From Chitinophagales bacterium (GTDB taxonomy: Bacteria; Bacteroidota; Bacteroidia; Chitinophagales; UBA10324), in the NCBI GenBank assembly GCA_013816805.1, contig JACDDS010000001.1, positions 333,001 to 397,000 on the forward strand: a stretch of DNA of 64,000 nucleotides. The letters are read 5' to 3'. Below are positions 1 through 64,000 of this stretch, piece by piece. The notes under the pieces were generated by a model. That model was not told the DNA's origin, made no database searches, and worked only from the letters and a program-made list of their open reading frames with translations. Made by a program: the position numbers and the translations under genes. Position 1 is the stretch's first letter, and every line of letters starts with the position of its first letter.

Positions 1-519
1 AGGAAAGGTGTGGATCGCCAATTACAAGGGATTGGATGAACTGGATCCACGGACCGAAAATTTCAAACATTTCTATCACCTTAACGGGGACAGCAGTACC
101 ATCAGCAATAGTTTTGTAAAGCGCATCTGCACTGATGACGACGACAACCTTTGGATTGTTACAGCAGCACCGGGAATAGATTATTTCAATTCGCTCACAG
201 GCAAAATGATTCATCATTTTAATTACGGTTCCACTGAATTCAGCACAGACAAAGCGTGTAGCGTGAGTTCTGGAAAGAACAATAACATCTGGATCGGCAG
301 CACAATGCCAGCAGAGCCGCATTTTATTTGCATCATTCGGATCACACCATTCGATTAGAAGTTCGCGACAATGGAAACGGCTTCAGCACTGAGCACATAA
401 ATAGAGGTAACGGAATTATAAACATGAAAAAGCGCGCTGAGGAAATCAAGGCTACGTTTATGATTGAATCGAAGCCCGGAGAAGGAACAACCGTTAATTT
501 GAATTTTAAAGCAGGCTAA
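1..519 (+). pseudogene. Remnant of a propeller-type sensor histidine kinase
   Basis: The 5' part runs off the window. Up to about position 300, frame 2 encodes two-component-regulator propeller blades (NLWIV and NIWIG repeats). Frame 1 then encodes the end of a histidine kinase ATPase domain: the N-box-like HNASRAAFYL, then VRDNGNGF (G1 box), GNGIINM (G2 box) and a C-terminal GEGTTVNLNF. The transmembrane segment, dimerisation helices and phospho-acceptor His that normally sit between blades and ATPase are missing. The join also changes frame, with a stop in frame 1 at 283-285. It therefore looks like a large deletion inside a hybrid sensor gene. The following response regulator starts 2 bp later and was probably its partner. 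An assembly chimera at about 290-300 is the alternative. Confidence 0.7.
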
Positions 520-521
520 AA

Positions 522-1202
522 ATGAACATTAAGGTCGCCCTTTTCGAAGATAATGATCGGTTACGTAAAGGACTTCAGCTATTGATTGACGGATCAAAGG
601 GATTTAGGTGCGTAGGTGCATTTCCAAATTGCAGTAATCTTATTGAAAACATACGTGAATTAAATCCTGACGTGGTACTGATGGATATCCAGATGCCGGG
701 AATCAGCGGCATTGATGGTGTAAGGATGATCAAAGAAAATTTTCCAGAGATAAAAATATTGATGCAAACGATTTTCGAAGAAGATGAAAAAATATTTGCT
801 TCTATATGCAATGGCGCCGAGGGCTATATTTTGAAAAATACCCCACCGGCTTTGTTGCTCCAATCCCTTCGGGAACTCTATGATGGCGGCGCGGAAATTC
901 TGGAGGCAATAAGAGAAATTCATGAAGGCGGAAGCCCCATGACACCATCCGTTGCTAACCGTGTTTTGAAGATGGTAAAAAATAAATCTATTGAATTATA
1001 TCCTGATTCATTCGATCTCACCAGGCGTGAGACAGAGATTTTATCGGGTCTTGTGAAAGGCATGAGCTACAAAATGATTTCCGATGCCTGCACCATTAGC
1101 ATGGACACAGTTAGCATGCATATAAAAAATATATACAGGAAACTGCAGGTGCATTCAAAATCAGAGGCAGTAGTGAAGGCGATCAGAGGTAAAATTGTAT
1201 AA
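522..1202 (+). CDS. NarL/LuxR-family response regulator
   Basis: This 226-residue protein has a receiver domain (residues 1-120; acidic pocket E9/D10, phospho-acceptor D55 in VVLMDIQMPG, K in YILKN) and a C-terminal LuxR-type helix-turn-helix (LTRRETEILSGLVKGMS onward). It would bind DNA when phosphorylated by a sensor kinase. Its natural partner is probably the broken sensor 2 bp upstream, so it may now be orphaned. The linker is odd. LLQSLRELYDGG is followed at once by the similar LEAIREIHEGG, as if the last receiver helix had been duplicated; relatives, as I recall them, have one copy. The two stretches differ in DNA, so the duplication is old or mosaic. Its targets are unknown. Confidence 0.85.
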   Translation: MNIKVALFEDNDRLRKGLQLLIDGSKGFRCVGAFPNCSNLIENIRELNPDVVLMDIQMPGISGIDGVRMIKENFPEIKILMQTIFEEDEKIFASICNGAEGYILKNTPPALLLQSLRELYDGGAEILEAIREIHEGGSPMTPSVANRVLKMVKNKSIELYPDSFDLTRRETEILSGLVKGMSYKMISDACTISMDTVSMHIKNIYRKLQVHSKSEAVVKAIRGKIV

Positions 1203-1289
1203 AAATTGCATCTAAGTTTTAAATTGAAGTAGTAATAGCTTTACAAAAAAGAATTGTGTAAAAAATATTCAATTTCATATCTTCAATAG

Positions 1290-3554
1290 ATGAAGCTGAA
1301 AATTTTTTGTTCCCTATTAATCCTTAATGTCACGGTACACAAAACTGCTTACTGTCAGCAGCAGCCTTATCATCCTCTGCGAATCACAAATGCTATTACG
1401 CTGGATGGAAAATTAGATGACCCCGCCTGGAATCGCGCTGATGTGGAAAATGATTTCATGCAGACAGATCCAAACCCCGGTGCAGATCCCTCTGAAAAAA
1501 CCGAAATGCGTATCTTGTATAATGATGAATACATGTATGTGGGTTTCCGTTGCTATGAAAGTGAGCCCGACAAAATCATCCGGTTAGGATTGGAGCGGGA
1601 TTTTTCTCTGGGAAGTGATGATGGAACTTCCTTTCTTATAGATACTTACCACGATAAAAGTTCGGCAGTGGTTTTTGCTACTAATACACTAGATGCAAGA
1701 TGGGATACACAAATTTCCAATGATGCCCTTACCGAAAATGATTCCTATAACACTTTCTGGGATGTCGCTTCACATATTGATTCACTGGGTTATACGACTG
1801 TATACCGGATTCCTTTTTCATCGTTGCGGTTTGAATCAGCATCAATTGTAACCATGGGCTTTCGTGTAGCCCGCTATGTAAAGCGTAAAAGCGAATTAAC
1901 CACTTTTCCAAAGCTTGATCCTAAAACTCAAAATGGATGGATCAATGTTTCCTATGCAAGGGATATGGTGTTATATAACCTGAAAAGCAGGAAGCCATTC
2001 TATATCACCCCTTATATTATTGCTAATTATTCCGAAGAAAACCAGCTGAACGAAACAGGGACCGGCTATACTAAAAATTCTGAGCTGATTACACAGAAAA
2101 ACTTTGTAGACAATAAAGCATTCGATAAAATTTTAAGTAATATAGGAGTAGATGTCAAGTATGGATTAAGCAAAAATTTTACCCTCGATCTTTCACTTAA
2201 TACTGATTTTGCACAGGCTGAAGTGGATGACCGTATTATTAATTTAAGCAGGTTCGAAGTAAATCTGCCTGAGAAAAGAAGTTTTTTTCTCGAGTCAGCG
2301 CATTACCTGAGCTATGGTTTTCCTTCGGGAAATGAGCTTTTCATATCACGAACCATTGGAAATGAAAATGGTGTGATCGTTCCTATTATTGCAGGTGCAA
2401 GGGTTACCGGAAAAAGCAATGGATGGCAGATAGGAATGCTGGATATGCAGACAAAAGGAATTGGGGCTGAAGCTGTTGCCCCGCATAATTTTTTTGTCTT
2501 CAGAACCAGGAAGGATATTGATTCGCTGGGAAGCTTTATAGGCGGCATCTTTACTAATAGAATCAATACAGATTCAAGCCATTTATCGAACCAAATAATA
2601 GGGTTAGACTTTGTTAAAAGATTAAATCAGCAATTGGCAATTGAAGGCGGAATAGCAAGCACATTAATAAATTTTAATTTTCATCCGCGCACAGATATTT
2701 ATTACCAGGCAGGCATATTTAAGAATGTTAATGAGGGGTTTAATTTTGCGGCTTATTTTGATGTGGTCGGGAAAAACTTCTATCCGGTTACAGGGTATCT
2801 GGATGAAAATAACTATGCTTCATTCACCGGAAACCTGGGATATCAATATACCGCTAAGCCGCAGAGCCTTGCTGAATACTGGTATATTAACATGCACAAT
2901 AGTTACCGGCTGAAGCTCTCTTCAGGAAGCCGTGAAATACTATCTACCAATATTTTTCCGGGAATAACATTTAAGAATGGGGCAGATATCAATTTTTCTT
3001 TGTTTGAATATACCATTGACTCGCTTTCCTATAATTGGTTTTTGAATGATCGGAATGCAATTGCTGCCGGGGTTTATAAAATGTTTAATAATACCATTAA
3101 CCTTAGTTCTCCACAACAATCGAAATATAATGCAGATGTAACAATGACTTATGGTGGCTTTTATGGTGGTAAACGATTTTATTTTTCACCCAACATTCGC
3201 TATTCCTTCAATAAGCATTTCAATGTAGGAATAACATACGAATACAATCACATTCTATTTAAAAAATACTTATATGATGCGGTGCATACTACTTTTGAAA
3301 GCAATTTAGTCCGGTTAAACATTGCATATCTGATCTCAATAAAATTCTCCTTAAAAGTTTATACACAGTACGATGATCTTAGCCATTCCCTAAGCAGTAA
3401 TCTTCGCTTTCGCTACAATCCTGAAGAAGGTACGGATCTCTTCCTCGTGATTAACCAGGGATTAAATACTGCACGGAATCGTTTAGATCCCCATTTGCCC
3501 ATTGTAAATTCTCAGGCAATAACCATTAAGTTTTTGAAGACGTTTGGTATTTAA
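1290..3554 (+). CDS. DUF5916 protein with N-terminal CBM9-like domain
   Basis: The 754-residue protein begins with a signal peptide (about 20 residues, ending near CQQQ). A CBM9-like domain follows (about residues 25-225): the entry motif ITLDGKLDDPAWNRA, then YVGFRCYE and GFRVARYVKRK. The rest (about 230-754) matches the DUF5916 layout of alternating aromatic beta-strands, which resembles an outer-membrane barrel and ends in a hydrophobic strand. Members are common in Bacteroidetes and their function is not settled; surface carbohydrate binding is an inference from the N-terminal domain. The gene stands alone, with 87 bp upstream and converging towards ssb. A possible TTG / TATCTTCA promoter pair lies just before the start, but its spacing is poor. 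Confidence 0.8.
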   Translation: MKLKIFCSLLILNVTVHKTAYCQQQPYHPLRITNAITLDGKLDDPAWNRADVENDFMQTDPNPGADPSEKTEMRILYNDEYMYVGFRCYESEPDKIIRLGLERDFSLGSDDGTSFLIDTYHDKSSAVVFATNTLDARWDTQISNDALTENDSYNTFWDVASHIDSLGYTTVYRIPFSSLRFESASIVTMGFRVARYVKRKSELTTFPKLDPKTQNGWINVSYARDMVLYNLKSRKPFYITPYIIANYSEENQLNETGTGYTKNSELITQKNFVDNKAFDKILSNIGVDVKYGLSKNFTLDLSLNTDFAQAEVDDRIINLSRFEVNLPEKRSFFLESAHYLSYGFPSGNELFISRTIGNENGVIVPIIAGARVTGKSNGWQIGMLDMQTKGIGAEAVAPHNFFVFRTRKDIDSLGSFIGGIFTNRINTDSSHLSNQIIGLDFVKRLNQQLAIEGGIASTLINFNFHPRTDIYYQAGIFKNVNEGFNFAAYFDVVGKNFYPVTGYLDENNYASFTGNLGYQYTAKPQSLAEYWYINMHNSYRLKLSSGSREILSTNIFPGITFKNGADINFSLFEYTIDSLSYNWFLNDRNAIAAGVYKMFNNTINLSSPQQSKYNADVTMTYGGFYGGKRFYFSPNIRYSFNKHFNVGITYEYNHILFKKYLYDAVHTTFESNLVRLNIAYLISIKFSLKVYTQYDDLSHSLSSNLRFRYNPEEGTDLFLVINQGLNTARNRLDPHLPIVNSQAITIKFLKTFGI

Positions 3555-3665
3555 CAGTTATAGGCTGTTATCCCTTCGAGAAAAAATGCGATCAGTTAGC
3601 ATGTTTTCTCAATGACTATAGAATAGATATTTAAAATGTACACTTTGTGATGAAGAACTACGCAA

Positions 3666-4019
3666 TTATTCAGAAGTTTTGCCATTCTTCCTTCCAAGCA
3701 TCAATAGTTCCTGCACTTCCACTTCGGTCACATATTTTTTTGTTCCGGCTTTGTCAAGATAGCTGCGGCTGATTAATTTACCTTCTATAGCCACTTCGCT
3801 CCCCTTATCGAGGTATTTTTCTGCAATCTCAGCCACTTTGCCCCATAACACCAGGTTGTGCCACTGCGTGTCTACCATTTTTTCACCTTTTGCATTTCGA
3901 TAGTTTTCACTGGTGGCGAGAGAAAGTCGCATCCATTTTTTACCGGCTTCTGTAGTACGTATTTCAGGATTTATTCCCAGGTTTCCAATTAACTGCACTT
4001 TGTTTTTCATTGTGTTCAT
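3666..4019 (-). CDS. ssb: Single-stranded DNA-binding protein
   Basis: An OB-fold SSB. KNKVQLIGNLGINPEIR opens the fold, followed by ATSENYRNAKGE, WHNLVLWGKVAEIAEKYL and KGSEVAIEGKLISRSY, the conserved SSB core. The reading frame is open further upstream, but I chose the start MNTMKNK because family homology begins there (114-117 residues). It lacks the long disordered tail with an acidic tip found in housekeeping SSBs, so it is probably a short accessory paralog for DNA repair, recombination or competence. It is transcribed alone, divergent from the zinc-finger gene at 4223. Confidence 0.9.
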   Translation of the reverse strand: MNTMKNKVQLIGNLGINPEIRTTEAGKKWMRLSLATSENYRNAKGEKMVDTQWHNLVLWGKVAEIAEKYLDKGSEVAIEGKLISRSYLDKAGTKKYVTEVEVQELLMLGRKNGKTSE

Positions 4020-4222
4020 GTTATAAAATTTAAGGTTAAAGATTGTTAGCAATAATTATTAATAGTGCAAAAATGTCTTGCGGAAGATCTTAAAGCCGGT
4101 TAATATTCGCTTAGGTACAGATATAATTGCTTGTAAGTATTTGCAAATGCAAAAATGTTTACCTTAGATTATAAAGTCCTAATGACGCATGCCCTATTTT
4201 CCATTTCAGTAAAAAAGATAAT

Positions 4223-4594
4223 ATGCCACCTATAGCCGATCGTGCTTGTCTTACCTGCGGAACATCTATAAAGGGCCGAACAGATAAAAAGTTTTGTGAT
4301 GATTACTGTCGCAACAGTTACCACAACAAGCTGAATAGCGATGACAATAATTATGTACGAAACGTAAATAATGTGTTGAGACGGAATCGCAGAATATTGG
4401 AAGAAATAATTCCTGATGGAGCGGAGACTGCAAAAGCATCGAAATTGAAATTGCTATAGAAAGGATTTCAATTCCGGTATTATACTAATACATACACCAA
4501 TAAAAAGGGAACAGTGTATTATTTCTGCTATGAATACGGTTATTTGCCTCTTGAAGGAGAGTGGTATTTTATTGTAAAGAGAAAGGAACGCTAA
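4223..4594 (+). pseudogene. Small zinc-finger protein interrupted by an in-frame TAG
   Basis: The first 78 codons carry a treble-clef-like cysteine pattern (CLTCG, then KFCDDYCRNSYHN) and a basic stretch (NVLRRNRRILEE). The frame hits TAG at 4457-4459 and then stays open to TAA at 4592. The continuation (KGFQFRYYTNTYTNKKG, then YYFCYEYGYLPLEGEWYF) reads as normal protein, and the intact product of about 123 residues matches the size I recall for a small conserved Bacteroidetes family. A nonsense mutation, a sequencing error or read-through are all possible. TAG sits where a glutamate or another ordinary residue would be expected. The function is unknown; zinc binding is inferred from the cysteines. 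Confidence 0.7.
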
Positions 4595-4642
4595 TCAGTA
4601 TATCATTGCTGATGGACCCATCATAAAGAAATTTATCAAGAT

Positions 4643-5095
4643 TCATTCTTTATTCTTTGAATCCATCCAAATGGTTACAGGCCCATCATTTACGAGCTCC
4701 ACTAACATCATCGCTCCAAATACCCCTGTACTTATTTTTTTACCAAAATCATGCTCCAGCTGATTCAAAAATTTTTCGTAGAGAGGGATGGCAATCACTG
4801 TGGTTGCGGCACGAATATATGATGGCCGATTGCCTTTTTTCGTGGAGGCATGCAGCGTGAACTGGCTCACGACTAATATTTCTTTATTCAATTCCTTTAC
4901 AGACAAATTCATAATCCCATTCTCATCATCAAAAATCCTGAGATTAATGGTTTTGTTCGTAAGCCACAAAATATCTTCATCTTTATCATTTTCTGCTATA
5001 CCCAAGAAAACCAATAAGCCGGCTTCGATTTGTGAATGAATTTTCCCGTCAATTAATACAGAAGCTTGTTTTACCCTCTGGATGAGTATGCGCAT
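4643..5095 (-). CDS. dtd: D-aminoacyl-tRNA deacylase
   Basis: At 150 residues this is the usual DTD length. The protein starts with the typical MRILIQRVKQASV. It has the SQFTLHA motif, which places the catalytic Thr in the active site, and the NDGPVTIW segment containing the cross-subunit Gly-cisPro motif. DTD removes D-amino acids, and glycine from tRNA-Ala, after mischarging, so it proofreads translation as a cytoplasmic homodimer. It lies on the minus strand downstream of lptB with a 59 bp gap and may share its transcript. Nothing unusual is visible. Confidence 0.93.
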   Translation of the reverse strand: MRILIQRVKQASVLIDGKIHSQIEAGLLVFLGIAENDKDEDILWLTNKTINLRIFDDENGIMNLSVKELNKEILVVSQFTLHASTKKGNRPSYIRAATTVIAIPLYEKFLNQLEHDFGKKISTGVFGAMMLVELVNDGPVTIWMDSKNKE

Positions 5096-5154
5096 AATAG
5101 TTTAATACGTGGAGGCCGGCAAAAAAACCCTGTATACTTTTAAACGGTAAAGTA

Positions 5155-5910
5155 TTATTGTAATAAAGGCTCGTTAAGGACGGTCTTTTTTCTTAGCTCA
5201 AAATTTTTACCGAGGTATACTTTTCTAACCTGCTCATCCGCTGCTAATTCCTCTGCAGTACCCTGTTTTAGTATCTTTCCCTCAAACAATAGATACGCAC
5301 GGTCCGTTATAGATAGCGTTTCCTGAACATTGTGATCTGTAATCAGGATACCAATATTTCTGAATTTCAATTTTGAAACAATACTTTGGATATCTTCAAC
5401 GGCAATAGGATCAATACCGGCAAAAGGCTCATCCAGTAAAATAAATTTTGGATCTACCGACAAGGCACGTGCGATCTCAGTCCTTCTTCGTTCGCCTCCC
5501 GATAGCAGATCGCCACGGTTTTTTCTTACGTGGGCTAATCCGAATTCCTCCAGCAATGATTCCAATTTCATTTTTTGTTCTTTTCTTGAAAGTTTTGTCA
5601 TTTCAAGAACCGCCGAAATATTATCCTCGACACTTAATTTGCGGAATATGCTTGCCTCCTGGGGAAGATAGCCAATACCTTTTTTCGATCTTTTGTACAT
5701 GGGCAGACGTGTAATGTCCATATCGTTTAGAAAAATCTTACCCTCATCCGGCCTCACAAGACCAACTGTCATATAAAAGGTGGTTGTTTTCCCCGCACCA
5801 TTTGGACCCAGTAAGCCCACAATTTCACCTTGCTGCACTTGTACAGAAACATGATCCACCACATGGCGACCACGGTAAATTTTAACAAGATTTTCTGTTC
5901 GAAGGAGCAT
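5155..5910 (-). CDS. lptB: LPS export ABC transporter ATP-binding protein
   Basis: A 251-residue ABC ATPase with Walker [10 protein letters not shown] (residues 35-43), Q-loop Q84 in YLPQEASIF, signature LSGGE (136-140), Walker B ILLDEP (157-162) and H-loop [22 protein letters not shown] and the LLSGGERRR signature are characteristic of LptB, which powers extraction of lipopolysaccharide from the inner membrane with LptFG. The partner genes are not in this window. In Bacteroidetes lptB often stands apart from lptFG, which agrees with the position here upstream of dtd. Confidence 0.92.
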
Positions 5911-6038
5911 TCAGGATTGCAAATTTATGGAAATGAAGTTACTGTATTGGAATAAGTAAAAGGATACTTAAGTTTTTGCTTATTTGATACATTGATCACA
6001 TATTTATCTATTTCTATTACCGGAAAAATTTTGAAATA

Positions 6039-6645
6039 ATGAAAAAAAGCCCCTAATCGCCGCTACGGTGGCATTTCTTTCTGCAGCAGCTTCACCACTG
6101 GTAAAAGCAGGAGTGACCGGTGTTAAATGAAATTTTGAATTAATAAATATCGGTGATGGGAATTATAGTCAAGATAACAGCCATTGGAATTAAGGATTAT
6201 CTATCCAGTCAAATAATGGTCGATGGTTTATAAGATATCACATTACCGGCCATTACATGGAATCAATCCGACATAAATCTTCAGGAGGTAGTTATTATAT
6301 GCACAAAATACATTTACCCTTCCAATGAATTTCACCCTTGAATTAAGCGGGTTCATAGCTCCCCGTATTTGAGGTGGCCCGTTTGCTACAAACTCGAATT
6401 GGTCTCTCGATGCGGGAATTCAGAAAAAGATCTTTAAAAAACTTGCAACATTAAAATTTGCAGTAAGCGATATCTTCCATACGCTACCCTGACGGGCAGA
6501 AAATAAATTTGGAGGGTTTTATCTTTTCAGCAGCGGCGAATGGGAAGGCCGTGAACTTCGCATCACCTTCACGTATCGTTTGGGTAACATCCAGCTGAAA
6601 GCGGAAGACAGCATCAGACAGGAAACCTGGACGAAATGAAACGGG
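6039..6645 (+). pseudogene. Decayed outer-membrane beta-barrel (TonB-receptor-like) gene
   Basis: An ATG at 6039 followed by an A-run leads, after a frame change, into a signal-peptide-like stretch (PLIAATVAFLSAAASP). From about 6310 frame 1 encodes FTLPMNFTLELSGF, NSNWSLDAGIQKKIF, LKFAVSDIFHT and, after a TGA, GGFYLFSSGEWEGRELRI followed by FTYRLGN. This order is typical of the C-terminal barrel of the OMP_b-brl / TonB-dependent receptor-like family. At least three in-frame stops and a frame change break it, and the total length (about 600 bp) is far below the normal 2 kb or more. It is a deletion remnant with no likely product. Confidence 0.72.
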
Positions 6646-6692
6646 TAGGAAATGGCCATTAATATGCCATATAGAATCTTTCAATAAGTTGG

Positions 6693-7604
6693 TTAGAATT
6701 TATCTTTTTTAGGTTCTTCGAAATCCAATGGCTTTGGATACGGGACCTGTTGCTGAGTGGCGGTAAAAACATTTTCCACATACCTCCATTTTCCATTTTT
6801 CCATTCAAATCCTTCATAAGATCCATCAGGAACATATTTTTCATGGATTCCTTCCTCACCATGGTTTTCCGGTACTAAATGGTCGAAGATAATAATGTGA
6901 TGATCCTCATCATAATTGAGCGATACTTTTGCATCATTTTTATATTCGATAATAAATCGCTTAGCAACTGCAGGATATTCATTTTTGCTGAACTGAAATA
7001 CAGGTGCTCCAAATTGGGGGCTTCCATTCTCATCAAACCACAATATCTCAATAAGCTTTTTCTTACTTTTTAAAGTATTCTGATTCCAGCCAAAAAGAGT
7101 GTAATAAGTTTTAGAGCCGGATTTTACCTTAACCATTTTATAGTAAAGTGCACCATACCATTTCTGTGCGGAAGTAATAGTATCTGATGGTTGTTGTATG
7201 TGTTCCGAATAATCAAAAAAAGGAAATAAAACAGTTTTGTTTTTATCATTCATTTGAATTACTCCGTAATACCGGTAGGTTCTTTCTGTCAAAGGTAATG
7301 CCCAGCAAAAAATACGAAAGTGTCGATCGTCAGGATAGAGAATTGAAATGCGCTTTAAAGAATCAAAACTATACTGGAAAGATTCGCTTTGATTTAAGGA
7401 CTGCACAAGCATTTTTATAAAGTCGAAACCGGCATGCAGCCTTTTTTCAGCCGTTTTTCCATCTATCAGTGAATCACTTAATATGCGGAGTGAATCTTCA
7501 TACTGCCGCATTTGCACATTAAGGCTATTGGTTTGGGCAAAAGAGAGATCCGCAGTGGAGGAAAATATTATTGCAATAGTTCCCAGGATAAAAAAATGCT
7601 TCAA
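6693..7604 (-). CDS. Secreted protein of unknown function
   Basis: This 303-residue protein has a signal peptide (MKHFFILGTIAIIFSSTADLSFAQ, cleaved after about residue 24). The mature part has a helical N-terminus (MRQYEDSLRILSDSLIDG) and then a strand-rich region with YYGVIQMNDKNKTVLFPFFD, WYGALYYKMVKVKSG and YYTLFGWNQN. I recall similar exported proteins of unknown function in Bacteroidetes but cannot name a domain. It is transcribed alone, facing the barrel remnant and following the thiolase gene on the same strand with a 72 bp gap. Confidence 0.75.
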   Translation of the reverse strand: MKHFFILGTIAIIFSSTADLSFAQTNSLNVQMRQYEDSLRILSDSLIDGKTAEKRLHAGFDFIKMLVQSLNQSESFQYSFDSLKRISILYPDDRHFRIFCWALPLTERTYRYYGVIQMNDKNKTVLFPFFDYSEHIQQPSDTITSAQKWYGALYYKMVKVKSGSKTYYTLFGWNQNTLKSKKKLIEILWFDENGSPQFGAPVFQFSKNEYPAVAKRFIIEYKNDAKVSLNYDEDHHIIIFDHLVPENHGEEGIHEKYVPDGSYEGFEWKNGKWRYVENVFTATQQQVPYPKPLDFEEPKKDKF

Positions 7605-7676
7605 TTCAATTCAGGTTAGAAAATCTGAAAACGAAGAGATTCAGATTAATGTATAAGCAGTAAAGGAAATAACTTG

Positions 7677-8864
7677 TTAATTCACATTTTCCAATACTAT
7701 AGCCGATGCACCGCCACCTCCGTTACATATTCCGGCCACGCCGATTCGTTTTCCTTTTTGCTTTAATGCATTTGTAAGTGTAATAGTGATACGAGCGCCT
7801 GAACAACCAATAGGATGACCTAATGCAACGGCGCCACCATAAATATTCACGCACTCAGGATCCAGATTAAGCAAGCGGTTGTTAACTATTGAAACTACTG
7901 AAAAGGCTTCATTAATCTCGGCTATTTCAGCATCGTCCATTTCTAAACCTGCCTGGTGCATGGCTTTAGGCATTGCCTTGGAAGGTGTAGTGGTGAACCA
8001 CGATGGATCCTGGGAAGCATCCGCAAAACCGATAATTTTTGCAAGCGGTTTTAATCCAAGCTGTTTTGCTTTTAAACCGCTCATCAGAATCACTGCTGCC
8101 CCGCCATCATTGATCTTCGATGCATTAGCTGCTGTAATAGTTCCATCCTTTTGAAAAGCCGGTTTTAAGGAAGCCAATTTGTCGAATTTTATTTTTTTAT
8201 ACTCTTCATCCTCCTTTACCAATATCTTTTCTTTTCCTGCAGTTACTTCCACAGGCACTATTTCCTCATTATAAACCCCCGTTTCATACGCCTTTGCTGC
8301 CCGCTTATAAGATTCCACCGCGTAGGCGTCCTGTTCTTCACGGGTAACTTTATATTCCTTTGCGCAAATTTCCCCGGCTGTACCCATTGCAAAGTCACTA
8401 TAGGGGTCCCATAATCCATCGCGGATTATTCCATCGATGATCTGACCGTGGCCGTACCGGTATCCGCTACGTGCCTTTTCCAGGTAATAAGGAGTGTTCG
8501 ACATGCTCTCCATTCCGCCTGCCACCACAATATCATTTATTCCAAGTAAAATTGATTGTGCACCAAGCATTATTGCTTTCATTCCGGATGCACATACCTT
8601 ATTTATAGTAGTGCAGGGTGTACTTGTTGGTATGCCGGCAAATATGGACGCTTGCTGTGCAGGAGCCTGTCCAACATTTGCGCTCAAAACATTCCCCATA
8701 TACACTTCCTGAACCTGGTCAGGCTCTATCTTTGTACGTTCCATAGCGGCTTTAATGGCTATAGCGCCCAGTTGAGGTGCAGTGACACTTGCAATCATTC
8801 CACCCAGGCTCCCTATTGGAGTGCGGGCAATGGACATAATATATACTTCATTAGCGCTGTTCAT
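7677..8864 (-). CDS. Acetyl-CoA C-acetyltransferase (thiolase)
   Basis: This 395-residue protein has the standard thiolase length. The acyl-accepting Cys91 lies in NKVCASGMKA, His350 in GHPIGCSGAR and the proton-shuttling Cys380 in ICNGGGG; EINEAFS is also present. It would join or split acetoacetyl-CoA and acetyl-CoA in the cytoplasm, for butyrate/PHB-type metabolism, ketone use or beta-oxidation. The motifs do not distinguish a biosynthetic from a degradative role. No acyl-CoA dehydrogenase lies next to it; an enoyl-CoA hydratase is 28 kb away. Confidence 0.93.
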   Translation of the reverse strand: MNSANEVYIMSIARTPIGSLGGMIASVTAPQLGAIAIKAAMERTKIEPDQVQEVYMGNVLSANVGQAPAQQASIFAGIPTSTPCTTINKVCASGMKAIMLGAQSILLGINDIVVAGGMESMSNTPYYLEKARSGYRYGHGQIIDGIIRDGLWDPYSDFAMGTAGEICAKEYKVTREEQDAYAVESYKRAAKAYETGVYNEEIVPVEVTAGKEKILVKEDEEYKKIKFDKLASLKPAFQKDGTITAANASKINDGGAAVILMSGLKAKQLGLKPLAKIIGFADASQDPSWFTTTPSKAMPKAMHQAGLEMDDAEIAEINEAFSVVSIVNNRLLNLDPECVNIYGGAVALGHPIGCSGARITITLTNALKQKGKRIGVAGICNGGGGASAIVLENVN

Positions 8865-9032
8865 GAATCTATTGATTTAGGCTCAAATTTAGAGCACTTA
8901 CTGTTGCAAACAAATGTGATAGGTATTAATTCCGGATTTTAATATCAGGTTTTAACATAAAAGGTTAAAAATTGCTTTCGATTATAATAATTTATTCTTT
9001 ATCAGAAACTTAATCTTCATCGTATTTTTTTC

Positions 9033-9062
9033 TTGGCAGGAAGTAATAGCTTCGTATCTTTA
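9033..9062 (+). promoter_or_regulatory. Bacteroidetes-type promoter of the Reeler-like gene
   Basis: TTG at 9033-9035 and TATCTTTA at 9055-9062 are separated by 19 bp. This matches the Bacteroidetes sigma-ABfr consensus (-33 TTTG, -7 TAnnTTTG) with one mismatch in the -7 box. Transcription would start near 9068, about 10 bp before the start codon. It is a pattern match only. Confidence 0.4.
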
Positions 9063-9078
9063 AACAAAAATATTAGAG

Positions 9079-9912
9079 ATGAAAAAAATACTTACACTAT
9101 TTGCATTGGCAGCTGCTTTATTTAGCATTAGTATGACAGAACAAGACAGTATACCGAAGCCACCGCTTCAAAGAACAGGTGCACCGGGAGAAACTTATTG
9201 TACGGATTGCCATGGTGGCACTGCTCTAAACGGGGGCCCGGGTGGAATGACTCTAACATCCAGTGGAAACAATAAATATGTACCAGGTAAAAGCTATACC
9301 ATAACAGTCACCGTTTTTGATGCTTCTGAATCTGCGCGGGGCGGTTTTGAAACAACAATTCTTGACGATAAAAAAAACCTGCCTGCCGGTACATGTAAAG
9401 TTACCGACCATGATGCTACTCTTCTTCGGAATGATAAAAATAATGGAAGGGTGTACATGAGCAACTACCAGGGCGTTCCATACGAAACATGGTCTTATAA
9501 ATGGACGGCACCTGCTACTGATATTGGAACCATTACCATCTATTGTGCTACTAATGCATCCAATGATGATTTTACTCCTATGGGAGATCATATCTATTCC
9601 GGCAAGCTAACCCTTACTCCAAAGATTATTTCTAGATTAGGTGCTGATGTGGATGACAAAGGATTTTCTGTTTATCCCACTGTTATTCATCAGCAGTTAA
9701 CGGCCGATTTTTCTAACGATGAATCCGGCAATGTTCAGATTGCTTTATTTAACTTACAGGGACAGCAACAGGAAGTTCTCTATAGTTCGAATGATGATGC
9801 CGGTAATTATGAACAAACTCTTTCTTTGAAAAATCAATATACTCCCGGTGTTTATTTTATTGCACTGCAGCAGGGAGGATCCACCCAGGTGCAAAAAGTG
9901 ATGATCCAATAA
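9079..9912 (+). CDS. T9SS protein with Reeler-like domain and CxxCH motif
   Basis: The 277-residue protein has a short signal peptide (to about residue 20). A single CTDCH motif near residue 40, inside a GAPGE..CTDCHGG context, is the form seen in choice-of-anchor V/Reeler-like proteins and could attach one c-type heme. A beta-sandwich Reeler-like domain follows (about 60-180; YVPGKSYTITVTV, then GGFETTILDD). The last 75 residues form a T9SS sorting domain (FSVYPTVIHQQLTADF to QVQKVMIQ), so the product is probably exported across the outer membrane and surface-anchored. It is monocistronic, with its own promoter and terminator. Heme attachment is inferred from the motif alone. Confidence 0.8.
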   Translation: MKKILTLFALAAALFSISMTEQDSIPKPPLQRTGAPGETYCTDCHGGTALNGGPGGMTLTSSGNNKYVPGKSYTITVTVFDASESARGGFETTILDDKKNLPAGTCKVTDHDATLLRNDKNNGRVYMSNYQGVPYETWSYKWTAPATDIGTITIYCATNASNDDFTPMGDHIYSGKLTLTPKIISRLGADVDDKGFSVYPTVIHQQLTADFSNDESGNVQIALFNLQGQQQEVLYSSNDDAGNYEQTLSLKNQYTPGVYFIALQQGGSTQVQKVMIQ

Positions 9913-9931
9913 AAGGTAGAAAAACTATTAC

Positions 9932-9983
9932 ATCAGCCGCTGGAATTCCTTCAAAAGGATAACTTTCAGCGGCTGATTTTTTT
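9932..9983 (+). terminator. Rho-independent terminator
   Basis: ATCAGCCGCTG (9932-9942) pairs perfectly with CAGCGGCTGAT (9967-9977), followed by a run of seven T (9977-9983). It ends the gene at 9079-9912. A complementary A-rich side means it could also act on the convergent transporter gene on the minus strand. Confidence 0.85.
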
Positions 9984-10030
9984 ACTAGCAATGATGTGAA
10001 ATTTCAATCCAAATAGCCATTGGCAGTAGA

Positions 10031-11278
10031 TTAAGCTGGCTTATCCAGAGTAATTACTTCTTGCGGGTGAATATATTTTGTTAAGGTTCTTATGGCAAAT
10101 AAGAGACTGAATAAGGTAAGGATTGATCCGGCAAGAAACGGTGCTCCGGGAAAGTAAACAGGCGCATTGCCACTGGTAAACCATGCAAAAAGATTTGTCA
10201 TTAGCAGAGGCCCAACAATAGAAGTTAAGCTTAATACGCTTGTTAAGCCACCCTGCAGTTCCCCTTGTTCGTTAGGAGGTACCTGTGAAGACATAATTCC
10301 CTGTAAGGCAGGGCCAGCAATGCCTCCAAGACAATAAGGAACTAAAAAAACAAACATCATCCAGCTTTTTGATGCAAATGCAAAGAGCAAAAAACCGATG
10401 CCATACATGGCAAGGCCCACATACACGGAACGCTTTTGCCCAAGCCTGGGTATCACGATTCGTATCAATCCTCCCTGTACAAGAGCATACATAAATCCCA
10501 CTACGCCTAAGGAATAACCGACCATGGCAGTTGTCCATTGGAATTGCTGCATCGTGAAATAGGTCCATGTGCTTTGTACCGCGAAAGCTGCTATGTAGAT
10601 GCATAGCAGGGATTCGACTAATCCGGCTACTACAGGGTATTTCTTAAGCTGAAATAGGGAGCCGATAGGGTTGGAGCGTTTCCAATTAAAGATCCGGCGG
10701 TGGTCTTTACTAAGCGATTCAGGTAAAATAAAGTATCCGTAGAGCCAGTTCAATAATGCAAGACCGGCAGCAGCAAAGAATGGAATTCGTGAACCATATT
10801 GACCAAGTAAGCCGCCAACGACCGGACCTATAATAAATCCCAATCCAAAAGCCACTCCGATCATTCCGAAATTTTGTGCACGCTTTTCAGGAGGGCTAAT
10901 GTCAGCAATATAGGCAGATGCCGTGGTAAAGCTTGCTCCGCTGATTCCTGAAAGGATGCGCCCAAGAAAAAGCCATCCGATAGTAGGAGCAAAGGCTAAA
11001 ATGAGGTAATCGATTCCAAGGCCAAAGAGGGAAAGTAAAAGCACCGGACGTCTTCCATATTGATCACTCAGATTCCCCAGTACAGGTGAAAAGAGAAACT
11101 GCATAATAGAAAATGAAAACATCAGCCAGCCGCCATACCGTGATGCATCACTGAGCGTACCATGAATCATTTCCGTTATCAGCTTTGGCAATACCGGTAT
11201 AATAATTCCGAAACCGGTAACATCAATAAGCAGTGTAATGAAAATAAAACTTAATGCGGCTTGTCTTTTAGCAGTCAT
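10031..11278 (-). CDS. MFS transporter, TCR/Tet type
   Basis: This 415-residue, roughly 12-helix membrane protein carries the loop 2-3 motif [14 protein letters not shown] (motif A) and the antiporter motif [14 protein letters not shown] in helix 5. [14 protein letters not shown] in helix 1 is the typical start of the TetA-like (TCR/Tet) group. Members exchange protons for tetracyclines or other small molecules. Chromosomal copies of this type in Bacteroidetes are mostly uncharacterised, so drug specificity cannot be claimed. No TetR-like repressor is adjacent, and the gene converges on a terminator shared with its neighbour. Confidence 0.85.
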
Positions 11279-11469
11279 AAAATGTTATTAATTGACTATA
11301 GTGAGCTTCGTTTTTAAAATTTTGAGGGTCGAAACTAAAAAGTTTTTTTAGGAAAGATTTATTTAATTCTTAGAATATCCCGATGGAAAATTTATTACGA
11401 CTACTTTTCTTTTAAAAATCTGCCCTTCTCTTTTTCCATTCCTTAAATTTATTCCTGAAAATATTTTGC

Positions 11470-12909
11470 ATGGCGAAACATCAGCTTAAACCATTTACGA
11501 TTTACTGCGGTGATAATCTTAAAATGCTCAATGAGATTCCCAACGAGAGTGTAGATTTGATTTACATCGATCCACCATTCAATAGCAACCGCAACTACGA
11601 AGTCTTTTGGGGAGATGCACAGGAAAAGCGTGCCTTTAATGATCGTTTCGGAGATGCGCAGGCATACATTACATATATGCGTCCACGAGTGAATGAACTC
11701 TATCGCGTGCTAAAGAAAACCGGAAGCTTTTATTATCACTGCGACTGGCATGCATCCCATTACGTAAAGGTGATGCTGGATGAAATTTTTGGAGCAAACT
11801 TTTTTCAGAATGAAATTATTTGGAAGAGAACAAGTAGTCACAATGATGCCAAAAATCGTTTTGGAAATTTAAATGATTCAATTTTTTTTTATTCTAAAGG
11901 CAATAATTTTTTCTTTAATCGAAAATATCAACCTTATGATAAAGATTATATAAGGACTTTCTATAAATATGTTGAAGAGAATGGAAGAAAATTTCAATCA
12001 GTAGATTCACGAAGCCCCAATCCGAGACCTAATCTTATGTATGATTATAAAGGATATAAACCTCATCCAAATGGTTGGGCTGTATCTTTAGAAAAAATGA
12101 AAGAGATGGATGAAAAAGGCTTAATAATTTTTCCTAAAAAGCAAGGCGGAAGAATACGATTCAAAAAATATTTAGATGAAATGCATGGATTGTCTTTAGG
12201 AAATATTTGGGATGATATTAAACCATTGCAAGGCCAAGAAAAAGAAAGGTTAGGATACCCTACTCAAAAACCTATTTCGCTTTTAGAACGAATCATAGAA
12301 GCGAGCAGTAATAAAGGAGATTTAGTTCTTGATGCTTTTTGTGGGTGCGGAACTACACTTGTAGCAGCACAAAAGCTCAATCGTAAATGGATCGGAATTG
12401 ACATTTCTCCCACCGCTTGCCGTGTAATGTCCCAACGGCTGTGGGATATCTTTAAATTGGATGAAGGAAAAGATTTTTCGGTGGAAGATTTACCGCACAC
12501 AGAAGAGGAGCTCCGCAAGATTCCCCACTTTGAATTTGAAAATTGGGCAGTGATTGCACTCGGCGGTATTCCCAATAAAACCAAAGTGGGAGATTTTGGC
12601 ATCGATGGTAAGCTCTATCCTATTAGCTTGGAAAAGAAGAAAAAAACAGGGAGCGATTTGTTTGGTGAATCCGATATTTACTATCCCATTCAGGTAAAGC
12701 AAAAAGACAAAGCAAGCCGGCCCGACATTGATAGTTTCGTCGCCGCTATGATTCGTGACGGAAGAAGAAAAGGGTACTTTATCTCTTTTGATTTTACCAA
12801 AGATGCTGTTGACGAGTTAAAGCGACTGGATAAGAAAGGAGAGATGGAGATAATACCAATTTCCGTGAAAGAATTATTGAGGAGAGAAACGTTTGGGGTG
12901 TTTGATTAA
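11470..12909 (+). CDS. DNA methyltransferase fused to PD-(D/E)XK nuclease domain
   Basis: The 479-residue protein has a beta-order amino-methyltransferase: motif IV DLIYIDPPFNSNRNY near residues 30-44 and the SAM-binding motif LDAFCGCGTTLVAAQ near 285-299. The region between them (about 120-270) is the target-recognition part. The last 110 residues contain GDFGIDG (about 374-380) and YPIQVKQKDK (about 406-415), the D...QxK layout of Mrr-like PD-(D/E)XK nucleases. It may therefore be a single-chain restriction-modification enzyme of type IIG style, or a methyltransferase with a degenerate nuclease tail. The recognition segment (about 11830-12290) looks clearly more AT-rich than the flanks, suggesting a domain swap. 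It stands alone, unlinked to the island enzyme at 46.8 kb. Confidence 0.85.
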   Translation: MAKHQLKPFTIYCGDNLKMLNEIPNESVDLIYIDPPFNSNRNYEVFWGDAQEKRAFNDRFGDAQAYITYMRPRVNELYRVLKKTGSFYYHCDWHASHYVKVMLDEIFGANFFQNEIIWKRTSSHNDAKNRFGNLNDSIFFYSKGNNFFFNRKYQPYDKDYIRTFYKYVEENGRKFQSVDSRSPNPRPNLMYDYKGYKPHPNGWAVSLEKMKEMDEKGLIIFPKKQGGRIRFKKYLDEMHGLSLGNIWDDIKPLQGQEKERLGYPTQKPISLLERIIEASSNKGDLVLDAFCGCGTTLVAAQKLNRKWIGIDISPTACRVMSQRLWDIFKLDEGKDFSVEDLPHTEEELRKIPHFEFENWAVIALGGIPNKTKVGDFGIDGKLYPISLEKKKKTGSDLFGESDIYYPIQVKQKDKASRPDIDSFVAAMIRDGRRKGYFISFDFTKDAVDELKRLDKKGEMEIIPISVKELLRRETFGVFD

Positions 12910-13234
12910 AAAAATAATGATATTATAAAGTAACAGTAGTAATACAGCTTCTTATAATAACGGAATGGAATATGAAGCATTTATTTGTCGGGCTTTTAAA
13001 TGCGAAAAAGAAGCACGGCATGGTGCTGATTCCAGTTTCATGTGTTGTTTTTGTGCGTTTAGCGATGCTGCCGCAAACAGCAGTCCGAGGACGATTATAA
13101 ACTTTTTCCTTTTTTTGATTTGGTTTTTTTGATGAACTAAAAAAAATTATTCGCAATGGTTCTTGAAGAAATTCTGATTAGCACAAGCGAACCTTGCCCG
13201 AAAATTCTCTGCTGCATTCACGCGAGCGAGTATT
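12910..13234. other. Gap without a convincing gene
   Basis: Two short open frames overlap here: one of about 55 codons from 12965 on the plus strand, and one of 77 codons on the minus strand. Neither has a recognisable motif, and the plus-strand frame is cysteine-rich but low in complexity at its end. The stretch may hold an old remnant. I see no promoter, RNA or repeat worth naming. Confidence 0.4.
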
Positions 13235-13726
13235 TCAGGTGGATTCTTTTATACTTCTGATTGTGTCCAAATGTGATTGAATAAGGGGTAGATATTCTTT
13301 GGCAAAAGCTTTTACCTGCGGGTCTTCCGTTTCTGTTGCCTTATTAAAAATACCTACGTCCCTTTTATGATCAATGATCATCATCCTCATCAATTTTTTA
13401 TCGAAGTTTTCATCGTGCTTTTCCTTTAAATTTTTTAATCCCCGCATTTTTTTATCGCTGATGGCAGATGGTAATTCAACCTGTTTTGCCTTAGCAATCT
13501 TTCTGATTTTTTCTAAGAGCATTGTTTGGTCAGCTACCATCAACTTGCCGTACTTGCGAATTTCCGGCGTGGTGCCGCGTTCGCCTGCAAGTCTACCTTC
13601 TTCGGTATCCATCATCCGGGCATCGGCGGATTCAATTAAAAACTTAGCTATCGCATCATGGTTTTGAATCTCAACTTTTGACAACCCTGACAGCATTAGA
13701 GAGAAAAGAAAAAAAGATGTTTGCAT
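13235..13726 (-). CDS. DUF4142 protein, exported
   Basis: This 163-residue protein starts with a hydrophobic export signal (MQTSFFLFSLMLSGL). The helical domain after it has the DUF4142 hallmarks: AIAKFLIESADARMMDTEEGRLA, then YGKLMVADQTMLLEKIRKIA, then DHKRDVGIFNKATE and a final helix LPLIQSHLDTIRSI. DUF4142 folds as a ferritin-like four-helix bundle, but the conserved positions here do not form a clear di-iron site. It is the last gene of the long minus-strand stress cluster. A second DUF4142 domain is fused to domain X in the gene at 26914, so the family recurs in this cluster. Confidence 0.85.
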   Translation of the reverse strand: MQTSFFLFSLMLSGLSKVEIQNHDAIAKFLIESADARMMDTEEGRLAGERGTTPEIRKYGKLMVADQTMLLEKIRKIAKAKQVELPSAISDKKMRGLKNLKEKHDENFDKKLMRMMIIDHKRDVGIFNKATETEDPQVKAFAKEYLPLIQSHLDTIRSIKEST

Positions 13727-13766
13727 GTTTCGAGTTTAGTATTTAACATTATCTCTAAAAAGAATT

Positions 13767-13844
13767 ACCACTAAAACACTGAGATTATCAATATCCCCTA
13801 AGTTTTTCTTAGTGCAGCTAAAGTGTTTTCAATGTCTTAGTGGT
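13767..13844. repeat. Imperfect inverted repeat (ACCACTAA type)
   Basis: ACCACTAAAACA (13767-13778) pairs with TGTCTTAGTGGT (13833-13844) with one mismatch. A small inner CTAAG/CTTAG hairpin lies around TTTTTC. Repeats of this ACCACTAAGACAC style are common between Bacteroidetes genes. It lies between two minus-strand genes and could help end transcription of the Met-rich gene, or simply be an intergenic repeat. Confidence 0.6.
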
Positions 13845-13919
13845 TTTGTTTCAGGCTTTGAATTGTTAGTCAATTTAAAAATACATTTATTGAAGAGTTA
13901 GAACTCTATTCAACCGTAT

Positions 13920-14675
13920 TCACTTGTTCATGTCATCTTCATCCATCATTTTCATGTTCCCGCTCATATTAACGCATTCCCCTTCCTTCAGCATCATTTT
14001 CTCGCCGCCTTTTTTCATGTAGTGCCCATCGGTCATTACTACGGTGCCATTTTTCATGGTCATGTCTTTTTCCATCATCATCATCTTACCGTCTTTCATC
14101 ATCATCATCTTACCGTCTTTCATCATTACACAGTTGTGCATGTCCATATCCATGTCTTTATCTGCCATCATCATTTTGCCTTCCATGGTAACGCACTCAC
14201 CGTTTTTCAACATCATTTTCTCACCGCCTTTTTTCATGTAATGACCATCAGTCATTACCATAGTGCCATTCTCCATGGTCATGTCCTTTTCCATGGTCAT
14301 CATCTTTCCGTCTCTCATCATCACCATCTTTCCGTCTTTCATCATCACGCAGTTGTGCATGTTCATATCCATGTCTTTATCTGCCATCATCATTGTGCCT
14401 TCCATGGTAACGCACTCCCCATTCTTTAACATCATTTTCTCACCCCCTTTTTTCATGTAATGACCATCCGTCATAACCATGGTGCCATTCTCCATGGTCA
14501 TGTCTTTATCCATGGTCATCATCTTACCGTCCTTCATCATCATCATCTTTCCGTCTTTCATCATCACGCAATCATGCATGTCTGATTTGGTTGATGATGG
14601 CATTGAGGGATTGTTTTGCGCCTGAGCAGCAAAAGCAAATGTGAAAGCAATTGCAATTACAATTAGTTTTTTCAT
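13920..14675 (-). CDS. Exported methionine-rich triple-repeat protein (DUF6799-like)
   Basis: The 251-residue protein has a clear signal peptide (to AQAQ at residue 20). The rest is three near-identical 73-residue repeats starting at residues 33, 106 and 179. I count 69 methionines (27%). Each repeat has CVMMKDGKM, a second KDGKMM, TMENGTMVM, DGHYMKKGGEKMML and GEC, giving six cysteines at exact 73-residue steps (36/109/182 and 88/161/234). The MKDGKM / GTxVxxDG pattern is what I know as DUF6799, which has no assigned role. Such a protein could absorb oxidants at Met, with sulfoxides later reduced, or bind copper or silver; both are inferences. msrA and msrB lie two genes upstream in the same direction. 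Confidence 0.82.
   Translation of the reverse strand: MKKLIVIAIAFTFAFAAQAQNNPSMPSSTKSDMHDCVMMKDGKMMMMKDGKMMTMDKDMTMENGTMVMTDGHYMKKGGEKMMLKNGECVTMEGTMMMADKDMDMNMHNCVMMKDGKMVMMRDGKMMTMEKDMTMENGTMVMTDGHYMKKGGEKMMLKNGECVTMEGKMMMADKDMDMDMHNCVMMKDGKMMMMKDGKMMMMEKDMTMKNGTVVMTDGHYMKKGGEKMMLKEGECVNMSGNMKMMDEDDMNK
13923..14579 (-). repeat. Three tandem 219-bp coding repeats
   Basis: The three units (14361-14579, 14142-14360 and 13923-14141) encode the 73-residue Met-rich modules and keep an exact 219-bp period with no indel. High DNA similarity between units suggests recent duplication or gene conversion. It also produces long spurious open frames on the plus strand. Confidence 0.85.
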
Positions 14676-14790
14676 TGTTTTGGTTTTTTGGTTTTTAATT
14701 ATTTTAAAGATTATTTGAAGTCATCCTAAATCTTCTCCGAAAGAGATAAGCAGGAATGATATTTTTATTCAGCCATTTACCTGACCCTTT

Positions 14791-15078
14791 TTATGCAATG
14801 AGATTGACTTTTTCGATTTGTGACGGAGTTGAAAACAATTCAGATGCTTTTGCTTTTAGTGCAATGGCAACTGCTCCTGTGAGATGTGCATCACGTCCTT
14901 TCTCATCATTCAAGGTATCGAAAATGTCGTATTTGCCATCGGTTGTTTTAAATGCGAACCATTGATTTGTTTTTGGTTCTTGTTGAACAAGTTCTAATCC
15001 GCTTTTGAGAAATTGTTCTACATCAGATTCCTTTCCTGCCTTTGCCTGCAGAGTTAATGACAATGATAATTTTTCCAT
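14791..15078 (-). CDS. Antibiotic biosynthesis monooxygenase (ABM) domain protein
   Basis: A 95-residue protein with a ferredoxin-like ABM fold: LSLSLTLQAKAGKESDVEQFL opens the first strand and helix, WFAFKTTDGKYDIFDTL forms the middle strands, and GRDAHLTGAVAIALKA is the usual active-site helix with its His. The family includes quinol monooxygenases such as YgiN and heme-degrading enzymes, and dimers are usual. It has no export signal, so it acts in the cytoplasm. It lies between the Met-rich gene and msrA on the same strand, which fits a role in oxidative or quinone stress, but the substrate cannot be read from the sequence. Confidence 0.8.
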   Translation of the reverse strand: MEKLSLSLTLQAKAGKESDVEQFLKSGLELVQQEPKTNQWFAFKTTDGKYDIFDTLNDEKGRDAHLTGAVAIALKAKASELFSTPSQIEKVNLIA

Positions 15079-15154
15079 TTAATTTTTTGTTTTGAATTGA
15101 TTTTAATTATTGATTATTGATGATTGCCACAGATTCACAGGTCATGGATAATTG

Positions 15155-15655
15155 TTAAAATTTTTTTGTATACCTATGGCAATAAGGACTTCCTCCACCA
15201 TTGGTATAATATTGCTGGTGCTTGTCTTCTGCTTTCCAGAAGGGTCCGGCTTTAGTTATTTCAGTAACTACCTTATGCCCTTTACTTTTGAGTGTCATAA
15301 TTAATTTTTCAGCAATTTGTTTTTGCTCTTCACTCAGATAAAAAATAGCAGACCGGTATTGTGTTCCGATATCCGGTCCCTGACCATTTTCCTGACCAGG
15401 ATCATGAGTTTCAAAAAATAATTTTGCTAATTCTTCATAGGACACCTGGGAGGGATCGAAGATTACTTCCACAGTTTCTGCATGGCCCGTAGTGCCGGTG
15501 CATACTTCGTAATAAGTAGCATAATTCTTATGCCCTCCAGTGTAGCCAACTATGGTTTCCAGGACTCCTTTGGCATGCTGAAAATAATATTCTGTACCCC
15601 AAAAACAGCCTGATGCAAAGAGGGCTCTTTCAGTCTTTACTGTGGTGTCGTTCAT
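15155..15655 (-). CDS. msrA: Peptide methionine-(S)-sulfoxide reductase, copy 1
   Basis: At 166 residues this is a minimal MsrA. Catalytic Cys17 lies in [12 protein letters not shown], followed by [46 protein letters not shown] and [15 protein letters not shown], all core MsrA motifs. It reduces the S-epimer of methionine sulfoxide using thioredoxin. There is no signal peptide, so the enzyme is predicted to be cytoplasmic. Its ATG overlaps the msrB stop by 4 bp (ATGA), indicating translational coupling. A frameshifted second copy lies at 19964-20460 with the same arrangement. Confidence 0.93.
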
Positions 15656-16017
15656 TTTTCGGCAGGTATAAACTTTAAGGAAATAGAATTAACACAATGC
15701 CTCGTGTTCTTTGCTGTGAAACGTTCTCCTTTAAAGACATGACCCAAATGTGCATCACAAGCTGTGCAAACAATTTCTATTCGTCTTCCATCTGCATCCG
15801 GTAAATGTTTAACGGCACCAGGTATCTCATCATCGAAGCTGGGCCAGCCACAATGGGAATCAAATTTATCATTGGAGTGATAGAGGGGAGTGTTGCATCT
15901 GCGGCATACATAAGTGCCCGCTTGCTTATTGTCATTGTATTCACCGGTGCCGGGTCGTTCGGTTCCTTTATGAACGATTACTCTTTCTTCTTCCGGTGTT
16001 AGTTTGTTGAATTGCAT
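15652..16017 (-). CDS. msrB: Peptide methionine-(R)-sulfoxide reductase, copy 1
   Basis: This 121-residue MsrB has the zinc-binding pairs C38/C41 and C84/C87, the [11 protein letters not shown] motif (55-65) and catalytic Cys108 in [11 protein letters not shown]. It reduces the R-epimer of methionine sulfoxide, complementing MsrA. It has no export signal. It is coupled to msrA by a 4-bp overlap and lies 44 bp downstream of a propeller-protein gene. It is very similar to the copy at 20457-20822, differing at scattered positions, so the duplication is not very recent. Confidence 0.94.
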
Positions 16018-16061
16018 TGATAGTGCTGTTTAATTTTGTGCGCTAATTTTTTTAATACATT

Positions 16062-17339
16062 TTAAAATCCTGCAAGCCCCTGCGGTGAGGTATAGGGTAT
16101 TTCGATTTTGTCTTCTTCTTTAAGTTTTCCATCATCAGTTATTTTATAGCTGATTAGTATAGAAGCATTCGGATATATCTGATAGAAATATTTGCCGTCA
16201 GGACTTATCCAACTGTCGTTTGGTCCGCTTGAGACAACCATATCGAGCGCTTTAAACTTTCCATCTCCGGGCACCACATCAGCAGCAGGGTCTTGCATCA
16301 CAGTTATATTTCCGTTTTCTATTTTAAAGCCTGACACATAGCTATATCCGAATACTGTTGCAAATACCTGTTTATTATCAGGGGTGATGGCTACCCAGCA
16401 CAATTCCGATGGCATTCCAATCTTCTGATCAATCTTAACCACGGGTGAGCAGGATACTTTTCCTGATTCATTAATTGTGCACATGGCAATACCACCGGCA
16501 GCGGCATAACCGTTTATAAATTTAGTGTTGCTTCCATGCAGAAAGGCAATATCAAATGCAGCAGCTCCTCCTGCCTCAGTAAAATCAGCTTTCCCGAGGC
16601 TACCATCTTTATTTACAGGAAAGATAACCAGCCCGTCCTTGTCATTCATATTTGCAACAGCGAGATCGGGAGTGCGGTCTGGTTTCATGCCGGGTCGCTT
16701 ATCAAATAATATATCAGTCATTAGAAATTTGCTATCGGGTGTAAGCACAATCTCTGTTGGTATCCTGTCTGTTTTATCTGTGGTGTTTACGGAGTAACTG
16801 TCTTCCTTGCGCGTAAGCATTCCATCTTTAACCGAAAAGCAATGAATATGGTCGGGTCCGAAAGAATGACATACGTACAAAGTCTTTGAGCTTTCTGCAT
16901 ACGCCAAACTTTTCGCTGTACCGCTTTTGCCGCTTACTTTTTGACCCGTTGGTTTTACATCCGTTAATTTAAGCGAGCCATCGTCAGCCACATTAAAACA
17001 GGAAACAGAATTATCTCCGCCATTGGTTGCAAATAACAATTTGTGGTCTGCACTCATAATTACACTCTTAACTCCTTCAAAGGCATTAGGCTCGCCATCA
17101 TGCCCAGTGATGGGTTTAAAAGTTCCGGAACCTGCACCGCCTGTGGAAACACGCCCTTTTTCCTTTAGCTTACCGTCTCCGGTTTTATAGCAGATGATTT
17201 CGTTCTTTACTCCGTTGGTTTGCATATATAAATTTCCTCCGTTCATCATCTTACCTGATTGCGCCATTGCAAAGCTTGCAAAACCTATAGTAGTAACTAA
17301 TATCGCAATTAGTATAAACTTCAATTTTTTCTGTTTCAT
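16062..17339 (-). CDS. Exported lactonase-like beta-propeller protein
   Basis: The 425-residue protein has a signal peptide (MKQKKLKFILIAILVTTIGFASFAMAQ). Its repeats resemble the 6-phosphogluconolactonase/YVTN seven-bladed propeller: KSVIMSADHKLLFATNGGDNSVSCFNV, SLAYAESSKTLYVCHSF, WVAITPDNKQVFATVFG and WISPDGKYFYQIYPN. No catalytic residues can be assigned, so the lactonase label describes the fold only. It follows the cytochrome remnant and precedes msrB on the same strand. A related propeller gene is decayed at 31460-31937, another sign that this cluster was duplicated. Confidence 0.78.
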   Translation of the reverse strand: MKQKKLKFILIAILVTTIGFASFAMAQSGKMMNGGNLYMQTNGVKNEIICYKTGDGKLKEKGRVSTGGAGSGTFKPITGHDGEPNAFEGVKSVIMSADHKLLFATNGGDNSVSCFNVADDGSLKLTDVKPTGQKVSGKSGTAKSLAYAESSKTLYVCHSFGPDHIHCFSVKDGMLTRKEDSYSVNTTDKTDRIPTEIVLTPDSKFLMTDILFDKRPGMKPDRTPDLAVANMNDKDGLVIFPVNKDGSLGKADFTEAGGAAAFDIAFLHGSNTKFINGYAAAGGIAMCTINESGKVSCSPVVKIDQKIGMPSELCWVAITPDNKQVFATVFGYSYVSGFKIENGNITVMQDPAADVVPGDGKFKALDMVVSSGPNDSWISPDGKYFYQIYPNASILISYKITDDGKLKEEDKIEIPYTSPQGLAGF

Positions 17340-17401
17340 AAATTTGAATTTAAGATCGTCTGATTATTTTGAACTATGCTTTTTTGAATGGAATTGGTTT
17401 A

Positions 17402-17632
17402 ACGAACTCACTTTTTATTTCCGTTTCAAGAACGGGCATCAAGACCTTTTAAAAATTCGATTACATCGTTTCTTTCTTTTTCATCCTTAAAATAAAAGGT
17501 ATGAGGTTCATCTTTCCTCTGTCAGGATTTAATAATTCGTCCAAGCTTTTAACTGAGCCATTATGCAAAAAACATGGTTGTCCGGTTAAGATCTAACAAC
17601 ATGGCAGAGCAACACCGCGTGGTTCACCTGTT
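17402..17632 (-). pseudogene. 3'-end remnant of a di-heme cytochrome c gene
   Basis: This stretch aligns by eye with the 3' end of the cytochrome gene at 20851-22506. Shared blocks include AAGACCTTTTAAAAATTCG, GATTACATCGTTTCTTTC, GGATTTAATAATTCGTC and GAGCC(A/G)TTATGCA, in the same order and orientation. Small indels (an extra A after TTATGCA, losses near 17550-17600) destroy the frame. No heme motif is retained. It lies directly after the propeller protein in copy 1 of a duplicated msr-cytochrome unit. Confidence 0.8.
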
Positions 17633-17640
17633 TGCTGCGC

Positions 17641-19242
17641 TTAGTTACTCATTACTGCATCCTGTTTAATCTCTATTCTTTTTAAATCTGTTGATGCCGG
17701 TCCATTAATTACTTTTCCTTCAGTAGTAAAGCGCGAACCATGAAGCGGGCAATCAAATGATTTCTCTTCAGCGTTCCATTGCAGGATGCCTCCGAGGTGC
17801 GGGCAAACTGCGGTGCAGGCATGAAGATTATTTTGCTCATCGCGATAAACCGCCATTTTTTTTAATCCTGAAGAAATTATTCCTCCTTGGCCCGGTTTTA
17901 ATTCCTGTGCTTCTTTTACATCTCCTGCCGTAAACCAATCAGAAAGTTGCGCCACCATGTTTCCTGCTTCGTGTAAATAATCACCGGCAGTTTTCATGGT
18001 GATGCGTGAAGGGCTGTATAAATCTACCCACTGATTTTCTTTTCCAGTAATGATGTCAGTTAAAATAATTCCTCCGAGAGTGCCATGCGTCATTCCATTT
18101 CCTGAATCACCTGTTATGATGTAAATGTTTTCGTTACCAGGATTTTTACCGATGAAAGCCATTGAATCTATCGGCTCCATAACCTGACCTGACCATTTGT
18201 AGGCAACACCTCCCATTGAAGGAAATCTTTTTTTAGTCCATTCAATCAGTTTAATATACCGATCTTCTTCGCGAATATTTTCATCGTCCGCTTGTCCCAC
18301 TTTGTGGTCTTCCCCACCGGAAATCAGAAGGTCGAAATTGTTATCGTATTCTTCTAACCTCACATAATGATAAGGAGCGCAAATCCATTTAGAATCCTGG
18401 TTGCCGGTATCCCACCATAATGAATAAGGTAATTTTCCTTTGGGAATTTTTGCCGCAATTACATAAGTACGATATGGCCACTGCTTGGTGTGCATGGTTA
18501 CCCTATCGTTAACGGGCGTATTGGTGGCAACAATTATATGATTAGCTTTTATTTCGTATCCGTTTGCTTTTGCTCCTTTTTTAGTAATTTCTTCCGCTTT
18601 TGTTTCGGTATATATTTTTCCTCCCATGCCAATAATTGCATCTGCTAAACCCCTGAGATATTTCATGATATGAAACTGTCCTTGTTCAGGAAATTTGATG
18701 CACCATTTTCCTTCTTCTGATTCTAATGCGGGAACTTGTTCTAACATTTCTGTGAGCAACCCTGCGTTTTTTGTTGCTGCATATTCTTTTTCCAGAGTTT
18801 CTTTTTTATCGCTTCCGCTTAAAAATAAATATCCGGGAACTCTTTTAAAATTGCAATCAATGTTTTCGTGTTTAACTGTATTCGCTATAAACTGAATTGC
18901 TTCCATGTGACTGTTGGCGGCAAGCATTGCTTTTTCTTTTCCGAATATTTTTTCAAGTTCAAAATAACGGTCGTCCAATGCGCATGTAATGTGTGCTGTA
19001 GTTCTGCCTGTTTCTCCGCTGCCGATGTAACCGTCTTCAACTAATATTATTTTGCGACCTGATTTTAACAAACAGTATGCTGTGGTTAATCCCGCTATGC
19101 CGCCACCAACAATTAAAACATCGGTATCAGTATCTTGTTGAAGCTTTTCAAAAACAATCGGGTCAGCGGATGCAATCCAAAAAGATTTATTTTCTCCCGA
19201 AGTAATATTGCTGTCTATAGGTTCTGAATCTGATGCTTGCAT
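17641..19242 (-). CDS. FAD-dependent oxidoreductase with C-terminal Rieske domain
   Basis: The 533-residue protein has a DadA-type FAD domain: GGGIAG at residues 46-51 in VLIVGGGIAGLTTAYCL, GSGETGRTTAHITCALDDRY, and a second FAD contact in IYIITGDSGNGMTHG. At the C-terminus a Rieske [2Fe-2S] site is complete, with C480/H482 in CPHLGG and C498/H501 in CPLHGSRF. This fusion is known from Bacillus YhfW-like proteins, where the substrate is not established. No signal peptide is seen. Electrons could pass between an amine or hydroxy-acid substrate and a quinone or cytochrome pool. It lies between the two msr copies on the same strand. Confidence 0.88.
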   Translation of the reverse strand: MQASDSEPIDSNITSGENKSFWIASADPIVFEKLQQDTDTDVLIVGGGIAGLTTAYCLLKSGRKIILVEDGYIGSGETGRTTAHITCALDDRYFELEKIFGKEKAMLAANSHMEAIQFIANTVKHENIDCNFKRVPGYLFLSGSDKKETLEKEYAATKNAGLLTEMLEQVPALESEEGKWCIKFPEQGQFHIMKYLRGLADAIIGMGGKIYTETKAEEITKKGAKANGYEIKANHIIVATNTPVNDRVTMHTKQWPYRTYVIAAKIPKGKLPYSLWWDTGNQDSKWICAPYHYVRLEEYDNNFDLLISGGEDHKVGQADDENIREEDRYIKLIEWTKKRFPSMGGVAYKWSGQVMEPIDSMAFIGKNPGNENIYIITGDSGNGMTHGTLGGIILTDIITGKENQWVDLYSPSRITMKTAGDYLHEAGNMVAQLSDWFTAGDVKEAQELKPGQGGIISSGLKKMAVYRDEQNNLHACTAVCPHLGGILQWNAEEKSFDCPLHGSRFTTEGKVINGPASTDLKRIEIKQDAVMSN

Positions 19243-19438
19243 AATAAGATCTGTTTTAAGCTAATTTCCCATTGTTATTTTGTTCTTAATTTGATTTTGC
19301 GCTTCATTTTTTTTGTGCTTTCCTTTTACAACTTTCTACTCACCCCACTTATTTCCCGCAGTAATGCAGGAAGAGGGAAGACTTCTGCGACAATTGTTTC
19401 ATAACATTTATTATAATTAAAAATGTAACAGGCTCTTA

Positions 19439-19804
19439 TTATTTTTTAGCAGCAACACTTCTTGCACTTTTGAAATCAGTAATCAGCCAGGCAATAAATA
19501 CCACAAATGCGAAACACAGGTAAAATATTTTAGAGGCTGACCCTTCAATTGAACCGAGATAAAATGCAATGCCAACAAGCGTAACTGCAACAATTATTTC
19601 AATGATGCCATGAATTTTAAAAGGAATGATCTTGAAAACCCCCAGCTCAAAATCGGTACACAGCGTGAGAATTAAATGGATGAAAGCTATTACGTAAGTA
19701 AATGTGGAAGTAATGCTGCCCAATGAAAACAGGGTGGGTGATAACAATAAGAGAACCACCAGCGCATAATCCAGCATACCGTGGGTCTTTGAATTTATTT
19801 TCAT
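19439..19804 (-). CDS. Small four-helix membrane protein
   Basis: A 121-residue protein with four predicted transmembrane helices (about residues 11-28, 33-50, 63-84 and 90-108). The N-terminal half starts KTHGMLDYALV and the second half FKIHGIIEIIV, so the protein looks like an internal duplication with an HG motif at each repeat entry, in the manner of SPW-repeat proteins. No enzyme motif is visible. It sits between the FAD/Rieske gene and msrA copy 2 on the same strand, so it may belong to the stress transcript. Confidence 0.7.
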   Translation of the reverse strand: MKINSKTHGMLDYALVVLLLLSPTLFSLGSITSTFTYVIAFIHLILTLCTDFELGVFKIIPFKIHGIIEIIVAVTLVGIAFYLGSIEGSASKIFYLCFAFVVFIAWLITDFKSARSVAAKK

Positions 19805-19963
19805 AGTGTGTGATTTTTCGGATGTTGCTATTTTAATTTCTCCAATTCAGGAAATTTTGTTTGAATTGTTTGATTGATTATTCGTGTGGTCTACAAGGTA
19901 GTTTAGCTTTTTGTATCTGTTCGTTTATTTTTGGGGATAAATTATTTGTGGTGTCCAGGTTCT

Positions 19964-20460
19964 CTAAAATTTTTTTGTATAGCTATGACAATAAGGATTG
20001 CCTCCACCTTTAGTATAGTATTGCTGGTGCTTGCCTTCTGCTTTCCAGAAACTGTCCGCTTTTGTTAGTTCCGTAACTACCTCATGCCCTTTATCTTTTA
20101 ATGTCCTTATTAATTTTTCGGCAGTTTGTTTTTGTTCATCATTCTGATAAAAGATAGCGGAACGGTATTGGCTGCCTATATCAGGACCCTGCCTGTTTTT
20201 TTGTGCAGGATTATGTGTTTCAAAAAAAAGTTTTACTAATTCTTCGTATGATGTGAATGAAGGATCGAAAGTTATCTCCACTGCTTCTGCGTGACCAGTA
20301 TTGCCTGAACATACTTCATAGTATGTTGCGTTGTCTAAATGTCCTCCGGTATAACCTACTGTTGTTTCAACCACTCCTTTTGCTTTTGAAAATAATATCC
20401 AGTTCCCCAAAAGCAACCTGATGCAAAAATTGCGCGTTCCGTTTTTACTGCTGTTGTCAT
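19964..20460 (-). pseudogene. msrA: MsrA copy 2, split by a frameshift
   Basis: The first 24 codons from ATG 20458-20460 read [20 protein letters not shown], including the catalytic Cys. The rest (AKGVVETTVGYTGG to the terminal YCHSYTKKF) is in another frame. The switch lies in a run of four A near 20400, where copy 1 and the family need one more base (YYFQ-x-AKGV). Either a 1-bp loss has inactivated the gene or the run was misread. The downstream frame alone (from 20416) lacks the catalytic Cys and is not a plausible enzyme. As in copy 1, its ATG overlaps the msrB stop by 4 bp. Confidence 0.85.
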
Positions 20461-20822
20461 TTTATTTCGGGTATAAATTTTAGTGAAATGGAATTAACGC
20501 AATGTCTTGTGTTTTTTGGCGTAAATCTTTCGCCTTCAAAAACGTGGCCTAAGTGTGCCTCGCATGTTGCGCAAACTATTTCTGTTCTGCTTCCATCGGC
20601 ATCGGGCAAATGTTTTACTGCCCCTTTTATTTCATCATCAAAGCTGGGCCATCCGCAGTGCGAATCAAACTTATCATCAGAGCGATAGAGTGGAGTATTG
20701 CATCTGCGGCATACATAATTGCCGGCTTGCTTATTGTCATTGTATTCACCGGTTCCGGGCCGTTCGGTTCCTTTATGAACGATTACTTTTTCTTCTTCTG
20801 GTGTTAATTCATTGAATTGCAT
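20457..20822 (-). CDS. msrB: Peptide methionine-(R)-sulfoxide reductase, copy 2
   Basis: A 121-residue MsrB, the same length as copy 1 and aligning without gaps. C38/C41 and C84/C87 (zinc) and catalytic Cys108 in [11 protein letters not shown] are all present. Differences (for example EIKGAVK for EIPGAVK, ATCEAH for TACDAH) are conservative, so this copy looks functional. It lies 28 bp downstream of the cytochrome gene and overlaps the split msrA by 4 bp. No signal peptide; cytoplasmic. Confidence 0.93.
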
Positions 20823-20850
20823 TAATGTGTTTTCTTAAATATTGTGTGAT

Positions 20851-22506
20851 TTATTTTAATGAACTCACTTGTTTATTGCCGTTGCCGGTATCAAGACCTT
20901 TTAAAAATTCGATTACATCGTTTCTTTCTTTTTCATGTTCAAAATAGAAGGCATGGGGTGCATCTTTTCCTCTGTCGGGATTTAATAATTCGTCTAAGCT
21001 TTTAACCGAGCCGTTATGCAGAAACATGGTTGTGCGGTTAAGGTCGAGCAGCAGGGGCAGGGCAACACCGCGCGGTTCACCGTGGTCACTTGCGTCCACT
21101 ATTATCATTTTATCATCATAATCACCGGGTGAGTTTATCACTTCACTTTCCTTAGGATCTCCGCGCTTGATATCGGTTTGAACGGGGGCATACCCCTTCC
21201 ACACTGTTTTTAAATCTATGAGTTTGGCATCAACCGCTATACCCTGATTTACGTTGTGGCAACTTGTACAATTAGAGCGGAACAACTCGCGACCGCGCGA
21301 TGCCATTTCGGAATTAACTTTTTTTCCTGCCGGTGCCTGCAGGGAGAAAATATAAGCAGTCATATCTTTCAGCTTTTGATTGTCCACTCTTCTGCCCACA
21401 GCGTTATGCGGTTCACCGGGCTTACCAGCCATGTCTGCATTCACAAAAGGGTATCCTTTAACACCGGTTTCTGCAAGAATCTTTTTATAGTTATCATGAA
21501 TCTTAACTCCGGCTGCGCCTGCTCTCATATACAAAAACTCACGTCCTTCATCTGTTGCAATCGTGCTCATGTCTAAATTAGAAGTATAAGATGAATTGGC
21601 GATATCTTCTGCCAGCGCATTTTGTCCTGAAGAGCTGTATGGAGCAGCAAGGTCTTGCCGGAAAAGAGGAACATTCTTAACGGGATTACCAATGCCATCC
21701 TGGGTTTCGTCAAACGTGCCCACAGGATAATTATCTATATTGGTTAGGTAAGCATCCACTTCAGCCTCAGTTGAATTTACCTCAATGCCTTTCGCAGCTC
21801 TACCAACAGTTTTGCCATCCATGCTTAATTGCAGGTTGGCATAATAAGCTCTTGAATTAGCAGCAGTGGCTAATAGTTTTCCTACATTGAGCGTGAGCGG
21901 AGCAAGCCCGTCCATGCGTTTGCCTGCACTTCCTCCATCAGGCATATTAAAAGCTGAAGCATCGGTAACGGTGTGGCATAATGCACAACTCAAACCTACC
22001 ATATCGCCTTTGGTTATATCTAACTTATTATCCTTGTTGCTGTCTTTTGCCACCATGCCAATAATTGCATTTGTGTTGATGAGCATTGCTGTTGTTTTCG
22101 GATTATTAAGAAGCGGTGCATTTTGCATTGACAGGTCAGTTTTAAATTCTGTTTCCAACGCTTTTCTAAGAGTCGGCTCCACTGCTTCCATATCTATATG
22201 CACACCCAATTCCAACAGCATTTTCGGAGTTACTTTTTTCTCTTCCATTCCCTGCTGCATGCGCATGGCATTAAACCAAAACGCTTCGTTGCCGAAAGTT
22301 TCAAACCGGAACACTTCGCGACCTCTGGCGGCATCACCTAAAGGTTGAGGTTCCGGTTGCTGCGCATTGGCTGGACCATCGCTAACCATGGCTGTCTCTT
22401 TTGATTTTTTGTTGCCGGAAGAATTGCAGGAGTTCAGAAACAAATTTGTTCCTATTGCCAGTACGCATACAGAAAATATTCCAAGCGCTATCTTATGGTG
22501 AATCAT
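20851..22506 (-). CDS. Di-heme cytochrome c lipoprotein
   Basis: The 551-residue protein has a signal peptide with a lipobox-like LFLNSC (lipid-modified Cys27), so it is anchored in the envelope facing the periplasm or outside. Two c-type heme motifs are present, C174ALCH and C413TSCH. The C-terminal part (RGRELFRSNCTSCHNV, LDLNRTTMFLHNGSVKSLDELL, FLKGLD) resembles the second heme domain of the cytochrome c peroxidase/MauG group, including the YLHNG-like MFLHNG segment. The N-terminal half is long and less typical. Peroxide reduction or electron transfer is likely but not proven. Its 3' end is duplicated as a remnant at 17402-17632. Confidence 0.85.
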   Translation of the reverse strand: MIHHKIALGIFSVCVLAIGTNLFLNSCNSSGNKKSKETAMVSDGPANAQQPEPQPLGDAARGREVFRFETFGNEAFWFNAMRMQQGMEEKKVTPKMLLELGVHIDMEAVEPTLRKALETEFKTDLSMQNAPLLNNPKTTAMLINTNAIIGMVAKDSNKDNKLDITKGDMVGLSCALCHTVTDASAFNMPDGGSAGKRMDGLAPLTLNVGKLLATAANSRAYYANLQLSMDGKTVGRAAKGIEVNSTEAEVDAYLTNIDNYPVGTFDETQDGIGNPVKNVPLFRQDLAAPYSSSGQNALAEDIANSSYTSNLDMSTIATDEGREFLYMRAGAAGVKIHDNYKKILAETGVKGYPFVNADMAGKPGEPHNAVGRRVDNQKLKDMTAYIFSLQAPAGKKVNSEMASRGRELFRSNCTSCHNVNQGIAVDAKLIDLKTVWKGYAPVQTDIKRGDPKESEVINSPGDYDDKMIIVDASDHGEPRGVALPLLLDLNRTTMFLHNGSVKSLDELLNPDRGKDAPHAFYFEHEKERNDVIEFLKGLDTGNGNKQVSSLK

Positions 22507-22604
22507 ATTAAGAGTGTTTTAGAATTACGTTGCTACTATGCCTGATAGAATTATTCTTGTGGTAGTTGTAATGTTGTTTTATTTTGTTTAATAAAAATTT
22601 AAAA

Positions 22605-22636
22605 CCGGAAGCGCAAAATGAATGCTGTGCTTCCGG
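22605..22636 (-). terminator. Rho-independent terminator
   Basis: CCGGAAGC (22605-22612) and GCTTCCGG (22629-22636) form a perfect 8-bp stem. Read on the minus strand it is followed by TTTTAAATTTTT. It closes the transcript carrying the domain X remnant (stop at 22645) and separates it from the cytochrome gene downstream. Confidence 0.75.
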
Positions 22637-22644
22637 CTTATTAT

Positions 22645-22812
22645 TTACTTTTTTATGCTGCCCGTTTCCATCATTTCTGCTTTCCTTTTCTCACTCATTT
22701 TTGTAGCTTTCATCATGTCGTCCTCTGTTATAATTGAAGATGGTTTATCTGCATAGGCCGTGTTTCCGCTCGCAGCACCAAATTGCAATTTCTGCATATT
22801 GGCAGGCTTGCC
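22645..22812 (-). pseudogene. C-terminal remnant of a domain X protein
   Basis: On the minus strand this frame reads GKPANMQKLQFGAASGNTAY, then EDDMMKATKMSEKRKAEM, and ends in TAA at 22645. The start aligns with the end of domain X in the intact paralogs (GEKPAYTQKLNFSSEDNAEY at 30.7 kb; GKHPAYVDQLQF at 26.9 kb). No start codon precedes it, and the upstream sequence belongs to the T9SS propeller gene, so only the last 55 or so codons survive. It is a third copy of this family in the cluster. Confidence 0.7.
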
Positions 22813-22820
22813 ACAATTTA

Positions 22821-24746
22821 TTAATGAACAACTATCAGTTTGCGCATGGACGCTCCTTTTTCAGTAATGGACCTTACCATATAGATCCCTGATGCCAATA
22901 CACTGGTCGGGATAATATAGGTAGACGTTCCAACGCCACGCTTCCCATTATAAAGATTCTTCACTATCCTTCCACACTCATCGAGAAGGGTCAAGGTCAC
23001 TTCCGAAGGAGAGTCCATGTTAAGATTAATTGTGGCTTCGGTATTTGCCGGGCTTGGCATAAGTTGGCTCAGCTGATTTTTATTTTCGGCAGAGAGCTCA
23101 TCGATGCCAACGCTTAACGTGGTCACCATCCACACTTTACCGGTATTCGATTCGTAGATATCAAGCCCGGGTTCCAATACACCAAGGTCAACGATCAACA
23201 AAGTATCCCCCATAAAAATAGTGGAGACCGGTTTGTTCATTTTTTCCGGCACGAAAAGTTCATCTGCGGTAGAACCTGAATTTACAACAAAGTCTGATTT
23301 CTCACCAGTGATATGGTCAAAACGTGAGACCTTATAACCGGTAAACGTAAATGCACCTGTTTGCGGTGCAAAAGATCCAGACTCGGTAACAAACAAATTG
23401 TTTTCGAACCCGAATTGAGCACTGGTGGACGGGGCAAAACCAGTTACAGAAACGAACTGTCCCACTGTCGCAAAAGCATCCTTGACATTAAGGGAATTGG
23501 CGAAGCTTTGTGCGAACAAGGGCTCTGCACAATCAGTAGAATCTAAAACTGGTGAATTGCAGAACATGGCATCTGCTACACTCAAAGGCTCCTTGGTTAC
23601 CGGATCGTGAAAATAATCAGGCCATCCGAAAAACTCCACATCACCACCTACCGTAATCTCAAACATATCGTCATAGTCATTGCTGATGGGGCGGTTTCCT
23701 TGAATTACGTAAGTATCAGGGTTAAGTGGGTCATTAGGATCACCGGCCTGTCCACGTATATCCGACCCATTATTGGAAATGAACAATCGACTGGAGTCAC
23801 TTGCGTCAAATGCAATTCCGAAGGGATTCCTAAACCCCCAACATTCGAGTACAAGTGAACCCGCTACATCAGCAGCCGATGGATTGAAAGAATATACTGA
23901 ACCTACACCAGCGATTATCCCATCCTGAGGATTGGTTGGTGTAGCCGCGGCAACCACATACTCGCTTGTTTCTTCACCCGTATCAAATGCACGGTATGCT
24001 GCAGTTACTGCGTTTGAATCTGGATCTAAAGAAGTTGGTACGAGGGCTGTAAAGCCATTGGGTGCGAAGGTGATGTCCACAGGCGCTATGTCCCTAAAGC
24101 CAGGCGCATCTTCTACCCATTTAGGTACGTTGTCCGCACCAACCACACCTGAATTAGTGGCTGAACCAATGCTTACATATCCTCTTCCGTTCGGTGCGAA
24201 AGCGATGGTATTAGTTTGGTGGTCACCAGCAGAAGGTAAATTTGCAATTACCGTTTGAAATGTGCCTGCCGGATCCGCCGGATCAAAATGAGAAACAGCA
24301 CCGAGAAGCCAGTCATTGGCACCCACTTGCCTGTGGGAGATCCAAATTAGACCATCTTTAAAAGTAATGTCTGTAAAAGGAGGCATTAGCATACCGGGAG
24401 GTAGCATGGCGGGGGTTAAAATAACGGTCGCCATGCCGGGCGTAGCTCCGTTGAGCGTTACTTCCTTAACTGTTGGATCAACACCCGGAAAACCCGCCTC
24501 GGTAACCCAAATTTTACCGTTTCCAACGGTAATATTACTGGGATAATTTAGCCCGTCAATTCCGAGCTCGATGTTATAACCTTGTGAGATCATAACACCG
24601 GGTACATTGTCGTCCGGGACTAAATTTTGCGAAATGCCTAATAAGGGTAGGAGCATAAATGCAGCCGCCATATTAATAAATATTGCGTATTTTTTTTTCA
24701 TTGCTATTGCTATTGCAAATGCGGTTAAGTAGATTATTTTTTTCAT
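22821..24746 (-). CDS. T9SS beta-propeller protein, sorbosone-dehydrogenase-like
   Basis: The 641-residue protein resembles soluble quinoprotein glucose/sorbosone dehydrogenases: WGFRNPFGIAFD, LFISNNGSD and YDDMFEITVGGDVEFFGWPDYF are typical. Residues that would bind PQQ cannot be assigned with confidence. A T9SS sorting domain (LMPSPANTEATINLNM to MRKLIVVH) occupies the last 80 residues, so it should be exported to the cell surface. Two starts are possible: Met1, and Met16 (24701), which begins a cleaner signal peptide (MKKKYAIFINMAAAFMLLP). It is inserted between two domain X/msrB remnants, which suggests it arrived after the duplication. Confidence 0.78.
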   Translation of the reverse strand: MKKIIYLTAFAIAIAMKKKYAIFINMAAAFMLLPLLGISQNLVPDDNVPGVMISQGYNIELGIDGLNYPSNITVGNGKIWVTEAGFPGVDPTVKEVTLNGATPGMATVILTPAMLPPGMLMPPFTDITFKDGLIWISHRQVGANDWLLGAVSHFDPADPAGTFQTVIANLPSAGDHQTNTIAFAPNGRGYVSIGSATNSGVVGADNVPKWVEDAPGFRDIAPVDITFAPNGFTALVPTSLDPDSNAVTAAYRAFDTGEETSEYVVAAATPTNPQDGIIAGVGSVYSFNPSAADVAGSLVLECWGFRNPFGIAFDASDSSRLFISNNGSDIRGQAGDPNDPLNPDTYVIQGNRPISNDYDDMFEITVGGDVEFFGWPDYFHDPVTKEPLSVADAMFCNSPVLDSTDCAEPLFAQSFANSLNVKDAFATVGQFVSVTGFAPSTSAQFGFENNLFVTESGSFAPQTGAFTFTGYKVSRFDHITGEKSDFVVNSGSTADELFVPEKMNKPVSTIFMGDTLLIVDLGVLEPGLDIYESNTGKVWMVTTLSVGIDELSAENKNQLSQLMPSPANTEATINLNMDSPSEVTLTLLDECGRIVKNLYNGKRGVGTSTYIIPTSVLASGIYMVRSITEKGASMRKLIVVH

Positions 24747-24900
24747 TTTATTTTTTTAAATTGTTAGAAATAATTTTGGTTATTTTTTTTAGGAAGAAAT
24801 TGCAATGGTGCTAATTCGCTACTAAATGCGGTAATTGATTTTTTTGATTTTCAACTATTTTATTTTTGCTAAAAACATTTTAATAGATTTTAGTTTTAGT

Positions 24901-25108
24901 TTAGTTTTTCCCCATGTCTTTCATCATTTCTTTTTTCATCATTTCATTCATTTTTTTTGCTTTCATCATGATATAGGGGTGTATTGCAGCGACGGCAGAC
25001 ATACGTTCCGTTTTCTTTGATATTGTTGTACTCACCCGTGAAAGGCTGCTCTGTTCCTTTCCGAACAATTACTCTTTCTTCTTCTGGCGTTAATTTATTG
25101 TATTCCAT
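24901..25108 (-). pseudogene. msrB fragment joined to a domain X tail
   Basis: From ATG 25106-25108 the minus strand encodes [20 protein letters not shown], then [14 protein letters not shown], the first 47 residues of an MsrB with the first zinc pair. It then breaks into unrelated residues and stops at 24944. Overlapping in another frame from 24969, MMKAKKMNEMMKKEMM runs to TAA at 24901 and resembles the domain X tail at 22.6 kb (MMKATKMSEKRKAEMM). So an msrB 5' end has been fused by deletion to the 3' end of a domain X gene. No active reductase is possible because the catalytic Cys is missing. Confidence 0.78.
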
Positions 25109-25148
25109 TTTACGTTCTTCAGATTTAACTGTGTTACATTTTTAAAAT

Positions 25149-25637
25149 TCAAACGAGTTTATTATTTATGTTAGCAGCCATTAAAGCTTCACCTGCTGTC
25201 CACACTGCAGCGCCCAGCAGCAGAATGTCTTTTGCCAGAAACTGACCCGGATTGGGCGAAAGAAAAGGAAACCCATAATCAGGCTGCCATACACCGGGAG
25301 TTGATAACAAAAAAGTTAGTGTAATAAGAAACATAATAATAGCACCCATGCTGCCAATGGCTGACAGCTTCGGCGCGAACCGTCTGGTAGCAATTAAAAT
25401 TCCCAATGTAATTTCAATCACGCCCAGCAGTGCAGAGAAGCTCTGCACACTCATTGAGTTGGAAAGCCACGACAAAAGCGGGCTGTTTGAAGCCAGCCCA
25501 TTAACACCTTCAGCCTCGTAGGCGGTGAACTTTAACATGCCTACCCATAGCAAAACAATTACAAGACCGTAACGAAGAACATCAGTTCCAAGCCGTTCAA
25601 GTTTTGCTCCCCTCTCACTGGGAATTATTGTTGTCAT
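25149..25637 (-). CDS. DUF417 membrane protein, RclC/YkgB-like
   Basis: A 162-residue protein with four transmembrane helices. It matches Escherichia coli YkgB (RclC) as I recall it: GLVIVLLWVGMLKFTAYEA, NSPLLSWLS, LGVIEITLGILI, LTFLLSTPGVW and FPFLSPNPGQFLAKDILLL. In E. coli RclC belongs to the rclABC operon, induced by reactive chlorine and needed for full resistance, though its molecular activity is unknown. I chose MTTIIPSERG as the start; a longer frame would run into the upstream lipoprotein gene. It follows that gene by 52 bp on the same strand. Confidence 0.85.
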   Translation of the reverse strand: MTTIIPSERGAKLERLGTDVLRYGLVIVLLWVGMLKFTAYEAEGVNGLASNSPLLSWLSNSMSVQSFSALLGVIEITLGILIATRRFAPKLSAIGSMGAIIMFLITLTFLLSTPGVWQPDYGFPFLSPNPGQFLAKDILLLGAAVWTAGEALMAANINNKLV

Positions 25638-25689
25638 GATTATTTTTTTATTTAAAACTTTTATGAGGGTTGGGATTGTATATGGGTGG

Positions 25690-26847
25690 TTAACGGGCAT
25701 CGTCAGGTACAAAAACAATTGGACAATTAATTATTATGCCAGGTCCGCCAGCAGGGCCCGCAACGTTAATACCTCCAAGAGATGCATTTCGCACACCCAT
25801 GCCTCCCGGTAGTAAAAAACCGTCAGCATAAAGCTCAATAATATTAATAGGTGCAATTATTTCGTGTTTATCGGTTTTAACTCTGGTTTGCATTCCTGCT
25901 GCAATTGCTGAATCGGTCCACATTACCGGTGTTGCGTCCCAAAAAGGGCTGTAAGCAGCGGCATCACAAAAAGCACTGGGATCACTTGCATCCTGACACC
26001 CTGCCTGTTCCTGAAAAATGTTCAGCGGATCACCTTCTCCCGCTACGGCTGAACGAAGACCCTGGCGGTTTGGATTGTCAACACCCATTGGGCCATTAAT
26101 CACCGGGATTATAGCTTCACGTGCTGACCGAAAGGATTTGTCATCACCGGGATTGGGCGCTGCATTCATATTGGGCGCAAAGGTGTTATCTTCAAGGGCT
26201 GCAAGGTCATTATCAGATGTTTCCGTGCTGGTATACAAAATCGAGAAACCTTCATAAAATCCTTTCGTAAGCTGTATTTTAACGGTCATGTTTACCTTAT
26301 CCATGCTTATCACTTTATCATGAACTCCTGTACTGTTTGCTATGTGAGCAGCATCGTATAATATTTTTCCATCAAACGTAACGAGAGGGCTGTAAGCAGC
26401 ATCTCCAACAGAACCTGGTTCAGAAGCAGGATCAAGAGGAAACAAGTCAGGACCGGGCACTAATTTATTAACTGGTGAAAAATCTACATTACCGGCAAAT
26501 TTTAGTATGGGAAAATCATGTGGGTTTTTTGCTCCGCCGGTTACTACTGTTGCTGTTTGCACCGCCACGGTACCCATAGCATGTATTAGTTTCGGAGACC
26601 AGTTTAATCCAAGCTCAATAGCTTTATCTACGTCGTTAGATTCTGTAATGACGTAAAAAACATCACCCCCGTTTGCATCTTGTCCGCGATACATTGGAAA
26701 AACGCCGGTGGCATTTATAGTATCTATTTCAGTGACACTTGCCATATTGTTCGGGGTACTCTTTAACTCGTTGTCGGAAATCAACGAATCTTTTTTGCAG
26801 CTTACGATTATAATCGTTAAGGCGACAAGGAATATTAATTTTTTCAT
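25690..26847 (-). CDS. Lipoprotein of unknown function
   Basis: The 385-residue protein has a lipoprotein signal (MKKLIFLVALTIIIVSCKKD; Cys17), so it is membrane-anchored. I do not recognise the mature domain. It is rich in Gly, Asp and Pro, contains GQDANGGDVFYVITESNDVDKAIELG, YSPLVTFDGKILYDAAHI and YSPFWDATPVMWTDSAI, and ends in GGPGIIINCPIVFVPDD. Four cysteines are present besides the anchor-region ones, two in GCQDASDPSAFCD. It lies between the DUF417 gene and the domain X-DUF4142 gene on the same strand, so it probably acts with them in the envelope. Confidence 0.75.
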   Translation of the reverse strand: MKKLIFLVALTIIIVSCKKDSLISDNELKSTPNNMASVTEIDTINATGVFPMYRGQDANGGDVFYVITESNDVDKAIELGLNWSPKLIHAMGTVAVQTATVVTGGAKNPHDFPILKFAGNVDFSPVNKLVPGPDLFPLDPASEPGSVGDAAYSPLVTFDGKILYDAAHIANSTGVHDKVISMDKVNMTVKIQLTKGFYEGFSILYTSTETSDNDLAALEDNTFAPNMNAAPNPGDDKSFRSAREAIIPVINGPMGVDNPNRQGLRSAVAGEGDPLNIFQEQAGCQDASDPSAFCDAAAYSPFWDATPVMWTDSAIAAGMQTRVKTDKHEIIAPINIIELYADGFLLPGGMGVRNASLGGINVAGPAGGPGIIINCPIVFVPDDAR

Positions 26848-26913
26848 GAATTATATTTTAAAATGTTAGAAATACTTTTGAGCTATTTAAAAATTGTGTT
26901 AGGCAAAATCCCA

Positions 26914-28041
26914 CTAAGAATTGTCTTTCAATTTCTTTGCCTGATCAAGATGCATGGCTACATGCTGGCGGGTATCGGTTATATGTTGTTTTAATGCCTC
27001 ATTCTTTGCTGTTTTTAAAAGTTGATTATCTATCATGTCCAATGCTTCTGTATGACCTTTAATCATAGCATCTAAATATGCTGTTTCAAAGTCTTTGCCA
27101 TCCAATGGAATTAATGTCGCTAATTCACCTGCTCCTTTTTTCATTACAGCATCCACTGCTTTTGTAATGCTTGGGGTTGTGTTAATGCTCTGACCCAGTT
27201 GTGCGGTCTTCATCATATTAGCGCCATGCTCAGTTTGCAGCATTTTTGCATAGTCCATTACAGGCCCGCTTATTTTCTTTTTCTGGGCTTCTGCCGCAGC
27301 TAATATTTCGTTTACGTTTACGGCATTTACAAAGGCAAGTACCTCCGCATCGGTGCCTTCTGTGTTAGGTACATCACGCATAGCAGCACCAGGAATAATA
27401 GGCTTGTCAGGGAAAAGCACATTATCCGTTGGGGGTGTAAACTGAAGCTGATCTACATAAGCGGGATGCTTGCCACCAAAATCAGCGACAACATTTTCAC
27501 CAAAGGCCTGGCGTGCCTGCGCAACCGTTTTTGTTCCGTTGATGATGTCGCGGGCAAGGTTAAGGGTAAGAACATTGTGTCCTTCCAAATCGCAACGGGC
27601 CGACATTTCGCCTTGTGTTTTATTGATAGTCATACTGGCATCAAAAGCCACCAGGTCATCAATTTTATCAATGGGCACATTGTAAGAAACGGTGTTTTCC
27701 AGAAAGTCCATGTGCGGCGCAGGAAAATCGTGTGGAATTTCTTTTTTGGTTACCATGATGCGCTTGTACGGACCAGCGTTATGCCATATAATTGCTTCGG
27801 ATGAAACCTCTGCCGGCGCTCCGTATTTGGCGGTCATTTCTTTTACAGCAAGCCTGGGTCGCTCCGGCCAGTCCGAAACATCTACAGCATCTTTTTTGCC
27901 GTTCATAGCAGCGTTATTTTGCTGGTTATTCACCGTGTCCTTATCCGTCATCTTATGGTCCGATGCGGAAGGATTACAGCTTGCCAGAATACTTAATCCT
28001 GCAAGGATTGTTAGCGCAATAGTTTTATTAATTGTTTTCAT
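26914..28041 (-). CDS. Lipoprotein fusing domain X to DUF4142
   Basis: The 375-residue protein has a lipobox (ILASC, Cys22). Domain X (about residues 55-200) is shared with the gene at 30680: WPERPRLAVKEMTAKYGAP, KKEIPHDFPAPHMDFLE, INKTQGEMSARCDLEGHN, LNLARDIINGTKTVAQAR and PAYVDQLQF. Conserved H..FP..HMD and a conserved Cys suggest a ligand or metal site, but this is inference. The C-terminal part (about 225-375) is a DUF4142 helical bundle (FVNAVNVNEILAAAEAQ, MIKGHTEALDMIDNQLL, HVAMHLDQAKKL). It ties the two recurrent families of the cluster into one envelope protein. Confidence 0.8.
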   Translation of the reverse strand: MKTINKTIALTILAGLSILASCNPSASDHKMTDKDTVNNQQNNAAMNGKKDAVDVSDWPERPRLAVKEMTAKYGAPAEVSSEAIIWHNAGPYKRIMVTKKEIPHDFPAPHMDFLENTVSYNVPIDKIDDLVAFDASMTINKTQGEMSARCDLEGHNVLTLNLARDIINGTKTVAQARQAFGENVVADFGGKHPAYVDQLQFTPPTDNVLFPDKPIIPGAAMRDVPNTEGTDAEVLAFVNAVNVNEILAAAEAQKKKISGPVMDYAKMLQTEHGANMMKTAQLGQSINTTPSITKAVDAVMKKGAGELATLIPLDGKDFETAYLDAMIKGHTEALDMIDNQLLKTAKNEALKQHITDTRQHVAMHLDQAKKLKDNS

Positions 28042-28191
28042 TTTTATATGTAATTGGATTCTTAAAAAAGTAAAGAAGGTAGTTGCTGAATAATATTGTA
28101 AGAAAAATTTATAGTGTTACGAATGGTTAATCCAGGATGTTCATCTTATTAAGGCAGCAAAGAAACCACAATGGCGCTAAAGAGTTATCAC

Positions 28192-28217
28192 AAAAGCATC
28201 ACGATTTTATGCTTTTT
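28192..28217 (-). terminator. Likely rho-independent terminator after the histidine kinase
   Basis: AAAAGCAT (28192-28199) pairs with ATGCTTTT (28209-28216); the minus-strand read ends in a short T tract. It lies about 110 bp past the kinase stop. The remaining stretch between 28042 and 28329 shows no gene. Confidence 0.55.
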
Positions 28218-28329
28218 ATTAAGATCAATTAAGGTTCATGCTAATAAATTAATAACGAGCTACCTTATCACCGATACGCTCTATTGTTAAATATATTTTT
28301 AAATCTATGGAGTAATTTTCAGCCAAAAA

Positions 28330-29820
28330 TTAATTAATTTTATAAACAGGTAAGCTAAAGCTGAATGAACTTCCGCTCTTTTCAGTGCTCGTCAATTGAA
28401 GTGAAGAATGATGTAATTCCAGGATTTTTTTTGCAATAGTTAATCCGAGGCCGGCACTGTCCTTTAAATCTATAAAATTATCTGTGGTACGGTAGTTACG
28501 TGTAAAGATCTTTTCCTTTTCATTTTCAGGTATACCAATTCCGGAGTCAGTTATGATAATTTCTACATGGTGATCGTATCTAAGAGTCTTAATCTTTACA
28601 TGACCACCTTCGGGAGTAAACTTTATTGCATTATCAATCAGGTTTTGCATTACGCGCTCAATTAATGAAACATCTGCGTATACCGGAGGAAGATCTTTAG
28701 AGAGATATGTTTCGAGTGTAATATTTTTCTCTTTCGCAATTAACTGGTATTTATTATTCATATCATTTGCCAGTTCGCTAATTGAAAATGGTTCCTTTTT
28801 TGGTTCTACTTGATTGGCTTCCAACTTTGATAGTTCAAAAAGTTCATTTACAAGCTTTTCTAATTTCCGGGAATTTTGCAAAATGGTATTTATGTACCGG
28901 TTGCGATCAGAATCGGTAAGGGTAAGCTGTTTCATTTGCAGGGTTTCGGCATAACCCTGTATCACCGAAACCGGAGTTTTTAAATCATGCGAAATGTTGG
29001 CTATAAGCTCACGCCTCAGCATTTCTATAGCGTTTACTTTATTAATATTTTCAGTTAAGATATCTGCCATTTGATTGTAGATATCTGCAAGCTGTTTTAC
29101 GTCTCCCTTTGATCGGACATTTACGCGTGCACTCAAATCGCCTTCTTTAAACCGTTGCATCACTTCGAATACATTTCTGTAATTTTTGGTAATAATCCGG
29201 ATAAGAATTAAGCCAATGATAAGTGTGGCAAGCAGCGTTAATACGATACTTTTAATTCCAATTTTAATTAAATAATTACGTGACAGCAATTTCAGGACTG
29301 CATCATATTCTTCGCTGGTGAGCACTGCGTAAATGTATCCTGTTATAATATGGTCTCTTAAAACAGGAGCAGCAGAAAAGACTTTCTTTTGACCAGGGTG
29401 ACGCGGATCATCGCCCGTCGTATATTCTGTACCTCCTGTAAGAATAAATCTCTTAATGGGGTCAAGACTTATTTTTTCCAGAATAATTTTTTTATTTGGA
29501 GCATAGTACGAAATGATATTTCCATCAATATCCAGCAGGTAAACCTCAAGGCTTGGATTTATAGCCATCAGCTTGTGAAACGTTTCTTCCAGCAGGGCTT
29601 TATTTATTTTTCCATTCTCGTACGGATTGGATTGTTCTGCAATATGCGTCGCAATTTTACGGTTTAGCAACTGGTTTACTTCTTCATAATGGATTCGGGA
29701 TGTTTGTATAGTAATATAGATGTAAGCGATACCCGTAATGATCAGCAGTAATGAAAAGATTGCCGCTATTCGCCAATATAAACCTGTAAGAGGGTTTGGT
29801 TGGAAATTATTTTTTTGCAT
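28330..29820 (-). CDS. Sensor histidine kinase with HAMP domain
   Basis: An inner-membrane kinase of about 500 residues. Counting from the longest start (29841): TM1 24-45, an extracytoplasmic sensor of about 145 residues, TM2 193-215, HAMP (about 216-268), HisKA with phospho-acceptor His285 in ANISHDLKTPVSV, and an ATPase domain with NLIDNAIKFTP (N box), ITDSGIGIPENE (G1) and SAGLGLTIAKKIL (G2). The start at 29820 (MQKNNF) shortens the overlap with the regulator gene from 35 to 14 bp, so I prefer it. The overlap shows coupling. A periplasmic stress signal is likely given the neighbours. Confidence 0.9.
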   Translation of the reverse strand: MQKNNFQPNPLTGLYWRIAAIFSLLLIITGIAYIYITIQTSRIHYEEVNQLLNRKIATHIAEQSNPYENGKINKALLEETFHKLMAINPSLEVYLLDIDGNIISYYAPNKKIILEKISLDPIKRFILTGGTEYTTGDDPRHPGQKKVFSAAPVLRDHIITGYIYAVLTSEEYDAVLKLLSRNYLIKIGIKSIVLTLLATLIIGLILIRIITKNYRNVFEVMQRFKEGDLSARVNVRSKGDVKQLADIYNQMADILTENINKVNAIEMLRRELIANISHDLKTPVSVIQGYAETLQMKQLTLTDSDRNRYINTILQNSRKLEKLVNELFELSKLEANQVEPKKEPFSISELANDMNNKYQLIAKEKNITLETYLSKDLPPVYADVSLIERVMQNLIDNAIKFTPEGGHVKIKTLRYDHHVEIIITDSGIGIPENEKEKIFTRNYRTTDNFIDLKDSAGLGLTIAKKILELHHSSLQLTSTEKSGSSFSFSLPVYKIN

Positions 29821-30526
29821 CAATAGGTTGTATTTCATCATTAAAACGATAACCTATACCCCAGGTAGTTAAAATAAAGCTTGGGTTTGACATATCTGAT
29901 TCAATTTTTGCTCTAAGCCTGCTGATGTGAGAGTTTACGGTATGCTCGTAACCGGTGAATTCATAACCCCAAACTGCATTCAGCAATGCTTCCCTTGAAT
30001 AGCTTTTTCCGGGATTTGATATAAATAAATATAAAAGATCAAATTCCCTGGGTGTAAGATCTATCTTGGTTCCCTTCACCAATACTTTTCGTTTATCAGC
30101 ATCAATAGTAATATCACCGGCAGATATAAGTTTGTTTGCATTTGAGCGGATGTGATAGTTAATTTCTTCTCTTCGCAAAATAGCTTTTACCCGTGCAATG
30201 AGTTCACGGATACTGAAAGGTTTGGTAAGGTAATCATCAGCTCCTGATTCCAATCCTATTATTTTATCGATCTCTTCGGAGCGGGCCGTAAGCATTAAAA
30301 TTGGTGATGCATTATTTTCAGCCCTTAGCTTTCTGCAAATCTCCATACCGTCCATGTCCGGCAGCATAACGTCTAAAATAATCAGGTCAAAAGGCTTTTT
30401 CATCGCATGTAACATTCCATTTTTACCTGTGGTTGCCTTAGTAACTTCACAATGAATGTCTTTCAGATGTATTTCCAGCAGCTCAATAATATTTTCATCG
30501 TCTTCAATAATTAATATGTTCTTCAT
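29807..30526 (-). CDS. OmpR/PhoB-family response regulator
   Basis: A 239-residue protein with a receiver domain (acidic E8/D9/D10, phospho-acceptor D52 in LIILDVMLPDMDG, conserved K in DDYLTKPFS) and a C-terminal winged-helix DNA-binding domain (LTPREFDLLYLF, SREALLNAVWG, TVNSHISRLRAKIE, ILTTWGIGYRF). It would be phosphorylated by the overlapping downstream kinase. It is the only intact two-component system in the minus-strand cluster and is the obvious candidate to control the surrounding envelope-stress genes, though no operator could be identified. Confidence 0.93.
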   Translation of the reverse strand: MKNILIIEDDENIIELLEIHLKDIHCEVTKATTGKNGMLHAMKKPFDLIILDVMLPDMDGMEICRKLRAENNASPILMLTARSEEIDKIIGLESGADDYLTKPFSIRELIARVKAILRREEINYHIRSNANKLISAGDITIDADKRKVLVKGTKIDLTPREFDLLYLFISNPGKSYSREALLNAVWGYEFTGYEHTVNSHISRLRAKIESDMSNPSFILTTWGIGYRFNDEIQPIDAKK

Positions 30527-30613
30527 AAGCTTCGTTTGATTTTAATCTTATTTATGAAAAAAACTAAATCCTTTTTTTAACCAGGGCTGAAATGTAACCT
30601 TACAAAATTAAGA

Positions 30614-30639
30614 AAGGATGCTATTTTAAAAGCATCCTT
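30614..30639 (-). terminator. Terminator between domain X gene and regulator
   Basis: AAGGATGC (30614-30621) pairs with GCATCCTT (30632-30639) in a perfect 8-bp stem around an AT loop. On the minus strand it is followed by a T-rich stretch. It lies between the stop of the upstream gene (30680) and the start of the regulator (30526), so it would limit read-through. Confidence 0.65.
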
Positions 30640-30679
30640 CTTCAATATCGAACTGCATCGATAAATTTACAGACTGCAA

Positions 30680-31303
30680 TTATTTATTCATCATCTTGTC
30701 TAAGTTTTTATCATGATATTCTGCATTGTCTTCGCTGCTAAAATTTAATTTTTGAGTGTAAGCAGGCTTTTCACCTTTCATAACCATCATGATTGTTTTA
30801 CCATAAAATTCCCTTGCTTCTTCTACAGTTTTTTCGCCCATAATTACGTCGTATGCAAGATTTAAAGCAAGCATATTATTAGCTTCCTTGTCGCAACGCG
30901 CAGATAATTCTCCCTGTGTTCTGTCAACAACCACGCTGCCGTCAAAGGCTGCAAGCTCATCGAATTTAGACGGGTCAACTTTATAGCTAAGAAATTGTTG
31001 CATTACATCCATGTGCGTTACCGGAAAATTGTGGGCTACTTCTTTTTTATATACAATTGTTTTCATCCAGGGTCCATTATTATACCACATCATCGCATTC
31101 TCAGTCATTTCATTAGGCTTACCATATTTATCCATCATTTCCTTTGCGGCCATTTGAGAAGCTTCTGGCCACGATTTCATGTTATCCATCATCATCATGT
31201 CCATTTTCTTGTCGTCGTTCATGTTGTTTTGTGCTATTACACTAGTTGTACAGAAGAACACAGTTAATACTGCGAGGATCAGAAATTTAATTTTTGATTT
31301 CAT
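30680..31303 (-). CDS. Exported Met-rich domain X protein
   Basis: The 207-residue protein has a signal peptide (to VIAQ, residue 25) and a short Met/Asp-rich leader (KKMDMMMMDNM). The rest is domain X: SQMAAKEMMDKYGKPNE, KKEVAHNFPVTHMDVM, RTQGELSARCDKEANN, LNLAYDVIMGEKTVEEAREF and KPAYTQKLNF. It aligns along its length with the domain X half of the protein at 26914. I count 24 methionines (about 12%), well above normal. I cannot name the family. Its position just upstream of the regulator pair, with a terminator between, suggests a separately expressed part of the same response. Confidence 0.75.
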   Translation of the reverse strand: MKSKIKFLILAVLTVFFCTTSVIAQNNMNDDKKMDMMMMDNMKSWPEASQMAAKEMMDKYGKPNEMTENAMMWYNNGPWMKTIVYKKEVAHNFPVTHMDVMQQFLSYKVDPSKFDELAAFDGSVVVDRTQGELSARCDKEANNMLALNLAYDVIMGEKTVEEAREFYGKTIMMVMKGEKPAYTQKLNFSSEDNAEYHDKNLDKMMNK

Positions 31304-31459
31304 TGTTTTATTCTTAATTGAATTGAATTTTTTTTTATCCTATAATGCCAAAACTAGTTTTTAAAGGTTATAGAAGTATCACGAAAAGAATGAATAAGTA
31401 TGTTACCTCACGTTACTTTTCAAAACCTTTTAATCCCAGGTAAGCTTGCTGTTCACTTA

Positions 31460-31937
31460 TCATTCTTCCGATGTAGGTACAGCGTAAGGAGATCCTCCAA
31501 TCTCTGTTAATGCTCCGTTTGCTCCAACTTTGAATAGTTATGGTATGTGTGTGAAATGCGCCGGATACATATAAATATCCGTCAGGTGTTTCATACATAT
31601 CTTTTGTATCACCGGGAGGCAATCCGCCACCTCTTTCAAAATAATTAGGATTCAATGATGCGGATAAAAGCCCATCACTTCCAATATTAAACACACTCAC
31701 TATAATTAGAAGTAAAGCTTGCTGTAACAAATGTTGATGATCATTTCTGGGTCCTGTAAGAAAATTTTGAATCCTGGCTGCTGTATTTCCACCATGAACC
31801 GTAAGGACTGTTATCTTCTTTGGAAGAATGTAAATTGAAGTTGGCCATATAGAAATACTGATCATTGGACCTCCATGAGGAGCAAATTTATTCGAAAAGT
31901 ATTGCGTAAGAATCACCGGAATGATAACATATATCAA
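31460..31937 (-). pseudogene. Decayed propeller (lactonase-like) gene
   Basis: The minus strand encodes propeller-like text: VLTVHGGNTAARI, VSVFNIGSDGLLSASLNPNY, MYETPDGYLYVSGAF. Beyond HTHTIT the sensible continuation (FKVGANGALTEIGGSPYAVP, then TSEE and TGA at 31460) is in the next frame. The frame that stays open instead gives KRSINRDWRISLRC, which is not protein-like. The 5' end is missing as well. It is related in style to the intact propeller gene at 16062 and marks the start of the minus-strand cluster. Confidence 0.65.
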
Positions 31938-31949
31938 TTATTACTTAAA

Positions 31950-32153
31950 TTATTTTAGATAAGTTTTGGAATCTATAAGAAGAGGTTTGAGAGGAAAAGA
32001 ATATATGTTTTCAGTTGTATGATTTAAAAGCATTGGATTTGCTGAAGTGTAAGCCTGTTCAACAAGGCTTTTAACCTGTTTAGCATATTTTATTTTCGGG
32101 GCACCTGCTAATGCATGAATTTTAATGTTCTTTTTTGTCTTTAAATAGGATGC
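31950..32153 (-). pseudogene. Possible C-terminal gene fragment
   Basis: A minus-strand frame of about 68 codons without a start codon reads YLKTKKNIKIHALAGAPKIK, then YAKQVKSLVEQAYTSANPML, and ends with SKTYLK and TAA at 31950. The composition is protein-like, but I do not recognise it. An upstream TAA closes the frame. It is probably the tail of a lost gene at the edge of the stress cluster. Confidence 0.35.
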
Positions 32154-32207
32154 AGGTTATTATAACTGCAAATTTTTTTTAATCATCTTTATTTGACAAT
32201 CTTAATA

Positions 32208-34703
32208 ATGAAAACCATCTCAACTTCTTTTTTCTCAATACTTATTTTTCTATTCTACTTCACTGATACCTATGCTCAATGGCAACAAACTTCAGGACCC
32301 GCCGGAGGGGTTACTACTGCATTGTATGCAAAAGGTGATACCCTTTTCTGTGGAAATTTTGAGCATTATACACTTACTAATCAGGGCGGAAATGCCGGAA
32401 CCTTATACAGAAGCACGGACCATGGTCAGCATTGGTACACAGATAGCTCAAATTTTATAGGTGAGCCGCTTTCCTTTACACACAAAGGCTCGACTGTCTT
32501 TGTCTCTACATCTACAGATGGTATTTTCAAAAGCACCGATAATGGAACCACATGGAATTCTCTTAGTGGTACCAATTCAATTTCACCCGGCACGCTATTA
32601 ACTGTTAGCGGGGTAATCTATGTCGGTACACTTAACGGCGTTTATAAATCTACTGACAATGGAAACACTTTTATTAATGCTTCTGTTGGCTTACCTGATT
32701 ATCCTGGTATATTAAACTTGGCTGCCCTAGGCACAACCCTATATGCATCCGTAAGTAGCATAAATGGAAATGGTATTTATAAATCTACCAACAATGCCGC
32801 TACCTGGCAAGCTGTTAATAATGGGTTGCCTGTAACTGAGTGGGCAATCAACGGTGGCCTGGCTACCAATGCCACCACTGTGTTTGCTTCTTTTGCAAAC
32901 GGCGTTTACAAAAGCACCAATTCAGGGGCAAGCTGGACTTTATCAAACGATGGATTCACAGGACAGGTTTTTGCGTTAGGTGATACTATATTCGCTTCAG
33001 TGCTTGACCCTTATTGGGAACTATATAAGAGTTCAAATGACGGGGCAACCTGGACACCCTCGAGTTCAGGAATACCTCCCAGTGAAGAACCAGGCATACT
33101 GGTGAACATCGGCAGAGAAATTTATGCAGGTACAAGTTTATATGGAAGTGTTTACAGAACGATTGATATGGGCTCTTCGTGGCAACCTTCGAACATAGGT
33201 TTGGCCGAGGTGGATGTAAAAACGATTTTTCCATCCGGAAATACTATTTTTTCAGGAAGTTTAAGTAATGCAGGAGTGCATGCTTCCTCAGATGGCGGAA
33301 ATACGTGGATACCTTCAGGTAATGGTTTACCGGATGATTATAGAACAGTAACTTCTTTTACCCAAAATTCATCGTACTTATTTACCGGTATGCTCTTCAG
33401 AGGTGTTTACCGAAGCAGCAATAATGGGAATTCATGGTCTCCGTCAACAACTGGCTTAACGGTCTTCGGATTATATATTGATTGCCTTACCACTCAGGGA
33501 ACAGATGTTTATGCAGGCACCTATGATGGAGTTTTTAGATCTACAGATAATGGAAACCATTGGACTATTGCAAGTCCCATAATCGGGAGCAGCAGGCCTG
33601 AGGTAACTACAATTGTATCTATCGCGGGAGTTTTAGTAGCCGGTACTCCAATAAACGGTATTTACAGATCAACGAATAATGGCGCTACATGGACTTCGGT
33701 TAATGGAGGCATACCGGTTGCCAGCCCCATTCACCAGATTATAGTAAGAGGAACAGATCTGATTGCCGGTACAGGGGCCGGAATCTATATCAGCAGTGAT
33801 AATGGAATTACATGGACTGCCAAAAACAATGGACTTCCTAACATTCACAATGCACGCACGGTGGCTGCAAAAGGTGACACGTTAGTCACTTCGATCTACG
33901 ACCAAAACTATTTTGTAGCGGTAGGAAATTTCATTAGCTACAACAATGGGGCGAGCTGGTCCGGTTTTAATGCAGGAATGGATCTTTTTGCTGTAAGATA
34001 TCTCGCTATTAGCAACAATATTGTCTTTGCAGGAACTGAAAACGAATCCATATGGAAAAATGAACTTTCGCCGTCGGCATCAGGCACCCTTCATGTTGCT
34101 TCTCAGAATGTAACTCATTTGCAGGCCAGCAACGGAAAATTTTTTGGAAACGATAAAGTAAAGGTAGTTGACAATAATAATCAACCTGTTGGAGGAGTAA
34201 CGGTTAATGCCACCTATTCAGGCCCCAGCTCAGGAAGCGCAACAGGAATAACCAACAATAACGGCATTGTTAAATTAAAGACTACAAAAATTGCAAATCC
34301 TGTAGGAGCCTGGTGTTTTACAATAACCAATCTTGTAAAAAATGGATATGCCTATGATGCAAGCAAAAATGTAAGTACAACGGCCTGTGATCCATCAGGA
34401 TTTAAAGAATTTTCCGGTGATCAGGAGTCTTTGCGGGCAGATAAAATTTCTATAGCACCTAATCCTGTGGCGGGAAATAATGCTAATATTACCTATGCTT
34501 TATCTTCAACTGGTAATGTATTCTTAAAAATATTCGATGCGAGGGGATTGATGGTAAAAAAGATTCAGTTAGGTGATGAAAGTATTGGAATACATCAGTT
34601 TGTATTGAATGGTATAGATCAGATGCAGGTAGGGATTTATTTAATAGTTTTAGAAGAAAATTCAAATGTGATCGTACAAGGTCGTTTTATGGTAGTGAAG
34701 TAA
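32208..34703 (+). CDS. T9SS protein with BNR/sortilin-type propeller repeats
   Basis: This roughly 831-residue protein has a signal peptide (MKTISTSFFSILIFLFYFTDTYAQ; start chosen at ATG 32208 rather than 15 bp upstream). More than ten repeats follow of the form GIYKSTNNAATWQ, GVYKSTNSGASWT, GVFRSTDNGNHWT and GIYISSDNGITWT, the Asp-box (SxDxGxTW) blades of BNR/VPS10-like propellers. A carboxypeptidase-regulatory-like segment (VVDNNNQPVGGVTVNATY, about residues 655-730) comes next, and then a T9SS sorting domain (ISIAPNPVAGNNANITYAL to GRFMVVK). It is surface-exposed, and the ligand is unknown. Confidence 0.83.
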   Translation: MKTISTSFFSILIFLFYFTDTYAQWQQTSGPAGGVTTALYAKGDTLFCGNFEHYTLTNQGGNAGTLYRSTDHGQHWYTDSSNFIGEPLSFTHKGSTVFVSTSTDGIFKSTDNGTTWNSLSGTNSISPGTLLTVSGVIYVGTLNGVYKSTDNGNTFINASVGLPDYPGILNLAALGTTLYASVSSINGNGIYKSTNNAATWQAVNNGLPVTEWAINGGLATNATTVFASFANGVYKSTNSGASWTLSNDGFTGQVFALGDTIFASVLDPYWELYKSSNDGATWTPSSSGIPPSEEPGILVNIGREIYAGTSLYGSVYRTIDMGSSWQPSNIGLAEVDVKTIFPSGNTIFSGSLSNAGVHASSDGGNTWIPSGNGLPDDYRTVTSFTQNSSYLFTGMLFRGVYRSSNNGNSWSPSTTGLTVFGLYIDCLTTQGTDVYAGTYDGVFRSTDNGNHWTIASPIIGSSRPEVTTIVSIAGVLVAGTPINGIYRSTNNGATWTSVNGGIPVASPIHQIIVRGTDLIAGTGAGIYISSDNGITWTAKNNGLPNIHNARTVAAKGDTLVTSIYDQNYFVAVGNFISYNNGASWSGFNAGMDLFAVRYLAISNNIVFAGTENESIWKNELSPSASGTLHVASQNVTHLQASNGKFFGNDKVKVVDNNNQPVGGVTVNATYSGPSSGSATGITNNNGIVKLKTTKIANPVGAWCFTITNLVKNGYAYDASKNVSTTACDPSGFKEFSGDQESLRADKISIAPNPVAGNNANITYALSSTGNVFLKIFDARGLMVKKIQLGDESIGIHQFVLNGIDQMQVGIYLIVLEENSNVIVQGRFMVVK

Positions 34704-34724
34704 ATTTCATTCTTAAAATTTTTT

Positions 34725-34753
34725 AAAACCGTCTTGGTAAGGCGGTTTTAATT
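34725..34753 (+). terminator. Rho-independent terminator
   Basis: AAAACCG(T)CTT and AAG(G)CGGTTTT (34725-34735 and 34739-34749) form a stem with one mismatched pair around a GGT loop, followed by AATTT. It ends the BNR-repeat gene. Confidence 0.6.
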
Positions 34754-34827
34754 TGCTGCAGGGGATAGCTATCACAATAGGTACTTTAAAATATATAGAG
34801 GCAGATTGAATAGTTCATGGCTGCGCT

Positions 34828-35238
34828 TTACTTTGATTCTCTCTGTTCTTTGAAAACCCGCATTATCTTATTATGGTCAAATGCCAATTGCATATTTGAA
34901 TATTTGATGGTTTTGATTATTTCCTCTGTATCTGATCCGGCTTGAAGAGTACCTCCTGTTGGACGTGCGTAATAGGTAATGGAAACAGCATGTCCTCTTG
35001 GATCACGGTTGGGTTCCGAGAAAACACCTACTATATTTAATAACTCTACTTCAAGGCCGGTTTCTTCCATCACTTCCCGCTTTGCTGCATCTTCCACAGT
35101 TTCTCCATACTCAACATGTCCGCCCGGAAGTCCCCATTCTCCTTTAAACGGGGAATATTTCCTTTTACCGAGAATAATTTCTCTATCCGGAAATTCAATG
35201 ATTACGTCAACACAAAGAGTAGGCTTGTCATTTTTCAT
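34828..35238 (-). CDS. NUDIX hydrolase
   Basis: A 136-residue protein with a complete Nudix box around residues 39-62: GGHVEYGETVEDAAKREV followed by MEETGLEV, fitting Gx5Ex7REUxEExGU. The box and LGKRKYSPFKGEWGLPGG resemble ADP-ribose or NDP-sugar-type Nudix enzymes. It would hydrolyse a nucleoside diphosphate linked to another group, in the cytoplasm. It is last in a run of minus-strand housekeeping genes after nfo. Confidence 0.9.
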   Translation of the reverse strand: MKNDKPTLCVDVIIEFPDREIILGKRKYSPFKGEWGLPGGHVEYGETVEDAAKREVMEETGLEVELLNIVGVFSEPNRDPRGHAVSITYYARPTGGTLQAGSDTEEIIKTIKYSNMQLAFDHNKIMRVFKEQRESK

Positions 35239-35342
35239 AAAATAATAATGGCATTAAAAAATCAAAATAATAGATTGCTTTGCATTCACTGATGCTGGCC
35301 GCAGTGAACTCAAAAATTCACTATCTTATTTATTGTTGTCAA

Positions 35343-36173
35343 CTATTTTACCATTTTTCTCAGTGTTTTTAAATTTTTCATATCCCAACCATCTTCAGTT
35401 TTATTTTCTATCACTTTGGGTATATGAGGGAAATTTTTCATTATATATTTAAATGGCACTAATCCTATTTTACCTTTCCCAATATGTTCATGGCGATCAA
35501 GATGACTCCGTAATTCACCTTTGCTGTCGTTTAAGTGAAAGGCATTCAGGTTTTTTAAGCCGCATATTTTATCGAAAGAACCGAGCGTCTCCTCGATACC
35601 GGCTTGTGTTCTTATATCGTATCCGGCTGCAAAAGCATGGCAGGTATCGAAACAAAACCCAATGCGGCTGCTTCCCACATTTTCATAAATGAATTTCAGG
35701 TTTTCAAAAGTACCTCCTACGCTTGAACCCTGCGCTGCAGTGTTTTCGAGTGCAATTATTACCTTGCTTTTATGAGTAGCCTGAAGCACCTGCTTTATAC
35801 CTGCAGCGATTTTTAGCATGGCTTCTTCTTTAGATTGTGTACCTGCAGTGCCGGGATGCATAACACAAAAAGACAGCTTTAGCTCTGTGCATCGTATTAC
35901 TTCTTCCGTTAAAGCTTGCAATGTTTTTTCAAGAATAACCTGGTTGGCCGACCCGGGATTTAAAAGATAAGAGCAATGAGAGAAGATTGTTTTCACTTTT
36001 GATTGTTTCCATACGAAAGAAAATTTTCTTTTCTCTTCTTTCGAAACAGGCCTTGCTTTCCACTGACGCTGATTGCGCGTGAAAAGTTGAAAAGTATCAA
36101 TATTTAACCTTGCTGCTTCACTGAATGCATTTTCTAAACCACCCGCTACCGAACAATGTATTCCCAGAAGCAT
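35343..36173 (-). CDS. nfo: Deoxyribonuclease IV (AP endonuclease)
   Basis: The 276-residue TIM-barrel protein has the Nfo motifs that bind three zinc ions: GIHCSVAGGLENAF, ENTAAQGSSVGGTFE, IGFCFDTCHAFAAGYD, HLNDSKGELRSHLDRHEHIG and a final VIENKTEDGWD. It cuts at abasic sites in base-excision repair. It starts 47 bp from the end of the enoyl-CoA hydratase gene on the same strand, but the two functions are unrelated. Confidence 0.94.
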   Translation of the reverse strand: MLLGIHCSVAGGLENAFSEAARLNIDTFQLFTRNQRQWKARPVSKEEKRKFSFVWKQSKVKTIFSHCSYLLNPGSANQVILEKTLQALTEEVIRCTELKLSFCVMHPGTAGTQSKEEAMLKIAAGIKQVLQATHKSKVIIALENTAAQGSSVGGTFENLKFIYENVGSSRIGFCFDTCHAFAAGYDIRTQAGIEETLGSFDKICGLKNLNAFHLNDSKGELRSHLDRHEHIGKGKIGLVPFKYIMKNFPHIPKVIENKTEDGWDMKNLKTLRKMVK

Positions 36174-36220
36174 AAGTCTTAAAGAATATTAATTGCAGGA
36201 TAAATATTCCAGGTGAATTA

Positions 36221-37000
36221 TTATTTTCCTGTAAATATTGCCGGACGTTTTTCTAAAAAAGCAGCAGTTCCTTCCTTAAAATCTGCTGTGTCTGCACAGA
36301 GGCTGAATTCATTCACTTCAAAATTAAAGCCATCCACATTTTTTGCAGAAAAAGCGTTAGTGCAGGCAATGATTTGCGTTACAACCCGTGGAGGTTTTGT
36401 TTTTATTTTATCAAGAATGGATTTGCATTTTGGCAATAACTCTTCCTGCGTTGTTACGTAATTCACCAGCCCGCACTTAAGAGCGGTTTCTGCATTTATT
36501 GTGTCAGCGGTTAACAGCATTTCTATTCCTTTGCCTATTCCGGTGTAGCGTAATAATCGTTGTGTTCCTCCGTAACCCGGAATAGTTCCAAGGTTAATTT
36601 CCGGCTGTCCAAACTTTGCATTTTCACTTGCAATCCGTATGTGGCAGGCCATGGCTAGCTCGCATCCTCCACCAAGTGCAAAGCCATTTACTGCAGCAAT
36701 TACAGGTTTAACTGCTTGTTCAATTTTGTTAAAAACACGATGCCCGTTTGAGGACATCTCCCTTGCCTGCTCTATTGTAAAGTTTGAAAATTCAGAAATA
36801 TCTGCACCTGCAACAAAGGCCTTTATTCCTGATCCGGTAAGTATTACGCCTCTTATTTCTTTGTTATAATTCACTTCATCAAAAACTGAGTCAAGCTCAT
36901 CAATTACTTTTCGGTTCAGCGCATTTAGCTTATCCGGGCGATTGATGGTGATCGTTAATATGCTATCGTTAAGCTGGGTCAGCAGGTATTGAAATTCCAT
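36221..37000 (-). CDS. Enoyl-CoA hydratase/isomerase
   Basis: A 259-residue crotonase-fold enzyme. AFVAGADISEF supplies the oxyanion-hole region, NGFALGGGCELAMACHIRIA the second half, and GQPEINLGTIPGYGGTQRL the catalytic glutamates. It adds water to trans-2-enoyl-CoA in fatty-acid or amino-acid breakdown. Its upstream neighbour (10 bp away) is a stand-alone B12-binding protein, so the pair may work in acyl-CoA metabolism such as propionate or methylmalonate handling. Confidence 0.92.
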   Translation of the reverse strand: MEFQYLLTQLNDSILTITINRPDKLNALNRKVIDELDSVFDEVNYNKEIRGVILTGSGIKAFVAGADISEFSNFTIEQAREMSSNGHRVFNKIEQAVKPVIAAVNGFALGGGCELAMACHIRIASENAKFGQPEINLGTIPGYGGTQRLLRYTGIGKGIEMLLTADTINAETALKCGLVNYVTTQEELLPKCKSILDKIKTKPPRVVTQIIACTNAFSAKNVDGFNFEVNEFSLCADTADFKEGTAAFLEKRPAIFTGK

Positions 37001-37010
37001 ATTCTTATTA

Positions 37011-37415
37011 TTAAAAGTCTCTGTGTGTTGTTACATATCCGGTTATATAACTAACTATATCATGTGTTGAAGTACCGGGTGGAAATAGTTTTCCTACACC
37101 AGAGTCATTTAAAATTTTCATGTCCTCATCCGGAATAATTCCACCACCTGTAACCAATACATCCGTCATATCTTTTTCTTTAAGCATTTGCATTATTTTG
37201 GGAAAAACAGTCATATGTGCTCCTGATAAAATGGATATTCCAATCACATCCACATCTTCCTGCAAGGCTGCATTAACCACCATTTCCGGGGTTTGCCGAA
37301 GACCTGTATAAATAACTTCCATGCCTGCATCACGAAGCGACGAAGCAATAACTTTGGCGCCCCGGTCATGGCCATCCAGGCCTACCTTAGCAACTAATAC
37401 CCTTATAGGTCTCAT
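37011..37415 (-). CDS. Stand-alone B12-binding domain (methylmalonyl-CoA mutase C-terminal type)
   Basis: A 134-residue protein consisting only of the cobalamin-binding domain. The DGHDRG motif (residues 14-19; base-off ligand His16), ISILSGAHM and [14 protein letters not shown] are typical of the methylmalonyl-CoA mutase C-terminus. It would pair with a separate catalytic subunit not present in this window. Its start overlaps the upstream small gene by 4 bp and its end is 10 bp before the enoyl-CoA hydratase, so the three are co-transcribed. Confidence 0.9.
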
Positions 37416-37642
37416 TTCTCCGTCTTTCTTTTCTTTCTAATACCTGTTGAAGGTGCATTCTTTTTTTCTTTCCATTCATCTTCATCTAGTTTTTTGTCCA
37501 CAACATTCCGGTCTAAAAAATCATTTAGCTTATCCACTGAAATATTGCTGATGATCTCGCCAAATTCGTTTACATGAATATCCAATCCTTTTAATTCTGG
37601 ATTTACCTGCGCCTCTTCTTTTTTCAATTTTCTTTTTTTCAT
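37412..37642 (-). CDS. Small charged protein of unknown function
   Basis: A 76-residue protein with basic ends ([10 protein letters not shown] and [10 protein letters not shown]) around a short core ([36 protein letters not shown]). I recall similar small proteins next to metabolic genes in Bacteroidetes, but I know of no function. The 4-bp overlap with the B12-binding gene and the 27-bp gap to gltX argue that it is real. Confidence 0.7.
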
Positions 37643-37669
37643 TGTGAAATTTTTACAAGAGAAATAATC

Positions 37670-39226
37670 CTAACCCTTTTCGGTGCGATAAATTGATTTA
37701 TTGAATATTTCTATTGCCTTCTGTATTCTTACAATAGTTTCCTCTTTACCCAGCAGCGAAATCAATTCGAATACCGCAGGCCCGTTTTTTATTCCAATAA
37801 GCATAATCCTGAGAAGAGGAAGAATATCTCCTGCCTTTAGATCATTTTCTTCGAGAAGCGCAGTTAAGAACTTTTCGGTCCCTGCTAAGCTGAAATCATT
37901 ATGGGATGAAAGAGCATCCAGGAGTATTTCAAATTTAATACCACTGCTGTTATTCCATTTTTTACTGATAACAGATTCATCAAATGACTCAGGTGCTTCA
38001 AAGAAGAAATACCCGTTCTCCCAAAATTCTGAAATAAATGTGCATCTATTTTTTAACACCCCGCATACCTTTTCAGAATAATCAGCAGTTGCAGTTATAT
38101 GTTTTTCTTCAAGGATCTTTTCAAAAGCAGAAGCAAGGTCTTTTGAGTCCTTCTTCTTCATATACTCGTGGTTAAAATATTTCGCTTTTTCAAAGTCGAA
38201 TTTTGCACCCGCTTTATGTACGCGCTCAATTGAAAATTCACCGATCATTTCTTCCAGAGTCATAACTTCTTTATGGCTTGGAGGATTCCAACCCAGTAAT
38301 GCGATCATATTCACAAAGGCATCAGAAAAAAAACCACGTTCGCGAAAGCCGGTTGATTCTTCGCCTGTTTGCGGATCTTTCCAATTCAGAGGAAATACTG
38401 GAAATCCTAACCTGTCACCATCGCGTTTGCTAAGCTTTCCGTTACCGTCCGGCCGCAGAAGCAACGGCAGATGTGCAAATTCCGGCATCTCTTTTTTCCA
38501 TCCTAAAAATTGATACAGGAGCCAATGAAGTGGTGCTGACGGGAGCCATTCCTCTCCACGGATGACGTGGGTTATTTTCATTAAATAATCATCCACCACA
38601 TTAGCAAGGTGGTAAGTTGGCATACCATCACTTTTGTATAATACCTTATCATCCATCTGGTTGGTACTTACAATTACTTCCGAGCGAATTAAATCACTAA
38701 AATGCACTTCTTCATTCGGTGGAATTTTTATGCGTATAACGTAATGATCTCCGCTCTCCACTCTTGTTTTTGTCTCTTCCGAAGACATGGTAAGAGAATT
38801 TTTCATTGCCTCACGTGTGGTAGAATCGTACTGAATTGTCTGGCTGCCTGTGGTTTTCAATCGCTGTCGCATGTCTTCCAATTCTTCCGGTGTGTCGAAA
38901 GCGTAATATGCATTTCCGCTATTCAATAACTGTTCAGCGTATTTGAGGTAGATGTTTTTTCTTTCTGATTGACGATAAGGACCATATCTGCCTCCTATAT
39001 CCGGGCCTTCATTATGTTGAATGCCGCACCATTGTAAAGCTTCCAAAATGTATTGCTCTGCACCTTGCACAAATCGCGATTGGTCAGTGTCTTCAATGCG
39101 GATAATGAATGAGCCATTATTTTTTTTTGCAAAAAGAAAATTATATAAAGCAGTTCGTACCCCTCCTATATGAAGAGGCCCTGTGGGACTTGGGGCAAAC
39201 CGGACGCGAACGGGTTGATCGCTCAT
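37670..39226 (-). CDS. gltX: Glutamyl-tRNA synthetase
   Basis: The 518-residue class I synthetase has VRFAPSPTGPLHIGGVRTAL (HIGH motif) at its N-terminus and KLSKRDGDRLGFPVFPL (KMSKS motif) near residue 260. RIEDTDQSR and VIRGEEWLPSAPLH are also present. It charges tRNA-Glu. I chose ATG 39226 (MSDQPVRV) because the longer frame would start at TTG. The C-terminal anticodon-binding domain is complete. Confidence 0.95.
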   Translation of the reverse strand: MSDQPVRVRFAPSPTGPLHIGGVRTALYNFLFAKKNNGSFIIRIEDTDQSRFVQGAEQYILEALQWCGIQHNEGPDIGGRYGPYRQSERKNIYLKYAEQLLNSGNAYYAFDTPEELEDMRQRLKTTGSQTIQYDSTTREAMKNSLTMSSEETKTRVESGDHYVIRIKIPPNEEVHFSDLIRSEVIVSTNQMDDKVLYKSDGMPTYHLANVVDDYLMKITHVIRGEEWLPSAPLHWLLYQFLGWKKEMPEFAHLPLLLRPDGNGKLSKRDGDRLGFPVFPLNWKDPQTGEESTGFRERGFFSDAFVNMIALLGWNPPSHKEVMTLEEMIGEFSIERVHKAGAKFDFEKAKYFNHEYMKKKDSKDLASAFEKILEEKHITATADYSEKVCGVLKNRCTFISEFWENGYFFFEAPESFDESVISKKWNNSSGIKFEILLDALSSHNDFSLAGTEKFLTALLEENDLKAGDILPLLRIMLIGIKNGPAVFELISLLGKEETIVRIQKAIEIFNKSIYRTEKG

Positions 39227-39442
39227 AACGGGCAAAAATAATTTAATTATTAATGGTCTATAGCTGTATTAAGAACGCAGACCTGGTGCAATCTGTGCTT
39301 TTCAAATACCAGCAAAGTATTCATTCTTAATAAAGGATTGTATCTCCTGCAAAAAATGTTAAACCTGTAGCTATAAGTGCTTCAGGGTTAAAGAATGCAA
39401 TATTGAGCATACTGAATCGTCTTACACCTTAACGCTTGTATA

Positions 39443-40066
39443 ATGGGAATGTATTTTATAAAGACTCCTGAAATATTAAAAAAAATTTATCCCCGTCAGA
39501 TTTGGAGTTATCCTGAATCAAAAAAAACGCTTTATTTAACCTTTGATGATGGACCCACACCGTCTATTTCTGAATCGACTTTGAAAGAATTAAAAAAATT
39601 TTCTGCAAAGGCTACCTTCTTTTTAGTAGGGCAGAATGCTGAAAAAAACCCGGACCTTGTATCAAGAATAAAAAGTGAAGGCCATACTATCGGCAACCAT
39701 ACTTACAAACATCTGAATGGTTGGACTACAAACACCAATACCTATATCAGGGATATTCTTAAATGTGATAAGATTATCGGGAGTAATTTATTCCGGCCGC
39801 CTTATGGGAGAATAACCAAGGCTCAAACTTCTATTATGCTGCATCGCTATCGGGTGATTATGTGGGACGTCCTCAGTGGCGATTTCGACCCGGGAATCTC
39901 AAAAAACCGCTGTTTAAAAAATGTCCTTGAAAATACAGAACCAGGGTCAATTATCGTCTTTCACGATAGTATAAAAGCTGCAGATCGTATGCAATATGCA
40001 TTGCCCCGCGTCCTGGAATATTATTCCGAAAAGGGATTCCGGTTTTCATCTTTACAGTTGAATTAA
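39443..40066 (+). CDS. Polysaccharide deacetylase (NodB family)
   Basis: A 207-residue protein with the NodB motifs: YLTFDDGPTP (first catalytic and metal Asp), HTIGNHTYKH (the two zinc-binding His), RPPYG, and MWDVLSGDFD followed by IIVFHDS. It removes N-acetyl groups from a polymer such as peptidoglycan or chitin-like material. No signal peptide is obvious, although MYFIKTPEILKKIYPRQIW could precede a membrane-associated form. It stands 31 bp before tatD on the same strand. Confidence 0.9.
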   Translation: MGMYFIKTPEILKKIYPRQIWSYPESKKTLYLTFDDGPTPSISESTLKELKKFSAKATFFLVGQNAEKNPDLVSRIKSEGHTIGNHTYKHLNGWTTNTNTYIRDILKCDKIIGSNLFRPPYGRITKAQTSIMLHRYRVIMWDVLSGDFDPGISKNRCLKNVLENTEPGSIIVFHDSIKAADRMQYALPRVLEYYSEKGFRFSSLQLN

Positions 40067-40096
40067 TTCCCCTTAACTGATATCAGGATAAGTTAA

Positions 40097-40873
40097 ATGG
40101 ACTTCATCGATACACATACGCATCTCTATCTTCCTGAATTTGACCATGATCGGGATGAGATGGTACAGCGGGCAATAGACTCGGGGGTACAAAAATTTTT
40201 CCTTCCAAATATTGATAGCTCCACTATTCAATCATTATTCGCTCTTGCAGCAGAAAACCCGGATCGTTTTTTCCCCATGGTAGGATTACACCCCTGTTCT
40301 GTGAAAGAGAACTGGAGTACAGAAATTTTAATAATTAAAGAAACCTTATTTAAACTTAATCAATCAGCTATTTACGGAATTGGCGAGACAGGCCTGGACT
40401 ATTATTGGGATAAGATTTTTATTGAGGAACAACAGGAAAATTTTCAGTTACATATCGATTGGGCAATGCAGCTTGATCTTCCTGTCATAATTCACAGTCG
40501 TGATGCATTAAATGATTGTATTTCAATTATTCAGAAAAACAGGAATGAAAAGCTTAGAGGAATTTTTCATTGTTTTTCAGGAAATGTGGAACAGGCACAG
40601 CAAATTACAGATATTGGTTTTTATATAGGAATCGGGGGAGTACTGACATTTAAAAACTCCGGCCTGGATAAGGTGGCGGAGCAGATTGATTTAAAACACA
40701 TTGTATTGGAAACAGATGCTCCCTATTTGGCTCCTGTGCCATTCAGGGGAAAGCGTAATGAGAGCAGTTACATTACCAGGATAGCTGAAAAAATGGCAAG
40801 CATTAAAAGTAGTACCGTTGAGAGCATTGCTGAAATCACCACGGCAAACGCCCGAAAACTTTTTAAAATATAA
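40097..40873 (+). CDS. TatD-family metal-dependent DNase
   Basis: The 258-residue TIM-barrel protein has the metal-binding DTHTHLY at its start, VGLHPCSV, GETGLDYYWD, VIIHSRDA, GIFHCFSGN and LETDAPYLAP, the complete TatD motif set. Family members are metal-dependent 3'-5' exonucleases linked to DNA repair or fragmentation. It is likely co-transcribed with the deacetylase and ends about 60 bp before tRNA-Ser. Confidence 0.93.
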   Translation: MDFIDTHTHLYLPEFDHDRDEMVQRAIDSGVQKFFLPNIDSSTIQSLFALAAENPDRFFPMVGLHPCSVKENWSTEILIIKETLFKLNQSAIYGIGETGLDYYWDKIFIEEQQENFQLHIDWAMQLDLPVIIHSRDALNDCISIIQKNRNEKLRGIFHCFSGNVEQAQQITDIGFYIGIGGVLTFKNSGLDKVAEQIDLKHIVLETDAPYLAPVPFRGKRNESSYITRIAEKMASIKSSTVESIAEITTANARKLFKI

Positions 40874-40932
40874 TTTGATGGTTATTTTTTTGAAATTTGC
40901 AGCTTCCATTTACAGAATCAATAAATATTTCC

Positions 40933-41020
40933 GGAGAGATGTCCGAGTGGCTGAAGGAGCACGCCTGGAAAGTGTGTTTACGTCAAAAGCGTAACGTGGG
41001 TTCGAATCCCACTCTCTCCG
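40933..41020 (+). tRNA. tRNA-Ser (anticodon GGA)
   Basis: The acceptor strands GGAGAGA (40933-40939) and TCTCTCC (41013-41019) pair exactly, with discriminator G at 41020. The anticodon stem CACGC/GTGTG encloses CTGGAAA, giving anticodon GGA. A long variable arm (TTTACG...GCGTAA) marks a class II tRNA, and GTGGGTTCGAATCCCAC is the T arm. CCA is not encoded. The integrase gene begins 250 bp downstream, which fits use of the tRNA 3' end as an integration site. Confidence 0.95.
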
Positions 41021-41121
41021 CAACCTAGAAATCAAATTAAACTGTTCCCTCGTAAATTTAAGGATTTATGGGGGAATTTTAGTTTCAGGAAGTCAAATTG
41101 TTCATAAAATAACAACAGTTT

Positions 41122-41169
41122 GGTTACCTATCTGGTTACCTTTTCTACCCTTGGCCGTTATAGGTAACC
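41122..41169. repeat. GGTTACC repeats upstream of the integrase
   Basis: GGTTACC occurs at 41122-41128 and 41134-41140 with a 12-bp period, and inverted as GGTAACC at 41163-41169 inside ATAGGT-A-ACCTAT. Repeats like these between an attachment site and an integrase gene suit arm-type recombinase sites or a repressor operator. This is inference from position. Confidence 0.55.
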
Positions 41170-41176
41170 TATATGC

Positions 41177-41203
41177 TGAAACGCTTATCCACATTGTGTT
41201 TCA
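41177..41203. promoter_or_regulatory. Inverted repeat TGAAACGC-11-GTGTTTCA, copy 1
   Basis: TGAAACGC (41177-41184) and GTGTTTCA (41196-41203) form an 8-bp inverted repeat with one G.U-type mismatch, spaced by 11 bp starting TTATCC. A second copy with the same spacing and first half of the spacer precedes the HTH gene at 43738. It probably binds an island-encoded regulator. Confidence 0.55.
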
Positions 41204-41270
41204 ACCCCAAAAATGTTAATAACTTTTCTTTAAATTTGATATGATTTATATAGATTTGCTATAAAAGCAA

Positions 41271-42528
41271 ATGGTAAAAAATAAAACGCTAGGCTTACTA
41301 TTCTACCTAAGAAAAGATAAACTCAATAGAAATGGTCTGGCGCCCATCTATTTGCGTCTCATAGTTGACGGACAGCGTTCCAACCTCTCCACCAACCGCT
41401 CTATTTCACCCGATAGGTGGAACGATGAAGCCGATAAAGCAAGGGGATCGAATGAAGAGAGCAAAAGCCTCAACCAATACCTGGAAAGCTTTAAAAGCAA
41501 AGTCTATGAGCATCATAGGGATCTTTTAGAGAAGGGCAAGACTATCACTGCAGAAACCCTTCATAATGCCATTTTGGGTGTAGGTGACAAGCGATATGAG
41601 CTGGTTGAGGTCTTCAAACAGCATAATAAGGAAATGAAACAAAAGGTGGGTAAGGATTTTGCGCTGGGGACGATGGAGCGGTACGAGACCACCCTGCAGC
41701 ATATAGAGCAATTCCTGAAGTCAAAATACAAACGAAGCGATATTCCGCTCTTTGAACTAAACTTCAAGTTTGTAACCGACCTTGAGCACTATTTTAAAAC
41801 CCGTTCGCAATTGCAACCACAATTCCACGCTGAAGTATATCCATAATGTAAGGAAGATCATCAATATAGCAGTAGCCAATGACTGGCTTATAAAGGATCC
41901 TTTTTTAAAGTACAAATCCAAGCTCGAGGATACAAAGTTCATTTACCTCACTATAGAAGAATTGGAGCGTATCAAAAACAAACCAATTAGAATTCCAAGG
42001 CTTGATTTGGTCCGTGATCTTTTCGTTTTCAGCTGTTACACGGGCCTGGCATACGCCGATTTAAAAAAATTGACCTCCAATCAAGTGGTCATTGGTATTG
42101 ATGGCGAAAAATGGATACAGGAATACAGGAAAAAATCTGATATCAGATTCAGCATTCCCTTACTGCCGGAAGCACTCGAAATCATTGAAAAGTATAAGAA
42201 TGACCCCCAGGCCGTTTACAAAGGCAAGCTTTTGCCGGTAATCAGTAACCAGAGGCTGAATGGTTATCTTAAAGAACTGGCAGACATATGCGAGATTGAA
42301 AAGAACCTTACATCACACGTGGCCCGCAAGACATTCGGAACCACGGTACTTCTCAATAACGATGTGCCCATAGAATCGGTGAGCAAGATGCTTGGTCATG
42401 CCGATATCCGTACCACTCAGAAAAGTTATGCAAAGGTTCTAGACAAAAAGGTGAGCGACGATATGGGAAAGCTCAAAGAGAAAATTTATGGCCAAAAGCC
42501 TGAAATCAAAATGCTTGTCAGCGCATGA
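41271..42528 (+). pseudogene. IntDOT-like tyrosine recombinase split by a frameshift
   Basis: The N-terminal part (41271 to about 41800) has an arm-binding domain (GLLFYLRKDKLNRNGLAPIY, SPDRWNDEADKARG) and the start of the core-binding helices. The rest, in the next frame, continues with VRNCNHNSTLKYIHNVRKI and the catalytic domain: SHVARKTFG (HxxR), LGHADIRTTQ and the nucleophile in SYAKV. The frame changes at CCC 41800-41802, where one C too many is present. The first catalytic Arg is replaced by Ala in CYTGLAYADLKKL, as is known for IntDOT-type enzymes, so that loss is not itself a defect. The pieces overlap slightly; without the extra C the enzyme would be complete. Confidence 0.85.
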
Positions 42529-43709
42529 GCAACTATCTGGAATATTTTGAAAAATTACTTACGGACGAGGATACTCGAGAAATAGTTTTCAGAAAAGTGG
42601 ATAAAATCGATAGGGAAAATATGTCCAAGCCTTTTTGTGAACGTTATTCCATAATGATTTTTTCCTGTTTCACCCTTTTTCAAAAAGAAGCCGATAATGC
42701 AATACAGCAAATAAAACAGCATGTATATGAATTAAGCGATGAAAAGAGAATTACTGTTTTCATAAATCAGGTGTTTGGTAACATCAGTATGCTAAAGGCT
42801 AAAAATGGTAAATGGAAGGGCCTTGAAATGATTAACTTGAACCGCAATGATCACAAAGCTTTTAAAATTGCTACCGATAATGTACTTGATTATTTAGACA
42901 AACAGCTTTTTTTAGAATATTACAATTATATAGATATTTCAAATGCAGTTGATGAAGAACTTGATGAACTTAATTACATATGTGCGTTTTACAATTTGTA
43001 TATTTTTTTTAATAACCATCGTACTGATCGCAAATGCAACTGTTTAAAGGCTGCTTATGATAAATCTATTTATACCACTAATGTTGAGAAAGAATTTTTT
43101 GTTAAAAAATATGTTCATTACGTTCGTAAATGGCGGAATACACAAAGGGATTTAGGTGCTGAAAGGTCAGAAGTAGATTTCATTAAATCCCAGATAAATA
43201 AGAAGCGATTTAGTGTTGATGATTCTGGAAAACGGATCCATTACTTCATCAGGAAATTCGAAGTTACACTGCCTTATTTTTCGTTTGATAAGGAATATTT
43301 TACAGAAAATATTTCTCCATTCTTTGAATGGAAAAATCAATTTCTTAAAGATAGGTTGGAAGAAATTCAAATAGGTGAAAAGGAGTCGTCCGAAATACAA
43401 GTATCAGAAAACATTCGGGGTAAGGTTAAGACCGATTTAACAGTTGCTCAGCTTGGTTATTTATTCAGGTCATTAAAAAAACAAGGGGCTATTCACTTTA
43501 AAAGTGATACAGAAGCAACGAATTTCGCTGCGGATTTTTTTAGCAGTGAAAAAACTGAAAATATTTCTCCTGAACAAGCGAGGAAAAAATCTTATGTTCC
43601 TACAATAAAAGATTTATCTGGATTAAACGATTTGTTGAATAATATGCGCAATGAAATTCTTTCTCACCTGTCAAAAGCATCGAAGTTGCATCAAACTAAA
43701 TCAAACTAG
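42525..43709 (+). CDS. Mobile-element accessory protein (RteC-like region)
   Basis: A 394-residue protein, start overlapping the integrase end by 4 bp. I recognise only the C-terminal part (about 300-370): KTDLTVAQLGYLFRSLKKQG, then FAADFFSSEKTENISPEQAR, a segment found in many Bacteroidetes integrative-element proteins, some called RteC-like. The N-terminal half is helical and acidic, with no motif I can name. Tight coupling to the integrase suggests a role in excision control or regulation. Confidence 0.65.
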   Translation: MSNYLEYFEKLLTDEDTREIVFRKVDKIDRENMSKPFCERYSIMIFSCFTLFQKEADNAIQQIKQHVYELSDEKRITVFINQVFGNISMLKAKNGKWKGLEMINLNRNDHKAFKIATDNVLDYLDKQLFLEYYNYIDISNAVDEELDELNYICAFYNLYIFFNNHRTDRKCNCLKAAYDKSIYTTNVEKEFFVKKYVHYVRKWRNTQRDLGAERSEVDFIKSQINKKRFSVDDSGKRIHYFIRKFEVTLPYFSFDKEYFTENISPFFEWKNQFLKDRLEEIQIGEKESSEIQVSENIRGKVKTDLTVAQLGYLFRSLKKQGAIHFKSDTEATNFAADFFSSEKTENISPEQARKKSYVPTIKDLSGLNDLLNNMRNEILSHLSKASKLHQTKSN

Positions 43710-43737
43710 TTTACTTTTCTTCAAAAAAATAATTAGC

Positions 43738-43780
43738 TGAAACGCTTATCCTGTCTGCGTTTCAATGGGGGACAGTCCCC
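43738..43780. promoter_or_regulatory. Inverted repeat TGAAACGC-11-GCGTTTCA, copy 2, and adjacent palindrome
   Basis: TGAAACGC (43738-43745) and GCGTTTCA (43757-43764) are a perfect 8-bp inverted repeat spaced by 11 bp that also starts TTATCC. It is followed at once by GGGGAC-A-GTCCCC (43768-43780), another perfect palindrome. They lie upstream of the HTH gene and are candidate operators. Confidence 0.6.
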
Positions 43781-43852
43781 TTTTGTCCCCCATTATACCT
43801 GTATTTATCCATAACAATGCAATTACTTTGGATCATTAAATCATTCAAAGCT

Positions 43853-44125
43853 ATGCCGGTCCAAGTTGTAACTACAGACGATCTAGTTTCTTTCAGAGAG
43901 GAATTACTTCATGACCTGAAAGAGTTTCTAAGTGCCCAGCCAAAGCACCGCAAATGGTTGAAATCTGAAGATGTGCGTGAGATGCTCAATATTTCACCGG
44001 GAACACTTCAGACCCTTCGCATCAACCGCACTTTACCTTTTAGCAAAGTAGGAGGTACCATTTTCTATGAATATGATGATGTAATAAAGGTATTAAATGA
44101 AAACAAACGCACTGCTGAAAAATGA
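43853..44125 (+). CDS. Helix-turn-helix (excisionase-like) protein
   Basis: A 90-residue protein if it starts at MPVQVVTTDDL (a longer frame begins 36 bp upstream). KWLKSEDVREMLNISPGTLQ followed by TLRINRTLPFSKVGGTIFY is the HTH_17/MerR-like domain found in excisionases and small island regulators of Bacteroidetes. The preceding acidic helix (SFREELLHDLKEFL) may dimerise. It probably controls excision or transcription, perhaps by binding the inverted repeats just upstream. Confidence 0.85.
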   Translation: MPVQVVTTDDLVSFREELLHDLKEFLSAQPKHRKWLKSEDVREMLNISPGTLQTLRINRTLPFSKVGGTIFYEYDDVIKVLNENKRTAEK

Positions 44126-44231
44126 AGACTTTGTTAGTCCTTACAGCAAGAAGCAAGCAGCTAAGGAAAAGTGGCTCAATAGCCATACACTTGTTCGGTT
44201 CGTTAAAATCCTTAATAGGGATCGCTCATAA
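44097..44231 (+). CDS. Possible small island protein
   Basis: A 44-codon frame starting inside the end of the HTH gene (29 bp overlap) reads MKTNALLKNEDFVSPYSKKQ, then AAKEKWLNSHTLVRF and ends at TAA 44229-44231. Its composition is protein-like and lysine-rich. The longer frame at 44122-44385 in another register looks less natural (repeated HHH and LIG stretches), so I favour this one. Function unknown. Confidence 0.4.
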   Translation: MKTNALLKNEDFVSPYSKKQAAKEKWLNSHTLVRFVKILNRDRS

Positions 44232-44384
44232 TTACCATCATCATGGCCTTATTGGATTCTCAAAGAGTGGTTATAAAAGTGGTTTCAAACTGGCACAGGC
44301 AGATTATCTGCACCAATGTCAATATAACGGAAATTCAAAACTGATTTCTTATCTTTTTATTCCTACTCGTTATTCAGTATTGTA

Positions 44385-46631
44385 ATGGCAGAATGGGCAA
44401 ACAAATATCCCGTTGTCTCTATATTTAAAAATGTAACTGATTTTCAGGCAAGTGAAGAATATCCAATTCTTGATACAGTTTATCAGATAAACAATGGTAC
44501 TCACCGTAAGTTAATCGAGCCGCTTCGGCAGCTCGTAGCAGAAGGCAATACAGATGCTTACAACACAGCAAAAAAAAGATTGCCCTCATTCGCTCCTTGC
44601 GGCATTTTTGATGGGGCACGTAAAGCGGATAGGCTGAAAGCCTATTCTGGCTTTGTGGTGCTTGACCTTGACAAGCTTTCATCTGAACAAGTTTATCAGA
44701 TAAAGGAAAAAATAACGACTTCACCATTTACATTTAGCTGCTTTAGCAGCCCAAGCGGGAGTGGGTTAAAGATCCTTATTGAAGTAAACAGCCGGCAGGA
44801 GCACCATGAGCAGGCTTACAGGCAGACTGCCGACTATTTCGAGCAGTACACAGGCATATGCTTCGACCGTTCGGGAAAGGACATTACAAGGCTTTGCTTT
44901 ATGTCTTACGATCCACAAGCTTACCTAAATGTTACCAACGAAAAATTTCCTGTTATTATAGCTGACAAAGTACAAAGTCACAAACAAAGGCCTGGAAAGC
45001 CAATTGTTGCCCCTACTGAAGATGAGAAGTTTGTATTATCCTTTGAAAATCAAATCAGTTTTACCGATCAAAAATCAGATTATGGAACTCACAATCGAAA
45101 CAATTACATATATCTGCTGGCATCTAACTGTAACCGAGCCGGTATTCCGGAAGAGGCCACTTTGCAACTCTGTTTGCAAAGATTTGATCTCGATGGTAAA
45201 GAAATAACTGCCTCTGTTCGTAGTGCATATCACCACCACATTGCAGAGTTTGCAAAGTTTGCAAAGTTTGCAAAGTCGCAAAGTGAAGCTTCAGAGGATC
45301 ACCTGAAAAACACACCAATAATTCCCGAAGAACTTTATTCTTTAATGCCAAAAATTATTTATGAAGGTGCAAAAGTTTTTCAAGGTCCACGTGAACGCGA
45401 TGTTTTTCTTACCGGAGCATTATCCATTCTTAGTGGTTGTTTGCCTGGTATTAAGGGAGTTTATGATGGGCAGGAAGTGTTTCCAAATCTCTTCTCATTT
45501 GCTATAGCACCTGCGGCAAGTGGTAAGGGCGCCCTAAAATTTGCAAAAATGTTGGCTGACGTATATCATACAAATGTGGTAAGAACGAGTAAGGAAGCAG
45601 AGCAACAGTACAATAAAGAGCTTGCAGAATACAAAGCATGGCAGCAGGCATGGAAGAAGTCACATCCTACGGTTGAAGAACCGCCTGAGAAGCCAGCATT
45701 CAAGGTCATTTTTATCCCGGCTAACACAAGTTATGCAAAAATTCTCTCACACCTGGAGCAAAACGAAGGTTTTGGAATCATCTGTGAGACCGAAGCAGAC
45801 ACAATGGGAAATGTGTTCAAACAGGATTGGGGTGGTTATTCTGATATGTTGCGCAAAGCATTTCACCATGAGCGTATTTCCAGTTCTCGAAAAATTAATA
45901 ATGAATATATTGAAGTAAATGATCCACGCCTTTCTGTGGCATTGACCGGAACACCCGGACAAGTCATTGGTCTTATTACATCATCGGAAGATGGTCTATT
46001 CAGCCGCTTTCTTTTTTATGCCTTTAAAGTTGACCAGAAATGGAAAGACGTTTCACCTCGTGCCTACCATGTGAATTTAACAGAACACTTCAAACAACTT
46101 TCTGAACAAGTATATGGTGTTGTCCAGTTTCTTTTAAATGAGGAAACCTGGATTGATCTATCGGATGACCAATGGCAGCTTTTAAATGAAAAATGTTCTT
46201 TATGGCTCAATGAAGTGGTTGTGTTTACTGCGGAAGAAGCAGCAAGCATTGTAAAGCGCATGGGATTGGTTATCTACCGCATTGCAATGCTCTTTACAGC
46301 GTTGCGAAAAATGGAAAATGCAGAGTCAACAGAAAGAATCATTTGCAGCGATAATGATTTCAGAGTCGCACTTGGCTTAGCGAAAATTTACATTGATCAC
46401 TCTCTCCTGATGTTCAATAACCTTCCGAAGCAAACTGAACAAATTCATTTTAAGGGCGGTGATGTAAAAAGAAAATTTTTTGATTCCTTACCTCAAGAAT
46501 TTAAAAGAGATGAGGCAATAGCTATTGCAAGCAAATTTAACATCCCTGAACGCACCGTGGGTGATTGGTTGCGAAAGATGCAGGGCCCATATCTTAGCCA
46601 GCCAAAAACCGGTTATTATAAGAAAATATAA
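44385..46631 (+). CDS. BT4734-like/VirE-type primase with DUF3987 domain
   Basis: This 748-residue protein has an N-terminal BT4734-like (VirE_N) region, about residues 1-190: GTHRKLIEPLRQLVAEGNTD, FAPCGIFDGARKADRLKAYSGF, VLDLDKL and FSSPSGSGLKILIEV, an archaeo-eukaryotic primase-like signature. A DUF3987 region with Walker A-like APAASGKGALKFAK (about 375-388) follows, and CETEADTMGN, AFHHERIS and TGTPGQV support a helicase-like core. This pair is standard for Bacteroidetes integrative elements and probably primes island replication. A low-complexity AKFAKFAKFAKS stretch lies between the domains. Confidence 0.85.
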   Translation: MAEWANKYPVVSIFKNVTDFQASEEYPILDTVYQINNGTHRKLIEPLRQLVAEGNTDAYNTAKKRLPSFAPCGIFDGARKADRLKAYSGFVVLDLDKLSSEQVYQIKEKITTSPFTFSCFSSPSGSGLKILIEVNSRQEHHEQAYRQTADYFEQYTGICFDRSGKDITRLCFMSYDPQAYLNVTNEKFPVIIADKVQSHKQRPGKPIVAPTEDEKFVLSFENQISFTDQKSDYGTHNRNNYIYLLASNCNRAGIPEEATLQLCLQRFDLDGKEITASVRSAYHHHIAEFAKFAKFAKSQSEASEDHLKNTPIIPEELYSLMPKIIYEGAKVFQGPRERDVFLTGALSILSGCLPGIKGVYDGQEVFPNLFSFAIAPAASGKGALKFAKMLADVYHTNVVRTSKEAEQQYNKELAEYKAWQQAWKKSHPTVEEPPEKPAFKVIFIPANTSYAKILSHLEQNEGFGIICETEADTMGNVFKQDWGGYSDMLRKAFHHERISSSRKINNEYIEVNDPRLSVALTGTPGQVIGLITSSEDGLFSRFLFYAFKVDQKWKDVSPRAYHVNLTEHFKQLSEQVYGVVQFLLNEETWIDLSDDQWQLLNEKCSLWLNEVVVFTAEEAASIVKRMGLVIYRIAMLFTALRKMENAESTERIICSDNDFRVALGLAKIYIDHSLLMFNNLPKQTEQIHFKGGDVKRKFFDSLPQEFKRDEAIAIASKFNIPERTVGDWLRKMQGPYLSQPKTGYYKKI
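45248..45274. repeat. Three tandem GTTTGCAAA units in coding DNA
   Basis: GTTTGCAAA is repeated exactly three times at 45248-45256, 45257-45265 and 45266-45274, with a degenerate fourth unit after it. The same word builds the palindrome just downstream of this gene (46642-46665). Within the gene it encodes AKF repeats. Being in both places it resembles an iteron set. Confidence 0.7.
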
Positions 46632-46641
46632 GCATCTGACT

Positions 46642-46665
46642 TTGCAAACTTTGCAAAGTTTGCAA
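46642..46665. repeat. Perfect 24-bp palindrome built from GTTTGCAAA words
   Basis: TTGCAAACTTTG (46642-46653) is the exact reverse complement of CAAAGTTTGCAA (46654-46665), a perfect 24-bp palindrome with no loop. It begins 10 bp after the stop of the primase gene and contains the repeat words found inside that gene. It may be an initiator binding site or a terminator-like cruciform. Confidence 0.7.
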
Positions 46666-46759
46666 CACTTCATGAAGAAGCAATAATCCTCCTCTTTATT
46701 TTTACTACTTTCTTTTTTACATTTAACAGATTATAGACATAAACATATGAAAATCGCCT

Positions 46760-49700
46760 GTGGACCAGAAAAAAATAGAATTTATTCAAATTTTTCGCCA
46801 AAAAGTTCTTCTCGCTAACAAAGAACTCACAAAAAAAGAATTGTTTAAGGATCTTCTGCACCATTTATACTCGGGTGATGAAGAAATTGACAAAATAATT
46901 AATTTAATAAGTGCCGGTGCAGAATACACCGTTCTGAATATTCCAAGAAAAGATAAAAAGCATCGTGGCAGCGCAGACACCTTATACAACCGCATCATTA
47001 TTGAGTTTGAGAATGATTTAAAAGTTTCTTTAAAACACGCTAAGGAACAGTTAGCCGGTTATATGTTAGGGCAGTTCAATAGTGGTGAAGGATATACTTA
47101 TACATTGATTGCTTCTGATTTTATTAACTGGAAAGTGGTAGTGCCTGATGTAAGCCAGTTAGAAAAACTGCAAGACCTTCAGGAACATGAACTGATACTA
47201 AATGAGGTTCCTACTTCTTCATTTACACTTACGGAAAGCAATGCAGAAGATTTTTATTATTGGCTCGACCGTTTTCTTTTCAAAGAAGAAAAGCAAAGAG
47301 CAACATTAAAAAGAATTGAAGAAGCCTTTGGCTACCGCAGTTCAACTTTCATAGAAAGTTTTCGCCAAATATCTGCCGTGTTTCAGGATGCAAAAAAGTA
47401 TGGTGAAGTACAGGTAAGCTATGAGCAATGGAGAAAGTTTTTGAGCATTGCTTATGGTTCATTTGCTGATACTGACAGCGCTTTTGTTATACATACCTAT
47501 TTAAGCGTATTGGCAAAAGTTTTAGCGTATGAAGTATTAAGCAATGATGATTATGTGGACGATGCAGAAATGAAAGCCATTTTAAACGGCAGCATTTTTC
47601 ATAAATACAACATCCGCAATTTCGTTGACAATGATTTTTTCCATTGGGTTCATAAAGACATTTACTTTCAAAAATTAAAAAAAGTCTTTCGCCTGGTGGC
47701 GCAGGAAATTTCAACTTTTGACTTTAATAAAGTTGATGAAGACGTTTTAAAAGGAGTTTACCAGGACCTTATTGATTTAGATACACGCCATGCTTTAGGT
47801 GAATATTATACACCGGATTGGCTTTGCGAAAGAGTAGTGCAGGAATTTGATTTTAAAGCAACAGATAAAATTTTAGATCCCAGTTGCGGTAGCGGTTCAT
47901 TTCTCCGGGCTGCTATCCATCGTTTAAAAGAACTTAATCCCGAAATAACAACAGAGCAGGTAAACAACAGCATCTACGGAATAGACATACACCCTTTGAG
48001 TGTGCAAATTGCTAAAACAACTATGCTGGTAAGTTTAGGAAAAGAAGTTATTAATGCAAAGAAGCCCATTCATATCAACATCACGTTAGCTAATACTTTA
48101 TTAGCTCCTGAAGGTGTAAAGAATTTATTTGGTGGTGAGTTTTTAATGCACATTGATAAAGACAAATATTACCTGAATACACAGGTGTTTGAAGATGTAC
48201 GTTTGTTTGATGAAGCCTTAGAAATTTGCGAAGAATTAGCCGAACAAACACAGGGAAAGAAAATAGAAACCTTACCGGTATTTAGCAACATTTTAAAAAG
48301 GCAGTACAAGCACGGTGGTATTAACGACCAAACCACTGCAAGTTTTTACCAGATTTACACAGGCTTAAAAAAAGTAAAAGAAGCCGGCAGAGATAGCATC
48401 TGGAAGTTCATTGTACAGAATTTATACAAGCCTTATTTCCTTAGCGAAAAGTTTGATTATGTTATTGGCAATCCGCCTTGGTTTACTTTCAGCAGTATTA
48501 AGAATGAAGAATACCAAAATATCCTGAATGCTTTGGCAGAAAATTACCATGTAAAACCAGATAAGGTTGCCAACTTTCCCCACCTTGAAATTGCCGCAAT
48601 TTTTCTTTCTTATTGCACCAGTTATTTTTTAAAAGATAAAGGACAATTAGCCTTTGTACTGCCAAGAAGTTTTTTTAGTGCAGACCATCATGATAACACA
48701 AGAAGCGGAAAAGCAAAGGGCTTTCGCTTAACCAATATTTGGGATCTGCTACAGGTACAACCTTTGTTCCGTGTGCCTTCATCAGTTTTATTTGCAATAA
48801 AAGCAGATGATAAAAAAAGAAGCCTTCCTGCTTCAGGGCAAAGTGGGCTTTCTTTTAGTGGCAACCTGCCTGCACATAACTGTAATTGGGAAACAGCTTC
48901 TAAGAAATTGACAGAAGAAGAAGTAAAATGGTTTTACAGTAAGCAGGGAAATTCATCTGCATTCTCCAATAAGAAAGTTAAAGCCCAAACAAAAATAAAT
49001 CCATACAAAGCATTATTTAAACAAGGCGCTACGATTGTTCCAAGAACTTTTTATTTCATCCAGTTTACACAGGAATTGCCGCCCGACTTTGAGGACAGGA
49101 TTATTAATATTAAAACTTCAGATGCTGTACAACCTGATGCAAAAGTGCCGTGGAAAGGCTTAGATTTTTCAGGCAAAATTGAAAGCCAATTTATATTTAG
49201 AACTGCGTTGTCAAAAAGCATTTTGCCTTTTGCATTATACAAACCTGATTTGATTGTTCTTCCTATAACCATTGAGCTTAACAAGAATAATCAAAAGCAA
49301 ATCAAATTACATTCTGCTAATGAATTAATGAAACAAGGTTATTTAAATGCCTCCAAGTGGTTTCAAAATACAGAGAATGTTTGGAAGGTTCATAGAACTG
49401 AAAAAAATCAGGTAATCAGCAGTGAAGATTATTTGAATTGGCAGAATAAACTTACTGAACAAAATTTGATGAACCAATTTGTTGTACTCTATAATACATC
49501 TGGTAAAGATGCAAATTCAGTTGTGGTTGACAGAAAGAATTTAGATTTTGAATTTTTGATAGACCACAAAAACTACCTCTTTACAACATCTTTAAAAGAG
49601 GAGGCTTACTATCTGTCCTCTTTTTTAAATTCAAGTATTCCGAATGAAATGATGAAAGACTTTCAGTCAAAAGGTTTGTTTGGTGCAAGAGATGTACACA

Positions 49701-49933
49701 AAAAAATTCTTGACATCTATTATCCAAAATATGATGATACAAATGAAGTGCATCAAAAATTAGCCGCACTTAGCCAAACAGCCCACGCTAAAGCATCACA
49801 ATATTTAAAAGACAATGTTCCCAAACAGGAGCTTTCTGCCATACACTTAGGCAGGATAAGAACAGATATTAAAAAACATCTTTCAGAAGAAATGAAAGCA
49901 ATTGATAAGTTGGTTAAAAAAGTGATTCAATAA
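46760..49933 (+). CDS. Type IIG-like restriction-modification enzyme (N6-adenine methylase)
   Basis: A 1057-residue protein with a GTG start; no in-frame ATG is nearby. Motif I ILDPSCGSGSFLRAAI (about 371-386), GIDIHPLSVQIAKTTM and motif IV VIGNPPWFTF (about 568-577) mark a gamma-class adenine methyltransferase of Eco57I/N6_Mtase type. The N-terminal part has GSADTLYNRIIIEFEND (about 75-91), suggesting a PD-(D/E)XK nuclease in which the usual lysine is E, so nuclease activity is not certain. The C-terminal half (from about 650) is the target-recognition region. It is island cargo and probably defends against phages. Confidence 0.85.
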   Translation: MDQKKIEFIQIFRQKVLLANKELTKKELFKDLLHHLYSGDEEIDKIINLISAGAEYTVLNIPRKDKKHRGSADTLYNRIIIEFENDLKVSLKHAKEQLAGYMLGQFNSGEGYTYTLIASDFINWKVVVPDVSQLEKLQDLQEHELILNEVPTSSFTLTESNAEDFYYWLDRFLFKEEKQRATLKRIEEAFGYRSSTFIESFRQISAVFQDAKKYGEVQVSYEQWRKFLSIAYGSFADTDSAFVIHTYLSVLAKVLAYEVLSNDDYVDDAEMKAILNGSIFHKYNIRNFVDNDFFHWVHKDIYFQKLKKVFRLVAQEISTFDFNKVDEDVLKGVYQDLIDLDTRHALGEYYTPDWLCERVVQEFDFKATDKILDPSCGSGSFLRAAIHRLKELNPEITTEQVNNSIYGIDIHPLSVQIAKTTMLVSLGKEVINAKKPIHINITLANTLLAPEGVKNLFGGEFLMHIDKDKYYLNTQVFEDVRLFDEALEICEELAEQTQGKKIETLPVFSNILKRQYKHGGINDQTTASFYQIYTGLKKVKEAGRDSIWKFIVQNLYKPYFLSEKFDYVIGNPPWFTFSSIKNEEYQNILNALAENYHVKPDKVANFPHLEIAAIFLSYCTSYFLKDKGQLAFVLPRSFFSADHHDNTRSGKAKGFRLTNIWDLLQVQPLFRVPSSVLFAIKADDKKRSLPASGQSGLSFSGNLPAHNCNWETASKKLTEEEVKWFYSKQGNSSAFSNKKVKAQTKINPYKALFKQGATIVPRTFYFIQFTQELPPDFEDRIINIKTSDAVQPDAKVPWKGLDFSGKIESQFIFRTALSKSILPFALYKPDLIVLPITIELNKNNQKQIKLHSANELMKQGYLNASKWFQNTENVWKVHRTEKNQVISSEDYLNWQNKLTEQNLMNQFVVLYNTSGKDANSVVVDRKNLDFEFLIDHKNYLFTTSLKEEAYYLSSFLNSSIPNEMMKDFQSKGLFGARDVHKKILDIYYPKYDDTNEVHQKLAALSQTAHAKASQYLKDNVPKQELSAIHLGRIRTDIKKHLSEEMKAIDKLVKKVIQ

Positions 49934-50045
49934 CACCACATTTTTATAGGAACTAATATTTCTTTAAATCTAATATTAAGTGCTACATTTGAGACAACTT
50001 ACCTAAGATAGCCCTTCATTTAACAACTCTCACTAACTTTGCCCT

Positions 50046-50246
50046 ATGAATTCCCGGGATCATAAGAAACAAAGAATATTGGAAAAACAATATTCCAAAG
50101 TGATGAAAACCTTTCAACCACCTGCTGTTGATCCTTTAAGAAATCAATGGACTAAACCCGGTGATTTCTTTACACAATTTTCTTTGTATAAGGAAAATCC
50201 CCGCAGCATTACTTCTACCAATACCTCCATCATCCGTTCAGTGTAA
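50046..50246 (+). CDS. Small protein preceding the SDH-type protease
   Basis: A 66-residue basic protein (MNSRDHKKQRILEKQYSKVM, then PPAVDPLRNQWTKPGDFFTQ). It ends 2 bp before the protease gene, so the two are coupled. It has no recognised domain, but the gene pair probably acts together, and it resembles the small partners I have seen beside SDH_sah genes. No frame defect is visible. Confidence 0.6.
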   Translation: MNSRDHKKQRILEKQYSKVMKTFQPPAVDPLRNQWTKPGDFFTQFSLYKENPRSITSTNTSIIRSV

Positions 50247-50248
50247 TT

Positions 50249-51174
50249 ATGCCAAATTGGAAAGAGGTACTTGATGAAATCCAGCAAGAAGTTAATAGTG
50301 GAAATCAAGGTGCTCTCGATAAAGTAAGGCGAAAGTATCTTGCAAAAATATTTGATAGAACGGGCCGTAACGTTATCGCTTATTACTCCGGTTGGCTTCA
50401 GAAAGGTAATGTTGCTGATGTTATCGTAAATGATAAGGATAAGAATGCTCTGATGGTCAACATTCACAAACTCGACCGTTCAAAAGCCTCGATTTAATTC
50501 TTCATACACCAGGAGGCGATTTAGCAGCAACCGAAAGCATCGTCGATTATCTATATTCAATGTTTGGAGAAAACATAAGGGCCATTATCCCTCAAATTTC
50601 TATGTCCGCAGGCACCATGATTGCATTTTCGTGCAAACAGATTATGATGGGAAAGCAATCGAATTTAGGGCCAATAGACCCACAGTTGGGTGGTGTTGCT
50701 TGCCAGGCTGTACTTGATGAATTTCAGCAGGCAAAAGACGACATTAAAAGTAATCCTCATGCAGCACCACTGTGGCAACAGATCATTAGTAATTATCACC
50801 CTACTTTTCTTGGCACGTGCCGCAATTCCATTGATTGGTCTGAGAAATTGGCTATTGACTGGTTACGTAGAAATATGTGCAACGGCAACTTGAGAAAGAC
50901 TAAGAAAATTCTTAAAGCATTCAGTGATCATCAAAGAAGCAAATCGCACGCTCGGCATATCTCAAAAGATGATTGTAAAAAAGTTGGTCTATCGATAATT
51001 GACATGGAAACTGATCATGATCTTCAGGATTTGATTCTCACTGCACATCATGCTTTCATGCACACTTTCGGCAGCACATTTGCTAACAAGATTGTAGAAA
51101 ATCATTTAGGAATCGCCTACGTCGAGATGCAAGCAACTTTCCAGGCACAAATGCCACCTCCGATTCAGAATTAA
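50249..51174 (+). pseudogene. Serine-dehydrogenase-type protease (SDH_sah) split by a frameshift
   Basis: The first frame ends MVNIHKLDRSKASI. In the next frame the same DNA continues SLDLILHTPGGDLAATES, then MSAGTMIAFSCKQIMMGKQS, NLGPIDPQLGG and MHTFGSTFANKIVENH. This is the ClpP/crotonase-fold SDH_sah family; the nucleophile is the Ser of SAGTM. The break lies around 50480-50482, where the family has one G more (RSKGLDLILHTPGG). Restoring one base gives an intact protein of about 308 residues. Its role is not established; membrane-associated proteolysis is the usual suggestion. Confidence 0.83.
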
Positions 51175-51384
51175 TGCAAGATCTGTTGAGTGTTAAGCAA
51201 TCACAACTTTTAACCACTAATGCCAACGGCAACAGCAAAAATCATTCACACTTTTCTCCTTCTTTGAAAAGCTAAAATCGAAGAGTGAAGTAATTTGCAT
51301 AAAACGGGTACATTTGTTAAACGTTGAAAACTGTAATGAAAGAAAGATAGAAAGTAGTGTGAAGAGTTGAAATAAATTTAATCA

Positions 51385-53046
51385 CTATTGCTTCCTTGTC
51401 AGCAACACTTTACCTGGGAATTCTCGGTTATTTATGCGGGCTTTTACAAAATATATTCCCTCCGGTAAAGAAGCATTAAGCTGTATTTCGGTTCGAAGCG
51501 TTCCATCTACCATTGCTGACTGCCTTCTTAAAACCAATTGACCTGCAGTATTCAGTAATTCAATATCAACCAACTGATCAGCATTGCCAGGAGCTTTTAA
51601 GGTTATTTGAAATGTTCCAGTGGTTAAGTTAGGCGAAAGAGTTAAGGGAACTTGTATTTCTTCATATTCATTTAATTCACGATAAGCTACTGCGTTAGTT
51701 TCAAAAACATTTTTTCTTAAGCATACGATCCAATAATCTTCATAGTTGTTACCCGATGCATTATGTAAACCGATAACGTCTCCGTTATCTGACTCTGCAA
51801 AACCCGCTACTATATACTTGTTCGTTTGCGTTACTACGATGTCATTAGCAACTTCATCGAGTGATCCACCCATGGAGATTTCCCCTGATAGAGATAAATT
51901 TGAATCTAATTTCACAATCCAATAGTCAAAATATCCAGGATCACTATGGTTGCCTGTTACTTGTCCATCATGAGATTCGCTCTGTCCTGCTATCACAAAA
52001 CCACCATCGTAAGTAGGTTTGATGGAGCTTGGACCATCAGTCTCACTGCCACCAAATGAATTTTCATTCAGCAGTTGGCCGACGTCGTTAATTTTAACAG
52101 CCCAATAATCGCTAGCTCCATGATTACCCGTTACATCTCCATCGGTGCTTGAACCCGTACCTACAAAAACAAAATTTCCATCATTACTCTGAATAATCGA
52201 ACTTATTCCTTCTGACCCACTGCCTCCATATGACTTTTCCCAAATGATATTCCCTTCACCGTCAATATCGACCGCCCATGCATCACCAAATAGAGTTGAA
52301 CCATGATGTCCAGTTACATCTCCGTCCTTAGAATACGATACACACCCAAAAATATATTCTCCATTACTCAAAGGAATAATTGAATTTGGATATTCAGAAG
52401 CACTACCACCGTATGTTCTTTGCCATAAAATCTTTCCGTAACTATCTATTTTAAAAACCCACGCATCATATGGGCCTCCATGGTAGTTAGTTACATCTCC
52501 ATCGGTTGATGACGTGTAACCAACAACAATATATCCGCCATCATTAGTGATTTCGATACTGTGAGGAGCATCAGTACGGGAGCCACCATAGCATTTTTCC
52601 CATTGAATGTTCCCTGCTGAATCAATTTTTAAGATCCAGATGTCCTCTGATTCTTCATATATAACAGGGTGATGTCCGGTTACATCGCCATCCATTGAAC
52701 TTGAAAACCCTGCCACTATAAACCCATTATCCGGGGTTTGTCTAACGCACCACGGTACATCGTAACTTGTCCCTCCATAACACTTTCCCCATTCTGCCTT
52801 CCCATTCTTGTTGAGTTTAACAATCCAATAATCATCCAAGCCATGGGCTCCCATTACTCCGCCGCCATTATGACTAGCATTGCCTGCTACTATAAACCCA
52901 CCGTCTCTGGTTTGCTGAATAGAATGAGCTATGTCGGAGCCCGGGCTACCTAATGTGTTTTGCCATTTAATAGCCGGATTAACCTGGGCCGTAGAAGTAA
53001 ATGAAATAAAACAAAATACGCCGTAAAAAAAGAGGATTGCTTTCAT
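51385..53046 (-). CDS. T9SS protein with GG-repeat propeller-like domain
   Basis: The 553-residue protein has a signal peptide (to AQVNP, residue 24) and about eight repeats of roughly 53 residues with the pattern D-[YA]W-[VI]-x-K-[IL]-[DN], x-GG-[ST]-x-x-D-x-x-x-S-I and DGG[FY][IV]-[VF]-x-G-x-[ST], as in QTRDGGFIVAGNASHNGG and ITNDGGYIVVGYTSSTDGD. The last 80 residues form a T9SS sorting domain (NTAGQLVLRRQSAMVDG to FPGKVLLTRKQ). I know no function for such repeats; adhesion or scaffold roles are likely. It follows the mobile island. Confidence 0.8.
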   Translation of the reverse strand: MKAILFFYGVFCFISFTSTAQVNPAIKWQNTLGSPGSDIAHSIQQTRDGGFIVAGNASHNGGGVMGAHGLDDYWIVKLNKNGKAEWGKCYGGTSYDVPWCVRQTPDNGFIVAGFSSSMDGDVTGHHPVIYEESEDIWILKIDSAGNIQWEKCYGGSRTDAPHSIEITNDGGYIVVGYTSSTDGDVTNYHGGPYDAWVFKIDSYGKILWQRTYGGSASEYPNSIIPLSNGEYIFGCVSYSKDGDVTGHHGSTLFGDAWAVDIDGEGNIIWEKSYGGSGSEGISSIIQSNDGNFVFVGTGSSTDGDVTGNHGASDYWAVKINDVGQLLNENSFGGSETDGPSSIKPTYDGGFVIAGQSESHDGQVTGNHSDPGYFDYWIVKLDSNLSLSGEISMGGSLDEVANDIVVTQTNKYIVAGFAESDNGDVIGLHNASGNNYEDYWIVCLRKNVFETNAVAYRELNEYEEIQVPLTLSPNLTTGTFQITLKAPGNADQLVDIELLNTAGQLVLRRQSAMVDGTLRTEIQLNASLPEGIYFVKARINNREFPGKVLLTRKQ

Positions 53047-53084
53047 TTTTGAATAATTTTAGGTTCTGCTTTATCGATTTGACC

Positions 53085-53400
53085 TTATATTTTAATTAGT
53101 TTTATAACGTCTTTTTGACCATTAGATAAGACAGTCTTAAGAAGATAAATTCCCGGAGCATAGTTTTTTCCAAAAACAAATTGATTTTCAGAAGCAGTTA
53201 AAACATCTAGGACAGTACCTGTCATACTACATACTTCAATAAGAGAATATGTTTCCGGAATAACTATCGTAAATTCTTTATCTGTTGGGTTTGGATAAAC
53301 TGAGATGATACTTTCATTAATGTCGTGTTTGGGCATGGATTGCTCCGGCGAGGCACAGGAATAGAATAGAGAAAGTAAAGGTTTTCAAAGAAGATAGGGT
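53085..53400 (-). pseudogene. Signal peptide joined to a T9SS sorting domain, no passenger
   Basis: Frame A encodes a signal peptide (SLKTFTFSILFLCLAGAIHA, then QT). Frame B, from about 53340, encodes HDINESIISVYPNPTDKEFT to QKDVIKLIKI, a complete 80-residue sorting domain. Joining the frames at QT/HD gives a protein that runs directly from signal peptide to sorting domain with nothing exported between. A deletion of the passenger followed by a 1-nt frame change explains this. An ATG occurs only inside the sorting-domain frame (M at 53336). Confidence 0.65.
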
Positions 53401-53614
53401 TATAGTTGGTGAAGTAAAAATTCATATGAGCCACATACTGGCTGTATATAAAACTAAAGGTAATCGAAAAGGTTTAATCATAATAAAAATATTTTATTTA
53501 TTATTTTTTAATATAAATGTGAAGAGAAATTGAGGGAGAGAAAGGGGCTTAACGGTTCGATGCATTTCCCCCTTCCTTTGTACAAAATGTCCTTATTTAG
53601 ATCATGACTCATTC

Positions 53615-53877
53615 GTGAACGTTCCGATTTATTTATTCGAGAATCGGAAGAATTGTTTTGGCAATACCAATGTTTATCCGTGTACACTTCTTAAAGTCAT
53701 TAACGAGTTTGACAGAACAGAAGTAAAGATTGAAATTCCAATAAAAGCAAAATCAAAAAAAGGCTATACCAATTCATTTGGCATGACATCCAATCGTTGG
53801 ACGCAGACAAACATTCTTTTTATGCGACCGAAATTGGATTAACACCAGAAGACGCTGTGAGAAATCAAGTTGGTTAA
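53615..53877 (+). pseudogene. Small frameshifted gene of unknown function
   Basis: From a GTG at 53615 the frame reads VNVPIYLFENRKNCFGNTNV to IPIKAKSKKGYTNSF and ends as non-typical sequence at 53842. If the A7 run at 53755-53761 is one base longer, it continues KRLYQFIWHDIQSLDADKHS, then FYATEIGLTPEDAVRNQVG and stops at 53875-53877, which reads as protein. No family is recognised. It is the first member of the accessory patch between two T9SS genes. Confidence 0.5.
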
Positions 53878-54119
53878 ATTTTATAAAGCCGTTTGCCTGC
53901 TGCTTACATGGGGCTTGCTGCTATGGCGTGGAAACGAACAAGCTATCAACTATGTGCAGGCTTCAGCAGCAGTTCCAGCTTGACGAACAATGTCAAGCAA
54001 CAGTTCTAACAATCATCTTTATTAATTTTATTGGGTAGTGGTTTGAGGCTGGACGTTCATTGAATGCCGCCACAGCAGCAACCCCTGAACGTTCTGTGCA
54101 AGCTAAATTGACACCCTAA
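53878..54119. other. Intergenic sequence with CTGCTGC and GAACGTTC words
   Basis: No gene is seen here. The stretch carries several short self-complementary words (CTGCTGCT/AGCAGCAG; GACGTTC and GAACGTTC), suggesting folded DNA similar to the cassette-boundary hairpin at 57673-57782, but the arms are weak. Confidence 0.4.
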
Positions 54120-55981
54120 TTGGAACCAGCAGACATTAATCTTGATAATACTAACACTCTAACAGGCTTCTATAAGGTATTAGAAGCAAACGCAATAGTA
54201 TTAGACAGAAACCATGACATTACTGAGTTGCTTCTCAAATACAAAAACAAAACAAACTCAGACGACGAAAAGCAAAAATTACAATGGGAGATTGAGGCAT
54301 TCCTATATTCCTTTCACGGAAGCAGTATTTTTTCTTTCTCGGCCAGTAATGGAAAAGAGATAGGCGAAGTATCAGAATATCCTAAATTAGACACTCATCA
54401 AAGTAACGCATTTACCTATTTAAAGCTTAGGTCTGAGCTTTCAACTTCGCCATTACTAAAAGCAAGATACAATCATCTTATTTGGAAAAGTATAGTGAAA
54501 AAAAATGCAACTTTTGCAATTAACGCTTCTGAGAATTACATAAAAGCAATTGCCCAATGTTGCCAATTATCAACTACAACCGAGAGTGAATATGAACATT
54601 TAATTGGAAGGTTATTTGAGAATTTAGTTGCGGTTGTTGACGAAGCAAAAGTAAATATTGACGAAACTAAACAAGTAGCCTATCAATTACTCTTTAAATT
54701 CCCCAATCTATCTTTTTGGCTAAAACATGGAATTATAGATGATATGCTTAAACATCCTAAAATATTTAAGCCAGTAGATTTTGAGAATGTTCTTTCCATA
54801 TTTGACACTCCCTTAAAAATAGTTAATAGTAAAACAGACGATTTCGCATTAGTTAATTATCACTTACCTACAGCTGTTAAAGTAGCTCAAAAAACAAAGA
54901 GTGATGTAAAGAAATGGTATAACGAAATAGGACTTGCATATTTGAGACTTGCCGAAACAGAGACAGACGAAAAGAGGAATTGGATAAAACTGGATGAATA
55001 TCGAGCAGCAATTGATGCGTTCAGACAAAGTGGAAACCAACAAAAAAAGGAAGAAACCGAACAATTATATTTTCAGTTAAAGCCAGAAGTACGATTAGAA
55101 GAATTCAGAATTGATTTTGACGAAGAGACCATAAAAAAATTGCAAAAGTTTCAGGATGAACTAAAAGAGAAAGCGTTAACGCTACTAAAACAACCGCCGG
55201 ATTTTATATACAGCACAATTGCAAATGGAAGTTTTTTCCCAAAATATGACGATGTTTTGATGGCTTCTAAGCAAAATAAAAATAATTTTTTAGACTTTGT
55301 AACCACAATATATTTCGACAACAATAAGAATATTACAAGAAAATCTGCAGAGAAAGACGAAACACAAGAAATCTTAAATACCTATGAGCTTCGTATGAAA
55401 GAAACTTTAATCCCCTTTCTCCATTATGTAATTGTTTTAGGAATAAAATCAGGGCATCTAACGTCTCGGAACTTTTTAAGCTTTTTAATTCGTCACTCAT
55501 GGATTGGTAAACCACACACAAAAACAGATTTAAGTCGTAATCCAGAAATTACGAACTGGATAAATCAAATTGCACCCGCAATTGATGAATTTTTTAATCA
55601 AGTGTTGGCGTGGGGTGAAAGCAAATATTACGCTCCCAATTTTATTCTGTGCATAGATAGTTTAACTTTAAAAATTGAAGGACTATTTAGGAATTTCAGC
55701 GAACGCTTAAACATTCCAACCAGTAAAGGAAAAAAGAAAGGGATGCAAGAAGCTTTGGCTCATGACATAATTAATAATGAAATAATTAAGCAGTACTTTG
55801 ACGAAAACGACATGCTCTTATTTGACTATGTTTTTTCTAACGAAGGTGGACTAAATATCTTAGGAACAACATAGCCCACTGCTTTTACAGTGAGAATGAA
55901 TATCATCCAGACAAGATGCTACTGTTAATTGCAGTGGTGTTACGATTAGGAAAATACAATATTCACTACAAAAGCAATTAG
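54120..55981 (+). pseudogene. DUF4209 protein, frameshift before the HEPN-like motif
   Basis: The main frame starts at TTG 54120 (a stop lies directly upstream) and encodes 584 residues. The N-terminal part is helical and unnamed. The C-terminal region (LCIDSLTLKIEGLFRNFSER, DENDMLLFDYVFSNEGGLNI) is DUF4209. It ends early with LGTT. In another frame the next bases encode LRNNIAHCFYSENEYH, then PDKMLLLIAVVLRLGKYN and a stop at 55979-55981. RNNIAH fits the RxxxxH motif of HEPN ribonucleases and is where DUF4209 normally has it. The change lies near 55857 (a 2-nt insertion or 1-nt loss at AATATC). If real, it removes the predicted catalytic motif. Confidence 0.78.
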
Positions 55982-55984
55982 CCA

Positions 55985-56308
55985 GCACACAACCATTAGT
56001 CTTTGTTGTTTAAGTAGAAACTTTGAATCATAATATCCCAAACATAACTAGCTTCTTTTCCCTTTCCCATTTCAAATATTCGTCACTTTTTACATAATCG
56101 TCCCATAAATTTTCTCCTGCCAAAACAATATTCTCGTCAATCTCGAATTTCAATCCTGTCTGCAAATAAGGAGCTAAAAAATCTGTTTCAAAAGGAATTA
56201 ATATTGTGGTTTTCTCTGAAAATATCGTTTTTCTACGAGGTAGTTTGTAAGATCTGTTATAGTATCTAATTCCTTTAAAATTGTCACAAATACCTTAACG
56301 TTGTGTGC
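55985..56308. repeat. GCACACAAC boundary words flanking the DUF4209 and CBASS-like genes
   Basis: GCACACAAC occurs at 55985-55993, inverted as GTTGTGTGC at 56300-56308, and again direct at 57661-57669. The copies fall 4 bp after the DUF4209 stop, 15 bp before the SLATT gene and 6 bp after the nucleotidyltransferase stop. Such placement recalls integron attC-like gene-cassette boundaries, but no integron integrase was seen and full attC cores are not evident. Confidence 0.5.
56028..56297 (-). pseudogene. Fragment of an unrecognised gene
   Basis: The minus strand encodes VTILKELDTITDLTNYLVEK, and after a frame change FSEKTTILIPFETDFLAPYL, QTGLKFEIDENIVLAGENLW, DDYVKSDEYLKWEREKK and a TGA at 56028. 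Composition and length (about 85 residues) are protein-like. No family is recognised. It is broken by a frameshift near 56215 and lies between two boundary words. Confidence 0.5.
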
Positions 56309-56323
56309 GGCTAACCAAAAACC

Positions 56324-56845
56324 ATGCAAAATTCTACAGATAAATTGAAGCGCATTAAAGTGGACTCTTTGTATGGAAAAAAGAAGCATTTTAATGCTGC
56401 AGATCGATTCAAGAAATATCATTATAAGATTGGCATACCTCTCATTGCAATTAATATTTTGACAGGCTCAATTTTATTCTATGTGTTAACTGACGGGGCA
56501 ACTAATTGGATAAAATACGTACCGCTTGTTTTAGCATTAATCGCAGCTTTATTAAGTGGTTTTCAAACCTACTTAAACTTACCTCAAAAAGTAGAAGGTC
56601 ATAGACGAGTAGGTAATCGTTATTTGTCTGTCATGAAAAAATGCGATAGGCTGCAAGGTTATATTGCAGACAACTTAATCACTTTGGAAGTAATGATACA
56701 GCGGCTAGAAGAAATCGCTACTGAAGCAGATGATATAAATAAAGAAGCAGAAGCTTTTCCAACAAATGAAAACGATTATAATGTTGCCCAAAAAGGAATA
56801 AAAGATGGTGAAGAAAATTATACTGACAATGAATTAAATCTCTGA
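56324..56845 (+). CDS. SLATT-domain two-transmembrane protein
   Basis: A 173-residue protein with two transmembrane helices (about residues 35-55 and 63-84). After the second helix comes LNLPQKVEGHRRVGNRYLSV, then a long helix LEVMIQRLEEIATEADDI. This order (short N-terminus, two TM, LP.K...H...G..Y) is characteristic of the SLATT domain, known as a membrane effector fused or linked to SMODS/SLOG sensors. It stands 2 bp before a CD-NTase-like nucleotidyltransferase, so the pair would form a CBASS-type system. The effector is proposed to open pores after binding the nucleotide signal. Confidence 0.82.
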   Translation: MQNSTDKLKRIKVDSLYGKKKHFNAADRFKKYHYKIGIPLIAINILTGSILFYVLTDGATNWIKYVPLVLALIAALLSGFQTYLNLPQKVEGHRRVGNRYLSVMKKCDRLQGYIADNLITLEVMIQRLEEIATEADDINKEAEAFPTNENDYNVAQKGIKDGEENYTDNELNL

Positions 56846-56847
56846 AT

Positions 56848-57654
56848 ATGGCAATATATATAGACAATTATTTACGAACTCTATCAGGCAAATATTATTT
56901 GAAAAATAATTCCGATGAAGTCACTAAAATAGATAGTTCTATAAGTAATCTATTTGGTAACCTTAATAAGGAGTTAGGCAATAAAATAAGAAGGAAATTT
57001 GTTTTTGGGTCATATGATCGAGATACTATTTTACCTAGAAAATTTGATTCTAAATCAGATGTAGATGTGATGATAATTTTTAATCACACTTAATACGAGA
57101 GAACTCCTGATACCTACAGGAGTTGGTTAAAAGACTTTGCCGATAAATATTACAAAGATCGGTATGGCTCGGATGTGGTTAAATCATTTCCAACGGTTGC
57201 AATAAGATTGAATAATATCCATTATGATTTAGTACCTGCCAAAGAAGAAGAATTTATATTTATGAAAACGATTTATATACCTGGAAATTCTGGTTGGAGA
57301 AGTACTGATCCGAATGATGTTAAACAGAAACTGACAGATGCAAATACCAAATATAATAATGTAGTTCGCCCAATAATAAGATTATTAAAAGCATGGAATT
57401 GTAATGTCAGCTATCCGTTTGATTCGTATCTAATGGAGTTGAAATTAACAGGAATGAATTTCTATAATGATACAGTCCAAACCGGCTTCTTTTACGCAGT
57501 AATGCAGCTCAATGCAGACTTGGGTGATCCTCAATTCAAGAAAGACAAAATTGAGAGTCTAAAATATAATACCAATGAAGTAAAAAAGGCTTTGGATGGA
57601 GATGATATGGATAGAGCAAAAAAATGGCTTCATAGAGTGCTGCCAGAAGCCTGA
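56848..57654 (+). pseudogene. CD-NTase-like nucleotidyltransferase with in-frame TAA
   Basis: The 81-codon N-terminal part has FVFGSYDRDTILPRKFDSKS, then DVDVMIIF: the GS...DxD core (GS 54-55, D71/D73) of SMODS-type CD-NTases. TAA at 57091-57093 stops it, but the same frame continues YERTPDTYRSWLKDFADKYY and SFPTVAIRLNNIHYDLVPA (third acidic residue D127), then KAWNCNVSYPFDSYLMELKL to the stop at 57652-57654. Without TAA it would be a complete 268-residue enzyme. TAA is one base from GAA (Glu), which would fit the position. Family members make cyclic oligonucleotide signals on phage infection. Confidence 0.82.
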
Positions 57655-57672
57655 CAAAGGGCACACAACATA

Positions 57673-57782
57673 GGCTGGTGCAATATGGGGCATCAAAACA
57701 AAATCTCATCATTTGAATTTCAATTTAACATAAGTACATGGGCTGAGTAGCGGAACATGAAATGCCCCCACATCGCCAAGCC
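57673..57782. repeat. Long imperfect hairpin after the CBASS-like cassette
   Basis: GGCTGGTGCAATATGGGGCA (57673-57692) and TGCCCCCACATCGCCAAGCC (57763-57782) are imperfectly complementary over about 20 bp (GGCT-GG-G...TGGGGCA), with a loop of about 70 bp. It starts 4 bp after a GCACACAAC word. The shape resembles an attC-like folded recombination site. Confidence 0.55.
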
Positions 57783-58072
57783 CTAAAGCTGAATATTTTC
57801 TCACTTCTGGCATATTATCCCTTCTTAATTGATTTATATATAGCTGTAAGCTTCACCATAGCTAAAGATTTATGACTAAAGGAAATAACTATGCCTAATA
57901 AGCTACGTGAATATCGCAAACGAGCCACTATCCACAGCGGGAATAATGTTAATAACAATTAGATCAACCAATAATAGATATTTATCGATTTTAAAAGTTC
58001 TTGTTCATCTGATATTTGACCCACAGTTAATCTAGTTGTAAAGAGTTATATAACTGGGACAGTGGAAATATT
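57783..58072. other. Gap with a tiny open frame
   Basis: A 23-codon frame at 57891-57962 (MPNKLREYRKRATIHS, ending NNVNNN) resembles the first residues of a small regulator and is probably a remnant. Nothing else is visible in this stretch. Confidence 0.4.
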
Positions 58073-59398
58073 TCACTTTTCTACTACTAGCTTTTCATTC
58101 CATCTCTCTTCTGCTGTTTCCAGGGTTACCAAATAGATACCAGTCGAAAAGTCACTTACATCTACTACTTTGGGTTTTGAAGAAGGTGAAAGCATGAATG
58201 TTTTTACTGTTCTGCCGTAGGTATCGGTTATAAAAAGTTTTGCTGGCTGTTGGGTATTGGAACTTATACTAAAATAGTTTTTTGAGGGATTAGGAAAAAT
58301 TTTTAATACTTTATTTTCTTTTATCAATGGTGCCGAGGTTGCGATGCCGTTTTCGAGGTAAGCGACATGGTTAGCTTTTACACCACCTGCTTTGAGAAAA
58401 GTACCTCCAACATATAAATCACGATTAAAAAACCCCATGCTGAATACCGGATCCTGTACTCCAAAGCCGACGTCTAACCATTCGCTGCCATCCCAGTATG
58501 CTACCCTATTGGGATTGCAGGTATCTTTTTTACTGGTTCCAAACCAACCGCCGGCATATACACCATGTTCTCCATTAGATTGTAAATCTTCCACTTCACC
58601 GCATATCCCTGGCATCGTATGCCACATTTGCCCATCCCATGCTGCAACCCAATTTGCATCGTTGTCACCAGCCTGGTCAAAGAACCCTCCTGCAATAACC
58701 ATATCATTGTAAACAGTTAATGCTTCTACTTGTCCTAAATTATCAAATTCTTTATATATAACACCGCCATCAAAGAAATCCCATTGATGCCCATCCCAGG
58801 AAGCAATGTTATTTACAAGCGAATCACCGATATAGGCAAATGCTCCTCCTACAATCAACTTATCTTTATAGATGCAGAAGTCATCTACATTGCCTTCCAC
58901 GCCACCCCCTACAATTTCCCATTTCTTTCCATTATATTTTTTAATGCCTCCAAAAAAGTCTCCACCAGCAAAAAGAGTATCGTGGTACATTATAAAAGCA
59001 AATACAGGACCTGCAACTGACGGTAAATCGTCTAGAAAATGGTTGTTATAGAATCTACCTACTCCATGCTGATTGGAATATACCAACGTATCATGCAACA
59101 TGATAGAACCCGTCACTTCAGCATTTATAGAAATTCCATTATGTTCTACGGTATTCCAATCAGTTCCATTCCATATAGCAAGATAGCGTGAAATCGTATC
59201 ACCTGCATAGTAGAATTCACCACCCACATATAACAGGTGATTAACGGTATCCTCTGAAAAGGTATTAACGATACCTCCGGTAGGATCTTTTTCTTCGCGA
59301 ACCCCAGCTCCTAATGGTGACCAAACTTGGCTAAATGATACCTGATTAATATTAAAAAGCACTATAGTAAATCCTAAAATTTTCCCAATTTTTATCAT
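58073..59398 (-). CDS. T9SS protein with GG-F-AG-D repeats
   Basis: The 441-residue protein has a signal peptide (MIKIGKILGFTIVLFNINQV; cut near SFSQ). Repeats of the form LYVGGEFYYAGDTISRYLAIWN, LIVGGAFAYIGDSLVNNIASW and VIAGGFFDQAGDNDANWVAAW are delta-60/kelch-like. A T9SS sorting domain ends the protein (LKIFPNPSKNYFSISSNTQQ to WNEKLVVEK). Its ATG overlaps the end of the upstream large gene by 4 bp, so the two are co-transcribed. Function unknown; likely surface-exposed. Confidence 0.8.
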   Translation of the reverse strand: MIKIGKILGFTIVLFNINQVSFSQVWSPLGAGVREEKDPTGGIVNTFSEDTVNHLLYVGGEFYYAGDTISRYLAIWNGTDWNTVEHNGISINAEVTGSIMLHDTLVYSNQHGVGRFYNNHFLDDLPSVAGPVFAFIMYHDTLFAGGDFFGGIKKYNGKKWEIVGGGVEGNVDDFCIYKDKLIVGGAFAYIGDSLVNNIASWDGHQWDFFDGGVIYKEFDNLGQVEALTVYNDMVIAGGFFDQAGDNDANWVAAWDGQMWHTMPGICGEVEDLQSNGEHGVYAGGWFGTSKKDTCNPNRVAYWDGSEWLDVGFGVQDPVFSMGFFNRDLYVGGTFLKAGGVKANHVAYLENGIATSAPLIKENKVLKIFPNPSKNYFSISSNTQQPAKLFITDTYGRTVKTFMLSPSSKPKVVDVSDFSTGIYLVTLETAEERWNEKLVVEK

Positions 59399-62300
59399 AT
59401 TTTGAATATTGATTTCACAATTACCTGATCTCCTAAAATTACTTTTACAAAATAAGGACCTTCTGGCAGGTTATGGTCCAAGGTAATTTTGGCTTCCATA
59501 TTTTGTAAAAAAGGTCTTTCCGAATAAGATAAAATTCTTCCAAACGGATCCAGAACCTCAATGAATAAGTTAGAGGCAGGCTTTTGAATGCTATTTTGAT
59601 AAATCATTAATTTAAAATCGTCTTCTGTCGGATTTGGGAATATAGCTATTTGTAGTGAATTTTCAATGAGTGATGAATTGTTAGCTGTATCACTTTGCAG
59701 TTTATTCGTTAAACATTGGCTGTTATCTTTTACGACAGTGAGCGTTAAAGGTTCTGAGAAAAAGATACAGTTAATGCTGCTTTTAGTGTATCTACATTGA
59801 TATATTACGGGCAAACCAAGCGGTACATCATCATAATTAATCGAATAAGTTGGATTTGTCTCACCAGGAATATCAATTCCATTTTTTTGCCATTGCTGGG
59901 AATAGCCACTGGCCTCAAGGGCTGTAACTACATAAGATCCATTAGATTTACAATCCACAACTGTACCGCATGCATCACACCAGGTTTGTTTCTCAACGGT
60001 TACTGTTACGTCACCTGAAGAGCAACACCCAGCCTCGTTATTCGAAGTTTTAATGCCATTAGCTGTAAAAGTATATGGTTCAGTTCTATATGGAAGAGAG
60101 GTAGTGTTTACGAGGGCACCTGTTAATTTTTGTAAATACGTGCCTGGTGACCATTGATAAAAATCAGCATCACTTGAATTAGTTAATTCTAAAGTAGCGC
60201 ATTCACCTTCTTTAATGGTTATATTTCCATATTTAACACCTACGGTTGGGTCCGCATCATTAACCGTGAATTCTATTATTGCTTCATTTGTAGCATTTTC
60301 GCATCCAGGGAAATCTGAGGCTGTTTTCCCTTGGACTATATATGATACCGAACTATTATTGCTCAGATCATCGCTTGGGGTGACTGTATAACTACTTTCC
60401 GTAGCACCAGAAATTTGGTTACTTAAATTATTTTTATACCACTGATATGATCCATCATAAGTGTGGCTTCCGCTTTCTTCATCAGCGCCTGAACTTTTTA
60501 TTTCTACACTTTCCCCTGTACACAGATCTAGTCTAGGAGGTGGTGTTATTATTATACTGGGAACAAGATTTACCGTAGTAAATTTTTTAATTGATTTTGT
60601 TCCTTTAGTTATTATGACCATCGCTGTAAATGATTCAGATGGATAATTATTATCTGTAGTCGAGATTGTTAGAGTATAAGAACTAAGGCTAGAGTTTGCA
60701 TGTCTTAATAATATGTTCGGCATTTCGGACACATTGTACCAATCATAGGAATCAGTTTGGGAACCAAAAGGAGACGTAGCGGTCAAGCTAATATTTTCAC
60801 TTGAGCAAAAAGCATCTCCATCAGCATAGTTAACTGTTATTGCAAGATCATTAATTCTATTAACATTGGCGGACCCCAATGAAAAGCATCCAGTTGTATG
60901 GTCTACTCCTGTTACCTGGTACGCCATATAATCATAAGTATAAATCTTTTTATAATTATCTGCTGCTGAAAGGTAATCCGTGTATTGATTCGGACGCGCA
61001 TAAACTGTGCTCGCTTTAATCTTGCTGCTTCCTGCAATTGGATCATTATAAAGTCCGAGGGTGGGAGACCACCAATAGTGTAAAGTTGAATTCGTGCTGG
61101 ACGCAGTTAACTGTTGACCTTGTGCTGTGCTTAAATCATATGATCCTAATGAGGTAGGGGTAACAGTTATTACAGGCGGATCATTGACAGTTATCTGGCA
61201 ACTGGCCGAATTATTTGTATTATCCGCATCTGAAACTGTAATAGTGAAATTTCCTGACTTTTGAGGTATAAAGGTTACATTGTTTTCCTCATAGCTGCTT
61301 AGAAAAGATTTATAAGAAGATGGCTCTTGCTGACTTGATAAATTCCAATTGTATTTTGAAGCACCAGTAACTGAAAGATTTACACTTGTTCCCTGAATAG
61401 GAGCACCATTTCCTGATGTACCATTGAATAATTTGTAACTACAAGGTACAACACTAGACTCGCATGTAAGATGTATATTGGTTTTAATCTGATAAATACG
61501 AGTGATGGAATATGCGGGTAAAGTGACAAATGATTGTGAATTTACTGAAGCAGTAGACAATGTTGGAGGGGTAATAAGCAATTTAGGATATTTATCAATA
61601 TTTTCTGTACTTGCTCCTTTATATACTCCACTCTGAGTATAGTATGCTATCTCATTTCCACCTATGACATACGCAATAGGGTTGAGGTAACTTTTCTTCC
61701 CAGTTGCAACGCTTATTTGTTCATAGCCAGCGCCGACAGATGTAGCCCATTCAAATTCAGATAACAATACAGATTTATCTGTTCCTCCTAAGTTTAGGAT
61801 TATCACCTGCTCTATATTATAAGTTGAATTGGGCCTATTGAATTTCCAACCATATAGAACGGTATCAGTCAGGCCCACCTTTATTACTTCTGAAGTCTTA
61901 AAGCTTAATTTAATCGCTTGTGTATTCTCTCTCATAGCTTCTCCAATTAATTTCATTCCATTTCCTACAGCGGTAAGTTGCCATGGTAAAGTTATGAGCT
62001 GAACAGATGAATGTATCGGGCTGCCGTCAAAATCGAATCCATGATCATCTACAAAAAAGGCACCTTGGTGCGCATCCAGTGTCATCGTTTGAGCATAAAT
62101 ATGCTTAATCTTTGCAAACTCTAAGTATTGCAAAGTCATTGCTGACATAAACAACCCATGCGCCCAGCTTCCCGGCACTTGATGTAATTGATCACTCATA
62201 TTATATTCTGTGATCCATGCTCCAACTGAATTTGGAATTACTTTTAATGAATTATCCCGAAAATATTTATTGACAGCTTCAAACGGGTAAGATAAAATGT

Positions 62301-64000
62301 CTGGTAAATCGCTTACTAAAGGAAATGCATGTCCTAGAACACCAGAAGCAGGATAGTGATGAAAGCTTAATGCATCGCCCGATATCAAATGTAATTGCGA
62401 ATTGCTCGATATATCCTTTGCAGGAAGATTCATAACAGCATTCCACGTATTTTCTCGACAGATTTTACCGTCCAAATTTCCTACATCTTCGGTATTATCT
62501 CCATCTTCTAATCCTGGAGATGCAGCGACTACACTTACTTTCACATCATCATAATCATCATGAAGATGATCTATATATGAGTTCGCCGCTGAAACATACT
62601 GTTGTGCATTTGGAAAGGCACACCATGTCTTATAATGCCCACCCAAATAAATTTCGTTTCCAAGTTCTACATACTTCAAGTTAAGCTTTAAATCGTCGGC
62701 AAAATCCAAAGATTTTTTGTCATAATCATATGTAGAGTATAGCATATTAAAGAAAAATAAGGCATCCGCATGGTTGCCGTCTAAAGAAAATTTAATATCC
62801 GTAAAGTGATCACTAATAACATCGCCTTTCGGTTTGTATAAATCATCTGCAATACAGCCAATATTTTCAGGGAAATTAATTGGTAAATTATTAGCATTCA
62901 AAGGATCTTGATTCTGATAAATATCAGGTTCATAATACCAGCCTTTATTCCAATCCCAAACACCGGACCCATTATGAAGTCGGAAAAGTCTGCTGTTTAA
63001 GGAAGGTAAATTAGTTATAAGCGATAAATCATTCCATCCCCCGTACCCATTGCCAATCAGATCACTTGCATCCTGATGAACAGTTTTTGTATTTTCTGTA
63101 TTATAACCTAGAAAATCTTGATACGTATCCCCATCTTCGTCCAAATCATGGACATAAGAAGATAGCACCTTTGTAGGAACATATGAAGCAGGGTAGAAAT
63201 TAACATTACGTGATACAAAATCAATAAGTGCAGAGTTTAGTGAAATGTCATTCTTTGCCATTAATGATGTTTTACCATAAATAGAATCACCTTCTATGTT
63301 TATTTTTGAAAAAATGTTTCCTTCAAAATTGACCCAATGGTGTACAATACATTTATTGCTGACAATAAAAAATATTCTTGCAGGATCATGAGAAAGATTA
63401 TTTACAAAAGCCCCTTTATTTAATACAAATGAATCCCGAATAAGAAAAATAAAATACGCATTGTTTCCTCCATTTAAGGTTAGTGTATCGTGCAAATATG
63501 CTGCACTATCTATCCTATATACACCTGGCGAATATGTTTTTGAAGATAGATCATTTGGAATTAAATTAGCCGGTAATCTATTGAATTTAGCAATTACTGA
63601 ATCTAAATCTGTAAGAGCCGAATCTACGGTAGTGTTATTGATATATAAGCCGTTCGTTGCTGTTACCGTCGATGAAATTGATGTTTTCGCTCCAGCACGC
63701 CCCGCAGTATTCGTACTATCAACCGCTAAAATTGTATGCCCTGACAGTAGGCCATACAAACTAGTTTTATTTATCGAGGGCGGTTTTACTGTAACAATTC
63801 TATCATTCAATGCGGAGCATCCAACGCTATCAGTAACTAAAACAGAGTAAACATCTGAAAATTGATAATTAGTTACAGGATTAATCACCGAATCAATTCC
63901 TATAGTTTCCGATGTAGACCATAGTATCGTATAAGGCGCCTGACCTCCTGAAACTGTTGGTGATCCCCCCAGAGTTAATGAATTGTAACCAATGGTAAGT
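59395..64000 (-). CDS. Giant T9SS protein: DUF3494-like, glycosidase-like and Ig-like domains (5' end beyond window)
   Basis: The frame is open to the window edge, so the N-terminus is missing; the GTG at 63888 is not a convincing start. The first domain is PKD/SprB-like (LGGSPTVSGGQAPYTILWS). A DUF3494 ice-binding-like segment follows (DLSSKTYSPGVYRIDSAAYL, NNAYFIFLIRDSF). A TIM-barrel-like glycosidase region comes next, with VELGNEIYLGG and WITEYNMSD as possible acid/base and nucleophile sites; this resembles GH-A arabinofuranosidase-type enzymes. Several Ig/PKD-like modules lead to a T9SS sorting domain (IAIFPNPTEDDFKLMIYQNS to IVKSIFKI). At least 1535 residues. Enzyme activity is inferred only from the motifs. 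Confidence 0.78.
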   Translation of the reverse strand, partial: LTIGYNSLTLGGSPTVSGGQAPYTILWSTSETIGIDSVINPVTNYQFSDVYSVLVTDSVGCSALNDRIVTVKPPSINKTSLYGLLSGHTILAVDSTNTAGRAGAKTSISSTVTATNGLYINNTTVDSALTDLDSVIAKFNRLPANLIPNDLSSKTYSPGVYRIDSAAYLHDTLTLNGGNNAYFIFLIRDSFVLNKGAFVNNLSHDPARIFFIVSNKCIVHHWVNFEGNIFSKINIEGDSIYGKTSLMAKNDISLNSALIDFVSRNVNFYPASYVPTKVLSSYVHDLDEDGDTYQDFLGYNTENTKTVHQDASDLIGNGYGGWNDLSLITNLPSLNSRLFRLHNGSGVWDWNKGWYYEPDIYQNQDPLNANNLPINFPENIGCIADDLYKPKGDVISDHFTDIKFSLDGNHADALFFFNMLYSTYDYDKKSLDFADDLKLNLKYVELGNEIYLGGHYKTWCAFPNAQQYVSAANSYIDHLHDDYDDVKVSVVAASPGLEDGDNTEDVGNLDGKICRENTWNAVMNLPAKDISSNSQLHLISGDALSFHHYPASGVLGHAFPLVSDLPDILSYPFEAVNKYFRDNSLKVIPNSVGAWITEYNMSDQLHQVPGSWAHGLFMSAMTLQYLEFAKIKHIYAQTMTLDAHQGAFFVDDHGFDFDGSPIHSSVQLITLPWQLTAVGNGMKLIGEAMRENTQAIKLSFKTSEVIKVGLTDTVLYGWKFNRPNSTYNIEQVIILNLGGTDKSVLLSEFEWATSVGAGYEQISVATGKKSYLNPIAYVIGGNEIAYYTQSGVYKGASTENIDKYPKLLITPPTLSTASVNSQSFVTLPAYSITRIYQIKTNIHLTCESSVVPCSYKLFNGTSGNGAPIQGTSVNLSVTGASKYNWNLSSQQEPSSYKSFLSSYEENNVTFIPQKSGNFTITVSDADNTNNSASCQITVNDPPVITVTPTSLGSYDLSTAQGQQLTASSTNSTLHYWWSPTLGLYNDPIAGSSKIKASTVYARPNQYTDYLSAADNYKKIYTYDYMAYQVTGVDHTTGCFSLGSANVNRINDLAITVNYADGDAFCSSENISLTATSPFGSQTDSYDWYNVSEMPNILLRHANSSLSSYTLTISTTDNNYPSESFTAMVIITKGTKSIKKFTTVNLVPSIIITPPPRLDLCTGESVEIKSSGADEESGSHTYDGSYQWYKNNLSNQISGATESSYTVTPSDDLSNNSSVSYIVQGKTASDFPGCENATNEAIIEFTVNDADPTVGVKYGNITIKEGECATLELTNSSDADFYQWSPGTYLQKLTGALVNTTSLPYRTEPYTFTANGIKTSNNEAGCCSSGDVTVTVEKQTWCDACGTVVDCKSNGSYVVTALEASGYSQQWQKNGIDIPGETNPTYSINYDDVPLGLPVIYQCRYTKSSINCIFFSEPLTLTVVKDNSQCLTNKLQSDTANNSSLIENSLQIAIFPNPTEDDFKLMIYQNSIQKPASNLFIEVLDPFGRILSYSERPFLQNMEAKITLDHNLPEGPYFVKVILGDQVIVKSIFKI

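Follow-up and report, generated by a model that had tools for sequence, protein, structure and literature searches.

DUF3494 domains (PF11999) are routinely annotated as "ice-binding", and ice binding is their best-known role. A T-A/G-x-T/N motif is known from some ice-binding faces of these proteins. In glycosidases of clan GH-A, the catalytic glutamates lie after strands 4 and 7 of the barrel. We searched the literature for a DUF3494-glycosidase fusion and found no report of one; the word "hydrolase" does not occur in PMC9957290, which surveyed 116 DUF3494 architectures in samples from the Arctic, while Pfam lists 237 of them. Here we describe a giant protein in which a DUF3494 domain stands directly ahead of a glycosidase-like domain. 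DUF3494 placed before sugar-cutting enzymes would provide a direct test case for another DUF3494 ligand.

A giant T9SS protein carrying a DUF3494 domain

The analysed stretch of DNA (the window, 64,000 nt) comes from the Chitinophagales bacterium GCA_013816805.1 (contig JACDDS010000001.1, positions 333,001-397,000, forward strand). A real ORF occupies 59395-64000 on the minus strand, with no stop up to the window edge, and encodes residues ~781-2315 of a large T9SS protein. In the parent genome, the start codon lies 2342 bases past the window edge; the whole gene spans C1:392395-399342 and the full protein has 2315 aa. It begins with a signal peptide, called by eye, and a beta-rich stalk reaching up to ~610. 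Both are encoded on the minus strand outside the window and were read from the parent-genome ORF. PKD-like repeats follow up to ~855, and the last of these PKD-like/SprB-like repeats (63778-64000, minus strand; weak Pfam matches below cut-off) precede the DUF3494 domain (residues ~856-1048; 63199-63777, minus strand). Next come the glycosidase-like domain (residues ~1055-1620; 61483-63180, minus strand), Ig/PKD-like modules (59653-61482, minus strand) and a T9SS C-terminal sorting domain (residues 2234-2310; 59413-59643, minus strand). The initial annotation had proposed Ig/PKD modules and a sorting domain in this part. The sorting domain stands, since PF18962 matches with 28 bits, barely above its cut-off of 27, marking the protein as T9SS type A cargo. 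For the modules, we find only low-scoring Pfam matches below threshold (such as Y_Y_Y and, in the duplicate copy of the gene, Ig_2), and their assignment stays at Ig/PKD-like.

Scanning the whole 2315-aa protein against Pfam at E 1 missed the DUF3494 domain, and scanning the segment by itself recovered it with 54.8 bits against a curated cut-off of 28.7. Single-sequence searches of the PDB gave weak matches for DUF3494 and nothing for the enzyme domain, so profiles were required. A profile of nine fused-type DUF3494 domains (A5) reached the solved ice-binding proteins 5uyt and 7bwx (AnpIBP) with E values of 4.5e-19 and 7e-15. The predicted structure, of mean pLDDT 61, forms a beta-solenoid with a bracing helix; confidence is good for most of residues 73-198 and poor for the ~72 residues ahead of them. 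The model matched ice-binding proteins with Z scores of 15-18, the best being 18.0 over 166 residues (rmsd 2.4), and the best unrelated fold reached 8.7. The DUF3494-like segment named in the initial annotation is thus corroborated by family model, profile and predicted fold.

The likeness to PF11999 ice-binding proteins (FfIBP 4nu2, 5uyt, AnpIBP 7bwx) lies in the fold, a helix with a discontinuous solenoid, and in the sequence profile. In contrast to them, the window domain belongs to a divergent subfamily, has few Thr motifs and sits inside a giant T9SS enzyme. The fused domains score 283-307 bits on their own profile, compared to 25-124 bits for other DUF3494 domains. Counting the T-A/G-x-T/N motif, we find 0-1 per fused domain, whereas the eight small, unfused DUF3494 proteins from the same order have 2-4; the count is crude, made without coordinates, and blind to which face the residues occupy. 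Because the Thr motifs are sparse, ice binding by the fused domains appears not to be favoured.

A predicted clan GH-A enzyme family, distinct from GH51 and GH79 by family models

No Pfam or NCBIfam family matched the glycosidase-like domain above cut-off. Its 43-sequence profile (A2) found GH51 arabinofuranosidases with an E value of 6.1e-10 and, weakly, heparanases (GH79; E 0.01). A structure model of the DUF3494 and enzyme domains together (mean pLDDT 71.8) shows a beta/alpha barrel plus a beta-sandwich, the latter encoded from ~61920 downwards, and its best matches were GH51 (Z 26.6) and GH79 (Z 25.0). Checking the codons, we placed the GNE (62653-62661) and TEYN (62200-62211) motifs inside the barrel domain. 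The Glu1230 codon of GNE lies at 62653-62655 (minus strand) and the Glu1379 codon of TEYN at 62206-62208 (minus strand). The strand order in the predicted model puts these residues at the ends of strands 4 and 7, as the presumed acid/base and nucleophile, which together with the alignment is the clan GH-A arrangement. The strand-2 Arg, the Glu of GNE, the Tyr of an H-x-Y pair and the Glu of TEYN are present in 106/106 aligned rows, and the His in 105/106, where a few rows repeat one sequence. All the fused copies retain both glutamates, the Arg and the H-x-Y pair. The strand-2 PGG loop is changed to HNG in the window copy and to HFG in its nearest paralog. A TIM-barrel-like region with GNE and TEYN, as first proposed, therefore withstood structure prediction, and models lacking either the solenoid or the barrel, which would have spoken against the proposed fusion, were not obtained.

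We then considered membership in the two nearest families. GH51 alpha-L-arabinofuranosidases have in common with the window enzyme the barrel plus beta-sandwich, an RxPGG-like strand 2, GNE, H-x-Y and the strand-7 Glu; however, the identity is only 10-16% in the structure alignment. The GH51 Pfam models matched 0/43 family members at E 0.1, and NCBIfam ArfA matched 22/43 (best 1.7e-8), the window member not among them. GH79 beta-glucuronidases and heparanases have the same fold and the weak profile match noted above, and Glyco_hydro_79n matched 2/43 members (best E 0.001) and gave no match to the window member. Since the fold and active site of the clan are kept and the window member matches no GH51 or GH79 family model, we file the domain as a clan GH-A enzyme family, by these models neither GH51 nor GH79, that has no curated Pfam or NCBIfam entry. 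Arabinoside or glucuronoside substrates, taken from the nearest folds, would be guesses.

The source genome holds nine paralogous glycosidase-like domains. Relatives were found at 65 loci in other genomes, including Chitinophagales MAGs, cyanobacteria, actinomycetes and Acidithiobacillus. Members of the family occur in Bacteroidota, Cyanobacteriota, Actinomycetota and Pseudomonadota, among other phyla. A relative on a Rhodococcus plasmid is annotated "hypothetical protein", and the phages searched contained no relative. The lack of a curated model, the spread over several phyla and the full clan GH-A active site make this a candidate new CAZyme family.

Recurrence of the fusion and its proposed function

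In the source genome, all five DUF3494 domains precede a GH-A enzyme, and four further paralogs have the GH-A domain without DUF3494. Searching for the same domain order, we found five more fusions in three related genomes (L027 and L030, L029, L028 and L147). The order is thus kept in ten proteins from four genomes at ~30% identity between genera, which indicates that it is old. Among 16 genomes of the family, the fused-type subfamily occurs 11 times, in those four genomes, and a twelfth DUF3494 match is a small ordinary DUF3494 protein. Of 298 genomes of the order, 33 contained DUF3494 and 62 had matches to the GH-A family at a threshold of 1e-6 (the weakest matches may be other GH-A families), and fusions were seen in a single family of Chitinophagales-like bacteria. 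The initial annotation had called the fusion unusual, which agrees with this restriction among the genomes searched. Most relatives of the GH-A domain have no DUF3494, and none of three long DUF3494 proteins of the order that were closely checked contains the enzyme. Two giant DUF3494 proteins from another family of the order (L152:4313-9517, L153:3394-7650) have PKD repeats and no glycosidase; their C-terminal part looks right-handed beta-helix-like by eye. In a tree of the GH domain, the fused copies fall in two places, one with eight and the other with the pair C21 and C7.

The eleventh member of the subfamily, L149 (L149:1774-5649), carries a GH16 domain (PF00722, 61.9 bits) after DUF3494 instead of GH-A. 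Over stalk, PKD repeats and DUF3494, it is 46% identical to the window protein (635 aa), whereas its laminarinase-like GH16 domain has an unrelated catalytic fold with no similarity to the window GH-A domain. The exchange of modules rests on this one protein. Its GH16 catalytic motif reads EIDFFD, with Asp replacing the usual last Glu, which leaves GH16 activity uncertain.

We propose, with a probability of roughly 0.6, that the large protein is a secreted, surface-displayed modular glycoside hydrolase in which DUF3494 serves as a docking module for the enzyme. The T9SS tail would direct export and anchoring, and the stalk and PKD-like repeats would keep the functional part at a distance from the cell. 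The solenoid, directly before the catalytic domain, would dock the enzyme on a polysaccharide or another structured surface. The retaining GH-A domain, with Glu1230 as acid/base and Glu1379 as nucleophile, may then cleave the polymer at the docking site. The same stalk/DUF3494 part followed by interchangeable enzymes suggests a module for enzyme targeting, and the recurrence of the pairing, once with a different enzyme, makes a docking module likelier than an antifreeze. The occurrence of DUF3494 ahead of both GH-A and GH16 fits better with an accessory targeting module than with a stand-alone adhesin or ice-binder; four GH-A paralogs without DUF3494 are what would be expected of an accessory. 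An adhesin at the cell surface that also has hydrolase activity, as first suggested, is a reasonable conjecture. We consider it possible, at somewhat less than even odds, that this lineage has repurposed the ice-binding fold as a carbohydrate- or surface-binding module, swapped among catalytic domains that include a new multi-phylum clan GH-A family annotated as "hypothetical".

The homology of DUF3494 to proven ice-binding proteins, in fold and in sequence, raises the question of whether the protein is a hydrolase anchored to ice or a cold surface, in which DUF3494 would bind ice or brine-channel surfaces and keep both the cell and its enzyme where ice meets water. We regard this as unlikely, in view of the separate subfamily, the scarcity of the Thr motif by our crude count, and a report that DUF3494 also occurs in rock and subsurface habitats and binds substrate (PMC12337378). 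An estimate of growth temperature from amino-acid content was set aside, as the sample consists largely of secreted T9SS proteins. It is about equally improbable that the protein is an adhesin whose degenerate, non-catalytic barrel only binds glycans. The large modular T9SS architecture with Ig/PKD-like repeats and the altered PGG loop would suit such an adhesin, but the catalytic residues are intact in all the fused copies.

Unrelated domains might also have been joined by chance or by recent recombination, with no functional coupling. Among the five paralogs (C1, C7, C8, C21; L006-L010), the N-terminal stalk is 85-95% identical in amino acids where unbroken, compared to 29-58% for the enzyme domains, and several copies are frameshifted. 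However, the age of the domain order makes a chance joining a distant prospect next to the docking-module reading.

Paralogous copies and neighbouring genes

The far greater likeness of the stalk than of the enzyme points to recombination or gene conversion acting on these genes. At the DNA level, the first 1.8 kb of the paralogs is mostly 68-95% identical, and identity then goes down to ~40-70%. These sequences suggest gene conversion or a common recent origin of the stalk. Three of the five fusion copies in the source genome are frameshifted in the GCA_013816805.1 assembly, in the enzyme (second C1 copy), the stalk (C21) and the C-terminal part (C8). The second C1 gene and its 440-aa partner lie ~12 kb upstream (genome C1:403160-411431; L006:12161-16911, L007:1109-4432); a single frameshift interrupts the glycosidase domain of this gene.

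The partner gene in the window (58073-59398, minus strand) encodes a 441-aa beta-propeller-like T9SS protein. There is a 4-base overlap between its ATG and the stop of the large gene. In 4/5 copies, a gene for a T9SS protein of 440-522 aa lies directly 3′ of the large gene, with the ends touching or overlapping; in the C8 copy, which lies at a contig end, a start codon is present at the partner position.

Elsewhere in the window, a CBASS-like pair at 56324-57654 consists of a SLATT_4 two-TM effector (PF18186, 53 bits) and, after it, a cyclase-like ORF. The match of this ORF to an oligonucleotide cyclase profile (129.7 bits) covers only the C-terminal part, positions 102-259 of 261, and the ORF lacks the N-terminal half. 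An Eco57I/N6-type DNA methyltransferase of 1057 aa is encoded at 46760-49933.
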